Position numbers and translations under genes: made by a program. DNA of 64,000 nt from Hexactinellida sp. DTS-2022 (lineage: Eukaryota > Porifera > Hexactinellida). A model generated the notes under the pieces. That model did not search any database, was not told the DNA's origin, and was given only the letters and a program-made list of their open reading frames with translations. The stretch covers positions 6,686,501-6,750,500 of the forward strand of contig JAPNXP010000001.1 in assembly GCA_028753945.1 (NCBI GenBank), in the 5' to 3' direction. Below, piece after piece: positions 1-64,000 of this stretch (positions are counted from its first letter, which is position 1; each line of letters starts with the position of its first letter).

Positions 1-5
1 TTAAA

Positions 6-2758
6 TTATTTAACTGGTACACCTATGAAAGTAGTTTACGATTAGTATTTAATCCCAGCCGAGAAGTGACATTTAATCCCAAATAATTGCTACATAATTA
101 TTTAGCAGAGTATTACCTGTAGACTGGTGCAGCGGTAAGTCCGAGGCGTGGCTGTCCCTCTGTGTCTGCACCCACTCCATCTCCACGCCCCCGGCAGTGC
201 TGCTGCTGACCCTGCTGAGTCTGCTTATCTTGGGGTAGATGTGAGAGCTCCGCTGCACTATGTTTAACTGGTAGGAGCTGTTTCTCCTAGATCTATTTCT
301 GCAGCACATGCAGCAACATACTAGGGACCCGCAGCAGCATATGAGCACATCGCACACACACAGTAGGAGAAGGACTGCTATCGTTATGCTATCTGGAGAG
401 AGTATTATTCATACATGACCCTTGATATGATCGGCCTAGCCGCCTAGTGCTCGTGAACAATGTGTGTCATCATTGTGCGATCAACTATTCTTATTTACTT
501 AAAAAATCTCAAAAAAATAATTTTCTAAGATACTTAGTTTGGTTGCATATACATTACATAAGAACTAATCCAGTCTTAATCTCTCTAAAATAATCCAGTT
601 CCTAATATCCCTTGTCCTTGTCATACAGTACTATAAACTCCGGGATTCTGTTATGCAAAAATTTCCCCCCTTGAACATCGTTCCTCCTATACATGCATGG
701 TTTCTCATCGTGACCTCCGATTCGGTCATTCAAATGAAATCCAAATACGGTCACAGAGGTGTCCAATTTAAAAAAAATCTGTTCCGATTTGTGAATTCGT
801 ACGGATTAGTTAAGTACAGTGCAACCTCGATTTTCCGGACCCATTGGGACCGAACGAAAATGTCCGTATAAGCTAAAGTCCGGATATTCGATGTCATTTT
901 ATATATAATAGTATAGGAGTGGGATTTGGACTAATGTCCGGATAATCGAAGAGTCCGGATAATCAAAGTCCGAATAATCGAGGTTGCACTGTAATAGGAT
1001 TTCTATAGTCCTCTATAAAATGAGACTCTGATAATCCGAACAAAACAAGTCCAAACCTTTAAAATCCAAACTAAGCTAAATACTTCTCTAAGACATTTTT
1101 TCATAATTTAATTGTAATATTCAAATTTTTATCTCCAAATTTAAATTAAAGATATTTTTGATCTGCTGTTCGGACTAGCGAGGGTGTACAATACAGTCTA
1201 CTCCGCTTAATTGGGTCACATCGGGACCAGGTCATTTTGACCCGATTAAGCGGAGAAACCGATTAACCGAAAATATTTTAAGCCAAACTGTAATTCCGTC
1301 CCATAAATCCGGTGAAATTTTGACCCTATTAAGCGGAGAAACCGATTAACCGGTGTCCCGATTAAGCGGAGTCTACTGTATTTTTATAAATAGTAATAGT
1401 GTGCAGGATTTCATACAGGGGGTTGTAGGGGGGGCATTTTCCCCCCCTACTCCTTCAAGCGCTCCCCCTAGAAAAACCACTTACACTACTAAGTTTAATT
1501 TATGCCACACTTAAGAACATACATATCAGACTATCGCACTCGACAAAATGAAATTTTTGTGGTGGCTAATTAAGCCACACCGGACTATTTCTGGTGGCTA
1601 AATAATAAACAACGGCCGGTTTAACAAACCACTGATGGCTTAACAAACTTCTGATGCCGTAAAACAGCACTAAATTAATAACAAATAACGCAACGAAAAA
1701 TATAATCTACACAAAGTCAAATAATCCACAATTATGGTGGATTTGTTAAGCCACCAAACCACCTAATTTGTCGGGCACTGATACATATCCCAGAGTGCCC
1801 CCCTTTAAAATTTACATAACTTGTATGCAAATCATGTATGAAACACTGGTGAGGTAACATTATTAAGATAAGTCAATGCATATTTACTCATAATTACCAA
1901 TTCTACAATGGATAAATTAGGAGTAAGACCAAAGGATGGTAAGTCGCTTGGCCCGACTAATGCGGTAAATTTATCAATTTGGCCCGCAGTCTCAAAAGGT
2001 TGCCAACCCCTGGTTTAGACAGTCATCCAGACATGGTATTTTTCAGACTGAACGTGACGATCACTACTTGAATGTTGCCGATAGCAAATTTAATTGGGTA
2101 GTGGTTATTCTAACAAGTTGAGAAATACAATGTTTAAACAACAGCTGCTTGTTGGTAATATTTGTTAATGTGCGGCCCTTCTAGATCGAAATACTTGAGG
2201 CTAACTAAATATTTGAACACTTAATTTGAGATGATAATGTGGCCTTTTTCAGAGTTACCACTCTCTATATCAGGATTGTCCAAACTACATTTCTCAAATA
2301 TAATTGAATAAAATTCCTTCTACAATCAATCTGCCAGTGTCTTACAGTTGATGTCGAAATCCGTAGTTTCGAATACTTGGGTAGCAATTTTGATAGTAGA
2401 TATTACTCTGCAGGCTATTAAGTAGTGGGCCAGTTTTCATTTTATTGCCTTGAAAGTGATAGACATGCTCGCTCCGAAAAATTCGATGTCACTTTGACTT
2501 TGGATCATTGACTAAACTACTGCGCTTAAATTTGAATTTGCAGAAATTGGTCCCTTCAGAACTATTTTCAAGGGGGACCAATTTTACTTAACAATTCCTT
2601 ATAATATACTTACTTAATGTTGTTGAGTCCAGTCCAGTCGCCTTTTCCAGGCTCGATATATTTCCGAATAAGTTGCCAACTGTAGAAAAGAAATAACAAG
2701 ATTAATGGAAAGTTCCAACCAATCGTATACTCTGCTTCTTACTTGTTAAGTTTGACAT
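6..2758 (-). CDS. Small Cys-rich single-pass membrane protein, 4 exons (unrecognised)
   Basis: Exons on the minus strand are 2758-2743, 2679-2614, 392-117 and 22-6. All junctions are GT-AG and the exons sum to 375 nt, an open frame of 124 codons plus TAA. Phases agree at every junction. The protein has a short N-terminal part with two N-glycosylation sequons (NLT at residues 3-5, NIS at 12-14), then a hydrophobic segment at about residues 30-52. This runs into a Cys cluster with ten Cys between residues 39 and 58, including CCC at 46-48 and 53-55, and then a basic stop-transfer (RNRSRR). The remaining 60 or so residues are polar and Ser-rich. This layout suggests an outside-N, inside-C protein with a palmitoylated juxtamembrane region. 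I do not recognise the family. The first exon is only 16 nt, so its choice rests on the start codon, a strong donor and the closing phase. Intron 2 (2221 nt) carries inserted repeats; introns 1 and 3 are 63 and 94 nt. Confidence 0.6.
817..991. mobile_element. pogo/Tigger-like MITE with TA duplication
   Basis: Ends are CAGTGCAACCTCGATT and its reverse complement, flanked by TA at 815-816 and 992-993. The inside repeats the motif GTCCGGATAATCGA. There is no transposase. The same family recurs at 6444-6595. Confidence 0.8.
1194..1378. mobile_element. pogo/Tigger-like MITE (CAGTCTACTCCGCTTAAT family)
   Basis: Terminal repeats CAGTCTACTCCGCTTAAT and ATTAAGCGGAGTCTACTG are flanked by TA on both sides. 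Related copies lie at 11131-11228 and 60467-60572, with remnants near 5404, 33320 and 58755. Confidence 0.8.
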
Positions 2759-3334
2759 TGAATAGCTTGTGAGGAAATATGACCAATGTGAAGATACAAG
2801 GAATTATTAACTTGATACGTTTCTAGCTTTCCTATTGCTGACCTGGGACTACTCAGTTCCACCAGTGTATCAGATATCAACCAATCACTAGACTGAGCAA
2901 ATGCATAATATTAGCTCTTTTTCTCACTGTATTAGTCTTGTTATTGCCTCTGCGTGAAGAGCGTTTGCTCTTTTTGTAGTGGTATCGAATGCATACATAG
3001 CATGGCTAATTATTAGTATGCTAGCGAGTATAGGGACTATTCATATGATTTCTCATTTGTCGTAATCAATTTATAATTAAGTTTATACATTGAAGTGGAG
3101 AGTTTGTTGGCTATATTATTATACTGGTTCTACCAAGGAGATTCATACTTCAGGCTCATAGAAAGACAATGTGATAGCACTGTAACAGACACTTACTTAG
3201 CTAAAAATTAATTATTATAAAGTGTGAGTAACAATCCTATCATTCAGGGCATTCGGGTACATATATACTGTAGATACAATGTAATGAAATCTCTGGCTAA
3301 TCTTTGTATCTGGCTTCATACCAGTTGGCCCTAT
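2759..3334. other. Spacer between HPF1 and the membrane-protein gene
   Basis: AT-rich spacer that must contain the HPF1 3' UTR and the short upstream region of the membrane-protein gene. No exon with both splice signals, no RNA gene and no clear polyadenylation hexamer was found. Confidence 0.4.
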
Positions 3335-4588
3335 CTACTTTTGCTGTTTTCGCATATCCATCTGCTCCTCTATGATCCTCCGATACTGCTCCCTCCCCAG
3401 CAGATCGTATCCCACAGTTAGAAGATGGAAGATGTGAGAGTTAAACAGTTTGTTACCGTTGCAAAACAAATCAATCCCCAACTCGAGTCCCATGCCGGGA
3501 TCTCCCTCGTCATTGGCGAACTGCACATAGGTGATCAGCTCCTGGAGTTTGTCGAGTTTCTCCGATCTTTTTTTACCATCGGTGGCAGTGGTGGCCTGCG
3601 AGAGGAGCGTCTTCAGCTGGGCGTTGGAGAGATTGAGCGGTCGATAGCCCAGCTCTGTCGCAGAGTCATACGGTACTACTATCCCGGCGCAATGGAATGT
3701 ATCCGCTACGACTCTCTTCTTTCTTAGCTTGAATGCAGTTGCGTTTAGGGAAATGGAATTGATTTTAGCGAACTCCTCCAGTGACTTCATTATCGGGGAT
3801 TCGTTACTCTGCAGTAGCTGCAGGACTGCCTGGAATAGGTTATCTCCTATGGGTTTTATAGTGCAGCTGTTTTTGTTGGGACAGAAAGCCATGAAGTTGG
3901 GTTGAGTCAATGGATCATCTGAATAGAATCCTATGTGCGATCCTTTTGCTGGATCGGTCAGAATAACTGTCAATAGCTCCGGTGGGTCGAAGTAATATCT
4001 GTGTTGCATGCAGTTGTACGAAATCTCAACAGGCGGAACTCCCTTGCTCACCGCCTCCAACACTTGGAAGGGTCCGACTAGCTGCATGCCCAAATCTTTC
4101 AAAGCGGAACAAGGGGAATCCTTGTTGGACTCCAGACAGAAATCCCAAAATTGCAAGCAGATCTTAGAAAGCTCTATGAAAAACCTTTTCCTAACAATAG
4201 TCTGAGCATCATCTGAGCACAACACTTTATCATACTTAATCTGAGAGGCATTATGGTTGACAGGGGCAACCTGTGTGTGTGGGGAGGGGACATTCTCTTG
4301 CTTTTCAGCACCTAACTCTTCTCGATTAGTGTTCTGAACCCCTGGTATATCCTTCGGCAATAGATCAGATTCTATGAGAGCACCTGATTCGTTGCTCTCC
4401 TCCACTCTTGCTTTCTTTGTATCAGCTGGAGGAGAAACTACCTCGCTAGACTCTCTGGGGTGCTTGAACTGCTTCTGGTGATCTGGGTTCTTTCTGTAGC
4501 AACCTGCTCCGTACTTACAAACTGGACGAGAATCTGGCTCCTCACCCCGAGTCTGCTCTGTAGCGTACTCTAACTTACTCTGTTTCAT
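3335..4588 (-). CDS. HPF1: Histone PARylation factor 1 with N-terminal PBZ finger
   Basis: This is a single-exon gene of 417 residues. HPF1 binds PARP1/PARP2 in the nucleus and completes their active site, so that ADP-ribose is attached to serine, mainly on histones, after DNA damage. The N-terminus carries a poly(ADP-ribose)-binding zinc finger (PBZ) with ligands C24, C30, H37 and H43 and the usual CxYGxxC...H...H form. A PBZ is known in some invertebrate HPF1 proteins and is absent from the vertebrate form. A low-complexity acidic linker follows to about residue 110, then the HPF1 fold. The catalytic acidic pair of the family lies in FANDEGDPGMGLELG: D360 and E361 match human D283 and E284, so the protein should be active. 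The ATG at 4588 places the PBZ just inside the N-terminus. The next gene downstream, also on the minus strand, starts 577 bp away. Confidence 0.95.
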   Translation of the reverse strand: MKQSKLEYATEQTRGEEPDSRPVCKYGAGCYRKNPDHQKQFKHPRESSEVVSPPADTKKARVEESNESGALIESDLLPKDIPGVQNTNREELGAEKQENVPSPHTQVAPVNHNASQIKYDKVLCSDDAQTIVRKRFFIELSKICLQFWDFCLESNKDSPCSALKDLGMQLVGPFQVLEAVSKGVPPVEISYNCMQHRYYFDPPELLTVILTDPAKGSHIGFYSDDPLTQPNFMAFCPNKNSCTIKPIGDNLFQAVLQLLQSNESPIMKSLEEFAKINSISLNATAFKLRKKRVVADTFHCAGIVVPYDSATELGYRPLNLSNAQLKTLLSQATTATDGKKRSEKLDKLQELITYVQFANDEGDPGMGLELGIDLFCNGNKLFNSHIFHLLTVGYDLLGREQYRRIIEEQMDMRKQQK

Positions 4589-5061
4589 ACCAATGTAAGA
4601 AGTAGCTAGTACCTGCTAAATACATACAGTCAGCTCTGCTTATTGTGAACAAGATTTCGTCTGCATAATATGAAGTTTTTTCTGTGCTTCTTCTAGTAAA
4701 ACTTATAGTAGGGTCCTACTATAGTTTTATACTATAAGTGCACAGTAGTGAATTTACCTCTGTCGGACTTCTGGCCGGCCGGCCGGCCGTACGCGATGGC
4801 CTGACTAGACCATTGGGAATTGAGATTTCAAATTTTGATAGAAGATAGAGAATTTCCTGGAGATGTGCACCTCTATATACGATTACTCAATTTCGTTTTC
4901 GTTCGTCAGTTAAATCGAAATTTGTGTTCTGGTCCAGTGACTCTTTAATAATTCGAATTATCAATTGAAATTATAGAGGTTGTATTCTCCTAAGGATGTT
5001 CTTTCTATTTATCATTAAAATGAATAGGTCGCTAACCAACTCTAGGTTTATTAACGATTAC

Positions 5062-5337
5062 CGTATATAGTAACTATATACTCTAATAGTAGCCCCTATT
5101 CGAATAATCGCCTACCTCCAATAATAGCCTCCCCAATTAGCAAATACAAATATACTACCGGACCGGTACCCTGAGTAAATTTATTTATATAATATTAGTC
5201 ACAATACGATTATCAACCGACTATACTAAATAAATTGTATCAAGATGTGATATTCTCGAAAAGTCACAAAATTATTGGTCAGAAAATGGCCTAAAAAACA
5301 ATAATCGCCTAGGCTACTATTCGAATAAATACGGTAT
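5062..5337. mobile_element. TA-type MITE inserted in left arm of foldback 1
   Basis: This begins TACCGTATATAGTAAC and ends near AATAAATACGGTA, with internal AATAATCGCC motifs. It interrupts the left arm, and the right arm is continuous at the same point. Related ends occur at 57075 and 57830. Confidence 0.6.
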
Positions 5338-5404
5338 TTACATAAATCAGCCATCTTCTCCATATTGTAATTACTCTATAGTATACTGAATACTATAGAA
5401 CATA

Positions 5405-5750
5405 CAGTCAACTCCGCTTAATGTTGTTATACGGTAGAATAATATTAAAATCATTCGAACTATTTCCTATTTATGTAAAGTCGAACTATTTCCTAATTAT
5501 GTAATTCGAACTAATTCCTATTTATGTAAAGTCGAAATATATCTCTATATATCAAAGTCGAACTACGTGGTATTTCCTATTTATGTAAAGTCGAACTATT
5601 TCTCTATATATCAAAGTCGAACTATTTCCCATTTCAGACAGTCGAACCATTTCCGAAATGGTTTACTTCATTCGAACTATTTCCGATTTAGAAAATTCGA
5701 ACAATTTCCTCCTTTTATTCGATCAATTTCCTACATAACGCTGTTAACAG
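5405..5750 (+). repeat. Tandem array of TCGAACTATTTCC units
   Basis: Degenerate units of about 25-30 bp containing TCGAACTATTTCC and TATTTATGTAAAG fill the loop of foldback element 1. The frame at 5567-5782 is a by-product of the repeat. Confidence 0.7.
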
Positions 5751-6443
5751 CTTGGCTGTTTCCATCCCTGATTCCCTGTTAATAATTAATCTTTGAATTG
5801 TAAAGATTTCAAATCATTAATTAATAAGTAAGATTAACTATTACAAATAGAAATTGGATAAGTGAAGTACGTGTATTTACTTTACTATTTTTGAATAATA
5901 GAATTGAAATCATCATCATCAACTGAAAAATTTTCCAATTGTTTTCCTCATCGCACTTGTTATGAAACACAATTAACTTACAACCAATCAAATAACTGTC
6001 ATTATCTAACAGTATAGGCAGGCTTACATAATATGTTCTATTAGTATCAGTAGAGTTATTACAATATGGAGAAGATGGCTGATTTACGTAAAAACTGTTA
6101 ATATAACGGAGAATTGATTAGCGACCTATTCATTTTAATTGATATATGGAAATAACATCCTTAGGAGAATACAACCTCTATATTTTCAATTGCTAATTCA
6201 AATAATTAAAGAGTCACTATACCAGAACACAAATTTCGATATAACTGACGAACAAAAAACAAAATTGAGAATTCAGGCTTCGAGGTGATCATCACCAGGA
6301 AATTCTCTATCCACTGTCTAAATTTCAATCCCCAATGGTTTAGTCAGGCCATCGCGTACGGCCGGACGGACGGACGGGACTCTATCAGAACGATTTCAAT
6401 ACTACTGTGCACTTATAGTATAAACTATAGTAGGACCCTACTA

Positions 6444-6595
6444 CAGTACAACCTCGATTATCCGTACTTTGATTATCCGGACACATTATATTGTCCCAAC
6501 TCTATGTTGGTCCCATCATAGCATATACAGTGCACCTCGATTATCCGGACAGATTTGAGTGGTCCCAAGAAGTCCGGATAATCGAGGTTGCACTG
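6444..6595. mobile_element. pogo/Tigger-like MITE inside right arm of foldback 1
   Basis: Ends CAGTACAACCTCGATTATCC and GGATAATCGAGGTTGCACTG are flanked by TA at 6442-6443 and 6596-6597. A third copy of the end motif lies at about 6530, so this may be a tandem or composite copy. Confidence 0.75.
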
Positions 6596-6627
6596 TATAA
6601 CGTTTTTACTAGAAGAAGCACACTATA

Positions 6628-6751
6628 AATCCAAAATTGCAGCTGTGCCGACGCATTTCCCTTTGGTGGCACTATCTTTTGGTGGCTACCGGTTGGGTAA
6701 TTGATAGTGCCTCCAAGGAAATTCTGTCGGCACAGCTGCAATTTTGGATTT
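6628..6751. mobile_element. Short hairpin MITE
   Basis: The two arms, 6628-6654 and about 6724-6751, are almost perfect inverted copies (CAAAATTGCAGCTGTGCCGA and its complement). The loop holds a smaller inverted repeat around TTTGGTGGC. It abuts the right end of foldback 1. Confidence 0.7.
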
Positions 6752-7257
6752 TTTTCGCCATGTCATCATAAGAATGAAGGTGTTAAATTATTTCAGAAGG
6801 AAACGACCCTTAGTTAGTTGGAAGTTTCGTTTTAGCTCACTTCATTTCAGAGATATTCAAGTTTCAGTAGAATATAATAAGTGATGAGTCAGCATTTTAT
6901 GTGCGTGCTGGGTGTTCACCCAACATCAACCAACCCATTCGAAATATATTATTAACAAAATTGTAAAAACACATTTTTTTGACGATGTCATCATCACCTC
7001 AAGGTGTCAATCGACTCAATACCCACTTGTATAGGTGGTACGTGGCATAAGGACCAATTTCTAAATTGAAAGTTTGTTTCTATCTTATATAATTTCTAAG
7101 ATTAATGAAATTTAGCTAATTTGTATAAATATTTAATAAATTTATTACTAATTTAACACCATTATTATATGTACAGCAAAATAAATTTAAGTTCAATTAT
7201 TTTCAATAATTATTTATTAATCTAAATTGAATTTCAATATAATATTTGAACAAATAA

Positions 7258-7405
7258 CTTATATAGAGCTCAGCTCTAGTAGAGTTCAGTTTTTCAGTAT
7301 GTGTATTCAGGCACTGAGAAAGGTCAGTTTTCCCAGAGTTTGAAATTGACCTTTAGAAAGTAAGCCTGGGCTTTAGTATGGGAAAAAATCTGAACTCTAT
7401 ATAAG
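7258..7405. mobile_element. MITE, CTTATATAGAGC family, copy 1
   Basis: It shares over 100 bp with the copy at 42499-42663, including the stretch AAGTAAGCCTGGGCTTT. The second copy has complete ends and this one lacks part of its right terminal repeat. Confidence 0.7.
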
Positions 7406-7749
7406 GATTCTCATATTTGAATTCAGCGCACTCGCTAACCCCAATAATCTATTTGAAACCGTCTCTATAAGTTAATTAAACACAGAAAGAATTAAATATG
7501 TCAGTGTATCCATTGTGCACGAATATTCTCGCAGAAGTGAATATATAATCACATAATCTGTAGTTGTTATGGAATATATTATCTTAGTTTTCAATTTGAG
7601 AATTGAATCCTACCCGATATTAGTGTTAGTAAACAAAGGTGTTCTGTTCTTTGGATGGGATACGTAAGAAAAATATACCAAGGCAGTCATTTCAATACTG
7701 GGCCACTATACTATAGTATAGTCGGCACAGTAAAAACCGGACTGTATAC

Positions 7750-7841
7750 CGTAGGCGCCGATGTTGGGGATCTGGGGGGTCCGGACCCCCCAGGTCGGAA
7801 GGCCAGGAAATGCCTCACTCCTACAAAGATCGGCGCCTATG
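7750..7841. mobile_element. hAT-type MITE, TSD CTGTATAC
   Basis: GC-rich 92-bp insert with ends CGTAGGCGCCGA and TCGGCGCCTATG. It is flanked by an exact 8-bp duplication CTGTATAC at 7742-7749 and 7842-7849. Confidence 0.85.
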
Positions 7842-8056
7842 CTGTATACAACTCAAGATAAATATTGCCAGCCCCGGGCCTGGCTACGCCACTGTGTCTA
7901 ATGGGACACGCCGACACGACACCGACACGTAGTTGCAGATCTTTATGGGTATCCAATATCACCAAATAAAGTTAGTTTGTTCTTATCCATTGTCTATATC
8001 TAAAACACTTATACTACATAGTGTGTAGTATAGTATGTATGTACTGTTGCATGGAT

Positions 8057-9112
8057 TGCCAGTCAACTCGTACCTATTTCAACTCATACCATACATCAAC
8101 TCGTCCCAGTCAACTCGTACCTAATCAACTCGTCCCAAATATCAACTCGTACCTAATCAACTCGTCCCAAATACCAACTTTTATTTGTACTATGTCAATG
8201 CTCAATAGGGGCTTGACTAGTTAACCAAATTTAGGGGATGGTTAAAAACTTGGATATATAAGAGGAGTAAATTAATATCAAGCCATAGTGTTCTATACAT
8301 ATAGAATGCAATGATCAAGCCTTCCTTTTTATATAAATTTAAGTTTACCTCTCAAAATCTTTAGAACAATGAATAATTTGTGGGAAACAACACCATTCGG
8401 TTAATCGATGAAATTTTATGATACTTGAGATTAAAATGGAGCTTCCCTAATTCACGGAACCGAACGGACAAGTTTTCGAGAAGAAATTTCAAATTTGTTG
8501 CTTCTTGCATTGCACATTTGGCCTTATAAATCACGGAATATTGTATCATAACGGTTTTCAAGCATTTGTTATGACATTTCACGTCGATGGTAAAACACTA
8601 AAAGAAATTTAGTTTGGGTTCAGAAGAAAATATATTTATAACTACCATAAAGTTTTGACCGTGTATCATTTGTAAAAACGTCGTATACATTAGATTAGAT
8701 ATACTCCCGGAAAGCTAAAGGTCATTAAGGATTAATTAAACAGATGTGCTCAACTACTCATCTTGCTAGATATCATAATATATGATAAAAATGTTATTGT
8801 TTATCATCATTATATAAAAACGATCTCATTATTTAATATTAATATCAAGTTATTAATTAATCAAATTGGGAATAAGTTGATGAACACGGTTCTTATAGAA
8901 TAGGTACGCGTAAGAGTTGTCCGAAATAACAGGCACGAGTTGACCAAAAAAATTGGTACGAGTTGCCCGAAATAAGAGGTACGAGACTACGAGTTGACCA
9001 AAAATAAAGACCATTAGTGCCTAAAATAGGCACGAGTTGACTAAAAATACTAGGGACGAGTTGACTAAAAAAATAGGTACGAGTTGAAATAGGTACGAGT
9101 TGACTGGATCCC
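8057..9112. mobile_element. Foldback element 2 with 11-bp flanking duplication
   Basis: Both ends consist of CAACTCGTACC-type repeats in opposite orientation, at 8057-8185 and 8890-9112, around an AT-rich centre. The element is bracketed by the direct repeat GTTGCATGGAT at 8046-8056 and 9113-9123. Long terminal repeats with a 9-11 bp duplication fit Mutator-like or foldback transposition. No transposase frame is visible. Confidence 0.8.
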
Positions 9113-9123
9113 GTTGCATGGAT

Positions 9124-10373
9124 ATAACCATAGGCGTCGGAAATGGGCCCGCTACATTCACGGCCGGGTAGGCCGGGTAGCCCCTTTGGGCCACCCGGCA
9201 TAGTGGGGGGGGTGGGGGGGGGGGAATTTCATCCAAGACAGTATGTGCTGAGACGTTTGTGTACGAGACTAGTGCGACAGTTGTGTACGATTTACTGCGA
9301 CATTTGTGATTTATATACAGTGAATTTGTGTACAGGATTGGCGGACTTCGTCCCATTAACATTTCGTCCCCAGACATTTCGTTCCCTGGACTTATTGTCA
9401 CAGCACATTTGTCCCCCGCACAAAATTCGCAAGGTTAATTCATTCTTTTCACATTTCTGGGTTAATTTCATAACATTAGTATTGAATTAAAATAACAGTT
9501 AGTACTACAACACCTAGCCAATTTTAAGCAGATCATAATAAATATGTTTTCAGAACAAATTGGTTTCGTTCTATACATACATATCAAATTGTGTGATTTG
9601 ATTCCATAATAGTATAAATATAGAACTAAACATGGACTGCACTATATCTCGAAGATGGGGAATTTGCATAGAAAACGAAAATGTTAGTAAGTCTAGCTTT
9701 TGTGCGGAGCATGAAGTCATTGACTGCTTCATAATATTGATGAGAGATGTTCCGGAATCGGGTAGAGAGATAATAAAATGAAATTTAGATTGACTATGCG
9801 TACAACCTGCGTGCTGATGATAGTGTATCAACTTATATGATACCGTAAGAATTCGCCATAAGCTAAGTTAATTTATTATTAATATTACTGCTTTTTGAGG
9901 AGGGAAGTGTCGCGTACTTCCCTCCTCGCGTAGTACCTAACAGGCTAACACTAACTAACAAAGGTTGCGAAACGACCGATACCGAAGGGCTCGTAACATT
10001 AATTATTTATATTATAATTTTGAAATAAAAAAGATATGTAATCAGAATACTACTACTTCTTTACCAACCTTATATAACATTTGGAAGCTAGCTTCTATAT
10101 TCATTTTAATTTTAATAAATTTGTAGAGCAATAGAATGTGTTAGATAAAGAATATTCATGGTTGGGGGGGGACAATATTTAATGATAGCATCCGTAAAAT
10201 TTCCGCCCTGCCACTTTGTACAAATATCCATGGTGAGGGTATTTTTTCATGGGGGTAATTTTTTATGCAACATATATAAGCCAGTGGTTCCCAAACTGGG
10301 ATCCAGAAGATCACATTATTTGTATTACGGTCCACAGAATGTCCAATATTTGCTTTAGTGGCACAATTGTTCA
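9124..10373. other. Gene-free spacer with degenerate repeats
   Basis: This holds a GC-rich patch (9128-9230) with a long G run, and near 9895-9990 a relic of the repeat ending CGAAGGGCTCGT. A GTGGTTCCCAAAC motif at 10281 looks like an isolated hAT end. No gene is supported. Confidence 0.5.
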
Positions 10374-10579
10374 GCGGCCGTATTCACTAAGAACTTAAGA
10401 TCGATCTTAGTGCTTAAGTCTTAAGTTCGATCTTAAGTCGTATTCACTAAGATTTAAGTTCGACCTTAAGTACGAACTTTAATTCTTAGTGAATAGCTCT
10501 AAGTTCGGTCTTAAGATCGATCTTAAGACTTAAGACTTAAGATCGATCTTAGTACTTAAGTTCTTAGTGTATCGGCCGC
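10374..10579. mobile_element. Palindromic MITE (GCGGCCGTATTCACTAAG)
   Basis: Ends GCGGCCGTATTCACTAAGAA and TTCTTAGTGTATCGGCCGC are near-perfect complements. The interior is almost all short CTTAAG and GATCGATC palindromes. The end sequence resembles the GGGGCCTTATTCACTAA family at 37362 and 63531. Confidence 0.75.
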
Positions 10580-11130
10580 AGCTGGTTTTGTTTGTTTGTT
10601 TTTTGTTCGTAAGTAATTAACTATAAACTTACTTTCAACTTTATAGACGGATTTTTATTAGTCCAATTTTCAATATTGTTAAATCGTATAGTAATATAGT
10701 TTAGTCTCAAATCAATTGGAAATTTGCATTATCCCGCGTCCTTATACTATAGGCATGATAATTGATGTTGCACTACGAATTAAGAGATTTAAACTATATT
10801 AGGAGATTGAGCCGCTTTTAGATGATGATTAAATTCGGTTCATGATATATTCTAATCAGACTTATTATAGTAACTACTAGTTACTAGTAACTACTAGTTA
10901 ACTTACTAGTAACTTTAACTACAGTTCTAAAAAAATTGAGGACAAACCACACAATTCGAATTCAAGACAACTGGTTGTTTGAACTGTATCAACTCTTTAA
11001 TTAAGTATAATTTTTTAACAAACTTAATTTATGCACATTTTTCTTGAAATTTCAGGCAATTTAGTGACGATTAGACCAAAAATTTATAAAATGTGATAAA
11101 AAGCTTATACTACTTGCCTACTTCTACATA
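10580..11130. other. AT-rich spacer, no feature seen
   Basis: Low-complexity AT-rich DNA with short repeats such as ACTAGTTACTAGTAACTACT near 10875. No frame, splice-bounded exon or element end was recognised. Confidence 0.4.
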
Positions 11131-11228
11131 CAGTCGACTCCGCTTAATAGAGTCACCTCCTGTGAAATTTTGACCCGATTAAGCAGTGAAATCTATTATC
11201 CGGTGGCTCTATTAAACGGAGTCAACTG
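11131..11228. mobile_element. pogo/Tigger-like MITE (CAGTCGACTCCGCTTAAT family)
   Basis: A 98-bp element with inverted ends CAGTCGACTCCGCTTAATAG and AACGGAGTCAACTG, flanked by TA. Confidence 0.8.
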
Positions 11229-11296
11229 TATACGTACGTTAAGTATAGTAAAGAAAAAAAACATTAAAGCATGGTATCTTTACCTTGTATTACCAG

Positions 11297-11783
11297 GGAT
11301 ACCAACCTCTGGAAACAAAAAACGCGGGAGGTCGAAGATGAAAAAACATAATAGTACAGTGTATTAATAAGGGGGCTAAATAATGTTAACTAACTTACAA
11401 ATATACGAGTAGAACAAAACTTGGTACTCGTATCTTGACTAATTTTAGCAAAAAATCAAGTTATTTACTTATGCAGTAAAACCTCTGAACAACGGACACC
11501 TTGGGACCGGAACCGTTGTCCGTTATTTAGAGGTTGTCCTCTATTTAGAGGTTGCTTTTCTATTAGACATATGCTAAATAAATAAATCCGTGCCACGAGG
11601 GTTGTCCGTTATTTAGAGATTGTCCGCTATTTGGAGTGTCCGTTATGGGAGGCTCCACTGTATATCATAAATTATAAATACGTATATAAACCATTTCCAA
11701 AAAGCGGGAGTTTGAAAAGTTTGGCGGGAGGTTGGGAGGATGGGAGAAAAATGGAAAAAATCGGGATAGTTGTCAACCCTGGT
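11297..11783. mobile_element. CAGGG-ended element carrying an inserted MITE
   Basis: Ends CAGGGATACCAACCTCTGG and a complement ending CAACCCTG, with flanks close to GTATTACC and GTATAACC. A TA-type MITE (about 11474-11660, ends CAGTAAAACCTCTGAA and GGCTCCACTG) sits inside. The family recurs at 42827-43661. Confidence 0.6.
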
Positions 11784-11943
11784 ATAACCTCTTTTGGGGG
11801 TTTCGTGAATCGGGACGCAAGTCCACTTGACATTTTTCTTCCTAATTCGGATTAATATTAATGAAAAATGCTTGGATACAGAAAAATATGTGAAGTATGT
11901 ACGTGTATGTTGATTTCATCAATTCTTTTTCAGGATATAAACT

Positions 11944-12116
11944 ACACTCAACTCTCTATAACGAAGTGCTTGGGACCTGTAAATTTCTTCGTTATACCCT
12001 GATATTCGTTTAAAGCGGATAATAATTAATGCATTTAGTGCTCTGGGGGGAAATCTCCAATTCGTTTTAAGCGGGTATTTCTTTATATTCGACTTAGTTA
12101 TAACGGGGGTTCACTA
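11944..12116. mobile_element. TA-type MITE just upstream of SCCPDH
   Basis: Inverted ends TACACTCAACTCTCTATAACG and a complement at GTTATAACGGGGGTTCACTA. It lies under 200 bp upstream of the SCCPDH start codon. Confidence 0.6.
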
Positions 12117-12302
12117 TACATATAGTAACGTTTCATGCTATACAACCCAAAAAATGGGTATGTAATTTCTGATATTAAATAGCGATAGATAGAGCTCTGT
12201 GATACAACCTTAAGTTAATGCAATAATCACTCTCCCAAATAGAAAGAGGAATTCAGTTTTTTAATAGAAAATGAGTAGAATAGGTTAGATACGTATATAT
12301 TT

Positions 12303-15300
12303 ATGGCTCAGAAGAGATCTGGGAATAAGGAGTTTGACATCGTTGTGTTCGGAGCTACCGGATTCACTGGTGGGTACATGGCGAGAGAAATGCAGGAGAC
12401 CTGTGGCACGGACAGACCGTGGGCCATTGCAGGTAGGACCAGGAGCAAGCTGAAGTACGTACATCAAGAGCTGGGACTGCCAGGCAGTGTGGGAATAATA
12501 CAGGCTAATGTCCATGAAGAACAGAGTATCCGAGAGATGTGCAGTAGGACACACCTGTTACTCAACTGTGCGGGCCCATATGGTGTGTATGGAGGAGATC
12601 TAGTAATTAGGTTGTGTATTGAAGAGGGAAGTGAGTACCTTGATATAACCGGGGAAATTGATTACATAGAAGCGATGAGGGGAAAGTATGGTAACCTTGC
12701 TGATGAGAAAGGGGTATTAGTCGTTCCAGGCTGTGGGTATGTATCCCTGGTTTCAGAATTAGCTGTCAACTTTGCTGTTCAAGCGGCTACGAATCTAGAG
12801 CTCTCATCTTACGACGGGTATCATATCCTTACTAATGTAAGTATATTAATAGGAAGGAATAATTGATTTTTAATTTATATTACTTTCTTAGTCAAAAGGT
12901 GTGCACAAAGGTACATGGCACTCTATTCTAAATTCTCTGTCGAACTGGAGGAAGATAGATGAGATCATTTCGCGACTGGAAAGGTCGCAAACTTCTCGCT
13001 TGAAACGACAGAAGCATTGGCCATTGCATCACGATTCGCGATGGAATAAATGGTTCATAAGAAAGGCCGCAATAGACACCTATATGATCCGACTAACCCA
13101 GAGCGATATAGCTAAGAGGGACGGGAAGAATCAGCCGTCCTTAGCTATGACTGAGAATATCTCGATTGGGGGATTTGTTACGCTGTTTTTAACGATATTT
13201 TTTATAATGATGATATTTATCCCTGCTCAGGTAGGCGGGAATACACTGATTGGTACTTTCTAGTTATTCTAACTATTCTTTAGTTTTCTTCTATTCGCAA
13301 TTTCCTTGTTAATACTTACAGAAGTGGACCCTCCCATGCAGCTATTAAAAAGACTACATTCCAGTTTGTTGCTAACGCTACGCTCTCTGGAGAAGATGGA
13401 GAGAGGAAGAGTGTCCGTATCAATGTATCAGGAGCTGACCCAGGGTAAGTATTAAATATACCCGTAGTGATAAGATTGCTAGCATTCATTTCAATCCAAG
13501 CAAAATTATTTTTGAATAAAATGGTAATTCGGAAATTGTTCGACTTATCAAAATGGAAACCCACTTTTAGTATTGCTGAACCATGTACTGGAGTGAATGG
13601 CTAACCGTTCTGAGGCTACGCTTACGTTTCGATTTCTCGTCACAGCTAAAACCGGTTAACCGCCCATCTACTCAACACGAATAATAAAACATTTTTATAC
13701 TTCTGATAACACAGCTTATAAAGTATTTCCCGATAAGTACATTAACTAATCTATTTCGTACGTTAAGTAACTTAGAAAATATGTTATTACTTAAAACTTA
13801 TAGTGTCGTGGAAATGAATTTATGATAAATCATATTCTAACAAAATTTGTATATAATATAATAATAGTGTCGTACTCCAAGCAATTATCTATACTATTAA
13901 TTTAAAACACAAGGCTATGTGTATAGTATATGTATTTGTATTGCAGTGTATGCCGGTTATAATATACGTACATCTTCGGGAAGTGCATGTAATGTTCTTA
14001 TAACTGGCATAAATTTAAGTAGGGTTTATGGCTACAGCTACAGTTTTCCAGTAGAATGTTCTTATATCCGGCATGTTTTTATAACCGGTGTTCTTATATC
14101 CAGCATCTACTGTATATATATTTGTTTCTATTTCCGAGTTAATTGGAGAAACTGAACGGTTTTCTTCTGTTTTTTGGCATATAGGGGTAACTTTTCGTAC
14201 CCGACAACTAGTTGAGGTTGCCACCAGTGGCGGACACTAGGGGGCGCGAGGGGGTGCTTGAGCACCCCCAATATTTCGGTAAAAGTGTATTTTCATTAGT
14301 GAGTGAAAAAATGTTTATTCAAGTTTGATAATGGTGACAAAGTAAGCTTAGGAATTGTGATCAAGTTGAAAAGAATAATAATTGATTTAATTCAATAAAC
14401 TTAGCTAAGGATAAATAAACAAAATATATGTAATTAATTAATTAATTAATTAAAATACTAAATCAACTCAGGATATTTGGTATGAGCACCCCCAATAATT
14501 CCCAAAGTGTCCGCCACTGGTTGCCACTCAAATTTCTCACTAATTGCCAAGGAATGATGTCATTCTCACATTTTGAGAAGCGCGAAAATGGACTTAATCG
14601 CACATAATTCGCACCAAGGATTTATCTAGGAGCACGAGAAGCTCCTTTTGGAGTATGATTTTTTGGAAAATTTTAATTAGGAGCGCGAAATTTTGGAATC
14701 TTTCTCGATGCCGCAATATTAATTTGTGATTTAAGCGAAGAAATCTATTAACCGAAAATATTTTAAGCCAAAGTGCCAAACTGTCATTCCGTTCTATGAA
14801 TCCTGTGAAATTTTGATCCTATTAAGCGGAGAAATCTATTAACCGGTGGCTATTCATAAATAGTTGCCCTACCGAATACGAATACTGATATTTGGTTGAG
14901 TAACCGAATACGAATACTGATGATATTTGGTTACTTCAACCGAATACAAATACTGATGATATACTGCCGGGAGACCGAATTCCGAATAGTGATATCAGGT
15001 TGGCAACCGATACACATAGTCTAGCTATGATGATGCGAAGAGAGTTCTACTGGAACATTTCAGAATTGGCCCAAGTTACGGAAGTTAGCCCACATAATTA
15101 TTTAATTTACTCATATCAGGATTCTTAATTAATATTTAGCTTAATATAGCTTTAATAGAGTTTTAAGACTATATTAATCAAAAGCTTAATAAGAATGTAT
15201 TGATACGATAAAGCATAAAGCAGATATAATTGCAATATTTGCCCTTTCTAAGGAACTTCGCCTCCCTAAACCACTTGGCACCAGCGAAATATTTTCCCTG

Positions 15301-18300
15301 TACTTATTTTGGTTACCTTATTATAGGAAATTAACGCCATGAAATTAACGCAAATTTCTTCAAAATCGCGTTAATTTCATGGAGCGTTAATTTCCATAAC
15401 CTTAATTTCCTGCTATTTAGCAAAATTATACAATGGATGGACAAACTTCCGAGCTACATATTTTAAGATGTGCAACTAGTTTCAAAGGATATACCATGTC
15501 TATCAAGTAGATTGGAAGCCTTTTTGGGCACAATAATAGTATTAAATCAGGAGATTAATAATCCCGAAATTTTTCAATAAAATTTATTCGCGTTAATTTA
15601 ATGCAGGGCTGCCCAGTGCCCAACCTTTCTCATGTGGCGAATCACATTTCAACTGATATATAATTTTCGAATCATAGACCACAATGAGGTTCCATAAACC
15701 CCTAATTTACCAACTAAGATTAATAAACAAAAAGCATATGTGTTATCCAAAATTACGATAAAAACGTAAATATCTGTCAAAATGTTAATTGTTCGTAAAG
15801 AAATACCAACAAAATAATTTTTCGCTGATACAATCTTCCATGACTTCCATAAACAAAGTTACTATAGTTACTCAAATGTTTTTGGAAGAAATAAACGTAC
15901 GATTTAAAATACCGAAATAACGTAATTATAATTGTAGAATCATCAATTTTAACTGTATTCAATAATAATTGTATTTACGATCAAATAAGTAAAATGCTTT
16001 TTTCAAAAATTATATTATATTTTTTTTAAAAGCAACAAAATGCTTCGCGAATCATATTTTTCAGGAAAAGAATCACATTTGATTCGCGAATCACAGGTTG
16101 GGCACCCCTGATTTAATGTATTTGAAAATGTTCAGCTCCAATTCGCGTTAATTTCATGGAGCGTTAATTACATTGCGCGTTAATTTCCTATAATAAGGTA
16201 TGTTCTATATTTTTGGTTGGGCAATGTTATCTGTGATCACCATGTAATAGTATTAGAAGTCAAAACTTTCCAAAGTCATATCATAATACCAACATACTAA
16301 ACATGTACATATAATCCTACTGTTCAAGCCGCTAAGAATATGAAGTTACAATTAACTACTGCTTGTTGCTGAGTAATCTCAGAGAATATTCTTGCCTCCG
16401 TTGAATCACATCTCACACTACATAGAGCTAAATGTTACAATTTATGGAACTGCAACACAAGATACGTAATTTATTCGTTAGTTACCAGCAGTATTGTGTA
16501 GGGTAAATATATTAATATAATAATATTGTTACCAACACTTCTAATATAATTTTCATTTTCTTACAAAAAATTGTCATTTTCTTACAAAAAAGTGTCTTTT
16601 TCGAACCCGAATTTTTATACTAAAAGGTTGTTGGTAAAATGGAGCTTGGCCGATATATAAGTAAGCCCAATAATATAATATTCTCAGAGATATAACCGGT
16701 CGGGCACGGTCAGGTGCCGGTATAAATCTCGAGATCTGTTTAATGCAGTGTTCCTTATTAAAATATTATTACCCGAAATTGGAGCGTTTCTGTGTGCTTT
16801 GTTATCCTAATGTTTGGTTTGTGTAGTTATTGTTAGTTCGGTTCGAATTTCAAATTATACCGATCGGTTCCGGTCATGAAATGCTGATCGGCTCTAAAAT
16901 TTCGAGGTATTGTAATTGGACGATGACAAACGAATGATACTTTGATACGAAGTCAACTAATTTATTGAATTATTTAATATATTTTAATTATCCACAAAAT
17001 TAAATTATTTTAATATAATTTTTAGGTTTCTTAGTATATGAAGCTCTTTATGAGATATTTGTCACGATTCCGACAAATTGACAAATTTAGTCCGGGGTAA
17101 TTTTAGGCTGTTATTGATTATATGGCCTCTCTAATAAACATTCAACGTATGCAGCATTTAGAAGTGGCAATATTCTATTATTTACATCTTCATAATCGTT
17201 GATATAGTGATACTAAATTGGTAAATAGATTGAATGCACATATATTTATACATAAATTATAAAAAACTACCTAAATAATACCTGTTATTGATGAATTCAG
17301 AAAAGTATACAGAATTATATTACTATCTCTCGGCCCGGATTGTTCTTATCCCTTTGAAGTTTCAGATAATCAGACGAGGATAATTCGGAAAGGTTCAAAG
17401 CATTACAAAATTGTTACAAAAACTTGTGTATTGTTACAATTTGGATACCAAACCAACTATCGTAATCCAACTGAGCGAGGTAGACGACGTCCTGAAAGAA
17501 GTCCACGATAATTGTGGCCACCAATGTTATCGATATACATATTATCTTGCACATGATCGCTATTTTGGCCTGGAATGACTTACACTATTAAGCAATACAT
17601 AGACATATGCTGCTCACGTTGTGAGTATAGCCACAGAACTCCTAGTGAATACTTACACCCATTCAGGTTATTTCTGAACCCTGGTATAAGGTCGGGACTT
17701 GGGATGGATCTTTGTAAACCAAAATTCCCTTCGGTCAGGGTACCTGTATATTCTAACAGTTACAGACTTTTTACCAAAAATAGACCACGTTCGTTGAAAT
17801 CTAAATCTGCTGAAGAGATGGCAAGATGTCTCTTTTCTATTTACAACAGACAGGGAGCTCCAGTCGAGATCTTATGTGATAACAGGAGGGAATTTGTAAA
17901 TTCCACATTGCAAAAATTACAAACTACATATAACTGTAAAATGCTTTTATCCGCTCCTCAAACTAATGGATTAGATGAATCCTCGAACAAAATGATCAAA
18001 ATATACTTAACGAAAATGGTAGCATCAAGGCGAAAGAAATGGCACGAGTACCTTGAGCAAGTGGTATTCGGGAATCGGGATACATATTAGAAGAGGCCTG
18101 CGACAGGTATTCCCCATTTGAGTTAATGTCTGGGCTGAGGAAACACCTATAGAAGCAATACATATAGGTGAAACATGTTCCGAAGATCTAATTAGTAATT
18201 ACAGATGAAAATAGAATTAGAGAATATTGTGATTCTATGAGTAAAGCCAAATCAATGAAGAGAAATTATGATTCCAAGCTAAGCAAAAAATCGTCTACAG

Positions 18301-21300
18301 TAATAAAAACTGGAGCAAAAGTAATCGGTTGGAATATTAGGAAAGAGAAATCTCAACCTGGCACACAATATGAAGATTCGTGGACGGGACCCTATGAAGT
18401 AGTCCAAGCAAAGATTAATAAATTTTACATCCGTAAAGGCCAAAACATACTTCGCATCAAACGAAAAACATCTAATGCTATGGTCAAAAGATTTGAAACA
18501 GAAAAAGAGAGGAGATAAACTAAAGCCTAACTTACCGGATAGTAAATAGGTTAATACAGCAGAAAGAAATACAACTATGGTAATTACAAAATCGTTGTGC
18601 AAAATGGAATGGTACTTGTCAAGGGATTTACTTGGTTAATACGTGCAGCATTGATAATTTTATTACCCTCATAAATTACATCTTGAAGAAATCTTAAGTG
18701 TGTTTCAATTTCTCAAAATCACAATTAATGGAAAATTATATGAGCTGATCACATTATTTCGGAAAGAAGATTTTGATATGCTACGACTTTGGGTATCCAA
18801 AGAAATTTACCTCATACCTAAATTAAGTATTATCGATTTTTTTGGATCGGAATTTTCGTTTGTCAGCTAATCAGAAATGAATTTCAACGATAACAGGTAC
18901 GTATAATAGACAACTTCAATACTGAATTGTATTAATTATTTTGAAGGATGGCATAATTGCAAATGTTTATCTTAAGTTGTCAGAAGAGTATTGCAATACT
19001 CTTCTGACAACTTAAGATAAACCACTGACATCAATATATTGGTGTCAGAGGTACTGTGACAAAGTGTTCCTATGCACTGAAGAACTTGTAAAGGTAGAAA
19101 GAATAAGTGGAAAATTTAGAAAACTCTCCTTTTCTCATTCTTGAAACTGGCCATTTATGAACTCATCTTCTCTAGAAAATATGATTGAAATACTGTATCA
19201 ACTATCAACTACTCACGGAGATATAATTGCTACCTACAGACTTTTAGGATACAATTTACTCTTACATTGACTTTTCACCGTGAAAACATACATAAAAAAT
19301 GAATTGTACAGTTATGACGGGATGATGGACTCCACTGATGAAAAGATTCGAAAGGTAGCACAAAGTAATTATCCATCTACAATTTCTGAAAAACTAAATT
19401 TCATAATATTTATTATCTATCAGGCATGCTTATAGATGCAGCTCTCTAATAAGTAGAGCATGTGTAGTTAGGATTTTGATTAGTTATAACTCATTATCCC
19501 TTAGTTTTTAGATATCATAGTTTTTATCTAAAAGTTGTATTGTCAATGGAAGTTACAGAATAATGGGACTAATGTGATCCTGTGAATGGGAAATGACGAA
19601 AGTAACGAATGATTGGTATCCGGGAAACGATAAAGGGATTCTTAATTAGTACAAATTTAAGGATGTATATTGTATAAGCATTGCAAAAATGTAGTAATTT
19701 AGTATATACAGGTAAACCTCCCAAAGCGGCACCTCCGAGTAGCGGCAACCTCCGAGAAGCGGCACAAAATTATTCTCCCGATGGGTGCCGCTTTGGGAGT
19801 TTTACCTTACGAGCAACCTCCCAAAGCGGCAACCTCCGAGAAGCGGCACAAAATCATTCTCCCGATGGGCGCCGCTTTGGGAGGTTTACCTGTATATATA
19901 GTAACGAATCGATACAACAACAAAATTGAATTTACTACTTCATCTCCTTCTGCCATGTTTTATGTTCAGTAGATAGGCTTTATAATTAAAGGGAACCTAA
20001 AATTAGCCCGGACCAAATTTGTCAATTTGTTGGAATCAGTGGCGGCCAGATGGGGCGCTAGCCCAATCAACTGATGGGGCTGAGATTATACTAAACATAT
20101 AAATTTTCATAGTACTGTACCTATATTTTTTCACTGGTATCGTCCAGTCATCTTTACTTCAGTAATAGTAACTCATTTTCAAATTACTTCCGAATATAGA
20201 TATGGCGTATTTCCCCAATAAGCGCTGGTCCTTATTCATACCCATTAGTTGATAATTGAAGTTACATTGATTTAGGAAATTTCGGTATGTTAACTGTCGT
20301 TCAAAACCATCATAATCCACCTACAGTAGAACCTCTTCAATACGAACATGGGATCGTCAAAATTTGTTCGCCTTATCCGAAATTCGTATTAAGCGTGATC
20401 GTACTAACGAGATTCTACTGTAAATTTTATTTTCTGGATTTTCTAAAAAAATTGGGATAATTTGGCCCACGAAAACAATAAGCGCCTGGGAGCTTATTCG
20501 GGGAAATAAGGTAGTTAAACATAGTGTATTAGGATCGCACAATCAATGATCCTTTCCTGCCGATCGGAGAGGGATCGGCGATGATATTTACTGGAGGATC
20601 TAATTGGAGATCGGGATCGTTTTTCGCCTAGAATTTCGATCCTTACAATCCCATCTTTTGAAAAGCTTATATAAGTATAGTAAAGCACTAGTTAAATCTA
20701 TGGTTTATTAGCCCTGTTGTATCGTATTTTGAGGCGCTATCGTATATTGAGGCGCTGTATGATAACCAATATAAACCATGGATATGCTATTACAAATTAT
20801 ACTGTTGTATTTTGAGGCGCTCTAGTAGATTGAGACCTTACTATAAATGTGATATCCTATCAATTTGCATTATATGATGAACTCTAGACTTTGTATAAGT
20901 CAACCATGGGTGTGCTATTAAAATTATATTGTAGTATTTTGAGGGGGGACGCGTCGTTAGTCCTCACCATATGTAGACTTTAGTCCTGTTGTATGACAGT
21001 TTTACTACCATGACAGACTTACTACCTCTATTACTAGTACCATGGATGTTCTCTATCTATGACAGATTTACTACCTTATATGACAGATCTTGACTTGAGT
21101 TCTTGAGTTCTACAGATTGAGTTCTACTTGAGTTCTATTTGAGTTCTACAGATCTTGACTTGAGTCCTTTGATCTTGACTTGAGTTCTCATCACGCAACT
21201 CTTAGTTCTACTTGACTATTACTATGCACTTTTATTGGCTTCTTTCTTTCTTCTACTTGACTAAATACAAACAGCACAGCAGCATAGGCGTCGTAACCCG

Positions 21301-24300
21301 CCCGGGTGCCCGGAAATGTCCGGGCGGCCCGGAAGGGTTGCCCCTATGCTACTAATGCTATACCCGGACTTTACCCGGAATTTCCGGGCGGCCCGAAGGA
21401 TTGACCTTTGCATTTACGACGCCTATGAACAGCAGGTATTCAAAATATTAGGAAATGGTAATTCATTTATATTATCTATTCTACTCATCGATTTAAGAAA
21501 GTACACAAATTATAGTCTTGATTCAAGAAATCACATACAATAATGAATATCTCTGATTATTCAAAGCTTGTGAATTTTCTTTCCCATGTTATTTTGCCGA
21601 GCGATTTATTGAACTCAACAAAATTCGCGAGACGAAATTTTAAAATGCGTGCCTCGGGATATCAACTTGGTGAAGTTATTGACATGATACATAGTCGTAC
21701 TACAACTTTTTACGCAGACAGCTTCAGTGATGCAATTATTATTGAGTAGAGCGATACGGTTTTTGACAGCTAATATATTCTCAGATTTCCCATAGGTTAT
21801 GTATTGTTAAATCCATTAATAGCTCCTATCTCCGATGTTAGAATAATTATCTATTTGCTATACCGTTCACAATGCTATACATAATAATTTACCTAGTGAA
21901 TAATGAATACGGGGAAGGCGGATGTGGAAATGTCAATTATATAGATAATTGAGCAAGTCAAATTCAATAATTTTTTTTAAAGATACAAGTAAATATTTCC
22001 TATATTGAATACATGCTGTTTGTATTTAGTCAAGTAGAAGAAAGAAAGAAGCCATTAAAAGTGCATAGTAATAGTCAAGTCATGATCAAAGGGTAGTAAT
22101 TCTGTCATGTAAGGTAGTAAATCTGTCATGGATAGAGAACATCCATGGTACTAGTAATAGAGGTAGTAAGTCTGTCATGGTAGTAAAACTGTCATACAAC
22201 AGGACTAACGCATACATCGAGAGTAGGACTAATGCATGCGCCTCTAAATCGCGTTGTAAACAATATTGCATTTCGAGAATTCAGTTAATTTAATGTAAAA
22301 TTGATCAGTTATCTTAAATTTGCGACTAACTACGATAAATTATCTCGTAAAATGATAGGAAATAACATTTATAGTAGCTTCTCAATCTACTAGAGCGCCT
22401 CAAAATACCACTGTAAAATTTGTAATAGCATATCCATGGTTTATATTAGTGTATCATACAGCGCCTCAATATACGATAGCGCCTCAAAATACGATACAAC
22501 AGCCCTTTCCCAAGATATAGAATTATGATCCCATAATAGCAAATTTAATAAATTAGCTTATTAAGGATTACTTTACACTACTTATATGAAAGCTTCTGTG
22601 ATGAGGACTGTGGCTGGTTATTCTCCACTACATTTAAAAAGAAATACATGTACGTGTATATTAAAATTTAAAAAAGTTATTATTTCGTTTTCCCCAATCT
22701 ATATATATAAAATACAATGTCTGTCTGTGTGTATGTCTGTCTGTCTGTCCTCACATCTCCTCTGAGATGCTTGAACCGATCTGTACCAAATTTTGCATAT
22801 TATCTAGGAATTATCTCACCACTCCAGATAAGGAATTTTTAAGAAAAATATTCACATCTTCCATCCCCAAGGTGCCAAAATATTTAACCAATTAAATTCG
22901 AGGATTTTCCAGTATGGATTAGCATCTAGCATTCAATTCGTATAAAAGGATTTTTATGTCTCTATCAATTGTAAAGTGTGCAGTATAGAATGCCTACTGA
23001 GACTGTAATTTAATTGGTCGAGAGTAAATTCATTTATCCAATCAGTTATTTGTGTTCAGTTTCCCTATATGATTTCCCATAATATAAACAACAATTGAAT
23101 ATACATATAGACCAATAAAATTCAACCTTACTTTGTGTTGTTGGACAATTTAATAGTCATACCTATTGCTATCGGTCAGGTCTGCTTATTATGAACAAGA
23201 TTTCGTCTGCTTTATTATGAACAAGCCTTATGGTCCCAATTTAACAACTTACATAGGGTTTGTACTAAGTTGAGTTCGCTTATTATGAAGTCTCTCTATT
23301 ATGCACAATTTATGGTCCCTTGAATGTTTATCATAAAAGAACCTGACTATATATAGATCGGGTTGACATATTTTGCCAACTTCAGTCATAATTTACATAC
23401 AAAATCCAAACCTGTTATCAACTATACGTATGCCACTTAAAAAACGTTCGCGTGTTGGTAATGATTGTAAACAAACGCCCAATACAGCGAGAAAGCGATT
23501 AAAACGTGAAAATAAACATAACACCAAATACAAAGCGTAGTAAAGCATAGTAAAATAGCAGAAAAATGCCGCCCGGAGGGCGGTTTTTCGGCTAGTACAT
23601 AATAAGAAAAAGATCGTAAAACGAATGGGGTCGAATCGGCGATCAATTGTAAAAGAACGACCCGAATCGGATCAGCGAACATTTACAAATAACGATTGGG
23701 ATCGAGATCGGCGATACATTTTCCAGTGATGATGGGGATCGAGATTGCGATCGAATAATGCCCTAGTTATACGTAACTAGCCCCATTCGTTACGGCACAC
23801 AAGCGCCGCCACTGGTAGGAATTATGACAAATTTGGTCCGGCCAGACCAAAGGTGCCATAACAATGCAAAAAGGATGGTCTGTCTAGTGGCGTCGTGCTC
23901 TATGGGCCCGGGGGGGCCCGGGCCCCCCCAAATTTCCTGGGCCCCCCCTTTTTTAGAGGCCTGTCCCGAAAAACATTGATCTGGTCACTAACTACGACAC
24001 TCTGTGCCTCCCCAGAATGTATTCAAGCACGACGCCACTGGGTCTGTCACACATTGGTTAATAACTCCTCCCTTGGAAGCGTTACTTAACGTTTGAATAG
24101 CCCCATACTAAAATAATTTGAATTTTGAAACCTCATCTCTATTCTGCTAATGTTCTATGTTTATTAGAGATACCATATAATTAATAACAGCCTAAAGTTA
24201 ACCCGGACCAATTTTGTCATAGATATTTGAGAGGCCATATAAAATTATAACTGCCTAAAATTAGCCAGGACCTTGTCAATTTGTCGGAATCGTGACAAAT

Positions 24301-24612
24301 ATGGTCCGGCCGGACCAAATTTGTCATGACATCTCTGTGACAATTCAATTAATTCACAATCAAGTTATATTCTATATAATAATTTATATTACTATCTCCA
24401 ATTGCTTATAGTTCTGTCCTTATAGCTACGTCGTGACATCCTGTCTGTGCGTGCATAGCGCTCTCACCTTGCTGGAAGAAAAGGATAATATAAGGAGCAA
24501 CACTGGGAGAGGGGGAGGAGTGCTGACTCCAGGATTTGTCTTTGAGAATACTAATCTAGTTAAACGTTTGAATGAAACTCAGAAAATAAATTTTGAAATA
24601 AAAGAGATTTGA
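12303..24612 (+). CDS. SCCPDH: Saccharopine dehydrogenase-like oxidoreductase, 4 exons
   Basis: Exons are 12303-12836, 12892-13230, 13284-13444 and 24426-24612, all GT-AG. They give 1221 nt or 406 residues, against about 429 in human. The N-terminus has a Rossmann nucleotide-binding motif (VVFGATGFTGGYMA, residues 12-25). Residues 60-180 carry the family signature LLLNCAGPYGVYGGDLV. A hydrophobic helix lies near residues 269-289, then the SGPS motif in exon 3. The C-terminal exon ends with GGGVLTPGFVFENTNLVKRL, which matches the human end. SCCPDH is known as a membrane- and lipid-droplet-associated protein of unknown reaction; the family link to saccharopine dehydrogenase does not prove that activity. 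The first two introns are 55 and 53 nt; the third is 10,981 nt and full of transposons. An AATAAA lies at 24690-24695. Confidence 0.93.
13944..14112. mobile_element. TA-type MITE (GCCGGTTATAAGAAC family)
   Basis: Imperfect inverted ends CAGTGTATGCCGGTTATAA and a complement ending ATCTACTG. The repeated motif TTCTTATAACCGGCAT is shared with 28231-28366. Confidence 0.6.
14225..14519. mobile_element. hAT-type MITE, TSD GTTGCCAC
   Basis: Ends CAGTGGCGGACACT and AGTGTCCGCCACTG, with the exact 8-bp duplication GTTGCCAC at 14217-14224 and 14520-14527. A TTAA microsatellite lies near 14428. Confidence 0.9.
15315..16199. mobile_element. TA-type element interrupted by an hAT-type element
   Basis: Outer inverted ends are CCTTATTATAGGAAATTAACG and CGTTAATTTCCTATAATAAGG, each beside TA, with further GCGTTAATTTCATGG blocks inside. 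The 15604-16110 insertion splits it. A related end occurs near 40172. Confidence 0.75.
15604..16110. mobile_element. hAT-type element, TSD ATTTAATG
   Basis: Ends CAGGGCTGCCCAGTGCCC and a complement ending GGGCACCCCTG, flanked by exact ATTTAATG copies at 15596-15603 and 16111-16118. It lies inside the 15315-16199 element. No transposase is seen. Confidence 0.85.
17455..18519 (+). pseudogene. Dead Ty3/Gypsy-type integrase fragment
   Basis: Two broken frames (about 17575-18090 and 18237-18519), plus upstream coding traces from about 17455, resemble a retrotransposon integrase. A His-rich zinc-binding start (17500-17560) is followed by paired Cys near 17605-17625. A core region contains the GAPVEILCD and EFVN type motifs, and a basic C-terminal part contains WTGPYEV. 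Stops and frame changes occur near 17577, 18088 and 18200. No reverse transcriptase or LTR pair was found, so this is a remnant. It lies in sense orientation in the last intron of SCCPDH. A domesticated integrase gene is the alternative, but the stops argue against it. Confidence 0.75.
18965..19022. repeat. 58-bp perfect palindrome with no spacer
   Basis: Two 29-nt arms are exact complements meeting at TATTGCAATA with no loop. A second near-perfect palindrome follows at 19025-19048 (CTGACATCAATA/TATTGGTGTCAG, one mismatch). Confidence 0.95.
19709..19892. mobile_element. TA-type MITE (CAGGTAAACCTCCC)
   Basis: Ends CAGGTAAACCTCCCAAAGCG and CTTTGGGAGGTTTACCTG are flanked by TA. It contains a duplicated inner block of GAAGCGGCACAAAAT. 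Confidence 0.8.
20324..20420. mobile_element. TA-type MITE (CAGTAGAACCTCTTCAATACG)
   Basis: Inverted ends CAGTAGAACCTCTTCAATAC and a complement ending ATTCTACTG, with TA on both sides. It is nested in the 3.8-kb insertion. Confidence 0.75.
20714..22502. mobile_element. Foldback element 3 (about 500-bp arms)
   Basis: The left arm (20714-21275) and right arm (about 22010-22502) are reverse complements over roughly 500 bp. Shared blocks include GTTGTATCGTATTTTGAGGC at the tips and CTACTTGACTAAATACAAAC at the inner edge. Tips carry repeated TTTTGAGGCGC motifs. The core (21428-22010) has no recognisable gene. Confidence 0.85.
21283..21427. mobile_element. hAT-type MITE at inner edge of foldback 3
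   Basis: Ends CATAGGCGTCGTAA and TTACGACGCCTATG are flanked by CACAGCAG and AACAGCAG (7 of 8 match). The interior is GC-rich with CCGGGCGGCCCGG palindromes. Confidence 0.75.
22694..22860 (+). mobile_element. Helitron-like 5' end
   Basis: This starts TCTATATATATAAAAT and continues with TGTCTG repeats and a CTCCTCTGAGATGCTTGAAC-type block. The same order appears in reverse at about 31440-31525. The Helitron call is inferred from the TC plus AT-rich start; no 3' end was paired. Confidence 0.45.
23885..24040. mobile_element. hAT-type MITE, TSD GGTCTGTC
   Basis: Ends TAGTGGCGTCGTGC and GCACGACGCCACTG, with exact GGTCTGTC copies at 23877-23884 and 24041-24048. The interior is GC-rich with long G and C runs. 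Confidence 0.85.
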
Positions 24613-24979
24613 ATTTTACACTAACAACTACAGCCCCTATCTCGGTTCGGTAACTTTTTAGCATATGGGATAGATTATGTAAACTGAACAATAAACTTTT
24701 ATAATTCCAATAATTAGAAGCAGCATATTTGGTGTATTTATCACCACTTAGTTAGTACATAGATTATAGGATAAGAAGAGCTGCCGCCGCCATAATGAAT
24801 TCTCATATATTAGCATTCAATTAATCTTATTGACCAGCACCTGGTATCTATAGCCTTTCTTTCTCTCTCTCGGTAACACAAATATATTTAGAATAAAACA
24901 TTGTGTAATCCACTTTAAATAAACAAGTTTTTTGTCAGATGCAGTCTAGACTATAGACTATATTGACTTATCTATACGC

Positions 24980-25123
24980 TCAGGGCCGGCGCCACCGGGG
25001 AGTACTGGGTGTCCGGACACCCACTGCCTCAAGGAAATGAAGCGGTGCTTGGACAGTGACACCCACTACACTATACAGTGACACCCACAAAACCACACCT
25101 CATAATACGTGGCGCCGGCAATG
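24980..25123. mobile_element. Possible hAT-type MITE between SCCPDH and CFAP276
   Basis: Inverted ends AGGGCCGGCGCCACC and GTGGCGCCGGC, with ACGCTC on both outer sides. The duplication is only six bases exact, so the boundaries are uncertain. Confidence 0.5.
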
Positions 25124-25241
25124 ACGCTCCTGGGGTAAATAGTACCATGAAATATATCCATTACCCTCTCCAGTTATTCTCAATACTACATAAATCCATT
25201 TAATTTGTAATATATATATTCTAGTATTACTATTAGCTAGC

Positions 25242-25715
25242 ATGTCGAAGAGGGATCCATTTCCATTTCCACGCAGACAGAATGACAACGACTTTATGCT
25301 AAAGGAGTCCCAGAACCCTCAGCTCCCCCAATCGAACTCTCCCAAGACAAAAGGTACTCCTTTCGACCATCTCTACAACTCTAAGACCGTCAGCAGCCAG
25401 AATAGGGAGTGGTCTCGCGCCATCTGCCACACCCCGCCCGACAAACTGGACGCAGCCCTGGGCGCCGACTATGACCATCACCTCCACTTCAACAAGGACT
25501 CAGCAGAAGCCTTCAAGCACAGGAACACAGCTCAGCAGCGCGCGGCCTCTCCCGCTATAAGCGCTTCAAAGCCTAGCGAGGACAGGAAATCGTTCTCACA
25601 CCCGGAGAAGGAGTCTATCGACCACGCTAGAGGGCTTGCGATAGTGGGCCCACACATATACGCTACCAACCGCGGGTATTCCCGTAAACCTGACGGCGGG
25701 TTCTTCGCTTCGTGA
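25242..25715 (+). CDS. CFAP276: Cilia- and flagella-associated protein 276 (microtubule inner protein)
   Basis: A single exon of 157 residues. The C-terminal third matches human CFAP276 (C1orf194): KESID...GPH...ATNRGYSRKPDGGFFAS parallels the human KESIH...SPH...ATNGGYSRKKDGGFFST. The N-terminal KRDPFPFPRRQNDNDF block matches the human RDPFQQP...DND start, and the WSR...TP stretch near residues 57-66 is also shared. CFAP276 is a structural protein inside ciliary doublet microtubules, so this gene implies motile cilia. It has no membrane segment or catalytic motif, as expected. The ATG at 25242 is preceded one base upstream by TAG, which could be a splice acceptor. Upstream is SCCPDH (stop 629 bp away) and downstream is CCP6, another axonemal or microtubule gene. 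Confidence 0.9.
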   Translation: MSKRDPFPFPRRQNDNDFMLKESQNPQLPQSNSPKTKGTPFDHLYNSKTVSSQNREWSRAICHTPPDKLDAALGADYDHHLHFNKDSAEAFKHRNTAQQRAASPAISASKPSEDRKSFSHPEKESIDHARGLAIVGPHIYATNRGYSRKPDGGFFAS

Positions 25716-26711
25716 CTGCTCATTCATTCTCACTTATATTCATTAACTACCCGATATCTTGTCTATATACTTAGTTAACCAACGGATCATTCTATAACCA
25801 CATCTGTACATGTATTACCAATCGTATTTAGATGCTAAATATGTTTATGCTGTGCGTATTATGGAGAGATAAGACTAGCCAATTAAGCAAATTAATAGAA
25901 TATAGATTAAGAAATGTGCTTCTTTACTTCCATTAAGGTATGTGGAAGATATCGGGGTGACTCCATTGAAAGAACAGCTGTATTAACCAATACTAAGAAT
26001 AGATTTGAAATTATAATGGAAGAGCCTAGATAACATGCCCGCACGATAGTACGCATAGCTCTCTGCTACAGGTTGTGTGGATATATTTGTTATAGCAATT
26101 AACGTAGTTGACGAAAGTTTATTTAGTCTAATAGGGAAATCACGGATAATCCTATACTAGAAATGAATAAGGAATTATGTAAGCTCCTGGATTAATTAAT
26201 AATGGTTTTCAGATAAGAAAATTTACAATGATCCGTGCTTCTAGTGTTGAACTTATTCAAGCAAGTGCTGTACCAATAAGTACAAGTGTCAATCGAATGC
26301 GTGCAGCTGTAAACAGGACTTTCTCTATCATTCTGAGCTAAAATTTATATTTATTTATTAGAATAGCTGGAAAGCATATAAGCAACTTTCCACGGTAAAC
26401 TCCTAAATCAGTTACTTTTAAGGGCTAATTAGTTTAATAATACTTGTACAATTCTATGAGTTTTAATAAGGACCTTCAGCAAATTACAACGAAGATTATG
26501 AAATTCAAATCCATGCAAATAACTGATGACAGTAGATATGAAAATCCATAGATACCAAAATTTGATGGAAACCCCCCTCCCGAGTCCCCAATCCCAAATC
26601 TGGGGAAAGTGCAAGCTTTTTAGTAATAAAATAATTACGTATATTAAGACGTGGTATAATTAATTAATCGATAAAAAAACAATTAAGTTTATTTTGCACA
26701 TAAATAGGGAA
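25716..26711. other. Spacer between CFAP276 and CCP6
   Basis: AT-rich DNA with no supported frame or element. It must contain the CFAP276 3' end and the CCP6 promoter; no clear signals could be placed. Confidence 0.4.
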
Positions 26712-28118
26712 ATGTCATCTACACAAAGTGAATGTGATTTCTCTCCCATGGTACCAGGAAAGTCCCCCTGGGATGAGTGTAGAAGTTGTGATTCTCTTTC
26801 GAGATCGTTTCAAAGTTTGTGCAACGAAACAGAGCAAGACTCGGAATGTGAGAACGGTGTAGGAAACGTTACACGGTATATATGCAGATACCCTGAGTAT
26901 GGACAGAGAGTGCGGGCTGGTCAAGTTATCTTCAATGCGAACTTTGAGTCCGGCAACTTGGGCCGAGTCCAGTACGTGACTGATTGGGAATACGACCTTT
27001 TCCTGAGGGGAGATACATGCAATCCCTCTTACCGAGTCTGGTTTAACTTTACTGTTTCCAACTTGGAGGAGAATCAGAAAATAATATTCAATATAATAAA
27101 TTATTCTAGAGAACGGAGTCTCCATCGAGAGGGGATGGGCCCGGTTGTGTGTTCCTCCAGTAACCCTAATTGGGAGAGGATGCCCTCCCACTTAGTATTC
27201 TACTACAAGTCCCCTCAGCACAGAAACAGATACATATTATCGTTTGTATTCCAGTTTCCCCGTGCACATGATCGCTACCAGTTCTCTTACAGCTTCCCTT
27301 ACACTTACTCTCGACTGACAGCCTATCTGAAACAGCTGAGCTCTCTCTCACCTGGCTGCATCCACGTAAACCGACTATGCACTTCCATCCAGCAGCGAGA
27401 CACGCACCTCCTCACCATCTCCTCGCCCGACAATCTGGTAGCTGACAAGCAGACGATAGTGTTCCTCACGAGCAGAGTGCACCCGGGAGAGAGCCCTGCC
27501 TCCTTCGTCTGTCAGGGCATAATAGATTTCCTCACCAGTGAGCACCCAGCTGCGCTCGCGCTCAGAGAGCGGCTGGTTTTCATGGTTGTACCTATGCTCA
27601 ATCCGGACGGGGTTGTCCTCGGGAACTACCGGTCCTCTCTCATGGGCGAGGACCTGAACCGGCACTGGCGAGACCCCTCTCCCTTCATACACCCCACAAT
27701 CTACCACACGAAGCGGCTGCTCCAGGCGCTCGATAGGGACCAGAGAGTTTGTCTGGATTTTTACATCGACATACACGCACACTCTACTTTAACAAACGGG
27801 TTTATGTATGGAAATGTTTTTGAGGATGAAGTGAGATTCAAACGGCAGTTTAAGTTTCCAAAACTCCTCGCTATTCGGGCCAGCGACTTCTCATGGTCAA
27901 AAACAATATTCGATAGGGACGCAGTAAAAGCCGGCACGGGCAGACGATGTCTAGGCAACAGTTTAAACCAGAACACTCTGTGTTACACGATGGAAGTTTC
28001 TCTCTTCAGCTACACGACTCCGTCACAGCAGCAGCGGCCGTACACAGAACAGGAGTACTGTGCACTCGGAGAGAACATAGCACTCGCTCTCTTCGACTAC
28101 TATAAACTCAAAACTTAA
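26712..28118 (+). CDS. AGBL4: Cytosolic carboxypeptidase 6 (tubulin deglutamylase)
   Basis: A single exon of 468 residues (human CCP6 about 503). CCP6 is an M14-family zinc carboxypeptidase that removes glutamates from polyglutamylated tubulin and some nuclear proteins. The cytosolic-carboxypeptidase N-domain occupies about residues 70-200 (EYDLFLRGDTCNP, RVWFNFTVSN, FSYSFPYTYSRL). The peptidase domain follows. Zinc ligands are H257 and E260 in HPGES and H355 in DIHAHS, substrate-binding N316-R317 lie in DLNRHW, and the catalytic Glu is E428 in YTMEVS. All key residues are intact. The specific CCP6 call, rather than CCP2 or CCP3, rests on GNLGRV, LGNYRSSLMGEDLNRHW and DAVKAGTGRR. The ATG at 26712 is the first in frame. 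CFAP276 lies 997 bp upstream on the same strand. Confidence 0.94.
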   Translation: MSSTQSECDFSPMVPGKSPWDECRSCDSLSRSFQSLCNETEQDSECENGVGNVTRYICRYPEYGQRVRAGQVIFNANFESGNLGRVQYVTDWEYDLFLRGDTCNPSYRVWFNFTVSNLEENQKIIFNIINYSRERSLHREGMGPVVCSSSNPNWERMPSHLVFYYKSPQHRNRYILSFVFQFPRAHDRYQFSYSFPYTYSRLTAYLKQLSSLSPGCIHVNRLCTSIQQRDTHLLTISSPDNLVADKQTIVFLTSRVHPGESPASFVCQGIIDFLTSEHPAALALRERLVFMVVPMLNPDGVVLGNYRSSLMGEDLNRHWRDPSPFIHPTIYHTKRLLQALDRDQRVCLDFYIDIHAHSTLTNGFMYGNVFEDEVRFKRQFKFPKLLAIRASDFSWSKTIFDRDAVKAGTGRRCLGNSLNQNTLCYTMEVSLFSYTTPSQQQRPYTEQEYCALGENIALALFDYYKLKT

Positions 28119-28967
28119 TCTCTCTGGACATCGTATGTATTTTGCAAGTATCTCTTATTAAGAAAGAATATAATTATTGTCTCACAATTAAAATTAATTA
28201 GTTGGTACTTGGTACTATGAAATGAAATAACAGTAGATGTCGGATTTAAGAACACCGGATATAAGAACATTCTACTGAAAACGGTTGCCATATACCCTAT
28301 ATAAACAATGCCGGTTATAAGAACATTATATGCAGTCCCCGACGATGTTCTTATAACCGGCATCCTCATAATCTACCTATTACTCATCCCTAGCCTCATT
28401 AGAATAGGCCAATCTTAACTAAACCTCGTAACATAATAAAAGTGACTAACTAATTTGGAGGTTTGATGCTTTTAAATTTGAATTAACTGGATTTACAAAT
28501 ACAAATTATACATTTAGATTCATTTCCGAAGAACAGGTACCTTGAAGAGGATGTTATCTAGTTTGCATTGTTTAAATTCACATCTAATATTAAACTGAAA
28601 AAGTTATTGCTGACCATTTTAGTATAAAACTATTAATAGTAACATATTTATTGGTTGCGGGGGAATCAACTAATCCATACACTTGTATTGTTCAGTTTTC
28701 GTTTATAATGTATCTTATTTAAAAACCTCAAATTTACCAAATAGTACACCTTCGATAATTATTTAATATCTATATACCGAACAATATGTGGATAATAAAA
28801 AACATGTGATTATTGGTAAATAGTAATAGTCCAGCGGCATAGCCATAAAATTTCAACAGATTGTTCATTTTTTTGATAAAAGCACGAAAATTTGCTATTT
28901 GTACACGTGTACTTTGATGTAGTGCGAACATTTTTGGATATTTAGGCAATTGAAAGAGTGTCTATAT
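28119..28967. other. Spacer downstream of CCP6
   Basis: Contains one MITE (28231-28366) and otherwise AT-rich DNA with no supported gene. Confidence 0.45.
28231..28366. mobile_element. TA-type MITE (GCCGGTTATAAGAAC family)
   Basis: Shares the motifs AAGAACACCGGATATAAGAA and TGTTCTTATAACCGGCAT with the 13944-14112 copy. It starts CAGTAGATGTCGG about 110 bp after the CCP6 stop, so it may lie in its 3' UTR. Confidence 0.6.
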
Positions 28968-29160
28968 CAGGGGTTTATCCAGGAGCGCGCCATACGCCTA
29001 GAGGGGTATAAATTGGGATATGTTTGCGTTTAGCAGCGCGAAAACTGCCGAAAGTCCCCATAGAGTAATACAAAGCTAACCTTTTAGGCGTACAAAATTC
29101 ATACTCTAGTGACCTTAGGACAGTTAGGAGTGTTCAATTCTACTCCTGTATAATACCCTG
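28968..29160. mobile_element. hAT-type MITE, TSD GTCTATAT
   Basis: Starts CAGGGGTTTATCCAGGAGCG and ends ATACCCTG, with exact GTCTATAT at 28960-28967 and 29161-29168. The terminal repeats are short. Similar GGATTTATC(T/C)AGGAGC ends occur at 14620 and, in reverse, 32740. Confidence 0.75.
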
Positions 29161-29594
29161 GTCTATATCGGCCATAACAGCACGCCAAAGTAACCACGTC
29201 CGATAGTGTCGCCGGACTTGTTTCCCATAAAAACTTGTTCAAATTAAGTTATCTCATCTTTTTATTGTTGAATTCGGTTTCCAAGTAAAATTTCCGATAA
29301 TTTGATATATCACATGACCATATTTGGAAGAAATTTTTCCATAGCAAACGCTGGAATGTGTCAAAAATTCCATTCTCCAATTGTGTCCTTACCCAATCGA
29401 GTGACGAATACACTGAACTTAATTCAAAAGTTATAATTTAAAACTTAGCCACACTAAATGTTAACAGTGCTGCGGTTTCTATTCCCCCATCACTTTAATA
29501 CAATCTGGACAAACAAACAAACAAACTCACACACAAACACACAACAATCGAGTTTTAATAATAGAGATTATATGGCACTAGCCGGGTGCCCACG

Positions 29595-30302
29595 CAGGGC
29601 CGGATCACCCAATAGGCTAAGTAGGCTGCAGCCTAGGGGCCCGTCGATTCTGGGGGCCCGATATAATCTGCTCGTCGTAAGTTTTTACATTAATTAATAC
29701 ATTGTTGATCTATCAAAACGTAATTATTGGCCTACTAATAAGTAATTAAATTACAATCTATATATTAAAAGCACGATTGTTTCTTTGTTTGTGTGTGTTT
29801 GTGTTTGCCGGGTGTATTAAAGTGATGGGGGAATCGAAACCGCATTTATAATTGAGATAGACACTAACTTCAAAATTTTATAATAGGTAAACAAGTATGC
29901 TGATTTCAAATTTCGCAGTTACAAATTTCTAATTTCAATAATTGTTGTTGTTGTTGTTGTTGTTAGTGTTGTTGTTGTTTACACAAATAGGTGAACAAAT
30001 TAATTAAAATTCAAAATCGACCCAGAAGTAGGCTTTCATTGGGTTTTACGTAACATATTGTGAGTATGCAAAATGCTTGAAGGGATGGGATGTATATGAC
30101 TAAGACAATTATTAACAAACTATGTAATTTATTGTTTGATCAGGAGTAAGGCCGCGTAGCGCCAGTTAACTTGAGACCGAAGGGATCGTGATCATACAAT
30201 TAAATATACTAGTTATTTTGTGATCCATATTTTGATTGAAGGGGGGAGGGGGCCCCTAATTTTACCCAGCCTATGATCCCAGAGACCCATGATTCGGCCA
30301 TG
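29595..30302. mobile_element. hAT-type element, TSD TGCCCACG, with a nested repeat
   Basis: Ends CAGGGCCGGATCA and TGATTCGGCCATG, with exact TGCCCACG at 29587-29594 and 30303-30310. A Helitron-like repeat (29759-30190) and a TTG microsatellite (29941-29979) lie inside. Confidence 0.85.
29759..30190 (+). mobile_element. Helitron-like repeat, complete short copy
   Basis: Begins TCTATATATTAAAAGCACGA and ends with a GGCCGCGTAGCGCC hairpin and GAGACCGAAGGGATCGT. The same start and end motifs recur at 53581-54384, 59089-60045 and 61530-62107. Family assignment is inference. Confidence 0.5.
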
Positions 30303-30851
30303 TGCCCACGCAGTATTCAAATTCACGGGATGTCTTATAATGAGTTCATGATTTGAAATATTACGGATATGACACAAGTTAAAAATATTGAAAACAGTTG
30401 TATTAATATTACGGGGACCATAGGAATGAGACTATTGACAACTCAATGCAAGCTGAAATTTTATTGGTAAGGGACATTCAATTGTTGTTTTCTTTCATAC
30501 ACAATTGACCCATTGAATTATAGACCAATAAAACTAGAGTCAGAATAATGTGAAAACTCTGCAATCTGATAGGTCAAGGTCGGTACCCTCGCAAAGTGTT
30601 AATAATATGCATATGGTAAATTGCAAATTATGCATTCTATTGACTTTAAAATATCATATTTGGATTCCTCATACACTATAACCTTAGATTGCACGTTTGA
30701 AATGTTTTTCTAGCAGCACTGTGAACTTTTGATAATTCCCATTGAAATGTATGGGAAGGTGCCAAAAAATCACATATTTTGAGTTAACTTCGCGAGGAAT
30801 GTAAATATCGCTTAAAAACTCCTTATTCAGGGTGGTGGGGTAACTCCTAGA

Positions 30852-31407
30852 CAGAGTTGTGGATTTGATTTAATTTGGATTTGATTTGGATTTGATTTGG
30901 ATTTGAATTGGATGGATTTGATGCATTTTAAAAGGAAAATGATTTGATTTGATTTGGATTTGATTGACTATTATTTGATTTGATTTGGATTTTATTTTAT
31001 TTTTGAGTCAAATCCTTTTTAAAATTTAATTTACGTACTATACAATATGTAATACATATGATATTGAAGATATTTAGACTCGTAAATCCGAATTTTGGGT
31101 AATTCGAACAGATTTTGTTAGCTGGCGTTCGTATTAACGTGAATAAATATCTGTATAATACAGTAGTATATATTATATTATATTATATCTAACTAAGTAC
31201 GCATCTCAATTAATTATCTCTGTAGTATTTGGTTTTGATTTAGATGGATTTGATTTGGATTTGATAATTTTGATTTGGTTTTGATTTGATTTGGATGGAT
31301 TTGATTTGGATTGAATTGGATATGGATTTCATTAGGATGGATTTGATTTGGATTTGATTTGATTTGATTTGGATTTGAATGAAATATCAATCAAATCCAC
31401 AACTCTG
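30852..31407. mobile_element. hAT-type element, TSD CTCCTAGA, with GATTTGGATT arrays
   Basis: Ends CAGAGTTGTGGATTTGATT and a complement ending CCACAACTCTG, flanked by exact CTCCTAGA at 30844-30851 and 31408-31415. Both flanks of the interior are long arrays of GATTTGATTTGGATTT units, separated by unrelated AT-rich DNA (31010-31225). It interrupts a Helitron-like repeat. Confidence 0.85.
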
Positions 31408-31525
31408 CTCCTAGATGGCATAAATTTTTTGGTTCAGATCTGTTGTGAACTCTCGGAGGAGATATGAGGACAGACAGACTGACAAACAGACAGACATACA
31501 GACCATCCTACTACTTTATATATAT

Positions 31526-32086
31526 ACTAACCAGCCAAAAGAATTTGAACAATTGGAATTTTAATGCAGACACAATAGTCGTCTGGTAACTTAATAACGG
31601 CTGTTTAAACAATTCTGAAAATACAATAAATATATTGCTATAGTTATAAAGCAAAAATCTTTTGAATTCACGTCATTTTAGTCAATATCCATGAAGCGGC
31701 TTAAGTTTATCTGCCACGTGCCACTTGTGGCACAAGTGGCACAAATGGGAATGTGGCTGTATTTCAGTAGAATATAAACGTATTGATTTGAATTTAGGCA
31801 CCTAGAGTAATTCGACCATGTGGAATTCAAATCTGTAATCAAAACTTCTATATTCTCATTCAATCTTGATGATCAGAAATTATCCATTTAATTAGCTAAT
31901 TATATAGTTAATGAGTTTAACACCTCCATATAAATGTAAATTCAAAAATTTTGTTATTTTATTATACTTTACATATCGTTTTATGTAAATAGCAGTGTTG
32001 ATGCATCTACCAATGCTATTATGCTGCTAGAAACTTGAATGTATAAATACAAATTATTGCTGTTCAAATACTTTTGGCCGGTTAGT
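31526..32086. mobile_element. CTAACC-ended MITE, complete copy
   Basis: Inverted ends CTAACCAGCCAAAAGAATTT and AATACTTTTGGCCGGTTAG. The inner sequence is repeated, reversed, at 37531-38690, giving near-identical blocks such as CATTGGTAGATGCATCAACA. The ends resemble Tc1/mariner-type MITEs. Confidence 0.8.
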
Positions 32087-33216
32087 GGATTACAATCTAA
32101 TTTCATCTGTAAAATGAAGATAGCACTATTATTGCTTAGTACAAAGTCTTAGTGAGTTATTACTCACTAAAGCTTTAGTACCTTAGATAAATTATATTAC
32201 GTATAACCGGGGTGGGGTGGAAACACCTCGGCTGTTAACAGCAAACAGCAATTTCGTATTTGCTTGTAGATTAAAAAAAATTGAAATTTCTATGATATAA
32301 AAAGGTTGAAAGTTATACGTAGATGGGAAAGAAGTAAGGAGCGAGATTACATATTCAGCGAGGAGTCAAAATGCTGTTAACAGTTGCTAAGTACTCTTTA
32401 TAACAATCGCGTGTTGTTACTGATTGTAACAACACGGTAAAATTGAAATTTTAAGGATGTAAACTGAATACTTAGGGGAGGAAAGGTTAACTTTTAAAAA
32501 CAAATTAGATGTTATTAACAGTTAACAGCAAAATTGGCTGTTTAAAGCATTTCTGCCCTCCCTGCGTATAATCATACAAAGTGTATTATACAGCCATTTG
32601 TAAATACGCTCCTAATTCCGGTCTGACCCAATTTACATACGCCTAAATCACAAATTAATGTTACGGTATAGGAGAAGATCCAAATTTTCGCGCTCCTATA
32701 TTCAAATTTTCCAAAAATCTTACTCCTAAAGCGTCTCGAGCTCCTGGATAAATCCTGATTCCTTGATCATACACTAAAGTCTAAAGCCCTCGATAGATTA
32801 ATTTTCTTTACCGAGAATTCTGTTAATATCCTTCTTAGATAATATACTCAATATTCATTTAAGGGACAAATTGTTTTAATAAGATCGCATAGCATACTGT
32901 AGACTGGTTAATTTATGTTCGTTTTAACGAGAGTTTACTGTAATTAATGACTTGCAAACTTAGTTTACAGAGAAGTTAGAAACATAACAATTTACTATTT
33001 CAAGTTTATTTTTTAAAAGTTTTATCAAACAGGTATTCACAATTTATTGCTCACTGCTTCCAGCGGGTTAGCATTTCTTATGCTATCAATAATTAACAAT
33101 GTTAAATTATTTCAAGCTAGATGGAATGCTACTCGAGATTAGCATTTGTGATTTGATTTTTGACAAAATCTAATTCTTTATCCGATTTAATTAATTAATT
33201 AATTAATTAGTAACAA
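32087..33216. other. Gene-free AT-rich spacer
   Basis: Degenerate repeats only: a reversed ATTTATCCAGGAGC end near 32740 and a TTAA microsatellite at 33188-33208. No coding exon was supported. Confidence 0.4.
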
Positions 33217-33655
33217 CATAGGCGTAGAGTATGACGGGACGGAGGACTCTTCGCCCCGTCAGCTTTCTGTTAAAGATTCCGTAAATATATAAATATATAC
33301 AGAGTATGAAATCATGACTACAGTCGTTGTTTTGACCCGATTAAGCGGAAAAACCGATTAACCGGTCAATCAAGAATAATTATACTTTCCGGATATTTTA
33401 TCAATAATTTACTGCACGAGTATCCAATTGTGGAATCCCGCTTAACGACCACCTCAGAATACGATGATCCCGATATTTCTATTAATTTTTTTTCTCGTTC
33501 AACCACTTATTAACATTAGTATTAATAGATTTTGGAATTACGACCACCCCGCTATTCAAGATTTTTGCCATTGTTTATGAACGAAAAATTATTTTCAAAC
33601 ACAGAATCACGCCCCGTCAGCTTTTGGTAAAATAATTAATAACTCTACGCCCATG
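33217..33655. mobile_element. hAT-type element, TSD AGTAACAA
   Basis: Ends CATAGGCGTAGAGT and ACTCTACGCCCATG, flanked by exact AGTAACAA at 33209-33216 and 33656-33663. GCCCCGTCAGCTTT occurs at both inner flanks in the same orientation. A GATTAAGCGGAAAAACCGAT remnant of the pogo-like family is nested near 33330-33362. Confidence 0.85.
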
Positions 33656-33792
33656 AGTAACAACCAGGTGTAGTAGTTGTAGTTCATCTTCTCTATCATG
33701 GTATCCAGGGATAACCGCAAATATATGTCAGAATCAAACTGAATATATTTTATTCTTACAACACTACTTAATAATCCCAAATAATCACAATA

Positions 33793-34181
33793 GTTAAGGC
33801 CACTGTTAATGACAATATTGTTTCAGCTCCACAAGAAGTCTATCAGAGGATGCGGGCGGGCGGCATCTCATTATCATTATCTCATTATTTGATGACGACA
33901 GTTAATAATTATCTGAGCAAATATTCTAATTTGTGAGAGCTTATTGATAATATATGCAATCGTTGGGTAATAATGCTTGTTATAGGTTCTGATTTTGTTC
34001 CTAGCTAATTATGACTATTTCAGAGTGTGTCCTACAATAAAATTGGTAACGAACAGTGGCCTTACTTTGAAATGTAGGTGTAATAATGGGAATAATGACA
34101 ATAATTACAATATTCGTGCGGGAGTGAAATTTGACGCGGGCGGTGGAGCTGAAACAAGATTCCCACAAACAGTGGCCTAAG
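33793..34181. mobile_element. Inverted-repeat element (GGCCACTGTT)
   Basis: Outer AAGGCCACTGTT and AACAGTGGCCT, with inner GTTTCAGCTCCAC and GTGGAGCTGAAAC, are nested complements. It lies shortly 3' of the first DOK-like gene. The 61-residue frame at 33995 is not a gene. Confidence 0.6.
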
Positions 34182-34225
34182 TGACATAATAAGCAGAACT
34201 AATACAAAGGCATTAATTATCATAC

Positions 34226-34231
34226 TTTATT
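34226..34231 (-). promoter_or_regulatory. Polyadenylation signal of the first DOK-like gene
   Basis: AATAAA on the minus strand about 255 nt past the stop codon. It is the only canonical hexamer noted close to this end. Confidence 0.5.
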
Positions 34232-34483
34232 GTTGAATATGACTATAGTATAAATGTTCAAAAAATATTAATATATTTCAAAATTAAACCCCAAAAGGGT
34301 TGTACCATGAAAAGAATAAGGCTACTTAGACTGGTACTTCTTGGGTTACAATCCATGCAGTATTACACCTGTACTTGCACAGCACTGCTGTACTGGTACA
34401 GATGTCTATACATTATTAAATCTGTATTGTCGTAATATATGTAGAATAGAACTAATCAGCATGTACTGTCGACTCCGGTACAC

Positions 34484-36843
34484 TTAATTCACTTCCCATT
34501 GTTTCTCTTTGGATAGATTAACGGAAGCTGGTCTCGTGCCAGTTTTCTTTTCAACCATAACCAAATTATTTTCTGTTTCACTAGCCACTAACATCCCAGG
34601 AGGCATCTCGCTCTTGGCTTTCCCCAGTTTGAACCGCCTCACGGCCTTTCTCCTGCTGCCTAGCGTGTGGAACCCGAAGTTAATGGTTTCGTAATGGTTG
34701 CTTCGCGACTCCCTTTTGTAGCTGTGCAGTCCCTTCAGACTTGAAGTAGGTTTTAACAAGTCAGTGCCGAGTTTAGCTTTATTTATCTCGCTGTAGTGTG
34801 TGCTCTCGTCTTTGACTATGCCAGGCTTCTCGCCGAGAGGAGGAGGCGGGGGCGGGGTGGCAGAACTGAACACAGAGGGGTTCTGGGAGGAAAAGGATTC
34901 GTCTGAAAACTCAGAAATATTGTGCGGAGCTGAGATAGAGCTCGAGAGCGTAAAGTTCCCCTCTTGTGGTTTAGGTTCTAACATATTTTGTTTAGGAGGG
35001 TTGGGACAGGTAACGGGTATATCGGGGACCTCATTGGGATCTCGTGGCCTTATTAAAAATTGGTTGGCTTTATCACTTTTACCAAAGCTAAGTGACTCGT
35101 ATATATTAACCTTTTTTCTAATGGGCGTTTGTTTAATGCTATCGTACTGAACAGAACCGGTGTTGTTTACAGATGAAGTCGCCGCGGTCTCGGTGATACA
35201 AGGAAATTCGCGGCGCGGTTTGAAAATGGCGTGGTCGTACAAATCGGGCGTAGTGAACTGGGAGTGTGTCCTGAGGCTGGACAGCATTGGGTTTTCGGGC
35301 AGTTGGAATTGCGCCTTGGTCTTCCTATCGCTGTGGAGCATGGGCGGCTCGGACGGGCGTCTCCCTGTGTTCCCCACTGAGGGGTAGTCTCCGGAGTCTT
35401 GCAGAAGGTCCGAATTCCTTGTGAACATGCTCGGAGACTGGACGCGAGAGAGAGCTCTCGGCTTCATGATGACTGAGGCGTTGGAATGGGAGCGGACAGC
35501 TTTGTTGACCAGAGCTCTCGGGAGCGGCGGCTTAGTCGGCTTGTCACTGGCTATCACTGCTGCTAGTATGTCCGTCTCACTGGCCGAATCCTGCAGCTTG
35601 CCGCGCATGTCTCTCTTGGAAGGGCGCCTGCTAGGTGCCCCTATCACACTGTCGTCTGGCACTTGTTTGGGAATGAACTTGGGGTTGATTGTAGGGGGAG
35701 GGAGCTCATCGTCTCGCCCCATGGAGTGCATCTTTAAGCGGTGGATATTCTCGAACAGCTCGCGTCTCTGCTCGGTAATAACGAATATGGTTAAATCCCC
35801 GTACATTGACCCTGCGCTGAGACTGAGATGGAACTCTTCCGAGCACTTGTAGGACTTGATTACAGAGAGGGGAAACTCCCCTAGCATGACCCCGTCTATG
35901 GTAGCCAGCACCACCCTATCTCGGTAGACACAGAGGGTGCATTTCCCGGACAGCTTAAGTCGGTTAGTCCCCACTGTCTCCTTAATACGAACCACGAACC
36001 ATTTCATGCCTAAAGAACAAGTGGATAAATTTCCAATTTTTAACACAAACTAATAATTTATAATCGACTTACAATCAGGAGAGAGTGGATCTACGGTCCT
36101 CTTGGTGATCAGTTCGTGTATCCACAGGCTCCTCAGCTCCTCAGAGTCAGCAGCCATTCGGATATGGACACCCTTTGCACCGTGGGTAGTTATGTCAATC
36201 GTATACTTGTTACCTTTGATCACTGGACCCAGTGACACATCGAATCCTATATGCAAGTCGTGTTTCTCTAAGGGAGCAAATTTAGCGACGAATTTTGATG
36301 ACTTTTTATAGAACAACAGAGAAGTGAAAACTCCTTTTCCTGATTGTAAGACTACGTGCGTTTTCTTCCATTTTCCTTTCTTTTCAGTACCAGTCAGTAC
36401 ACTGAGGTTACTCTATAAGAAATATATTTATCAAAATAAAGTATCTGTTTGCCTCGATTAAATTTATGCCTTTGTTCGTGTAACTAAGAATAACTTGTCC
36501 TATTTTTGTCATAGTACATAGACAACTTTGAATTAATTTCATATTTTTTTAATTTTGAAGATTGGCTGAATTTGATTAAGAGTTGTAAGATTTATGTTTT
36601 GGTCCTTAGATCTATCTAGCCTTTAGTTTACCTATGTCGATATCGTAATGCCCGATATAGATAAATATTGCACTATCAGGAAATTCGCCGATATATTGTT
36701 GTCAATCATTGGATACAATTTATGTGATTATAACGAACCTCCAATATCTGAAGGTTGAATGTGCTGGCATCAGGAGAGAATTCTATTGTCACTGATTCTG
36801 GAATTTTTTTTGTCCTTCTCTGACTTCTACTTCTAAATGCCAT
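34484..36843 (-). CDS. DOK-like PH-PTB adaptor, paralogue A
   Basis: Exons on the minus strand are 36843-36739, 36412-36073 and 36009-34484: 1971 nt, 656 residues. Intron phases are 0 and 1. Residues about 40-145 form a PH domain (KGKWKKTHVVLQ near its start, SEELRSLWIHELI near its end). Residues about 150-245 form an IRS-type PTB domain (MKWFVVRI, RLKLSGKCTLCVYRD, SMYGDLTIFV). The tail is disordered with tyrosine sites of SH2-docking type (YDSI, YESL, YSEI, YETI) and proline motifs (KPPLPRA and a PPPPPP run) likely to bind SH3 domains. DOK proteins are recruited by receptor tyrosine kinases and usually damp Ras/MAPK signalling. Exon 1 is inferred from splice signals and phase; its donor GTTCGT is weak. 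Paralogue B follows upstream on the same strand with matching structure. IRS-type proteins share PH-PTB, so the DOK label is the best fit and not proven. Confidence 0.85.
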
Positions 36844-37361
36844 TTAATATAGTATAACAATGTATAATATTGAAATATTCAGTTCAATCGTAATTATATC
36901 AAATTTGTAGTTAAACTTCTATAAATACTCGATCTCACTAATACTTCTGTACATAGTTTATGTTTCAATCTATCTAAGGTCATTGACAAAGTATTAGGTT
37001 AAATTGCAAATTACTTATTTCAGAGAATTATGTAAATTATTGTTACACAAGATTTATTTCTGGTATAATAATATGTCGACCCAAATCATATTTTTGAAGA
37101 ACAACGAGTCTCAGTTAATTAAATTTCTGAAAAATGTGATGAGGGAAGTGGGATTAAAAAACTGATTCACCAGCAATATATTGTATATATTTTCATAATT
37201 TAGACTAGGTGGGCTATGGGGGAAAGGGTGTTCTTGCTTTGATTCATTTGCTAACCTCACGGAGGGCTAATGTACACAAATACACATTTATATCATATGT
37301 AAAACAAGTAATGTGGTGCTTGTTATAGCCCCCATTATTCTCATAATAACTCAATAATGAG
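36844..37361. other. Upstream region of DOK-like A
   Basis: AT-rich; should contain the promoter of paralogue A. No element or frame was recognised. Confidence 0.4.
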
Positions 37362-37853
37362 CTGGGGCCTTATTCACTAAACTTCTTAAACATATTTTGT
37401 GCTTAAACTAAGCATAAACTTAGTTTGTGCTAAGTTTAAACTAAGTTTAAGCACAAACTAGTCTGAAACTAAGTCGGTATTTACGAAGCAAAACTAAGTT
37501 CAAACTAAGTCTAAATTAGTTTGAACTTCACTAACCGGCCAAAAGTATTTGAACAGCAATAATTTGTATTTATACATTCAAGTTTCTAGCAGCATAATAG
37601 CATTGGTAGATGCATCAACACTGCTATCTACATAAAACGATATGTAAAGTATAATAAAATAACAAAATTTTTGAATTTACATTTATATGGAGGTGTTAAA
37701 CTCATTAACTATATAATTAGCTAATTAAATAGATATTTCTGATCATCAAGATTGAATGAGAATATAGAAGTTTTGATTACAGATTTGAATTCCACATGGT
37801 CGAATTACTCTAGGTGCCTAATTTCAAATCAATACGTTTATATTCTACTGAAA

Positions 37854-38561
37854 ATTTCACGGTACGTGGTATACCGATGGTATAATTAGGTATAACCAAT
37901 TATACCAAATTAGTGTCTAGTTTCGGCATATCACCTTATGCTTAATATTTGTTAAATTTTACCTAGATTACACCTAGATTATACCAATATTATACCACAA
38001 TATACCACTTATATTTCGAGTATTTAAGGTAGTATAGATCAGAGTGGACCATGGGTCAACATTGGTGACCCATGACCCATCTGACCCATCGCATTTGTGA
38101 CCCATGACCCATCGAGTGACCCATTGACCCATCGTGTTACCCATTGACCTTTTAAATATCTATTTTTTAATATCTAAACATTATGTAACACAATTCGACT
38201 TGCAATATATGTATGATGCTTGTCAATCAATTAACTTTGGTAGACTTCTAATACCAAATAAATACCCTGTAATGTTTCTGGGTTAATTTGGTTCGTACTA
38301 TAACTGGACGAACATCGAAATTCCAAATGGTTCATGGGTCATGGGTCACAGAGCCGTGACCCATGACCCATCTGAACCATCAATTTATGTGACCCATCTG
38401 ACCCATGACCCATGACCCATCGACCCATGGTCCACTCTGGTATAGATGTAGGTATATTAAATGTGTAATGGAAGTTTAGAATATTATACCGAACAATTCT
38501 TAATTTTGGTATAATTAATTATACCTAATTATACCATCGGTATACCACGTACCGTGAAGTC
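37854..38561. mobile_element. CACGGTACGTGG element (level 3)
   Basis: Inverted ends TTCACGGTACGTGGTATACC and its complement GGTATACCACGTACCGTGAA. Flanks share CTGAAA (37848-37853 and 38561-38566). The intact copy at 31526-32086 has a single CTGAAA at the same place, which confirms the insertion. Confidence 0.85.
38040..38439. mobile_element. hAT-type MITE, TSD GTATAGAT (level 4)
   Basis: Ends CAGAGTGGACCATGGGTC and GACCCATGGTCCACTCTG. Exact GTATAGAT copies flank it at 38032-38039 and 38440-38447. The interior is built of GACCCATGACCCAT repeats, many of them in both orientations. Confidence 0.92.
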
Positions 38562-39238
38562 TGAAATACAGCCACATTCCCATTTGTGCCACAAGTGTCA
38601 CGTGGCAGATAAACTTATGCCACTTCATGGATATTGACTAAAATGACGTGAATTCAAAAGATTTTTCACTTTATAACTATAGTAAGATATTTATATATAA
38701 CTATAGTAAGATACTTAACTGAATATTTCACGATAATATACTTATATTTTACAATTATTTAATTTATTTACGAATTATTTATCGTAACTTATCGTGGTTG
38801 TATCACTCTGAGTTTAGTTTTGAGAAGTTAAGAAAACTTCGCAAAAAGTAGTAATTACTTAGTTTAGACTAAGTTTAAGTTTAAGTTTTTGGATAAGTTT
38901 TGAGAAGTTAAATAAACTTAGCATAAACTAAGTCGAGACTTAGTTTAGACTTAGTTTAAGTTTAAGAAATGTTAGTGAATAAGGCCCCAGGGTTTCATCT
39001 ATAATCCCTCAGGGGGAGGGGGGGGGGTTTAATTACCTCTCAGAATGCTTAATCAACCACTTCCTAAGGAACAAGTTTTTATTTTACTGAATAGTTATCA
39101 GTTCCTGATTCAAATAATTGTTTACTTAATTAATTATCTTTATGGTAATGGTTCAGTAAACATTTGTAGCAGTCCATACTTACAATGCAAAGTAGCAGGA
39201 ATTTACGTTGGATAACTTTCACAATTAAAGTATATTAG

Positions 39239-39349
39239 CAGGGGCGGATTGGGCCACCGGGATAATGCCCGGTGGGCCGGTGGATCGATGGGCGGTGGCC
39301 CAGTTTCGGGAATTTGCCAGGGCCGCCTAAGTAGCCCAATCCGCCCCTA
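39239..39349. mobile_element. hAT-type MITE, TSD TATATTAG
   Basis: Ends CAGGGGCGGATTGGGC and GCCCAATCCGCCCCTA, with exact TATATTAG at 39231-39238 and 39350-39357. The interior is GC-rich and hairpin-forming. Confidence 0.85.
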
Positions 39350-39662
39350 TATATTAGTATAGCGAAATGTAAATTATCCCCCCCCCCACTGACTTCAAAT
39401 GGACTTCGTTAACCCCCCCCCCCCTGAGGTAAACCCTAGATCCATCACTGATAATCAGAAGGAATCCGATGTTTAAAAAAATTGAATTTACATATACAGC
39501 GATCATCACAATAAAAAAAAACAATCGCTAGAAACTAGCCAGGTTTTTTAATACAAACGCCGATGATCGCTGTTAAGTAAACTCTTAAAAATCACTACAT
39601 TTGCGAAATTAATATTTATACTGGCAAGTTTTTGAACTTAATTTTGGTTATTATATCTACTG

Positions 39663-39820
39663 CAGGGGTTTTTTTAAGGTTGAGACCTTGGTGCAAGTGC
39701 AACTCAGCGCGGCCTTGGTGTAACTCAAAACTGCAGCGGCCGCAGCCGACCCGAATCGTGGTGTACTCCAAAAAATCTTGGTGCAAAATTTACACCAAGA
39801 TCTGCCTTAAAAAACCCCTG
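39663..39820. mobile_element. hAT-type MITE, near-exact TSD
   Basis: Ends CAGGGGTTTTTTTAAGG and CCTTAAAAAACCCCTG, flanked by ATCTACTG and ATCTATTG (7 of 8). The frame at 39632-39853 is a by-product. Confidence 0.75.
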
Positions 39821-39828
39821 ATCTATTG

Positions 39829-40897
39829 GAAGCTGACATTCTCAGCTTTCTAATAAACTCTAGGGATAGTTCTTAGCTGGAAGAGAGGTAATTAGATAAT
39901 ATATTAGAAGTTAAGCATCTGTCTCCGTAATGAGTCTGTATCATATATCTTCAACATACAAAGCATATGTACCTGTCTATTTGCGTGGTTACGTAGAGTT
40001 GCAGGTGGCACAATCAGGTGGCGCAATCATAGGCGATCTATCAAACCTTTGTCAAAAAAAGTTGGCAATACATTAGGTCCAGCAGGTTTTTACAATGTTT
40101 TAGTTAGAGTGTGGCTCGCAAATTGGAGTCTATGCTATTTTTATTAAGGTTAAGGAATTTCTTGTATCTTATTATAGGAAATAAACGTACATGTTATTAA
40201 CTCGATTTGGTTTAATTTCCTTCATCGTTAATTTCTATGACCGTAACCTTAACTTTGTTATGCTATGGATAATTTACAGTCAAGAGCTCCAATTTTTGAA
40301 TATTTCGATGTGTGTTGCTGACTCACGATAATTTCATATCTATCAGTCAATTTGGTATCCTAATTTGGAAAAAGAAATATTATATAGTTTTAAAAAAATC
40401 GGGTAAATTATATATACATATGTATGTATATTAAAATGTTATTCCCCTCAAACGTAATGTATATTAAAATGTTATTCCCCTCAAACGCGTCGATTTGATT
40501 TATTTGAAAATGTGTTGCTACAAGTAAGCCCTTTTATTTATATGCGTGTCTTTTTATAAAGTACATTGATATATTATACTGTCAAATCAGTTATATAGAA
40601 GCTTAACTTAAATACCTTGGGTATCAGTCTACCAATAAACGATTATTCTCTATTATTGACTGATGTGCGAGATGGACTTAGGTTAATTTATTTGGGCAAA
40701 CACTCTGGACATACATGGGCAGTCATTATTATGTTCCTACGTGAGCTTTGTTTTCTATAACCAACAATACCCAGCCCCTGGTGCGTATTACATATTACGA
40801 AAATTTCAAAAATTTAACTCTGAATTATATACAATTGTAAATAAAAAAATACAATTCTAGAAAACAGTTAACAAACATATTCCATGCATCAACACAC
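39829..40897. other. Spacer between the DOK-like genes
   Basis: AT-rich, with a partial TCTTATTATAGGAAATAAACG end near 40168 and a 43-bp local direct repeat around 40432-40490. No gene was found. Confidence 0.45.
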
Positions 40898-40903
40898 TTT
40901 ATT
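40898..40903 (-). promoter_or_regulatory. Polyadenylation signal of DOK-like B
   Basis: AATAAA on the minus strand about 110 nt beyond the stop codon. A TA microsatellite (40917-40943) lies between it and the stop. Confidence 0.6.
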
Positions 40904-40912
40904 CTCTTGTTT

Positions 40913-40943
<31 letters not shown>

Positions 40944-41010
40944 TTACATAAATATGTACAGATGGTTGCAGCTGTGAGAATAGTGGTGTGAATTAAATGT
41001 AGTCAGTGGA

Positions 41011-44000
41011 CTAGTACTGTTCAGTGATTTCCTCAAGGGCGTAATGCTTGGGAGATGTAGATTTTTTTTTTTGGTTTGTATCACTTCCCCACTGTCTGTT
41101 CTCCTCGAGAAGGAAGTTCCCGTACCCGATATGATTATCTGTAGATGGAGACTTCTTCATTCCTTTGGACTTGGTCCCCCTCTCGGGCAGGGTAATGCTT
41201 TCGTAGTCCCTCAGCCTGGGAGAGGGAGGCAGGGGCGGGAGCCTTTTAGCTATTTTTGGGACTGCTGGAGCTTGTACGGGTTTCTTTGCGAGTATGGGGC
41301 GGTCAGGTATGACATCATAAGGGTTTAGTAACTCGTCGTTCAGATCGTCCGAGAGAATATCATGTAGGGAGTTTGTTTTTGCAAAAGGGATGGGTGTATG
41401 AACTACATTTTCTGCTTTCTCAAACAGATTCTGATCTGAGTTACTCCGCAAACGGAAACTTTCTTGTATGTATGACTGGTCTGCACTGTAGGGGCTGTTC
41501 TGAGCTCTGTTATGTGTTGGAGATAAAGCGGAGTACATGGTCGGAATGTTACCGGTGGAATGGCTAGCTTGGATTAAATCTGAAAATGCAATCACATCAT
41601 CTGTTCGCCCTAGAGGAAACTTGTTTTTTGTTTTTGTATTTTGATCCTGGAAATGGACAAGTGTATCGTAATCGTCGAAGTCGCATGAGTTTGTTGTTTT
41701 AATCCTATTAGCCTTGAATGGGCTGCCTTTCCTTTCGGGAGAGTGTGGGTGCGGGGTTGTGTTGAACTGAGGGCTGAATGAATCAAAATAATTAACAGGA
41801 TGTATTATTCTATGAATATCAGCGGGATTCGAAATTGTTTTCTTAACCCTATTTTCTTGCTTATTCGGCCAATTATTTTTCTGCAGTATGGGAGAAGCAT
41901 AAGGGCTGACTGTCCTATCCCCGTTCTGTTTCATACCAGGTAAAGGGTGGGAAATGTTGACCGGGATCTTTTTAAGAGCTCTGTGGTTTCTTTTAATTCC
42001 AACGATTTGCGTTTGGGGAAACTCACCTCTGGTGATGAGTGAGTTAAGGATCCGGAACAAATCTACTGTGCTGTCTGAATGGAACGAAATCTCTATATCT
42101 CCATACATTGAGTTTGGTTTAAACTTTATAGTAAACACATTTTTATCTGTTATGTACGAGTGTACAGCTGAGATCTGCCATTTCCCTAGCCTAGCGTGAT
42201 TGGCTAAGCTGCACAGCTCAATGTGGTCCTTGTACAGCAGTAGGTACGAGGGCGTGTTGAGTCTCAGCTTCACAACTTCAGGTGTGCTCATTGGTGTCAC
42301 CAAATACGTTAAACCTATGAGGATAGACCATAAATAACTATTATTGTTACATTCTATTTTTCGTTATACTTTAATTGACCAAATAGCAGGATTAAATTAA
42401 GCATGCTTAGTTTAACAAAGTCTAATACATACGTAGATATTATTGCTTATCATCATTTATGTATTTAATATTTCCGTATATAAATATATATGAAATTACT
42501 TATATAGAGCTGAGCTTTGTAGAGTTCAGTTTTTCACTATGTGTATTCATGCACTGAGAAAGGTCAGTTTTTTTCCAGAGTTCGAAATTGACCTTTAGAA
42601 AGTAAGCCTGGGCTTTTAGTATGGGATAAAATCTGAACTCTACAAAGCTCAGCTCTATATAAGGATTCCCAATATATATTATATTATGAGTTCCAGTGGC
42701 GGCGGAACCACGGGGGCTACGGGGGCTATAGCCCCCCTGAAGATAATTCTAGGGGGGCTTAGCCCCCCTAAAGTTCAGGCTTGTATTATAGGTCAAGTAC
42801 TGTGATATACTTGTTTAATCTTTCAGGGTTGCCAACCTCTGGAAACCAAAAAGCGGGAGGTTTTTGCCATTTTGGCGGGAGTTTACCAAAAATACGGGAA
42901 GTCGAAAGTGAAAAAGCGGGAGACTCAAAATATATGCTATTTCTTTGAATCTATCATGAATAGAACGATACAATATGATCAATTTGTATGTTTGGATATC
43001 TACAATTAGGAAAATGCTTATTTTTCTAGTTCTATCTATCAACTTCTTCCCGCGTATCTCGTATTCACCCAATGTATCTAATAATACAACAAAATTGAAA
43101 TAGCTAGAATAATGAATTATAATTTTTTTATATAAAGCATGTTATTAAAATTAGATATACGTAGATGTAGTTGATTTAAATATCTTCAAAGTTCTCGTAA
43201 TTTATGGATATTTTTCTTGACATTTCAAGGAATTTCATGACGATTAAAATGTCTTTTAATATTTAATCCACCCGTGGTTGCATAGATCGACATATAAACT
43301 AAACAGAAAAAATTCAGCATCGCATCTAGTATAATAACTTTCTGGAGGATGTAAGCCAAAGCCCACCCGAGATATTTTTAAAGAATTTCTTCCAAATTCG
43401 AATTAAAACATAATAGTACAGTGTATTAATAACTTAAGGGGCTAAATATTCTTAACTAACTTACAAGTAACGAGTAGAACAAAACTTGGCACTTGTATCT
43501 TGACTAATTTTATCAAAGAAATCCAGTTATTTACTTATTTATCATTAAATATTAGTATGGAATCAATTTCCAAAAAAAGCGGGAGTTTGAAATGTTTGGC
43601 GGGAGGTCGGGAGGATGGGAGAAAAAAAGGCAAAAAGCGGGAGAGTTGGCAACCCTGTTTTAATCTTTACCTGGCTAAGAGCAAATTTTGTATTTACACA
43701 TCAAATCAAGAAACACTGTTTATTGCCTGTGAAAGCTGTCCTAATTTAATTTCCACTTTAACTAGTAAATTCGACTTTAAAAGTACACATAAAAATTACA
43801 TAAAATAGATAGTTTTTGAGTTATGGCTCATTTTAAGAACTATGCATTTCCCTGTCAACCGAGGAATGTGTCAACATTCCATTTATATTTTCGATATATT
43901 TCATTCAACGAGTTATGCACTTCCTCATATTCCAATTTTGAACATTTATAACGCGTTTAACGATGTTAAAAGCAGGCTATAAAAACACGATAATTCCCAC

Positions 44001-47000
44001 GAAAAATAGCGATTACGTAATCAAATGGTGAATTGGTGATATATCACAATTCTAAAGGGTGTTATGTATGCCTTGATATCATGTTCCTAACTTCCTATAC
44101 AATTATAATGCATTTCTCAGGTCTGTCAATACTAGCTATTGATATAAAGATATGTCAGCTAATAATCAATGGCCTTTTAGTAATCCATGGTCTAGCAAAA
44201 TCTACTCAGTAGTAAGGCCTTATATAACGAAGGTCACGACTCCTCCTACTATGTGACAAGAATAGCTTGTACATCGAAGTTTGAGCGTCTAAGATTCAAA
44301 AAAATTTCTGGGGGGCTTGGCCCCAAGACCCCCCTTACCATCGCTCGCTAAAATCGTTCCAAAGCACCCCCCTCACGATAATCCTGGATACGCCACTGAA
44401 CTTCCCCGATGGGCCCCCCTAGCCAGGACGCCCCTGCACAACCCACGAAACAAAAATATCTTAAAAAATGTATGGGGCTAACAAATTATTACAGAAGATA
44501 TATCAACAAATTTGCTTCGATTACACAACCGTTAAATTCACTGTTAGCTACAGATACCACATTCACGTGGAGTAAAGAAGTGAATGTTGCATTTAGGAAA
44601 CTTAAAGAATTATTGGCATCCTATCCAGTCCTAAATTGTCCTATTTTTGGGGAAAAATTTACTTTGTGTTCAGCCGCAAATGAAACCGGCTTGGGAGGAG
44701 TGTTAGAACAGGACGGACAAGTGATTGCTTACTACAGTAGAGCGTTAAGGGAGGCTGATATAAATTATAGTACAGTGAATTGGAATGTTTAGCGGTTGTG
44801 GAATCGGTGAAACGCTTCCGGCACTATCTCTTAGGGCGAGAGTTGAGATACTAACTGATCATAAACCATTAGAATGGTTAGCTAAACAAAAATGTGTTGG
44901 ACGTCTTTGGCGATGGGCTGTTATACTACAAGAATATTACTTTATAATTACATATCGTAAGGGGACCGAGAACAACAATGCAGATGCTCTTCGCGGTTTG
45001 CATATGAAGATAGTCTACTGAATTAAACGTGCAGAATTCACCAAATAAGGAACTTTGTGCACTTACTGAACTTTCACGATTACCTATTATGGAAGAAGTT
45101 AGATGATCTTGTTTTGGAAAAAGTGTTTATTAATTAGAGGTTATCCCAGTTCATATGCGTTTTTATGGTCTCGAGAAAAATCAACCCTCTTTAAAACGTT
45201 CTAAGGAAATCCAATCACAACTCAAATTGATAAATGGGGTACTTGTTCGTAACTATAAGGTTAAACCTTTCTCCAACTTTCACAGCGTAATTGTTGCTCC
45301 TGACACAATGAAAACAGATTTTCTCCGTCAGGCTCACGATAATGCTGGGCACCAGGGTATTGAACGTACTCTCAGTCGTCTCAAGTGTCTGATGTATTAG
45401 GTTCGGATGCCTTCCGATGTCAGCGATTTTGTTACCTCATGTGAAATTTGTCAAAAGTCAAAATTACCATTACCAACTCCGGCCCCATTATTAAATACTC
45501 CTATCGGCAGGCCCATGCAACTAGTGCATGTTTTGATGTCCTGGAGTTTCAAGTTAGTCTAAAAGGACACAAATATATTCTAGTAATCGAAGATGCATTT
45601 GCAAAATGGCTAGAGTTGTTTCCAATGACAAATCAAAAGACGTAGCAATAGAACAATTCTCCAAATGCTTCGGTGCTATGTTGATAAAAACGAGGATTGG
45701 GAGAGTTATCTTTATTTGGTTTTGTTTGTATATCGAACGTCAAAACATTCCACTACCGGAGTCTCGCCATTCCAGCTCATGTATGTACGAGATTCTCCCG
45801 GACCCAGTATTGGTTGCCCCAAACTGGACATTACCCGACTTCTTAAAAGAAGTTTCTGGAGCGGCAATTGATTGAAATTCAGGCATTTGTAGAAGGCCAT
45901 TTGAAACAGGCACAAAAACGGCAAAAAGGGTACTACGATTCACACTGTAATGCATCAGTAAGATTTAAGGTGGGTGATCCTGTCTGGCTGTCTATCCCGT
46001 ATGTTGGTGTGTCGAAGAAATTTGACTTGGAGTGTTTGATATAACTGGTCCTGTAAATGTCAAAATTTAAAGTTCGGATGGGAGGATAAAAGTTGTTCAC
46101 GTTAACCGACTGCAGCCGAATAGCAGACGTCAGGATGTTGGTGCGGAAGATGTAATTAGATATGGGAAAAGTAATACAACGAACCGTAGTATGATGGCGC
46201 GAGAACATGCGATTACGCAGAACGATAACTCGATACTTTATCTGAAGGTATAGGAATACCGACATAACGTTACACGACAGAATGGTACTTATTTGATTGG
46301 CTCTTCATAATCATTAAATGGTTATTTTAATATAACGGTATAACATTAATTATAATTATAAATACTTCAAAGGACACATACAAATAAATAATTGAGTGAT
46401 GATTTACTATATATCACATCTTGACTCCTTAAGCAGTTCCTAAACTAAAATGGTGCGCTACTCCGCTTAAGAACTTGCAAACCCCCCTCTGTTCACATTG
46501 CCAATGCGTGACATCATTTACTCTCCTTTGCATACCATACATATATCCACCTTCAATCATCTTCTGTCCTCCTTTCTGAGATATGATCACCCTAAATGTC
46601 TGATGAGGAGCAGTCGCCATGTTGTGTGTATTTAATAATAAAGTTTCCGATTTTGGAAAAGATGACTACAGTCGAAATCGGGGTTTTTTTGCCTCTCCGG
46701 GTTATTTTGCCTCCTTGCTTGTCCTTGTTTCTTCATAACCTCATAGAACTGTATATTGTTAAATACGGGGTTTTTTGCGTATCGGTTTTTTTGCCTCTTT
46801 TTCCATGCATTTAGGGGGCAAAAAAAAACGATTTCGACTGTATTTATACATGAAGTTTTCCTATTATTACAGTACTAAATCACCAAAAGGTGTAAACTCA
46901 CTACACCATTCTAGTACCTGAATTGTACTAGATGAGATTGCATTAATCACCTAAGGTGTAAACCGCCCACACCATTCTACATAGTACCTAGATTGTTGTT

Positions 47001-48471
47001 CTAGTTTAGATTCCTTGTTTTTTGTAAACAGAATCCATATATGAAGTCTAAAAAACTAGCCAATCAAATAAGTACCATTCTGTCGTGTAACATTTTGTCT
47101 ATGTAACATTTTGTCGTGTAACATTTTGTCTATGTAACATTTTGTCGTGTAACATTTTGTCGTGTAATATTTTGTCCAAGTAACGTTATGTCGTGTAAGT
47201 TCAACGTTATGTCGGTATAACAGAAGGCGATATAACATTCCAGGGAAATAGAAATTAAAAGTAAATTCACTCTCTTCAACGACTCAATTTTGGTTGATTC
47301 AAGATTATAGACATCGTGTGATAGAAATTCTAGCAGTAATTACAAGTTCAACTCCAATGAGTCAACAGAGACTATGGGCTTGAATAGCACTAACAATGTA
47401 TTGGCTAAGGTTGTAAGCTATCTCAACGCCAACGTCGTCAACCGAAATATCTTGGAGATTATCAGTTATGAACCTCTCTTAAATTAAAGAAGGGAGAAGT
47501 ATAGTATAGGTTAAAGTCAGAGATTATAAAATAACCAAAAGAATTATCTAAGATCTTTGTGTAAATTTAGAAACTTAAGTTAGTGGTGACTTTTGGACGT
47601 ATACTTATCCTTTGAGATTAATTATCTACATCATTAGTTCAAATCTTGTTATACAAGCAAGGAAGTACTTACTCTCTGACGTGAAAGGATTTGCGTAGAA
47701 ACTGTTGACAACTTCATAAATCCATTTATTCCTCAACTCTTCCGTTTCCAGTCCGAACCTATAGCGCATGAATAGTTTCCCAATACGCACCCCGATATCA
47801 AAAGTATACTTATTCTTGATAATGGGACCTACAAAGATGGAACTGGTCTCGTCAGTAAGTGTGAATTTCATGAGAGGCACCTGTGTTTTTTTCTTCTTAT
47901 GCGTGGGCTTGTAGATTAGTAGATAGATGTAGGAGCCACGACTAGCTTGAAGCTCCAAATACCTCTTCTTCCATTTTACTTTGTTCTCACTGCCTTTCTC
48001 CTGAGTAATCACGCCATCCCAGAAATCCAAAATTCCCTAGATTTAATTAAGAGTAATGGTGATAATATTACAATAGTTATAATCGTTAGTGGTACCTGTA
48101 TTGTATGACCCCCTTGTCACGAGCGATCACCTGGTTTTACTACCAATTTTCTAGCACAGATAATATAGTTACCATGATTTTGATCTGCGACGTGAGACCA
48201 TTTTTTTAGGAACGCCGGGTGGTCGTAGATTATAGGTTTTATTGTATGTTATGCATAAACCAAATAATTGTATTACAATTAATTTGAATAAGCCAAGGCA
48301 AAGTTATTATAATATAATAGTCAAATATGTATAACAAAGTGTATCGGACATTTACGAAATTAGAAAACCAGTTAACATAATTTATAGTATAAGTTAACTC
48401 ACATCGTATGACTTTAGAGTTGGTGTGCAATTAGAGTCGAGGTTAGCATTTCTCTGTTTGCACTGAGCCAT
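41011..48471 (-). CDS. DOK-like PH-PTB adaptor, paralogue B
   Basis: Exons on the minus strand are 48471-48403, 48036-47673 and 42314-41011: 1737 nt, 578 residues. Intron phases are 0 and 1, as in paralogue A. The PH domain covers about residues 27-140 (DGVITQ, KVKWKKRYLELQ, TEELRNKWIYEVV). The PTB domain covers about 146-240 (VKLRLNTPSYLLLYKDHIEL, SMYGDIEISF, close to SMYGDLTIFV in A). The tail has DYDTLV, NPYDVIPDRP, DYESITLP and KHYALEEI as likely phosphotyrosine sites. NPYDVIP resembles the YxxP sites by which DOK proteins bind RasGAP or Crk/Nck. RLPPLPPSPRLR is a clear SH3 ligand. The translation start lies directly after CAG, a possible splice acceptor. Intron 2 is 5358 nt and contains a dead Ty3/Gypsy copy in the opposite orientation. 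A and B most likely arose by tandem duplication. Confidence 0.86.
42499..42663. mobile_element. MITE, CTTATATAGAGC family, complete copy
   Basis: Complementary ends CTTATATAGAGCTGAGCTTT and AAAGCTCAGCTCTATATAAG. The partner copy is at 7258-7405. It lies in intron 2 of DOK-like B. Confidence 0.85.
42827..43661. mobile_element. CAGGGTTGCCAACCTC element
   Basis: Ends CAGGGTTGCCAACCTCTGG and GAGAGTTGGCAACCCTG, with TTTAATCTTT on both sides, offset by one T. AAAGCGGGAG motifs repeat inside. The partner is at 11297-11783. Confidence 0.7.
44440..46250 (+). pseudogene. Dead Ty3/Gypsy pol remnant in DOK-like B intron
   Basis: Broken frames in order resemble the end of a reverse transcriptase (GLTNYYRRYI near 44480), an RNase H (LTDHKPLEWL near 44860 and a DAL motif near 44985), an integrase zinc region (HDNAGHQGIERT near 45335, CEICQKSK near 45445) and degraded integrase core and tail up to about 46200. 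Frame shifts or stops occur near 44790, 45020, 45400, 45560 and later. No gag, protease or LTR pair was found. It runs antisense to the host gene, which tolerates it in an intron. It is older or more degraded at its 3' end. Confidence 0.85.
46256..47198. mobile_element. Inverted-repeat element with TGTAACATTTTGTC array
   Basis: The left end (46256-46304) and right end (47058-47198) are complementary blocks: ATACCGACATAACG against CGTTATGTCGGTAT, and GAATGGTACTTATTTGATTG against its complement. The right end carries a tandem array of ACATTTTGTC units of about 17 bp. A TA-type MITE (46669-46840, ends CAGTCGAAATCG and CGATTTCGACTG) lies inside. Confidence 0.7.
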
Positions 48472-48953
48472 CTGACTATACTAACTATATAACTATATAC
48501 GTTAGTATAAGCAAATATTGAGATAATAAACAAATTAACAACTATAAATTCTGTTAGTAGTACACGAGTTATTCGTGAGCTGCTTCTTATATATGTACTT
48601 TTAATTTCACTATTGGATGAATTTTGACCAAATGTTGCATTAATTAGCCATATGGGTACCAGCTGTTACTTTCGATAACGAGAAGTTAAATGACAACCAA
48701 CTAATTCCAATCAATCTACATTCTGTCAGTAATTAGCGTACTATCCTCGGGATTGCAGACCATCTGTAATTTCAGTTAATGGCTAAAGGTAGAGCTCTAA
48801 TCAAGCTACTACTTGGAAATTACACTAAATGTTTAATTAATATTCTCAATTTATTATATTACTAGCGCGCTTCGCTTGCTAGGTCGCTTCGCGGCAGAAC
48901 AAAACCACATACCAACCACTTCGCGGTTGTTTTGTGGTTTAATTAACACGTCT
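48472..48953. other. Upstream region of DOK-like B
   Basis: AT-rich, likely promoter. A short CGCTTCGCGG-rich patch at 48865-48945 resembles the tails of the Helitron-like repeats. No gene was seen. Confidence 0.4.
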
Positions 48954-50091
48954 TAAGCCCACCATACACGATGCAACATTGTTGCATGCAACAAGGTAAC
49001 ATACACGGTGCAACAATGTTGCAAGCAATATGTTGCATGCAACACAATTTTCGTGCGACATTGTTGCATGGAAATTACTCTATTACACATGGAAAAATAT
49101 TATTTTAAATAAGTGCTATACGTATAACTATAATCCCAATGGATTTGTTATTTCCCAATTCAATATTGTGGATAAAACACACGTTGTCGTTTCCGCATTC
49201 CAAATTATTATACTTCGCCGGAGGAAATTGCATTTGATCCGTCAACGCAATTGAGAATCTCATGGGTTAAGGATTGGATCAAAATCGAGAGTCGCAAAGT
49301 GCATTTCATCTATTGATGAAGAAATTTTTAGTTGACACATCCAGTTATAGAAATTTGTAAGGATGGATCGTCTGTACAGTAATAAGGTCTAGCCATTTTG
49401 GTATTCTTAGTTAGAACTGGATATTTATATATACGTACATCCAAACCTCCCTTATTCGGGCACTGTCGTCCGGAGGCTGCCCGTAACTAGAATTTACCCG
49501 GATCTTAGAAATACAATGGTTAGTACATGTGCAATCCCAAAGTGTCTAATCCATATTTTCTAGATTCATTCAAAAATAAAAAAACGTCGTTAACGAGTCG
49601 TGGATAATTTAAGATGTGTAGTATTTATAGGAAAAGAATATGCAGCAATACGATCAGTGTTTTTAAAACCGTGGTCAAAATTATAATATATACATTTGTG
49701 TTCGCATCATAGGTGGCTTGATTAAGGGTACTGAGAAAGTAAGTAGTAAATTAAATAGGTACACTAGAAAGAACAAGTGAATTTTCAATTGTTTTGATGA
49801 ATGCAAACGAAAATAATCTGAAAAATATGACTGAATTTCCATATTTTCGTGCAACAATGTTGCAAGAAAATTGAACATGTCCAATTTCCATGCAACTTGT
49901 TGCATGCAACAATATTTCGTGCAACAATCAACATACACGGTGCAACTTTGTTGCACGCAACATTTCAACATACACTATGCAACTAAGTTGCATGCAACAT
50001 TGTTGTATGCAACTTTGTTGCATGGAAAATTTAACATACACGATGCAACAAAGTTGCATGCAACTTTGTTGCATTGTGTATGGTGGGCTTA
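48954..50091. mobile_element. Foldback element 4 (GTTGCATGCAAC repeats)
   Basis: Outer ends TAAGCCCACCATACACGATG and CATTGTGTATGGTGGGCTTA are complements. Both subterminal regions (48970-49070 and 49850-50075) are arrays of GTTGCATGCAACA palindromes. The centre has no clear coding potential. Small frames at 49030 and 49871-50122 are shadows of the repeats. Confidence 0.85.
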
Positions 50092-50988
50092 CGTTAACTA
50101 TAACGAAATATACCTAAAATAGTCAAATTTAACAATCAATGTGAAATTTTAATGATTACGTCATCATTCGATAATGAGTAAGCATATTGGCAATCTGGTG
50201 TGACAACGTGTCCGCATCATTAATGTACATGTTCTATTAATTTTCAGATTTTTATCACTTAATTAAAGGGGCGAATTATGTGCGATAAGTGAATTTTCAA
50301 GGTTCTCGAAATGTGATAATGACATCATAACTTCTCGAGTGTGTGAGAAATTTTGAGTGGAAACCTCAACTTGTTGGCGGGTGCCAAAAGTTACCCCTAT
50401 ATGCCAAAAATCACATTTGGAAACCGTCCAGTTTCTTCAATCAACTCGGAACATACAAACAAATATATAGTGTAAATTTTGAGAATTATTGATTAATTTG
50501 CTTACTTTGGCCACACTCTATCGAATCATTATAACACTAAAGTTACAAATTTTCGTAATATACACCTCCAGCGTATGGCTGTTCATCGATGGCTACAATT
50601 GTAGTGAGCCAGCACTTAGATGATTGCACTTGTTTTGGTTGCTTTTTTCTGTAAACCCATGCAGAGCAGATCATCAGTTGGCTGCGATTTCAAAATTAAA
50701 ATATTTAGGGGAGGAGCTCGGTAGCATTAATTGAATCAAAATAATATTAATACGTATTATACTTATATTACCCAAAGATTAATTCATAAGAATTATAAAA
50801 CTTAGGTTCTAAGGGAGTTTTAATTGATATGTTAATTCTACATTTTAGAGATCCAACATTAGATTATTGTAGTAGGAGCTAATTCTATCAATTCTTTAGA
50901 GCGTAGAAAGACTGAATTAACCGAGATACGATATTGCGAGGAAGAGTTGAGTTACTAAGAACCGCAACTATTCGAGTCCTCGCTATTA
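50092..50988. other. Spacer downstream of the dsRBD gene
   Basis: No gene or defined element. It must include the 3' UTR of the dsRNA-binding protein gene. Confidence 0.4.
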
Positions 50989-52253
50989 CTAATATTTGTA
51001 CTGGTGATACATAGGGTCGGTGTTTGGGTAATCACGCAATCCTTGCCCCCCCCTCTGCTGCTGGAAATAACGGCCTCTGGCTTGATGCGTGGGGGTAGAA
51101 GGAGAGGTAGAGGCTTCAAACCCCGGGCTATAACCAGGGTTGTACCCCTGATCATAGCCCTCCATCTCAGAGTACTCGCTATAGCCTAGGTACGGCTCTC
51201 TAGGGGGTCCGTATCCAGGCTCCTGCACACCGTAACTGTCTTCCTGTGGAGGGTACGGGGCAGTGGAGAACTCCCCCGCACCCTGCCCTCGTCCACGGAC
51301 ACGCGGGCCTCTTCGGGTGCCAAAGTTCATACGCCCGCGGTCCCGTCCTCGTCCGCGCTCACTGTATACAGTTGGTTCAAATTTGTTATCATTAAGACTC
51401 GGTCTCTGACCAGAAAAACGAGAGTTAAAATTGGATCCCCTTCCGACCTCCTCTCCTCTCCCTCTCTTGGGGCTCTGCCAACGACCATTGAAGGGCAGTT
51501 CTGTCCTCCGCTTGAGTCCAGGGTTGAAGAGTGGGACATTCTCAACTGGAGGCGCCATTAGCTTGAACTTCTTCGAGAGTCCGAGTCCGTTCAGAGCTGT
51601 CAGAGCCGCGTTATACTTTGCCAGTCTCTTGTTAGCAGCTGACCCGGCAAACAACTTGTCGTCAATGCTCACGTTACACTTGAATGTCTTCCAATCTGAA
51701 TTTGGTTGGTTCTCCTCTTCAAAAGTGAAAATAGCTTTCTGTCCTACGACCTCATGCAGCGCAGAAGCGGGATGCTTCTCCACATCCTTGCTCTCTCTGG
51801 TCTCCTTCTTGACAATGCCTACATACTTGTCCATGTCAAAACTCATTCCGTTTAGCGTCTCTAGTGCGCTGGCAGAGGCTCTCAGTTTAGCCATCCCTCT
51901 CGACTCACCACGCCCCTCGAACTCTTGCTCCCCAACTTGTAGGATGCACAGAGTCTCGAAGTGGGCCTCCACATCTGGGTACAATCTCTTGAGGATCTGG
52001 TTGGGGGTTTCCTCGTCCCTTGGGGGCTGAATCTTAGATAGTTCATCTGAGTAGAGCTGAGATACAACTATATTATTGTTACTGATGTGCTTTTGTGCTA
52101 GGCTTGCTGCTGCATTTTAGCAGCTGATTTCGTACTGCCATAAGCTGAGAAACTTTGGTTGATACCTTCCACCTCTAGAACGGCCAGTGTTTGGGATTCT
52201 TCTTCAGTAAAGGAAGAAGAAACTCTGCACCCAGATTTAATAAGCTCTTCCAT
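50989..52253 (-). CDS. Multi-dsRBD protein with RGG/Tyr-rich tail, apparent frameshift
   Basis: The main frame runs on the minus strand from 52113 (just after an in-frame stop) down to 50989. A second frame, from ATG 52253 to about 52119, encodes the start of the same protein; together about 421 residues. The first frame holds the first dsRNA-binding domain up to GSTKSAAK. The continuation NAAASLAQKHI, the normal end of that domain's last helix, lies in the other frame. The switch is at an A4 run (T4 at 52115-52118). A second dsRBD-like segment follows (HFETLCILQVGEQEFEGRGE), then a third (HPASALHEVVGQKAIF to NKRLAKYNAALTAL). The last 150 residues are RG/RGG-rich then Gly-Tyr-rich, as in RNP-granule proteins. 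Expected role is dsRNA binding; the closest familiar architecture is the C-terminal half of ILF3/STRBP, but no DZF domain is seen. More 5' exons are possible. Confidence 0.75.
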
Positions 52254-52746
52254 CTCACTAATTCTTTATATCGTGCTATCGCTAATTTGGTTTATAATCA
52301 TATTTAATATTGAAACGTTAATTAAACCAAAATGTATACAGCTGTGCCAATGGGACGGAGTTTTACTGCTGTATTACAAGTATTAAAATTGCAGACTAAA
52401 ATATTTAGCATAATTTGGTATTACCTTCTAAGCCGAGACTCAGTTAAGAGACCTCTCTAACACGTTAAAAGTATGTTGTAATTAATTAACCAATATTAGT
52501 TAAGAGTCTTAATAGGTCAATCTATCTATCAATCTATTTATTTATCTATCTATACGTATATTAAGCGGGGTTGACTGTTATCAAAGTTGTAATAGACTAC
52601 TAGCAGAAATTTTACCTTAAAAACACTCAACAAAGGCTCATTTTATATCTTTAGCACTTTTGGTGTTTTAGAAGAAAAAAAAGAAGCTGATTTTGTTGTT
52701 GTTTGTATAAATTTAAAACTTTCGTAATATTTTTAACGGTTTAACG
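52254..52746. other. Upstream region of the dsRBD gene
   Basis: AT-rich with an ATCTATCTAT-type microsatellite near 52525. No further exon could be supported, though the gene might extend here. Confidence 0.4.
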
Positions 52747-53351
52747 CAGTGTTCCGCAACCTTTTTCAATCTCGAGGCCAATTTTCTATAGCCCACAGCT
52801 GTGCCGGCCACAAATAAATTCGAAAAAATTCCCTAATGTATCACTTATTTTGATGGTTAGTAGTATACTAGTATACTAAATGTTTTATTTTTCAAAAAGG
52901 TGGTACATATAATATAATGATAGTTTATTAATTAAATGTCAACGCCCAAATTGGTAGACTAGGCTCTGAATAGTGACGAAATATTTCATGTAAATTCAAA
53001 GGCTTGTCACTGAAATTTTGGTAGCCTTGGAAAATTGGTCCATCTGAGTAATGTTAATTTAGTTACTCAATAATTAATTATGCTGAATCAACTTGATGGA
53101 ATATAAGATTTGGGAGACTCAAGATCTGATACAAGACGTATACCAGTAGTAAAATGTATGTAACTCGAAAATTGATCCCTCAAAGGTTTTCGGTGGAAAA
53201 ATGGTCCTAGGAACATTTTAATATGCAATATTGCATGGACTTTAAATCCATAAGATATTCTATAAAACAATTATTGTCTGAAATTCTGCCGGCCGCAAAA
53301 AGTTATTTGCCGGCCGCATGCGGCCGGCAAATGAGGGGTTGCGGAACACTG
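52747..53351. mobile_element. hAT-type element, TSD GTTTAACG
   Basis: Ends CAGTGTTCCGCAACC and GGTTGCGGAACACTG are exact complements, with GTTTAACG at 52739-52746 and 53352-53359. A CCGGCCGCATGCGGCCGG palindrome lies near the right end. No transposase. Confidence 0.92.
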
Positions 53352-53580
53352 GTTTAACGGAGTTAACTTTTTGGTTAACGGATTAACGATAAATGAAGTT
53401 AACTTTTTGATTAACTGTGCGCACAGTTAATCAAAAAGTGCCCACCTTTGTTGGCTCCCAAATAGCAGCTACTGAATTGAGTAAGTGTAATTTGCAAGTC
53501 ACAGGTTTAACATATTTAATATCAGTGATATTTTGAGGAGGCAAGGCCGCGAAGCGACCGAGACCGAAGGGCTCGTATTA

Positions 53581-54384
53581 GTCGTATATTAAAAGCACAA
53601 TTGTTGAGTGCGTGTGTGTTCGTCAATAATGAATTGGAGACTACGATCCTGAAAGCTTAAATTTGTATACTGGGGTAATTTTGTACTGCGACAACGATCT
53701 ATTGGTTTTTAAAGCGAAATTTTGGGATTATGACGTAATAAATAGGTATTTTAGGCATAACTCCTTCAATTTCGATCGGATTGACTCTAGATTTAATAGG
53801 ACAGGTTAACACAATGTAAACACCTATCAACACATTGTAATTACATGACGTCACGAAATAATAAGTTAAGTTATATCTCCAACAGTTTTTCACTAAATCG
53901 CTCCCAAAATGTATGACATTTCTATAAGTAACTATGTTACACCTTTGACCCAATTTAATATTTTATCACTGTAATTTTGCCTCTTATATTAATAAATTTA
54001 ATTAACACATCGCGTCAGGTCTGTCTATCAGAGACGGAACCGGTCGGGTCTGACCGGCACCGGTCGACCGGTCGGGTCGGGACGGGTACCGGTCGAATCC
54101 TGACCGGCCGGTCGAGATCTCTATATGATCTATTCAATATCATAATATCATAACTTGTTTTCTATTATTTATAAATTATTGCTAGCTATGATTGACCGGT
54201 CGGGTCGGGTCAAATTTCCAACTGCACCGGTCGGGTCGGGTCATGAAAATCCCGACCGGTTCCATCTCTGCTGTCCATTCAATTTTTGTATTATGTAGTG
54301 TCTAACACGAACGAACAAAGGTCGTGTAGCGACCTTTGTAAGAGTGATCCGTCGCGAAGCGACCGAGACCGAAGGGCTCGTGTT
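53581..54384 (+). mobile_element. Helitron-like repeat ending 30 bp before ZCCHC4
   Basis: Starts TATATTAAAAGCACAATTG, has the block TGTACTGCGACAACGATCTA (shared with 59245 and 61610), and ends GCGACCGAGACCGAAGGGCTCGT at about 54384. An hAT-type MITE (54029-54270) is nested. The tail of another copy of the family lies directly before it (53530-53575). Confidence 0.55.
54029..54270. mobile_element. hAT-type MITE, near-exact TSD CTGTCTAT
   Basis: Ends CAGAGACGGAACCGGTCGGG and CCCGACCGGTTCCATCTCTG, flanked by CTGTCTAT and CTGTCCAT (7 of 8). Interior of ACCGGTCGGGTCGGG repeats. Confidence 0.85.
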
Positions 54385-54413
54385 AATTAAATGTTGTGTT
54401 TTCTGTCTAGCGG

Positions 54414-55748
54414 ATGAAAGTAAAAAAGACTAAATCAAAAACATATTTAGGAGTAGATTACTGCAGTACACCAGATGACGTCACAGCACCATACTGTCCA
54501 CACGGGCCCACTATCCTATTCCGGAGATTCCTGAAGAACAAACCTTCTAGAATGTTCTACGCATGTGCTGTTCACAGAACAAAGAGAGGATGTCCATTCT
54601 TTCAATGGTCGGACACTACTTTAGATAAGAAGAGACTGCTAGCATACATAAACGCTTACCATAGGAGCATTAATAAATATAATTGGAAGAAGTTAAGGAA
54701 ACGTCTAATTGAGTATATAAACTATCCATCTGACGAGTGCCGTATGCTCTGTTTAACCTGTGCTACTCTCCTGTTAACACACGAGATAGACAAACACAAG
54801 AGCCACCTGTTACAGCAGCAAGTAACACTGCAGCAACTCCTCCGCCCTTCTAGACTGTTCCTTCCCATCAGAGACAGGAGTTCATTCGCCCAGGAGTTCT
54901 TCACAGCTTCTACTCTAGCGGTTATTAACACAAACATATCACGGCTCGGCATCAGACGTGTCATCTGTGTAGGAACTCCTACACTGCACGAGTCTATACT
55001 ATCAGACCCATCCAGTGGCACTACGAGTTTCCTGCTAGACCTAGACCCGAAGTACTCACAGTTCTTAAACCCCAGACTTTATCAACGCTTTAACCTATTC
55101 AACACACACTTCTTCTCTCCCAATGGGGAGCTACAGTTACAGAACTTCATATCCTCTGTCCAGCTAACTGAGCTGCTCATTATACTAGACATCCCGTTCG
55201 GGGCTAAAGTAGACGTTATGCGCTCTAGCCTGCAAAGACTGTGGAGAGTGGCGGGGTGGGATGAGTCGGTGCTCCCACGCGGGGTGCCCACTCTCTGGAT
55301 ATTCCCCTATTTCAATGGAGCTGAGATAGAGAGGAAGACAGGCTTCTCGATGCTGCAGTATAGAGTGGAGTACGAAGCTAAATATACACATGCAAAGAGT
55401 CCTGTCAGAGTATTCACTAATCTACCGCTCCAACGATTCTCTCTCCCGACCAACTCTAAGGAGCACAAATACTGTAGCCTGTGCAGTATGTTTGTATTCG
55501 CGAAAGCAAACCATTGTGAAAAATGCAACAGCTGTGAGTCAGCTGACGGCGGGAAGAGCCACCATTGTGAGATCTGTATGAAGTGTGTTAAGGAGAGTTT
55601 CAAACACTGTGTTATCTGCAATGTGTGCCATCCTCCCATGGCTTGTCTGATGCCTGAACCGGCTAGATACAGGTGCCACCTCTGCCAAGAGCTGTCACAC
55701 AAGAGAAGAGACTGTCCTTTAGCAACCCAACACATTAACCAGAGTTGA
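54414..55748 (+). CDS. ZCCHC4: ZCCHC4-type rRNA N6-adenosine methyltransferase
   Basis: A single exon of 444 residues (human about 513). In animals ZCCHC4 makes N6-methyladenosine at one site of 28S rRNA, in the nucleus or nucleolus. The N-terminus has a GRF-type zinc finger (C28, H30, C51, C60; CPHGP...FYACAVHR...CPFFQW). The Rossmann methyltransferase region spans about 140-330. A Cys/His-rich zinc array covers 354-405. The C-terminus has a CCHC knuckle (C421, C424, H429, C434). The catalytic motif, DPPF in the known family, reads D259-I-P-F here: the Asp, second Pro and Phe are kept, and the first Pro is Ile. Activity is therefore likely but not certain. The start codon lies three bases after TCTAG, a possible acceptor. 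The preceding 5' DNA is a transposon tail. AATAAA lies at 55787-55792. Confidence 0.92.
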   Translation: MKVKKTKSKTYLGVDYCSTPDDVTAPYCPHGPTILFRRFLKNKPSRMFYACAVHRTKRGCPFFQWSDTTLDKKRLLAYINAYHRSINKYNWKKLRKRLIEYINYPSDECRMLCLTCATLLLTHEIDKHKSHLLQQQVTLQQLLRPSRLFLPIRDRSSFAQEFFTASTLAVINTNISRLGIRRVICVGTPTLHESILSDPSSGTTSFLLDLDPKYSQFLNPRLYQRFNLFNTHFFSPNGELQLQNFISSVQLTELLIILDIPFGAKVDVMRSSLQRLWRVAGWDESVLPRGVPTLWIFPYFNGAEIERKTGFSMLQYRVEYEAKYTHAKSPVRVFTNLPLQRFSLPTNSKEHKYCSLCSMFVFAKANHCEKCNSCESADGGKSHHCEICMKCVKESFKHCVICNVCHPPMACLMPEPARYRCHLCQELSHKRRDCPLATQHINQS

Positions 55749-56837
55749 ATTGTTAGCTATATTAAACTCATATGAATTAAAGTACAAATAAAGTATGAAT
55801 GGATTGTAGGGACACATTATTAAATTCAATTTAGGTTACGTAATAATAATTAATATGCAATATTATTATGCGATGTCGAAGATGGAAGAAATGTGTTCTT
55901 AAATACTTAATAGGGAATATTATTAATAATTAATAACCTTCCAAACTGTTAAGCTGATCATTCAATTTGGTTGAATACAATGTATAATTGTGCAGATAAC
56001 CTCAGCTATTTCACAAAGAGATGAGAGAGATCTCTGATCTTGCTATGAGTGGTGATATTAAAACAATAATTTATGTCCAATATTACAAATAATTTATTCT
56101 CCAATAAGCAGTAGTTCATTTAATTTCACTCGATTAATTAAAGCGATAACAATGATCAGTAATCACAAGGCTAGCTTTAACAAGTTAACCGATTAGAAAA
56201 TAATTTAGGAAATACCACATTAAACTTAATGCTTTATTAGTATCTTATAAAATTACAGAAAACAGTGGATTAGTTAAGCTTATTTAATCACTAATGGCCC
56301 CAGTACTGACTTGTAAGCTATCACAACTAGGGCGGTTATAATAAGACTTATAACAAAATGATATTAGAATTCGTAATTACAACTGGTAGACTATGGATTG
56401 ATAAGCTATTTTAATATTAACGTGTGTAACCATAATAATAAAACAAATTTAATGTAGCGGTAGCTAATAGAACAAGCATTATGATTCATGAAAAATATAT
56501 CTATCTACCGTATATATTAATTGTGTTGTGTAGTGTCTAACACGAACGAACAAAGGTCGCAAAGCGACCTTTGTGAGAGAGTGATCAGTCGCGAAGCTAC
56601 CGAGACCGAAGGGCTCGTAATTTAAATTTAACTAGGAATTTCGGTAAAGCTGGATATAAAAGTGAGAAATTATTAATACGTAGTTGGGAAAATTCGCAAA
56701 AATTTATGTGTACGTATACGAAATAGCCACTTTTAGCCACTTTTATATATTCCCCAGAAGGATTAGGTAATTGATGTGAGCTTTCATAAATAAATAGTAA
56801 TTGGTATACGAGACCCTTGATCTTCGGTATTATGGGA
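55749..56837. other. Spacer with one Helitron-like tail
   Basis: AT-rich. The block 56525-56620 repeats the tail seen at 54297-54384 (CTAACACGAACGAACAAAGG, a CGAAGC-type hairpin, and CCGAGACCGAAGGGCTCGT). Nothing else was recognised. Confidence 0.5.
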
Positions 56838-57074
56838 GTATATGGTACAATTTCACTATCCTACCTCACTTAGATATTTTTTGTGTTTTGTTAGAGGTTA
56901 TTTTTTTATTGGATAGAGCTTTGAAAATAATGAGTATTGGTCGAAACAGGGAGAAATCGGATAAAAATTGAGTTAGGCCAAATTTTGTGTTATAAGCATA
57001 GACTCCTTAAGCCTTTTAAGGAGTCTATGGTTATAAGCCAAAATCTATGGGAAATTTAAAATATAGCAAGATTA

Positions 57075-57830
57075 CCGTGTTTCCCCAAATAAGCGCCCCG
57101 GCGGTTATTGTTTTCGTGGGCCAAAATTGTCCAGAATTTTTTTTGAAAAATCCTGAATATAATATTTAGGTCGGTTCTAATGGTTTCCACCAACAGAACA
57201 TCTGTTGCAGTGTATTAGAGAACTTAGTGAGTACGCGTACACACCATTTAAGTTTGGTGTGTACGCGTACTCACCAAACTGTGTAGTGAGTACGCGTACA
57301 CCCTAAATGTAATTTGTTTGTTAAGAGTATTTTTCCATGTAATGAGTTGTTTCACGCTTGATTTGTGTAAAACCTCTGAATATAGTTAATTAAGAAGTGA
57401 TAATCATGAAGTGACATATTAAGGGATTCTAAACAGAATTATAATCACTAACTTCAACTTTCATTCGGATTGTATTACGGCTTCTTAATTAATTAACTAT
57501 ATTCAGAGGTTTTACATAAATTAACTTATTGATTGAGACAATAATTATTACTAAATATAAATGAGCTTAGAATCGGAGAAAACAGCTTTGAATAGCTTAG
57601 AGCTTAGAATCCCAGAAAACAACCCATAACATGAAAGTTACTCTAACACACAAATTACATTTAGGGTGTGTTCTCTAATACACTGCAACATATCTACCGA
57701 AGTTTGCCAAAATCAATAGAATTACATTACAGTGATTTACTAATGTGTATATAAAATTAAAACATTCCAATGTCATTTTTATTGACCAGGCGCTTATTCA
57801 AGCCCCCGGCGCTTATTCCAGCAAATACGG
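57075..57830. mobile_element. TA-type element in left arm of foldback 5
   Basis: Ends CCGTGTTTCCCCAAATAAGC and GCTTATTCCAGCAAATACGG are flanked by TA at 57073-57074 and 57831-57832. The uninterrupted right arm has a single TA at the matching point. It is itself split by the element at 57203. Confidence 0.88.
57203..57690. mobile_element. TGTTGCAGTG element (third level in the foldback 5 nest)
   Basis: Perfect 21-bp inverted ends beginning TGTTGCAGTGTATTAGAGAA. It contains GTGAGTACGCGTACAC repeats and an inner inverted pair (CCTCTGAATATAGTTAATTA near 57365 and its complement near 57500). Confidence 0.85.
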
Positions 57831-58230
57831 TATTTGGAATATCGAATTTTTGTGGTTAAACGCTTTCTTTTGATGAATGCCTATCGTAATTTTTTAAAAA
57901 AAAAATTAAAATAAAATTAAAAATTAAAAAATTTATTTAAGTTAAAAATAAAACTAAAACTAAAGGCATTCATCAAAAGAAAGCGTTTAACCACAAATTT
58001 CGATATTCCAAATAATCTTGCTATATTTTAAATTTCCCATAGATTTTGGCTTATAACACAAAATTTGGCCTAACTAAGTCAATTTTTATCCGATTTCTCC
58101 CTGTTTCGACCAATACTCATTATTTTCAAAGCTCTACCCAATAAAAAATAACCTCAAACAAAACACAAAAATATCTAGGTGAGTTAATATGTGAAATTGT
58201 ACCGTTTATTGTATTAACTATCGTTTCTAG

Positions 58231-58569
58231 ATGCTAGGTTCTCCCTTGCTGCTTAAAGCGGTCCGCCCGCCCGGCTCACAAAAGGGACCTCTGAAACTGA
58301 AGTGGCGCATAGCCAGGTCGAATGAGATGCAAGCTATTCCTGTCTGCCTCACGGAAATGTACTCCGTGATGAACTGCTGGGAGAAAGCGGAGTATGACGA
58401 TGATTTGTGCAAGAATGAGATAGTACGTTTCATGCATTGTATGCACATTCAGACTGGCGTTGCTATTCAGCAGACTAAACTCAAAAAACAATTCGACATA
58501 GAGCAAGAAGGGAACCTGTCCAAGCTACAAATCAACGCACTTTTCAAGAATTATGTTCACCCAAAGTAG
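58231..58569 (+). CDS. CHCHD1: Mitochondrial small ribosomal subunit protein mS37 (CHCHD1)
   Basis: A single coding exon of 112 residues (human 118). mS37 is a small-subunit mitoribosomal protein of the twin CX9C class, imported and oxidised through the MIA40 pathway in the intermembrane space. The two CX9C motifs are intact: C39 to C49 (CLTEMYSVMNC) and C60 to C70 (CKNEIVRFMHC). The spacing and the residues CxTEMxxxMxCW match human CHCHD1. The C-terminal FKNYVHPK resembles the human ending LQRFPNKP. The N-terminus is basic. The ATG directly follows TTTCTAG, so an upstream leader exon or a trans-spliced leader probably joins here. The arm of foldback 5 ends just upstream. No canonical polyadenylation hexamer was found close by. 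Confidence 0.92.
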   Translation: MLGSPLLLKAVRPPGSQKGPLKLKWRIARSNEMQAIPVCLTEMYSVMNCWEKAEYDDDLCKNEIVRFMHCMHIQTGVAIQQTKLKKQFDIEQEGNLSKLQINALFKNYVHPK

Positions 58570-59001
58570 ACTATCAGTTTTATATAAGTTCAATTCAATT
58601 CACATTTGTTACTATACTTGTATTCTAGAATTGTTGAAATACGTTTGATCCGAAACACTAGTTATTAGTAACAAACATCATATTAATTGCGTTTTATCAC
58701 ATTTCAATATAGTATTTACAAATATTATATAACTACACACTAGGCCTATTAAAGTCAACTCCGCTTAATAGGATCACTTCACAGGGCAAATCATCGGTCA
58801 TAGCTCAAATTTTGTGGTCTGTGTATTTGCTCAATTTCTTAAATATGTGTTGCTAGGATAGTCAAGGATCATAGAAATATAATTTATTTTATCAAATTCC
58901 ATCTGCAAGTCCAGATATTATAATTTGAATTACGATTTCCAAGATAAATGTATCAAGTTTCAAGTGCTAAATCTACAACAATAAAAGAAGCTTTCTAGAG
59001 C
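58570..59001. other. Spacer downstream of mS37
   Basis: AT-rich, with a CAACTCCGCTTAATAG remnant of the pogo-like family near 58755. No gene. Confidence 0.45.
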
Positions 59002-60415
59002 AGTGGTTCCCAACCTGGGAGGAATTCCTCCCTGGGGAGGAATTTGGCCATTCTCGGGGAGGAATTCCACATACTTAGATATCTATCTGTATATTAAAAG
59101 CGGAATTGTTGTGGATGTGTGTGTGTGTGTGTTTGTCCAGAATTAATTGTTGTGGATGTGTGTGTGTGTGTGTTTGTCCAGAATTAATAGGAAAGACTAC
59201 GAGTCCTACAAAGCTGAAAATTGGCATACAGGGGTAATTTTGTACTGCGACAACGATCTATTGGTTTTTGAACAAAATAACGGGATTATGACGTCATAAA
59301 GGCACTTATTTGAGAATAACTCTTTCAGTTTTTATTCGATTCGCCCACAATTTTAGATGATAACACAACATACAATGAGACACACGTATACCGATTTATG
59401 GGATTGTGACGTCACGTACGAACTAATTTGGATTCAGCTCTTACATTTTTGATTCAATCGTCAAACAAATTTGTCACATTATAAAACAGAATGTGTTGCA
59501 TATCCCAAGAAATTTTTATATTTTTCGCATTTAATCTGAGCCAGGCAATAATAAAAATGTAACCTCCAATTGCTGCGTCATTGTTCATACTGAGGTTTGA
59601 TGATTTAATCTTCACATACATATCACCGAAATTGCATTCTTGATTAATCCAGTTTGGCTTCCATCAGTTTATTTCTATTCGTGATATTTAGCCTACGTCA
59701 ATCAGTGACAATCACATAAGTGTACATAATATTACTATCAAAGTAATTCAACTATTTACAAACAATTTTCCTATGTAAATCCTGGGTTAGTAAATAACAT
59801 GAATGAATTAATTAATTAATTAGTTGACATACTTAATAGCAGCATAGAGTACGTGTAATTTACAAGTCACAGGTTTAACCTATTTAATATGAGTGATAGT
59901 TGAGTAGTGTAAGGCCGCAAAGCGGCCGTTAATTAATTGTGTTGCGGTGTGGAACACGAATGAACAAAAGTCGCGAAGCGACTTTTGTGAGAGAGTGATC
60001 AGTCGCGAAGCGACCGAGACCGAAGGGCTCGTATTATTAAATCTCGATAGTTGTGTGTTTGTTTGTGTGTTAATCCGGATTGTATTAAAGTGATGGGGGA
60101 ATAGAAACTGCATTTATAATTTTGATTGAAACTAACTTCCAACACGAATTTCGCGTTCGTATTAATGAAATTTTCTGGATCACTTTGTCTCACTGAATGA
60201 TTTAATCACTGAGTAATTAAAAATACCTAGTATATTGATAATATTGACTGTTCTCATTAATTAACAGTATTATTTATATTTTTACTTAGTTTTTCAGTAA
60301 CCGTATTTCAATACCAAAATTGTACATTGTAGTGCTGGGGAGGACTTATAGCAAAAATATAGGTTAGGGGGTAATACCCTGACATTTTTTGGAAAAAGTT
60401 GGGAACCACTGTGAA
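59002..60415. mobile_element. hAT-type element enlarged by a Helitron-like insert
   Basis: Terminal CAGTGGTTCCCAACC and GGTTGGGAACCACTG-type ends (the right one reads AGTTGGGAACCACTG), with TCTAGAGC outside both; the right copy lies four bases beyond the repeat. Between them is a Helitron-like repeat (about 59089-60045), including a local tandem duplication of about 48 bp at 59100-59190 and a tail ending CCGAAGGGCTCGT. Confidence 0.65.
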
Positions 60416-60466
60416 TCTAGAGCATTTGAAATATACTAGTATCAATTTTCTTCTAGTTTCCAGATA

Positions 60467-60572
60467 CAGTCGACTCCGCTTAATTAATAGAGCCAACTCG
60501 GGACCAGGTTGTTTTGCCCAGATTAAGCGGAGAAACCGATTAACCGGTGGCTCTATTAAGCGGAGTTGACTG
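60467..60572. mobile_element. pogo/Tigger-like MITE (CAGTCGACTCCGCTTAAT family)
   Basis: Ends CAGTCGACTCCGCTTAAT and ATTAAGCGGAGTTGACTG, with TA on both sides. This is one of the better-kept copies of the family. Confidence 0.85.
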
Positions 60573-61529
60573 TATTTGTCTATAATTAGTACATCTCTTT
60601 ATGGTTTCCGAATTCGTTATAATTTATTTTATTTAGTTTTTGATGAAACTTTTTGTATTTTAGTGCCCGATCTTATATGGTAAGATATGGTCAATTATTA
60701 CACCTATGCATCTTAAACTACAGAAAATTATCTTTAAGATGTAACCAGTCACTAATTGACATCGTTTGACCCAAAAATGTTACATGCATTATTAAACTGT
60801 CCATCGGACTAAAATTTCAAAAAATTGAGTTGTTTATTAAATATTCAAATACTTGTGGTTAAGTATAAATGTAAAATATGTAATATCTACGGTGTTTATT
60901 CGTTAAATCAATGTAAAACGGGAAATAGTTAGCGATACTTGGTTGTTTTGAGCCATCGTCAATATACCTTTTAGACCGGTTGGAGACTTACACCTGGCAA
61001 GGTATATAGCAAGTAGCTACAACACTAACAAATAAGGTTTACGCGATTGAATGGAAATTCAATGAAGTGCACTATGTAAGTTTTTGAGAAGGCATCATCG
61101 GTAAGAATAAAACTATTATAGTAAATTGATAATTCGATCCAAAATCTACCCGGGCGGCCCGAGCTACTTCTACGCCTATGAATGAGACCATATGATGTTC
61201 GTCACCCTAATCTGTAATCTTCTTTTCAAATCGAATCCCTTGTCAAAGAGTCCTTCAGACTTAGGTATGCCCTTATTATTAATTTATAATAATAATAAAT
61301 AGTATAATGTATATCGGTATACCCGGAGAATCGGATATTAAGTGGCTTCCACTGTATATGTACTTGCTTATAAGGCCGCACATGAATCCAAATATAAAAT
61401 ATTTGCCACAGAAACCTCATTCACTCCAAAAATTTGTGATTTAATAAATTGTGCGATCTTATACATTTAAGCAAATTTAGCAATTTATCAAAATTTGTCT
61501 TTATTGTTTTAACTCAAATGTAAAATCTA
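60573..61529. other. AT-rich spacer, no feature seen
   Basis: No frame, exon or complete element was supported. A short CCCGGGCGGCCCG patch at about 61150 resembles the GC-rich interior of the 21283-21427 MITE. Confidence 0.4.
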
Positions 61530-62107
61530 TATTTCTATATCTATTCTATTTTAATTGGAAAGACTACGAGTCCCAGAAAGCTGAAAATTTGTATACAGGG
61601 GTATTTTTGTACTGCGACAACAATCTATTGGTTTTTGATGAGAAATATTCACATTTAAAGGTGACAAAATATGTTAGCCAATTTATTCCGAGGGTTTGTT
61701 AGGATGGATCAGCTAACTTATTCAATTTGTATAAATAGCCTGTGCATATGATAATAGAAATATTTTCTGAGGCTGCAATCTGATTGATTGAAAATAAATT
61801 GATCTAAGCATCAATCATTTGTCTATTCTATTGCATGTTTTTCTTTTAGTATTATTTGGAATCGAGCTATCCTTATCGTGCAACTGAAATTTATTGAGCT
61901 AATAATGGGAGAATTTGAATTGCCAAACAATTAATTGTCTAACATTCTTATTAAGGGGACTTTATGAGGAATATATTTAATACACCACAAAGATGTATAA
62001 TTGTAAATGATTCGATTCAAAGCGTGGCAAGGCCGCGCAGCGGCATTCAATTGAGGCGTGAAGCGTCGATTCGTCGCAAAGTGACCGAGACCGAAGGGCT
62101 CGTATAA
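61530..62107 (+). mobile_element. Helitron-like repeat near HAT1
   Basis: Shares GGAAAGACTACGAGTCC and TGTACTGCGACAACAATCTA with the other copies and ends GACCGAAGGGCTCGT at about 62103. A GGCCGCGCAGCGGC hairpin lies near 62031. Confidence 0.5.
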
Positions 62108-62373
62108 TTAATCCTCAAATGATTTGCTTAAATAAGAGTTGAGGTAACCTTCAAGTGGAAAACACAGGATACTTTAATAAGTATACTAATGTCTGATTAG
62201 ACCTGGAGATCGCATGTGGCCTGAAAACAATACCAGTTATAGAGCTATAGAATATAGCGAGATACCATTTTCCTATTTAGAGGTTCCCTCTTCATAAACT
62301 ATATTGTCTACATTCCCAAGTTGAGTGCTAATGAGTAGTTAATAGATACACGTATATATGATATCCCTTAGAA

Positions 62374-62499
62374 CAGCGATTCCAAACCTTTTTCAACCGT
62401 GAACCTCCTATAGTCATTCTGTGGACCCCCTCCCATTTACCGTTATACACCTTGTTGACCCTCTACAGCCGTCCATGGACCCCAGGTTTGGAACTACCG
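62374..62499. mobile_element. hAT-type MITE, TSD CCTTAGAA
   Basis: Ends CAGCGATTCCAAACC and GGTTTGGAACTACCG, flanked by exact CCTTAGAA at 62366-62373 and 62500-62507. It lies about 110 bp past the HAT1 stop, so possibly in its 3' UTR. Confidence 0.85.
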
Positions 62500-62608
62500 C
62501 CTTAGAAAGTCAAATTCCTAAACCAACGTTAAAATACTGAGTGATCTTTCAATTTGCCATTGCGTCAAATAAAATCCAGGAAACATAAATGTTGGAAATG
62601 TTACTGAT

Positions 62609-63263
62609 CTACTCCAACTTGAGTATCTTACCGATTACCCTCTGGTACTCTCTCTCCACAGCTGTGTACTCCTTCTGCAGCTCGGCCTGTCTGTCGGACT
62701 GGGGCACGAGCAGGTCGAGACTTATCTCAGTCTCAAAATCGGATTTTGGGAGTCTCATGCGAGCGTGCTCATGGTTTCTAAGCAGTCGCATGTGGGGCGC
62801 GTTCAGTCTCTGTTTGATGAACAGTCTGTACTCCCTGTACTCCTTCTTGTCCACCAGATTGGTGCACTTGAGCCTCATTATCTCGTGAATCCTGCGCGAC
62901 TGTCTACAGTGCAGCTTTAGCTTTTCTCTGCACTCCTGCTCCATCTCCTTCGTGAAGCTAACATGCATAGTAGTTAAGTACACTGTACTATCAGCAAGAG
63001 CCAGGGCGAGAATCTACCTCTGTTTGATGTTTTCTTTTTTGAAACACTGCAACTTCAGTGCATCTCTGCAGTCCAGGTAATCCATCAGGCGCACAAACTC
63101 CACAGACGGATCTTCTACCAGCAGGTCGAATACGGCGGGGTCACCCCTCACGTCCGAATGTATCGCCTCCAGCAGTCGCGTAGCGTGTCCCTGGTTCTGG
63201 AAGGGAGGCAGCACCAGCACCTGGCTGATCCTCAGTCTGAACTTGTCAGGGAACGAGTAGAAC
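62609..63263 (-). CDS. HAT1: Histone acetyltransferase 1 (HAT1), 3' exons only
   Basis: Two exons on the minus strand, 63263-63018 and 62957-62609, are joined by a 60-nt GT-AG intron. They encode about 198 C-terminal residues. HAT1 (KAT1) acetylates new histone H4 at K5 and K12 before deposition. The GNAT core is visible: SFPDKFRLRISQVLVLPPFQNQGHATRLLEAIH corresponds to the human YPDKTRPRVSQMLILTPFQGQGHGAQLLETVH, with QNQGHA as the acetyl-CoA loop. It is followed by the VEDPSVEFVRLMDYLD block and a helical C-terminal region (HEIMRLKCTNLVDKKEYREYRLFIKQRL) typical of HAT1. The upstream exons are not found within the window; the next intron is at least 737 nt and carries repeat ends, so the gene continues past the right edge. 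No break was seen in the part present. Confidence 0.92.
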
Positions 63264-64000
63264 CTGGAGACATACCAGAATACAACATGCAACATCAAAC
63301 GTTTAATTTAATACAAATCCCACCAAATAGAACTATCACCATTATCATGCCATGTAATTACTGAAATTGTATCTCAGTCACTTAATTTTAATAATTCCCA
63401 ACTCAGCAACGGTTGAGATATCTCTCTTCTAACGATTGAAGTTGAGAATACCACTACAATACTGCATGGACTTTCGATTGGTATGTTTGCTCTGTGATAA
63501 CTTATTCGGCCCCCGCTGTAAATTACCAGGGGCCTTATTCACTAAACTTCTTAAACTAAGCATAAATTTAGTTTATGCTTAGTTCAAACTAGAGCTCTGC
63601 GCGGGTCATATGCGGGACCCGCCCCCGCCCCGCATCTATTTGTGATTGACCCGCCCCGCAAATGCAACAATATAAACAAATGAACCAGCACCAAACCGCA
63701 ACTAACTCACATTAACCCGCACCAACACTCGATGACCAGTATTATCGATAGGATTATATAATAGGGTGTAAACACTCGGCGCACTATGCGGGCACAAAAA
63801 TATTTACATCCTTAAGGAATAAAGAAGACGGAAATAGTTTTTGGGCGGAAATTTGAAGATGGAATTACGAAATTATTATTCGGGGGTTACAAAATAATTC
63901 ACCGTCAATTCGTTCCATCGCAAGACTTTTGCCATCTTAAGATTTTAATTTATTGATCATTAATTTTGTTTAGGAACTATAGAGGGGTACATTGTTACAA
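63264..64000 (-). other. Incomplete 5'-side intron of HAT1 with repeat ends
   Basis: After the acceptor at 63264-63265 no further HAT1 exon is recognisable. At 63529 begins a GGGGCCTTATTCACTAAACT end of the family seen at 37362, and at 63592 a GC-rich GCGGGACCCGCCCCCGCCCC block that may be the end of another element. Both are cut by the window edge or unpaired. Confidence 0.55.

Follow-up and report, generated by a model that had tools for sequence, protein, structure and literature searches.

The 64,000-nucleotide stretch of DNA analysed here (the window, on contig C1 of a host genome of 112.4 Mb in 18 contigs) contains a 1,629-bp segment made of four short DNA transposons, each lying inside the previous one, and the third of these raises a question: how can an element be flanked on both sides by a repeated host sequence that stops 4 bp short of its own ends? 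The preliminary description of the locus had proposed four nested transposons with a readable order of insertion, which the empty sites for levels 2, 3 and 4 (counting the outermost as level 1) bear out. It had also placed level 3 at a 6-bp CTGAAA site, which proved wrong, because the true target site is an 8-bp ACTGAAAT duplication interrupted by 3-nt palindromic inserts. Gap edges lying off the terminal inverted repeats (TIRs) had been named as evidence against the nest, and these are found in part, in that CTGAAA at level 3 lies 4 bp off each TIR. This mismatch is the informative part of the locus.

The nest itself is best explained, from its termini and target sites, as an ordinary stack in which a Tc1/mariner-like element entered a PIF/Harbinger-like one, a hAT-like element entered the Tc1/mariner-like one and a hAT element entered the hAT-like one, all of them non-autonomous (Table 1).

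Table 1 Features of the nested segment (the composite) and of its uninterrupted level-2 relative, in window positions
Feature	Position	Strand	Remarks
Level 1, PIF/Harbinger-like MITE	37362..38990	.	TIR GGGCCTTATTCACTAA from 37365, to 38987
Level-1 flanks, CTG and CAG	37362-37364, 38988-38990		TIR comparison and CWG flanks of the family
Level 2, Tc1/mariner-like MITE	37529..38694	-	TIR CACTAACCGGCCAAAAG; left end intact beside T(A) of level 1; level 3 inside
Uninterrupted level-2 copy	31525..32087	+	Reverse complement gives the level-3 empty site, TTCT-ACTGAAAT-ACAGCC
Level 3, hAT-like MITE	37858..38556	+	TIR CACGGTACGTGGTATACCGATGG...; level 4 inside; family has 8-bp duplications at CACGG...CCGTG
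Left scar of level 3, ACTGAAA-ATT-T	37847..37857	+	Predicted versus observed, 11/11 letters
Right scar of level 3, A-AGT-CTGAAAT	38557..38567	+	Predicted versus observed, 11/11 letters
Level 4, hAT MITE	38040..38439	+	TIR CAGAGTGGACCATGGGT; duplication GTATAGAT at 38032-38039 and 38440-38447
Deletion breakpoint, right level 2/level 1 junction removed	38672..38713	+	18-bp direct repeat and alignment with L021 and L012

The two ends of the composite form a perfect 19-bp inverted match, which had been taken for the terminal repeat of level 1. The match is real, and the repeat proper is the 16-bp GGGCCTTATTCACTAA within mismatched CWG flanks. Among 25 distinct two-ended copies, including the composite, the flanks were CTG/CTG in 10, CAG/CAG in 6, CTG/CAG or CAG/CTG in 5 and other combinations in 4, amounting to CWG flanks in 21/25 copies (16 identical and 5 differing only at W). 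These family flanks identify GGGCCTTATTCACTAA as the TIR and the outer CTG and CAG as the target site, and because the composite is one of the 5 copies with a differing middle base, its repeat seemed to be 19 bp long. PIF/Harbinger elements duplicate a 3-bp TWA or CWG target site, and the 3-bp CWG duplication of level 1 assigns it to a short, MITE-like, PIF/Harbinger-like family on these sequence features. Across the loci of this family (L009-L068), CTG and CAG differ by an A/T swap of the middle base in 5/25 copies, a transition is seen there in no copy and 4 copies have other changes. A hairpin of the element would pair the CTG and CAG triplets except at that middle base; the swap could come from repair of the mismatch in such a hairpin or from a donor base carried over.

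Level 2 ends in CACTAACC...GGTTAGTG within TA. Of 20 two-ended copies (23 fetched), 18 have TA at either flank, and the two exceptions show a 1-bp loss at a TIR end. Duplication of TA is the hallmark of Tc1/mariner elements, and the family, of which the composite's copy keeps the left end only, can be classed by it as short, MITE-like and Tc1/mariner-like. Where the left end of level 2 adjoins level 1 in the composite, the intact level-1 copies L012 and L021 read GAACTTAG, so level 2 probably entered at the TA within this motif, of which only T is present today.

An uninterrupted relative of level 2 had been pointed out at 31526-32086, and it does align to the reverse complement of the composite, the two parts that flank the insert being 98.8% (324 bp) and 88.8% (143 bp) identical. 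The same alignment was expected to have 37854-38561 as its only large gap; instead, the match to the intact copy stops ~100 bp short, leaving the composite without the right end of level 2, and level-1 sequence is also gone at the break (78 bp compared with L012 or 89 bp compared with L021), with level 1 resuming at 38714. At the deletion lies an 18-bp direct repeat (38672-38689 and 38696-38713), which resembles the templated insertions of end joining. We infer that a single deletion, patched from a template, accounts for the loss from levels 2 and 1.

The contrast between 98.8% and 88.8% raised the suspicion of gene conversion from one level-2 copy to the other, 6 kb away, which was rejected on an alignment of 25 copies. 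In that alignment, common rare variants place the composite, the uninterrupted copy and L069 in one level-2 subfamily, and the 88.8% side is mostly made up of private changes and indels of the uninterrupted copy. L069 lies on another contig (C6:1986300-1987050), the other two subfamily mates (31525-32087 and 37529-38694) being close neighbors; the subfamily as a whole suggests local hopping.

The innermost element had been described as a hAT-type MITE with an exact duplication, and this is what we find, the duplication being GTATAGAT. Its end has 548 matches in the genome, and 60 loci yielded 52 distinct two-ended sites, at which the duplication was exact in 37 and had one mismatch in 4. Ac-like hAT elements prefer nTnnnnAn as a target; in the first 24 exact level-4 duplications, the most frequent base was T (13) at position 2 and A (18) at position 7, and level 4 thus combines the 8-bp duplication of hAT elements with an Ac-like preference.

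Empty sites support insertion in the order level 1, 2, 3, 4 and are seen for level 2 (in the level-1 copies L012 and L021), for level 3 (in the uninterrupted level-2 copy, which has a single 8-bp ACTGAAAT, as the preliminary description had indicated) and for level 4 (in the level-3 copies L071 and L074, with a single GTATAGAT). For level 1, a search with the left flank (181 bp) found no empty site, and none is demonstrable from this flank because it is single-copy in the genome. Reading insertion order from nesting is established practice, and we see no essential difference between the REANNOTATE method (PMC2672092) and the chronology used here.

The nest had also been thought to fix the relative age of the four families, which goes too far, as one nest dates four insertions and the divergences of the families overlap. 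Expressed as median distance to the consensus, divergence was 3.1% (n = 29) in the left arm of level 1, 5.3% (n = 25) in level 2, 4.2% (n = 58) in level 3 and 4.7% (n = 53) in level 4, values that are biased low because copies were sampled by similarity to the composite. Substitutions private to the composite (3/167 in the left arm of level 1, 3/454 in level 2, 2/289 in level 3 and 0/399 in level 4) follow the expected order, which counts this small can hint at and not prove.

The four-level composite occurs once in the genome of 112 Mb. Besides the window itself, none of the 40 candidates scored (of 1,999) has a junction-spanning match longer than ~16 bp, and a second full composite would rank near the top of these candidates. 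The recurrence at many loci that had been raised as an objection is thus not encountered there, and the composite represents a single local history, not a mobile composite element. Genes for HPF1 and a cytosolic carboxypeptidase also lie within the window and point to a host that is probably an animal or closely related to animals. The nest is flanked by two long reading frames at 34484-36046 (-) and 41011-42303 (-), the N-terminal regions of which look alike by eye. Neither frame has a Pfam match at E 0.001; they are possibly a tandem gene pair.

The 33-bp end of level 3 has 155 matches in the genome (≤3 mismatches). We fetched 64 loci which, minus 6 one-ended copies and 1 duplicate site, gave 57 distinct sites, and an exact 8-bp duplication was flush with CACGG...CCGTG in 38 of them, which is the duplication length of hAT elements. 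Known hAT terminal repeats start with CAGNG or CANNG, and the level-3 ends have C where many hAT ends have a purine. The genome contains at least 150 matches to PF05699 (150 of 638 candidates were scored, all past the cut-off). A cursory comparison of these matches with some of the 100 listed level-3 ends revealed no autonomous hAT partner with CACGGTACGTGG ends, and no active transposase sharing the level-3 or level-4 TIRs was identified among the PF05699 matches glanced over.

In the composite, the flanks of level 3 deviate from the 8-bp rule of its family, reading ...ACTGAAAATTT on the left and AAGTCTGAAAT... on the right. Compared with the empty site, each copy of the ACTGAAAT duplication holds a 3-nt palindromic insert, placed between duplicated bases 1 and 2 (counted from the element) and identical to the element-proximal bases in reverse complement. 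Given ACTGAAAT and this rule, both junctions are predicted exactly, with 22/22 letters matching.

One-ended versions of this scar are present in 12 other copies, at 9/57 level-3 and 3/52 level-4 sites. In the level-3 family, 10 of the 57 sites have a duplication that is exact apart from a single clean insertion, and in 9 of these 10 the insertion is a reverse complement with an offset of one base (L082, L088, L090, L092, L134, L157, L158, L162 and L168). The nine inserts measure 2-3 nt; five adjoin the 5' end of the element and four its 3' end. L152, the remaining site, is palindromic only if read without the offset. Including the composite, 10/58 level-3 copies (17%) are scarred, in a sample chosen non-randomly, by similarity to the composite or by a TIR end that matched exactly or nearly so. 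In the level-4 family, the rule holds for three of four clean insertions (L006, L008 and L118), and the fourth (L005, in the region of C11:12036806) is a 7-bp copy of the TIR end, with the terminal CAGAGTG repeated between the TIR and the target-site duplication. The last 20 level-4 copies fetched, taken in list order among those not yet sampled, comprised 14 two-ended copies, of which 13 were exact and 0 scarred, and scars are therefore rarer in the level-4 family.

Two identical scars were found on different contigs, in L088 (C13:2817995-2818345) and L155 (C11:10029747-10030108), where the 22-bp flanks on each side are also identical; by this likeness the pair is a duplicated segment or an assembly duplicate. 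In another level-3 copy, L163 (C14:3449267-3449627), the sequence to the right of the element, CTTTAGA-TTCTAAAG, forms an extended, almost perfect palindrome that is perhaps the scar of a hairpin opened ~7 nt off its tip.

We compared these fits with chance in several ways. All 12 inserts between duplication bases 1 and 2 fit the rule (28 nt altogether), and random inserts of the same lengths reached at most 5/12 fits over 20,000 trials. When flanks were exchanged among 30 non-standard sites, one-sided perfect fits arose in 1.3% of pairs, about the same as on re-drawing a site's own partner. For the two-sided rule, the best of 33,000 exchanged-flank trials had 2 mismatches compared to 0 in the composite, which is the only two-sided case seen. 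The families with other duplications provide a weak control, level 2 having TA/TA in 18/20 copies and level 1 CWG flanks in 21/25.

Among the 109 level-3 and level-4 sites, 18 are non-standard without being exact fits (10 and 8, respectively). One substitution brings two of these into line with the rule, and two substitutions do so for three more, among them L152, for which the offset-free palindrome is the better reading; the other 13 have eroded or unrelated flanks. No single-insertion reading exists for 16 of the 18 (9 level-3 and 7 level-4).

The loci themselves show their sequences, an 8-bp rule for the duplication, an empty site, palindromic inserts that match exactly at offset 1, and elements that have been retained. 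We consider it highly probable (approximately 0.85), judging from these patterns, that level 3 was cut by a hAT transposase, that its flanks were closed as hairpins and reopened and that the same element was rejoined at the same site. Level 3 would first have landed in level 2 at ACTGAAAT. Transposase would later have cut it at both ends, with each nick one base outside the element and that base staying on the element, and the chromosomal flank would have closed as a hairpin after each cut. Opening of the hairpins a few bases off their tips would have left palindromic (P) nucleotides, and end joining would then have sealed the same level-3 element back into its original site. Each scar would accordingly correspond to half an excision footprint, joined to the element instead of to the opposite flank. 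The composite would have been cut and resealed at both ends, in one event or two; the enzyme, the hairpin, the end joining and a single event in place of two are what we infer. The one-ended scars in the 12 other copies of two hAT-like families indicate that cutting and resealing recurs in this genome.

The base kept on the element is central to this reading. Four of the 12 copies, and the right side of the composite, make sense only with the one-base offset, and the other 8 copies and the left side of the composite fit with or without it. Plain palindromes were considered and rejected, as the 4 copies are unreadable without the offset, and the offset reading was kept. Wherever the kept-base and no-kept-base readings differ, a kept host base is needed every time. 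For level 3, all nine offset-1 inserts and those of the composite are palindromic, the offset itself being needed in 3/9 and on the composite's right side, as would be expected of flank-side hairpin chemistry with a one-base offset.

The scars might instead have been made at insertion, if gap filling across the 8-nt stagger misprimed and copied a few bases back before joining the element. Only the altered duplication is visible and the timing of the event has to be deduced from it; one-sided scars are also more numerous than the single two-sided one, and in 8/12 copies the element-adjacent base can equally be read as part of the palindrome. In the 4 remaining copies and on the right side of the composite, however, that base is the terminal base of the site's own duplication, where an element arriving from elsewhere would carry a base of its donor site, or no extra base. 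Moreover, the inserts lie exactly at the cut position inferred for Ac/Ds, which earlier work placed at the flanking base (PMC1978519). We therefore regard an origin at insertion as unlikely.

A further, quite improbable, explanation is that level 3 was fully excised and later restored from the sister chromatid by gap repair, with P-nucleotides kept by accident. Templated restoration is known for other cut-and-paste elements, which counts in favor of this possibility. Excision sites of hAT elements also have hairpin-derived ends, according to two studies (PMC5873905 and PMC1978519). However, copying needs matching 3' ends, so palindromic tips would be expected to be trimmed, and religation of an excised end yields just such a flank base on the element side. 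Finally, assignment of level 3 to another superfamily, with a 6-bp duplication of CTGAAA and termini ATTTCACGG...CCGTGAAGT, would account for CTGAAA on both sides and for the nearly inverted extra 4 bp but is contradicted by the flanks of the family: at 38 of 57 other level-3 sites an 8-bp duplication lies flush with CACGG/CCGTG, and the combination of ATTT on one side and AAGT on the other occurs at no listed non-standard site.

Cutting and resealing by a recombinase has a counterpart outside transposons: in an open-and-shut joint, the recombinase makes a break whose own two ends are put together again, slightly altered. The joints so termed in V(D)J recombination (the term appears in PMC3906580) likewise reunite the two ends of one break; they are made by RAG at antigen-receptor loci, whereas those described here concern hAT-like MITEs in a genome assembly. 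The composite combines the same element, the same site (the empty site being known) and P-nucleotides at both joints, each predicted exactly. By analogy, the scar would be the transposon counterpart of an open-and-shut joint, produced by cleavage and end joining.

The chemistry required is that of known hAT systems. Footprints of Ac/Ds excision contain P-nucleotides centered on the complement of the transposon-adjacent base (PMC5873905). For both Hermes and Kat1 the hairpins are reported to form on the chromosomal flank, and for Kat1 the transposon itself is left with free 3' ends (PMC4763223). The hairpin and P-nucleotide pattern with its one-base offset is the same in hAT excision footprints (Ac/Ds, Hermes and Tam3) and in the scars; in the footprints, however, the element is gone and the flanks are joined together, whereas in the composite each flank has been rejoined to the element. 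Another parallel is a Ds element whose TIR adjoins a 598-bp inverted repeat, for which hairpin processing was invoked to explain inverted host DNA (PMC1978519). In both cases inverted host DNA lies next to a retained element, but the 598-bp repeat was explained by transposase slippage and re-insertion, and here only 1-3 nt are involved, at the original site.

The titles, abstract openings and passages covered by the literature search, in which subscription journals were thinly represented and beyond which prior reports are possible, contained no description of resealed hAT elements or retained half-footprints. The nest is ordinary and the hAT chemistry known; the apparent new part is the retained copies with half-footprints at their junctions. 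We know of no genomic record of failed jumps, excision footprints being records of successful ones.

If the scars are resealed cuts, a single assembly would be enough to estimate how often hAT elements are cut without being mobilized, and the distance from the tip at which the host opens hairpins would be readable from the inserts (1-3 nt). The rule (base 1 followed by bases 1 to b in reverse complement) can be scanned for in any genome with hAT MITEs. For annotation, a strict search for 8-bp duplications would drop scarred copies or misassign the length of the duplication, as happened at level 3 here. More broadly, we lean towards the view that cutting and resealing is a common germline fate of hAT elements. 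About one-sixth of the sampled copies of the level-3 family would then record at least one failed jump, their junctions would serve as a log of transposase activity, and many 'imperfect' hAT duplications may be reseal scars rather than mutations.
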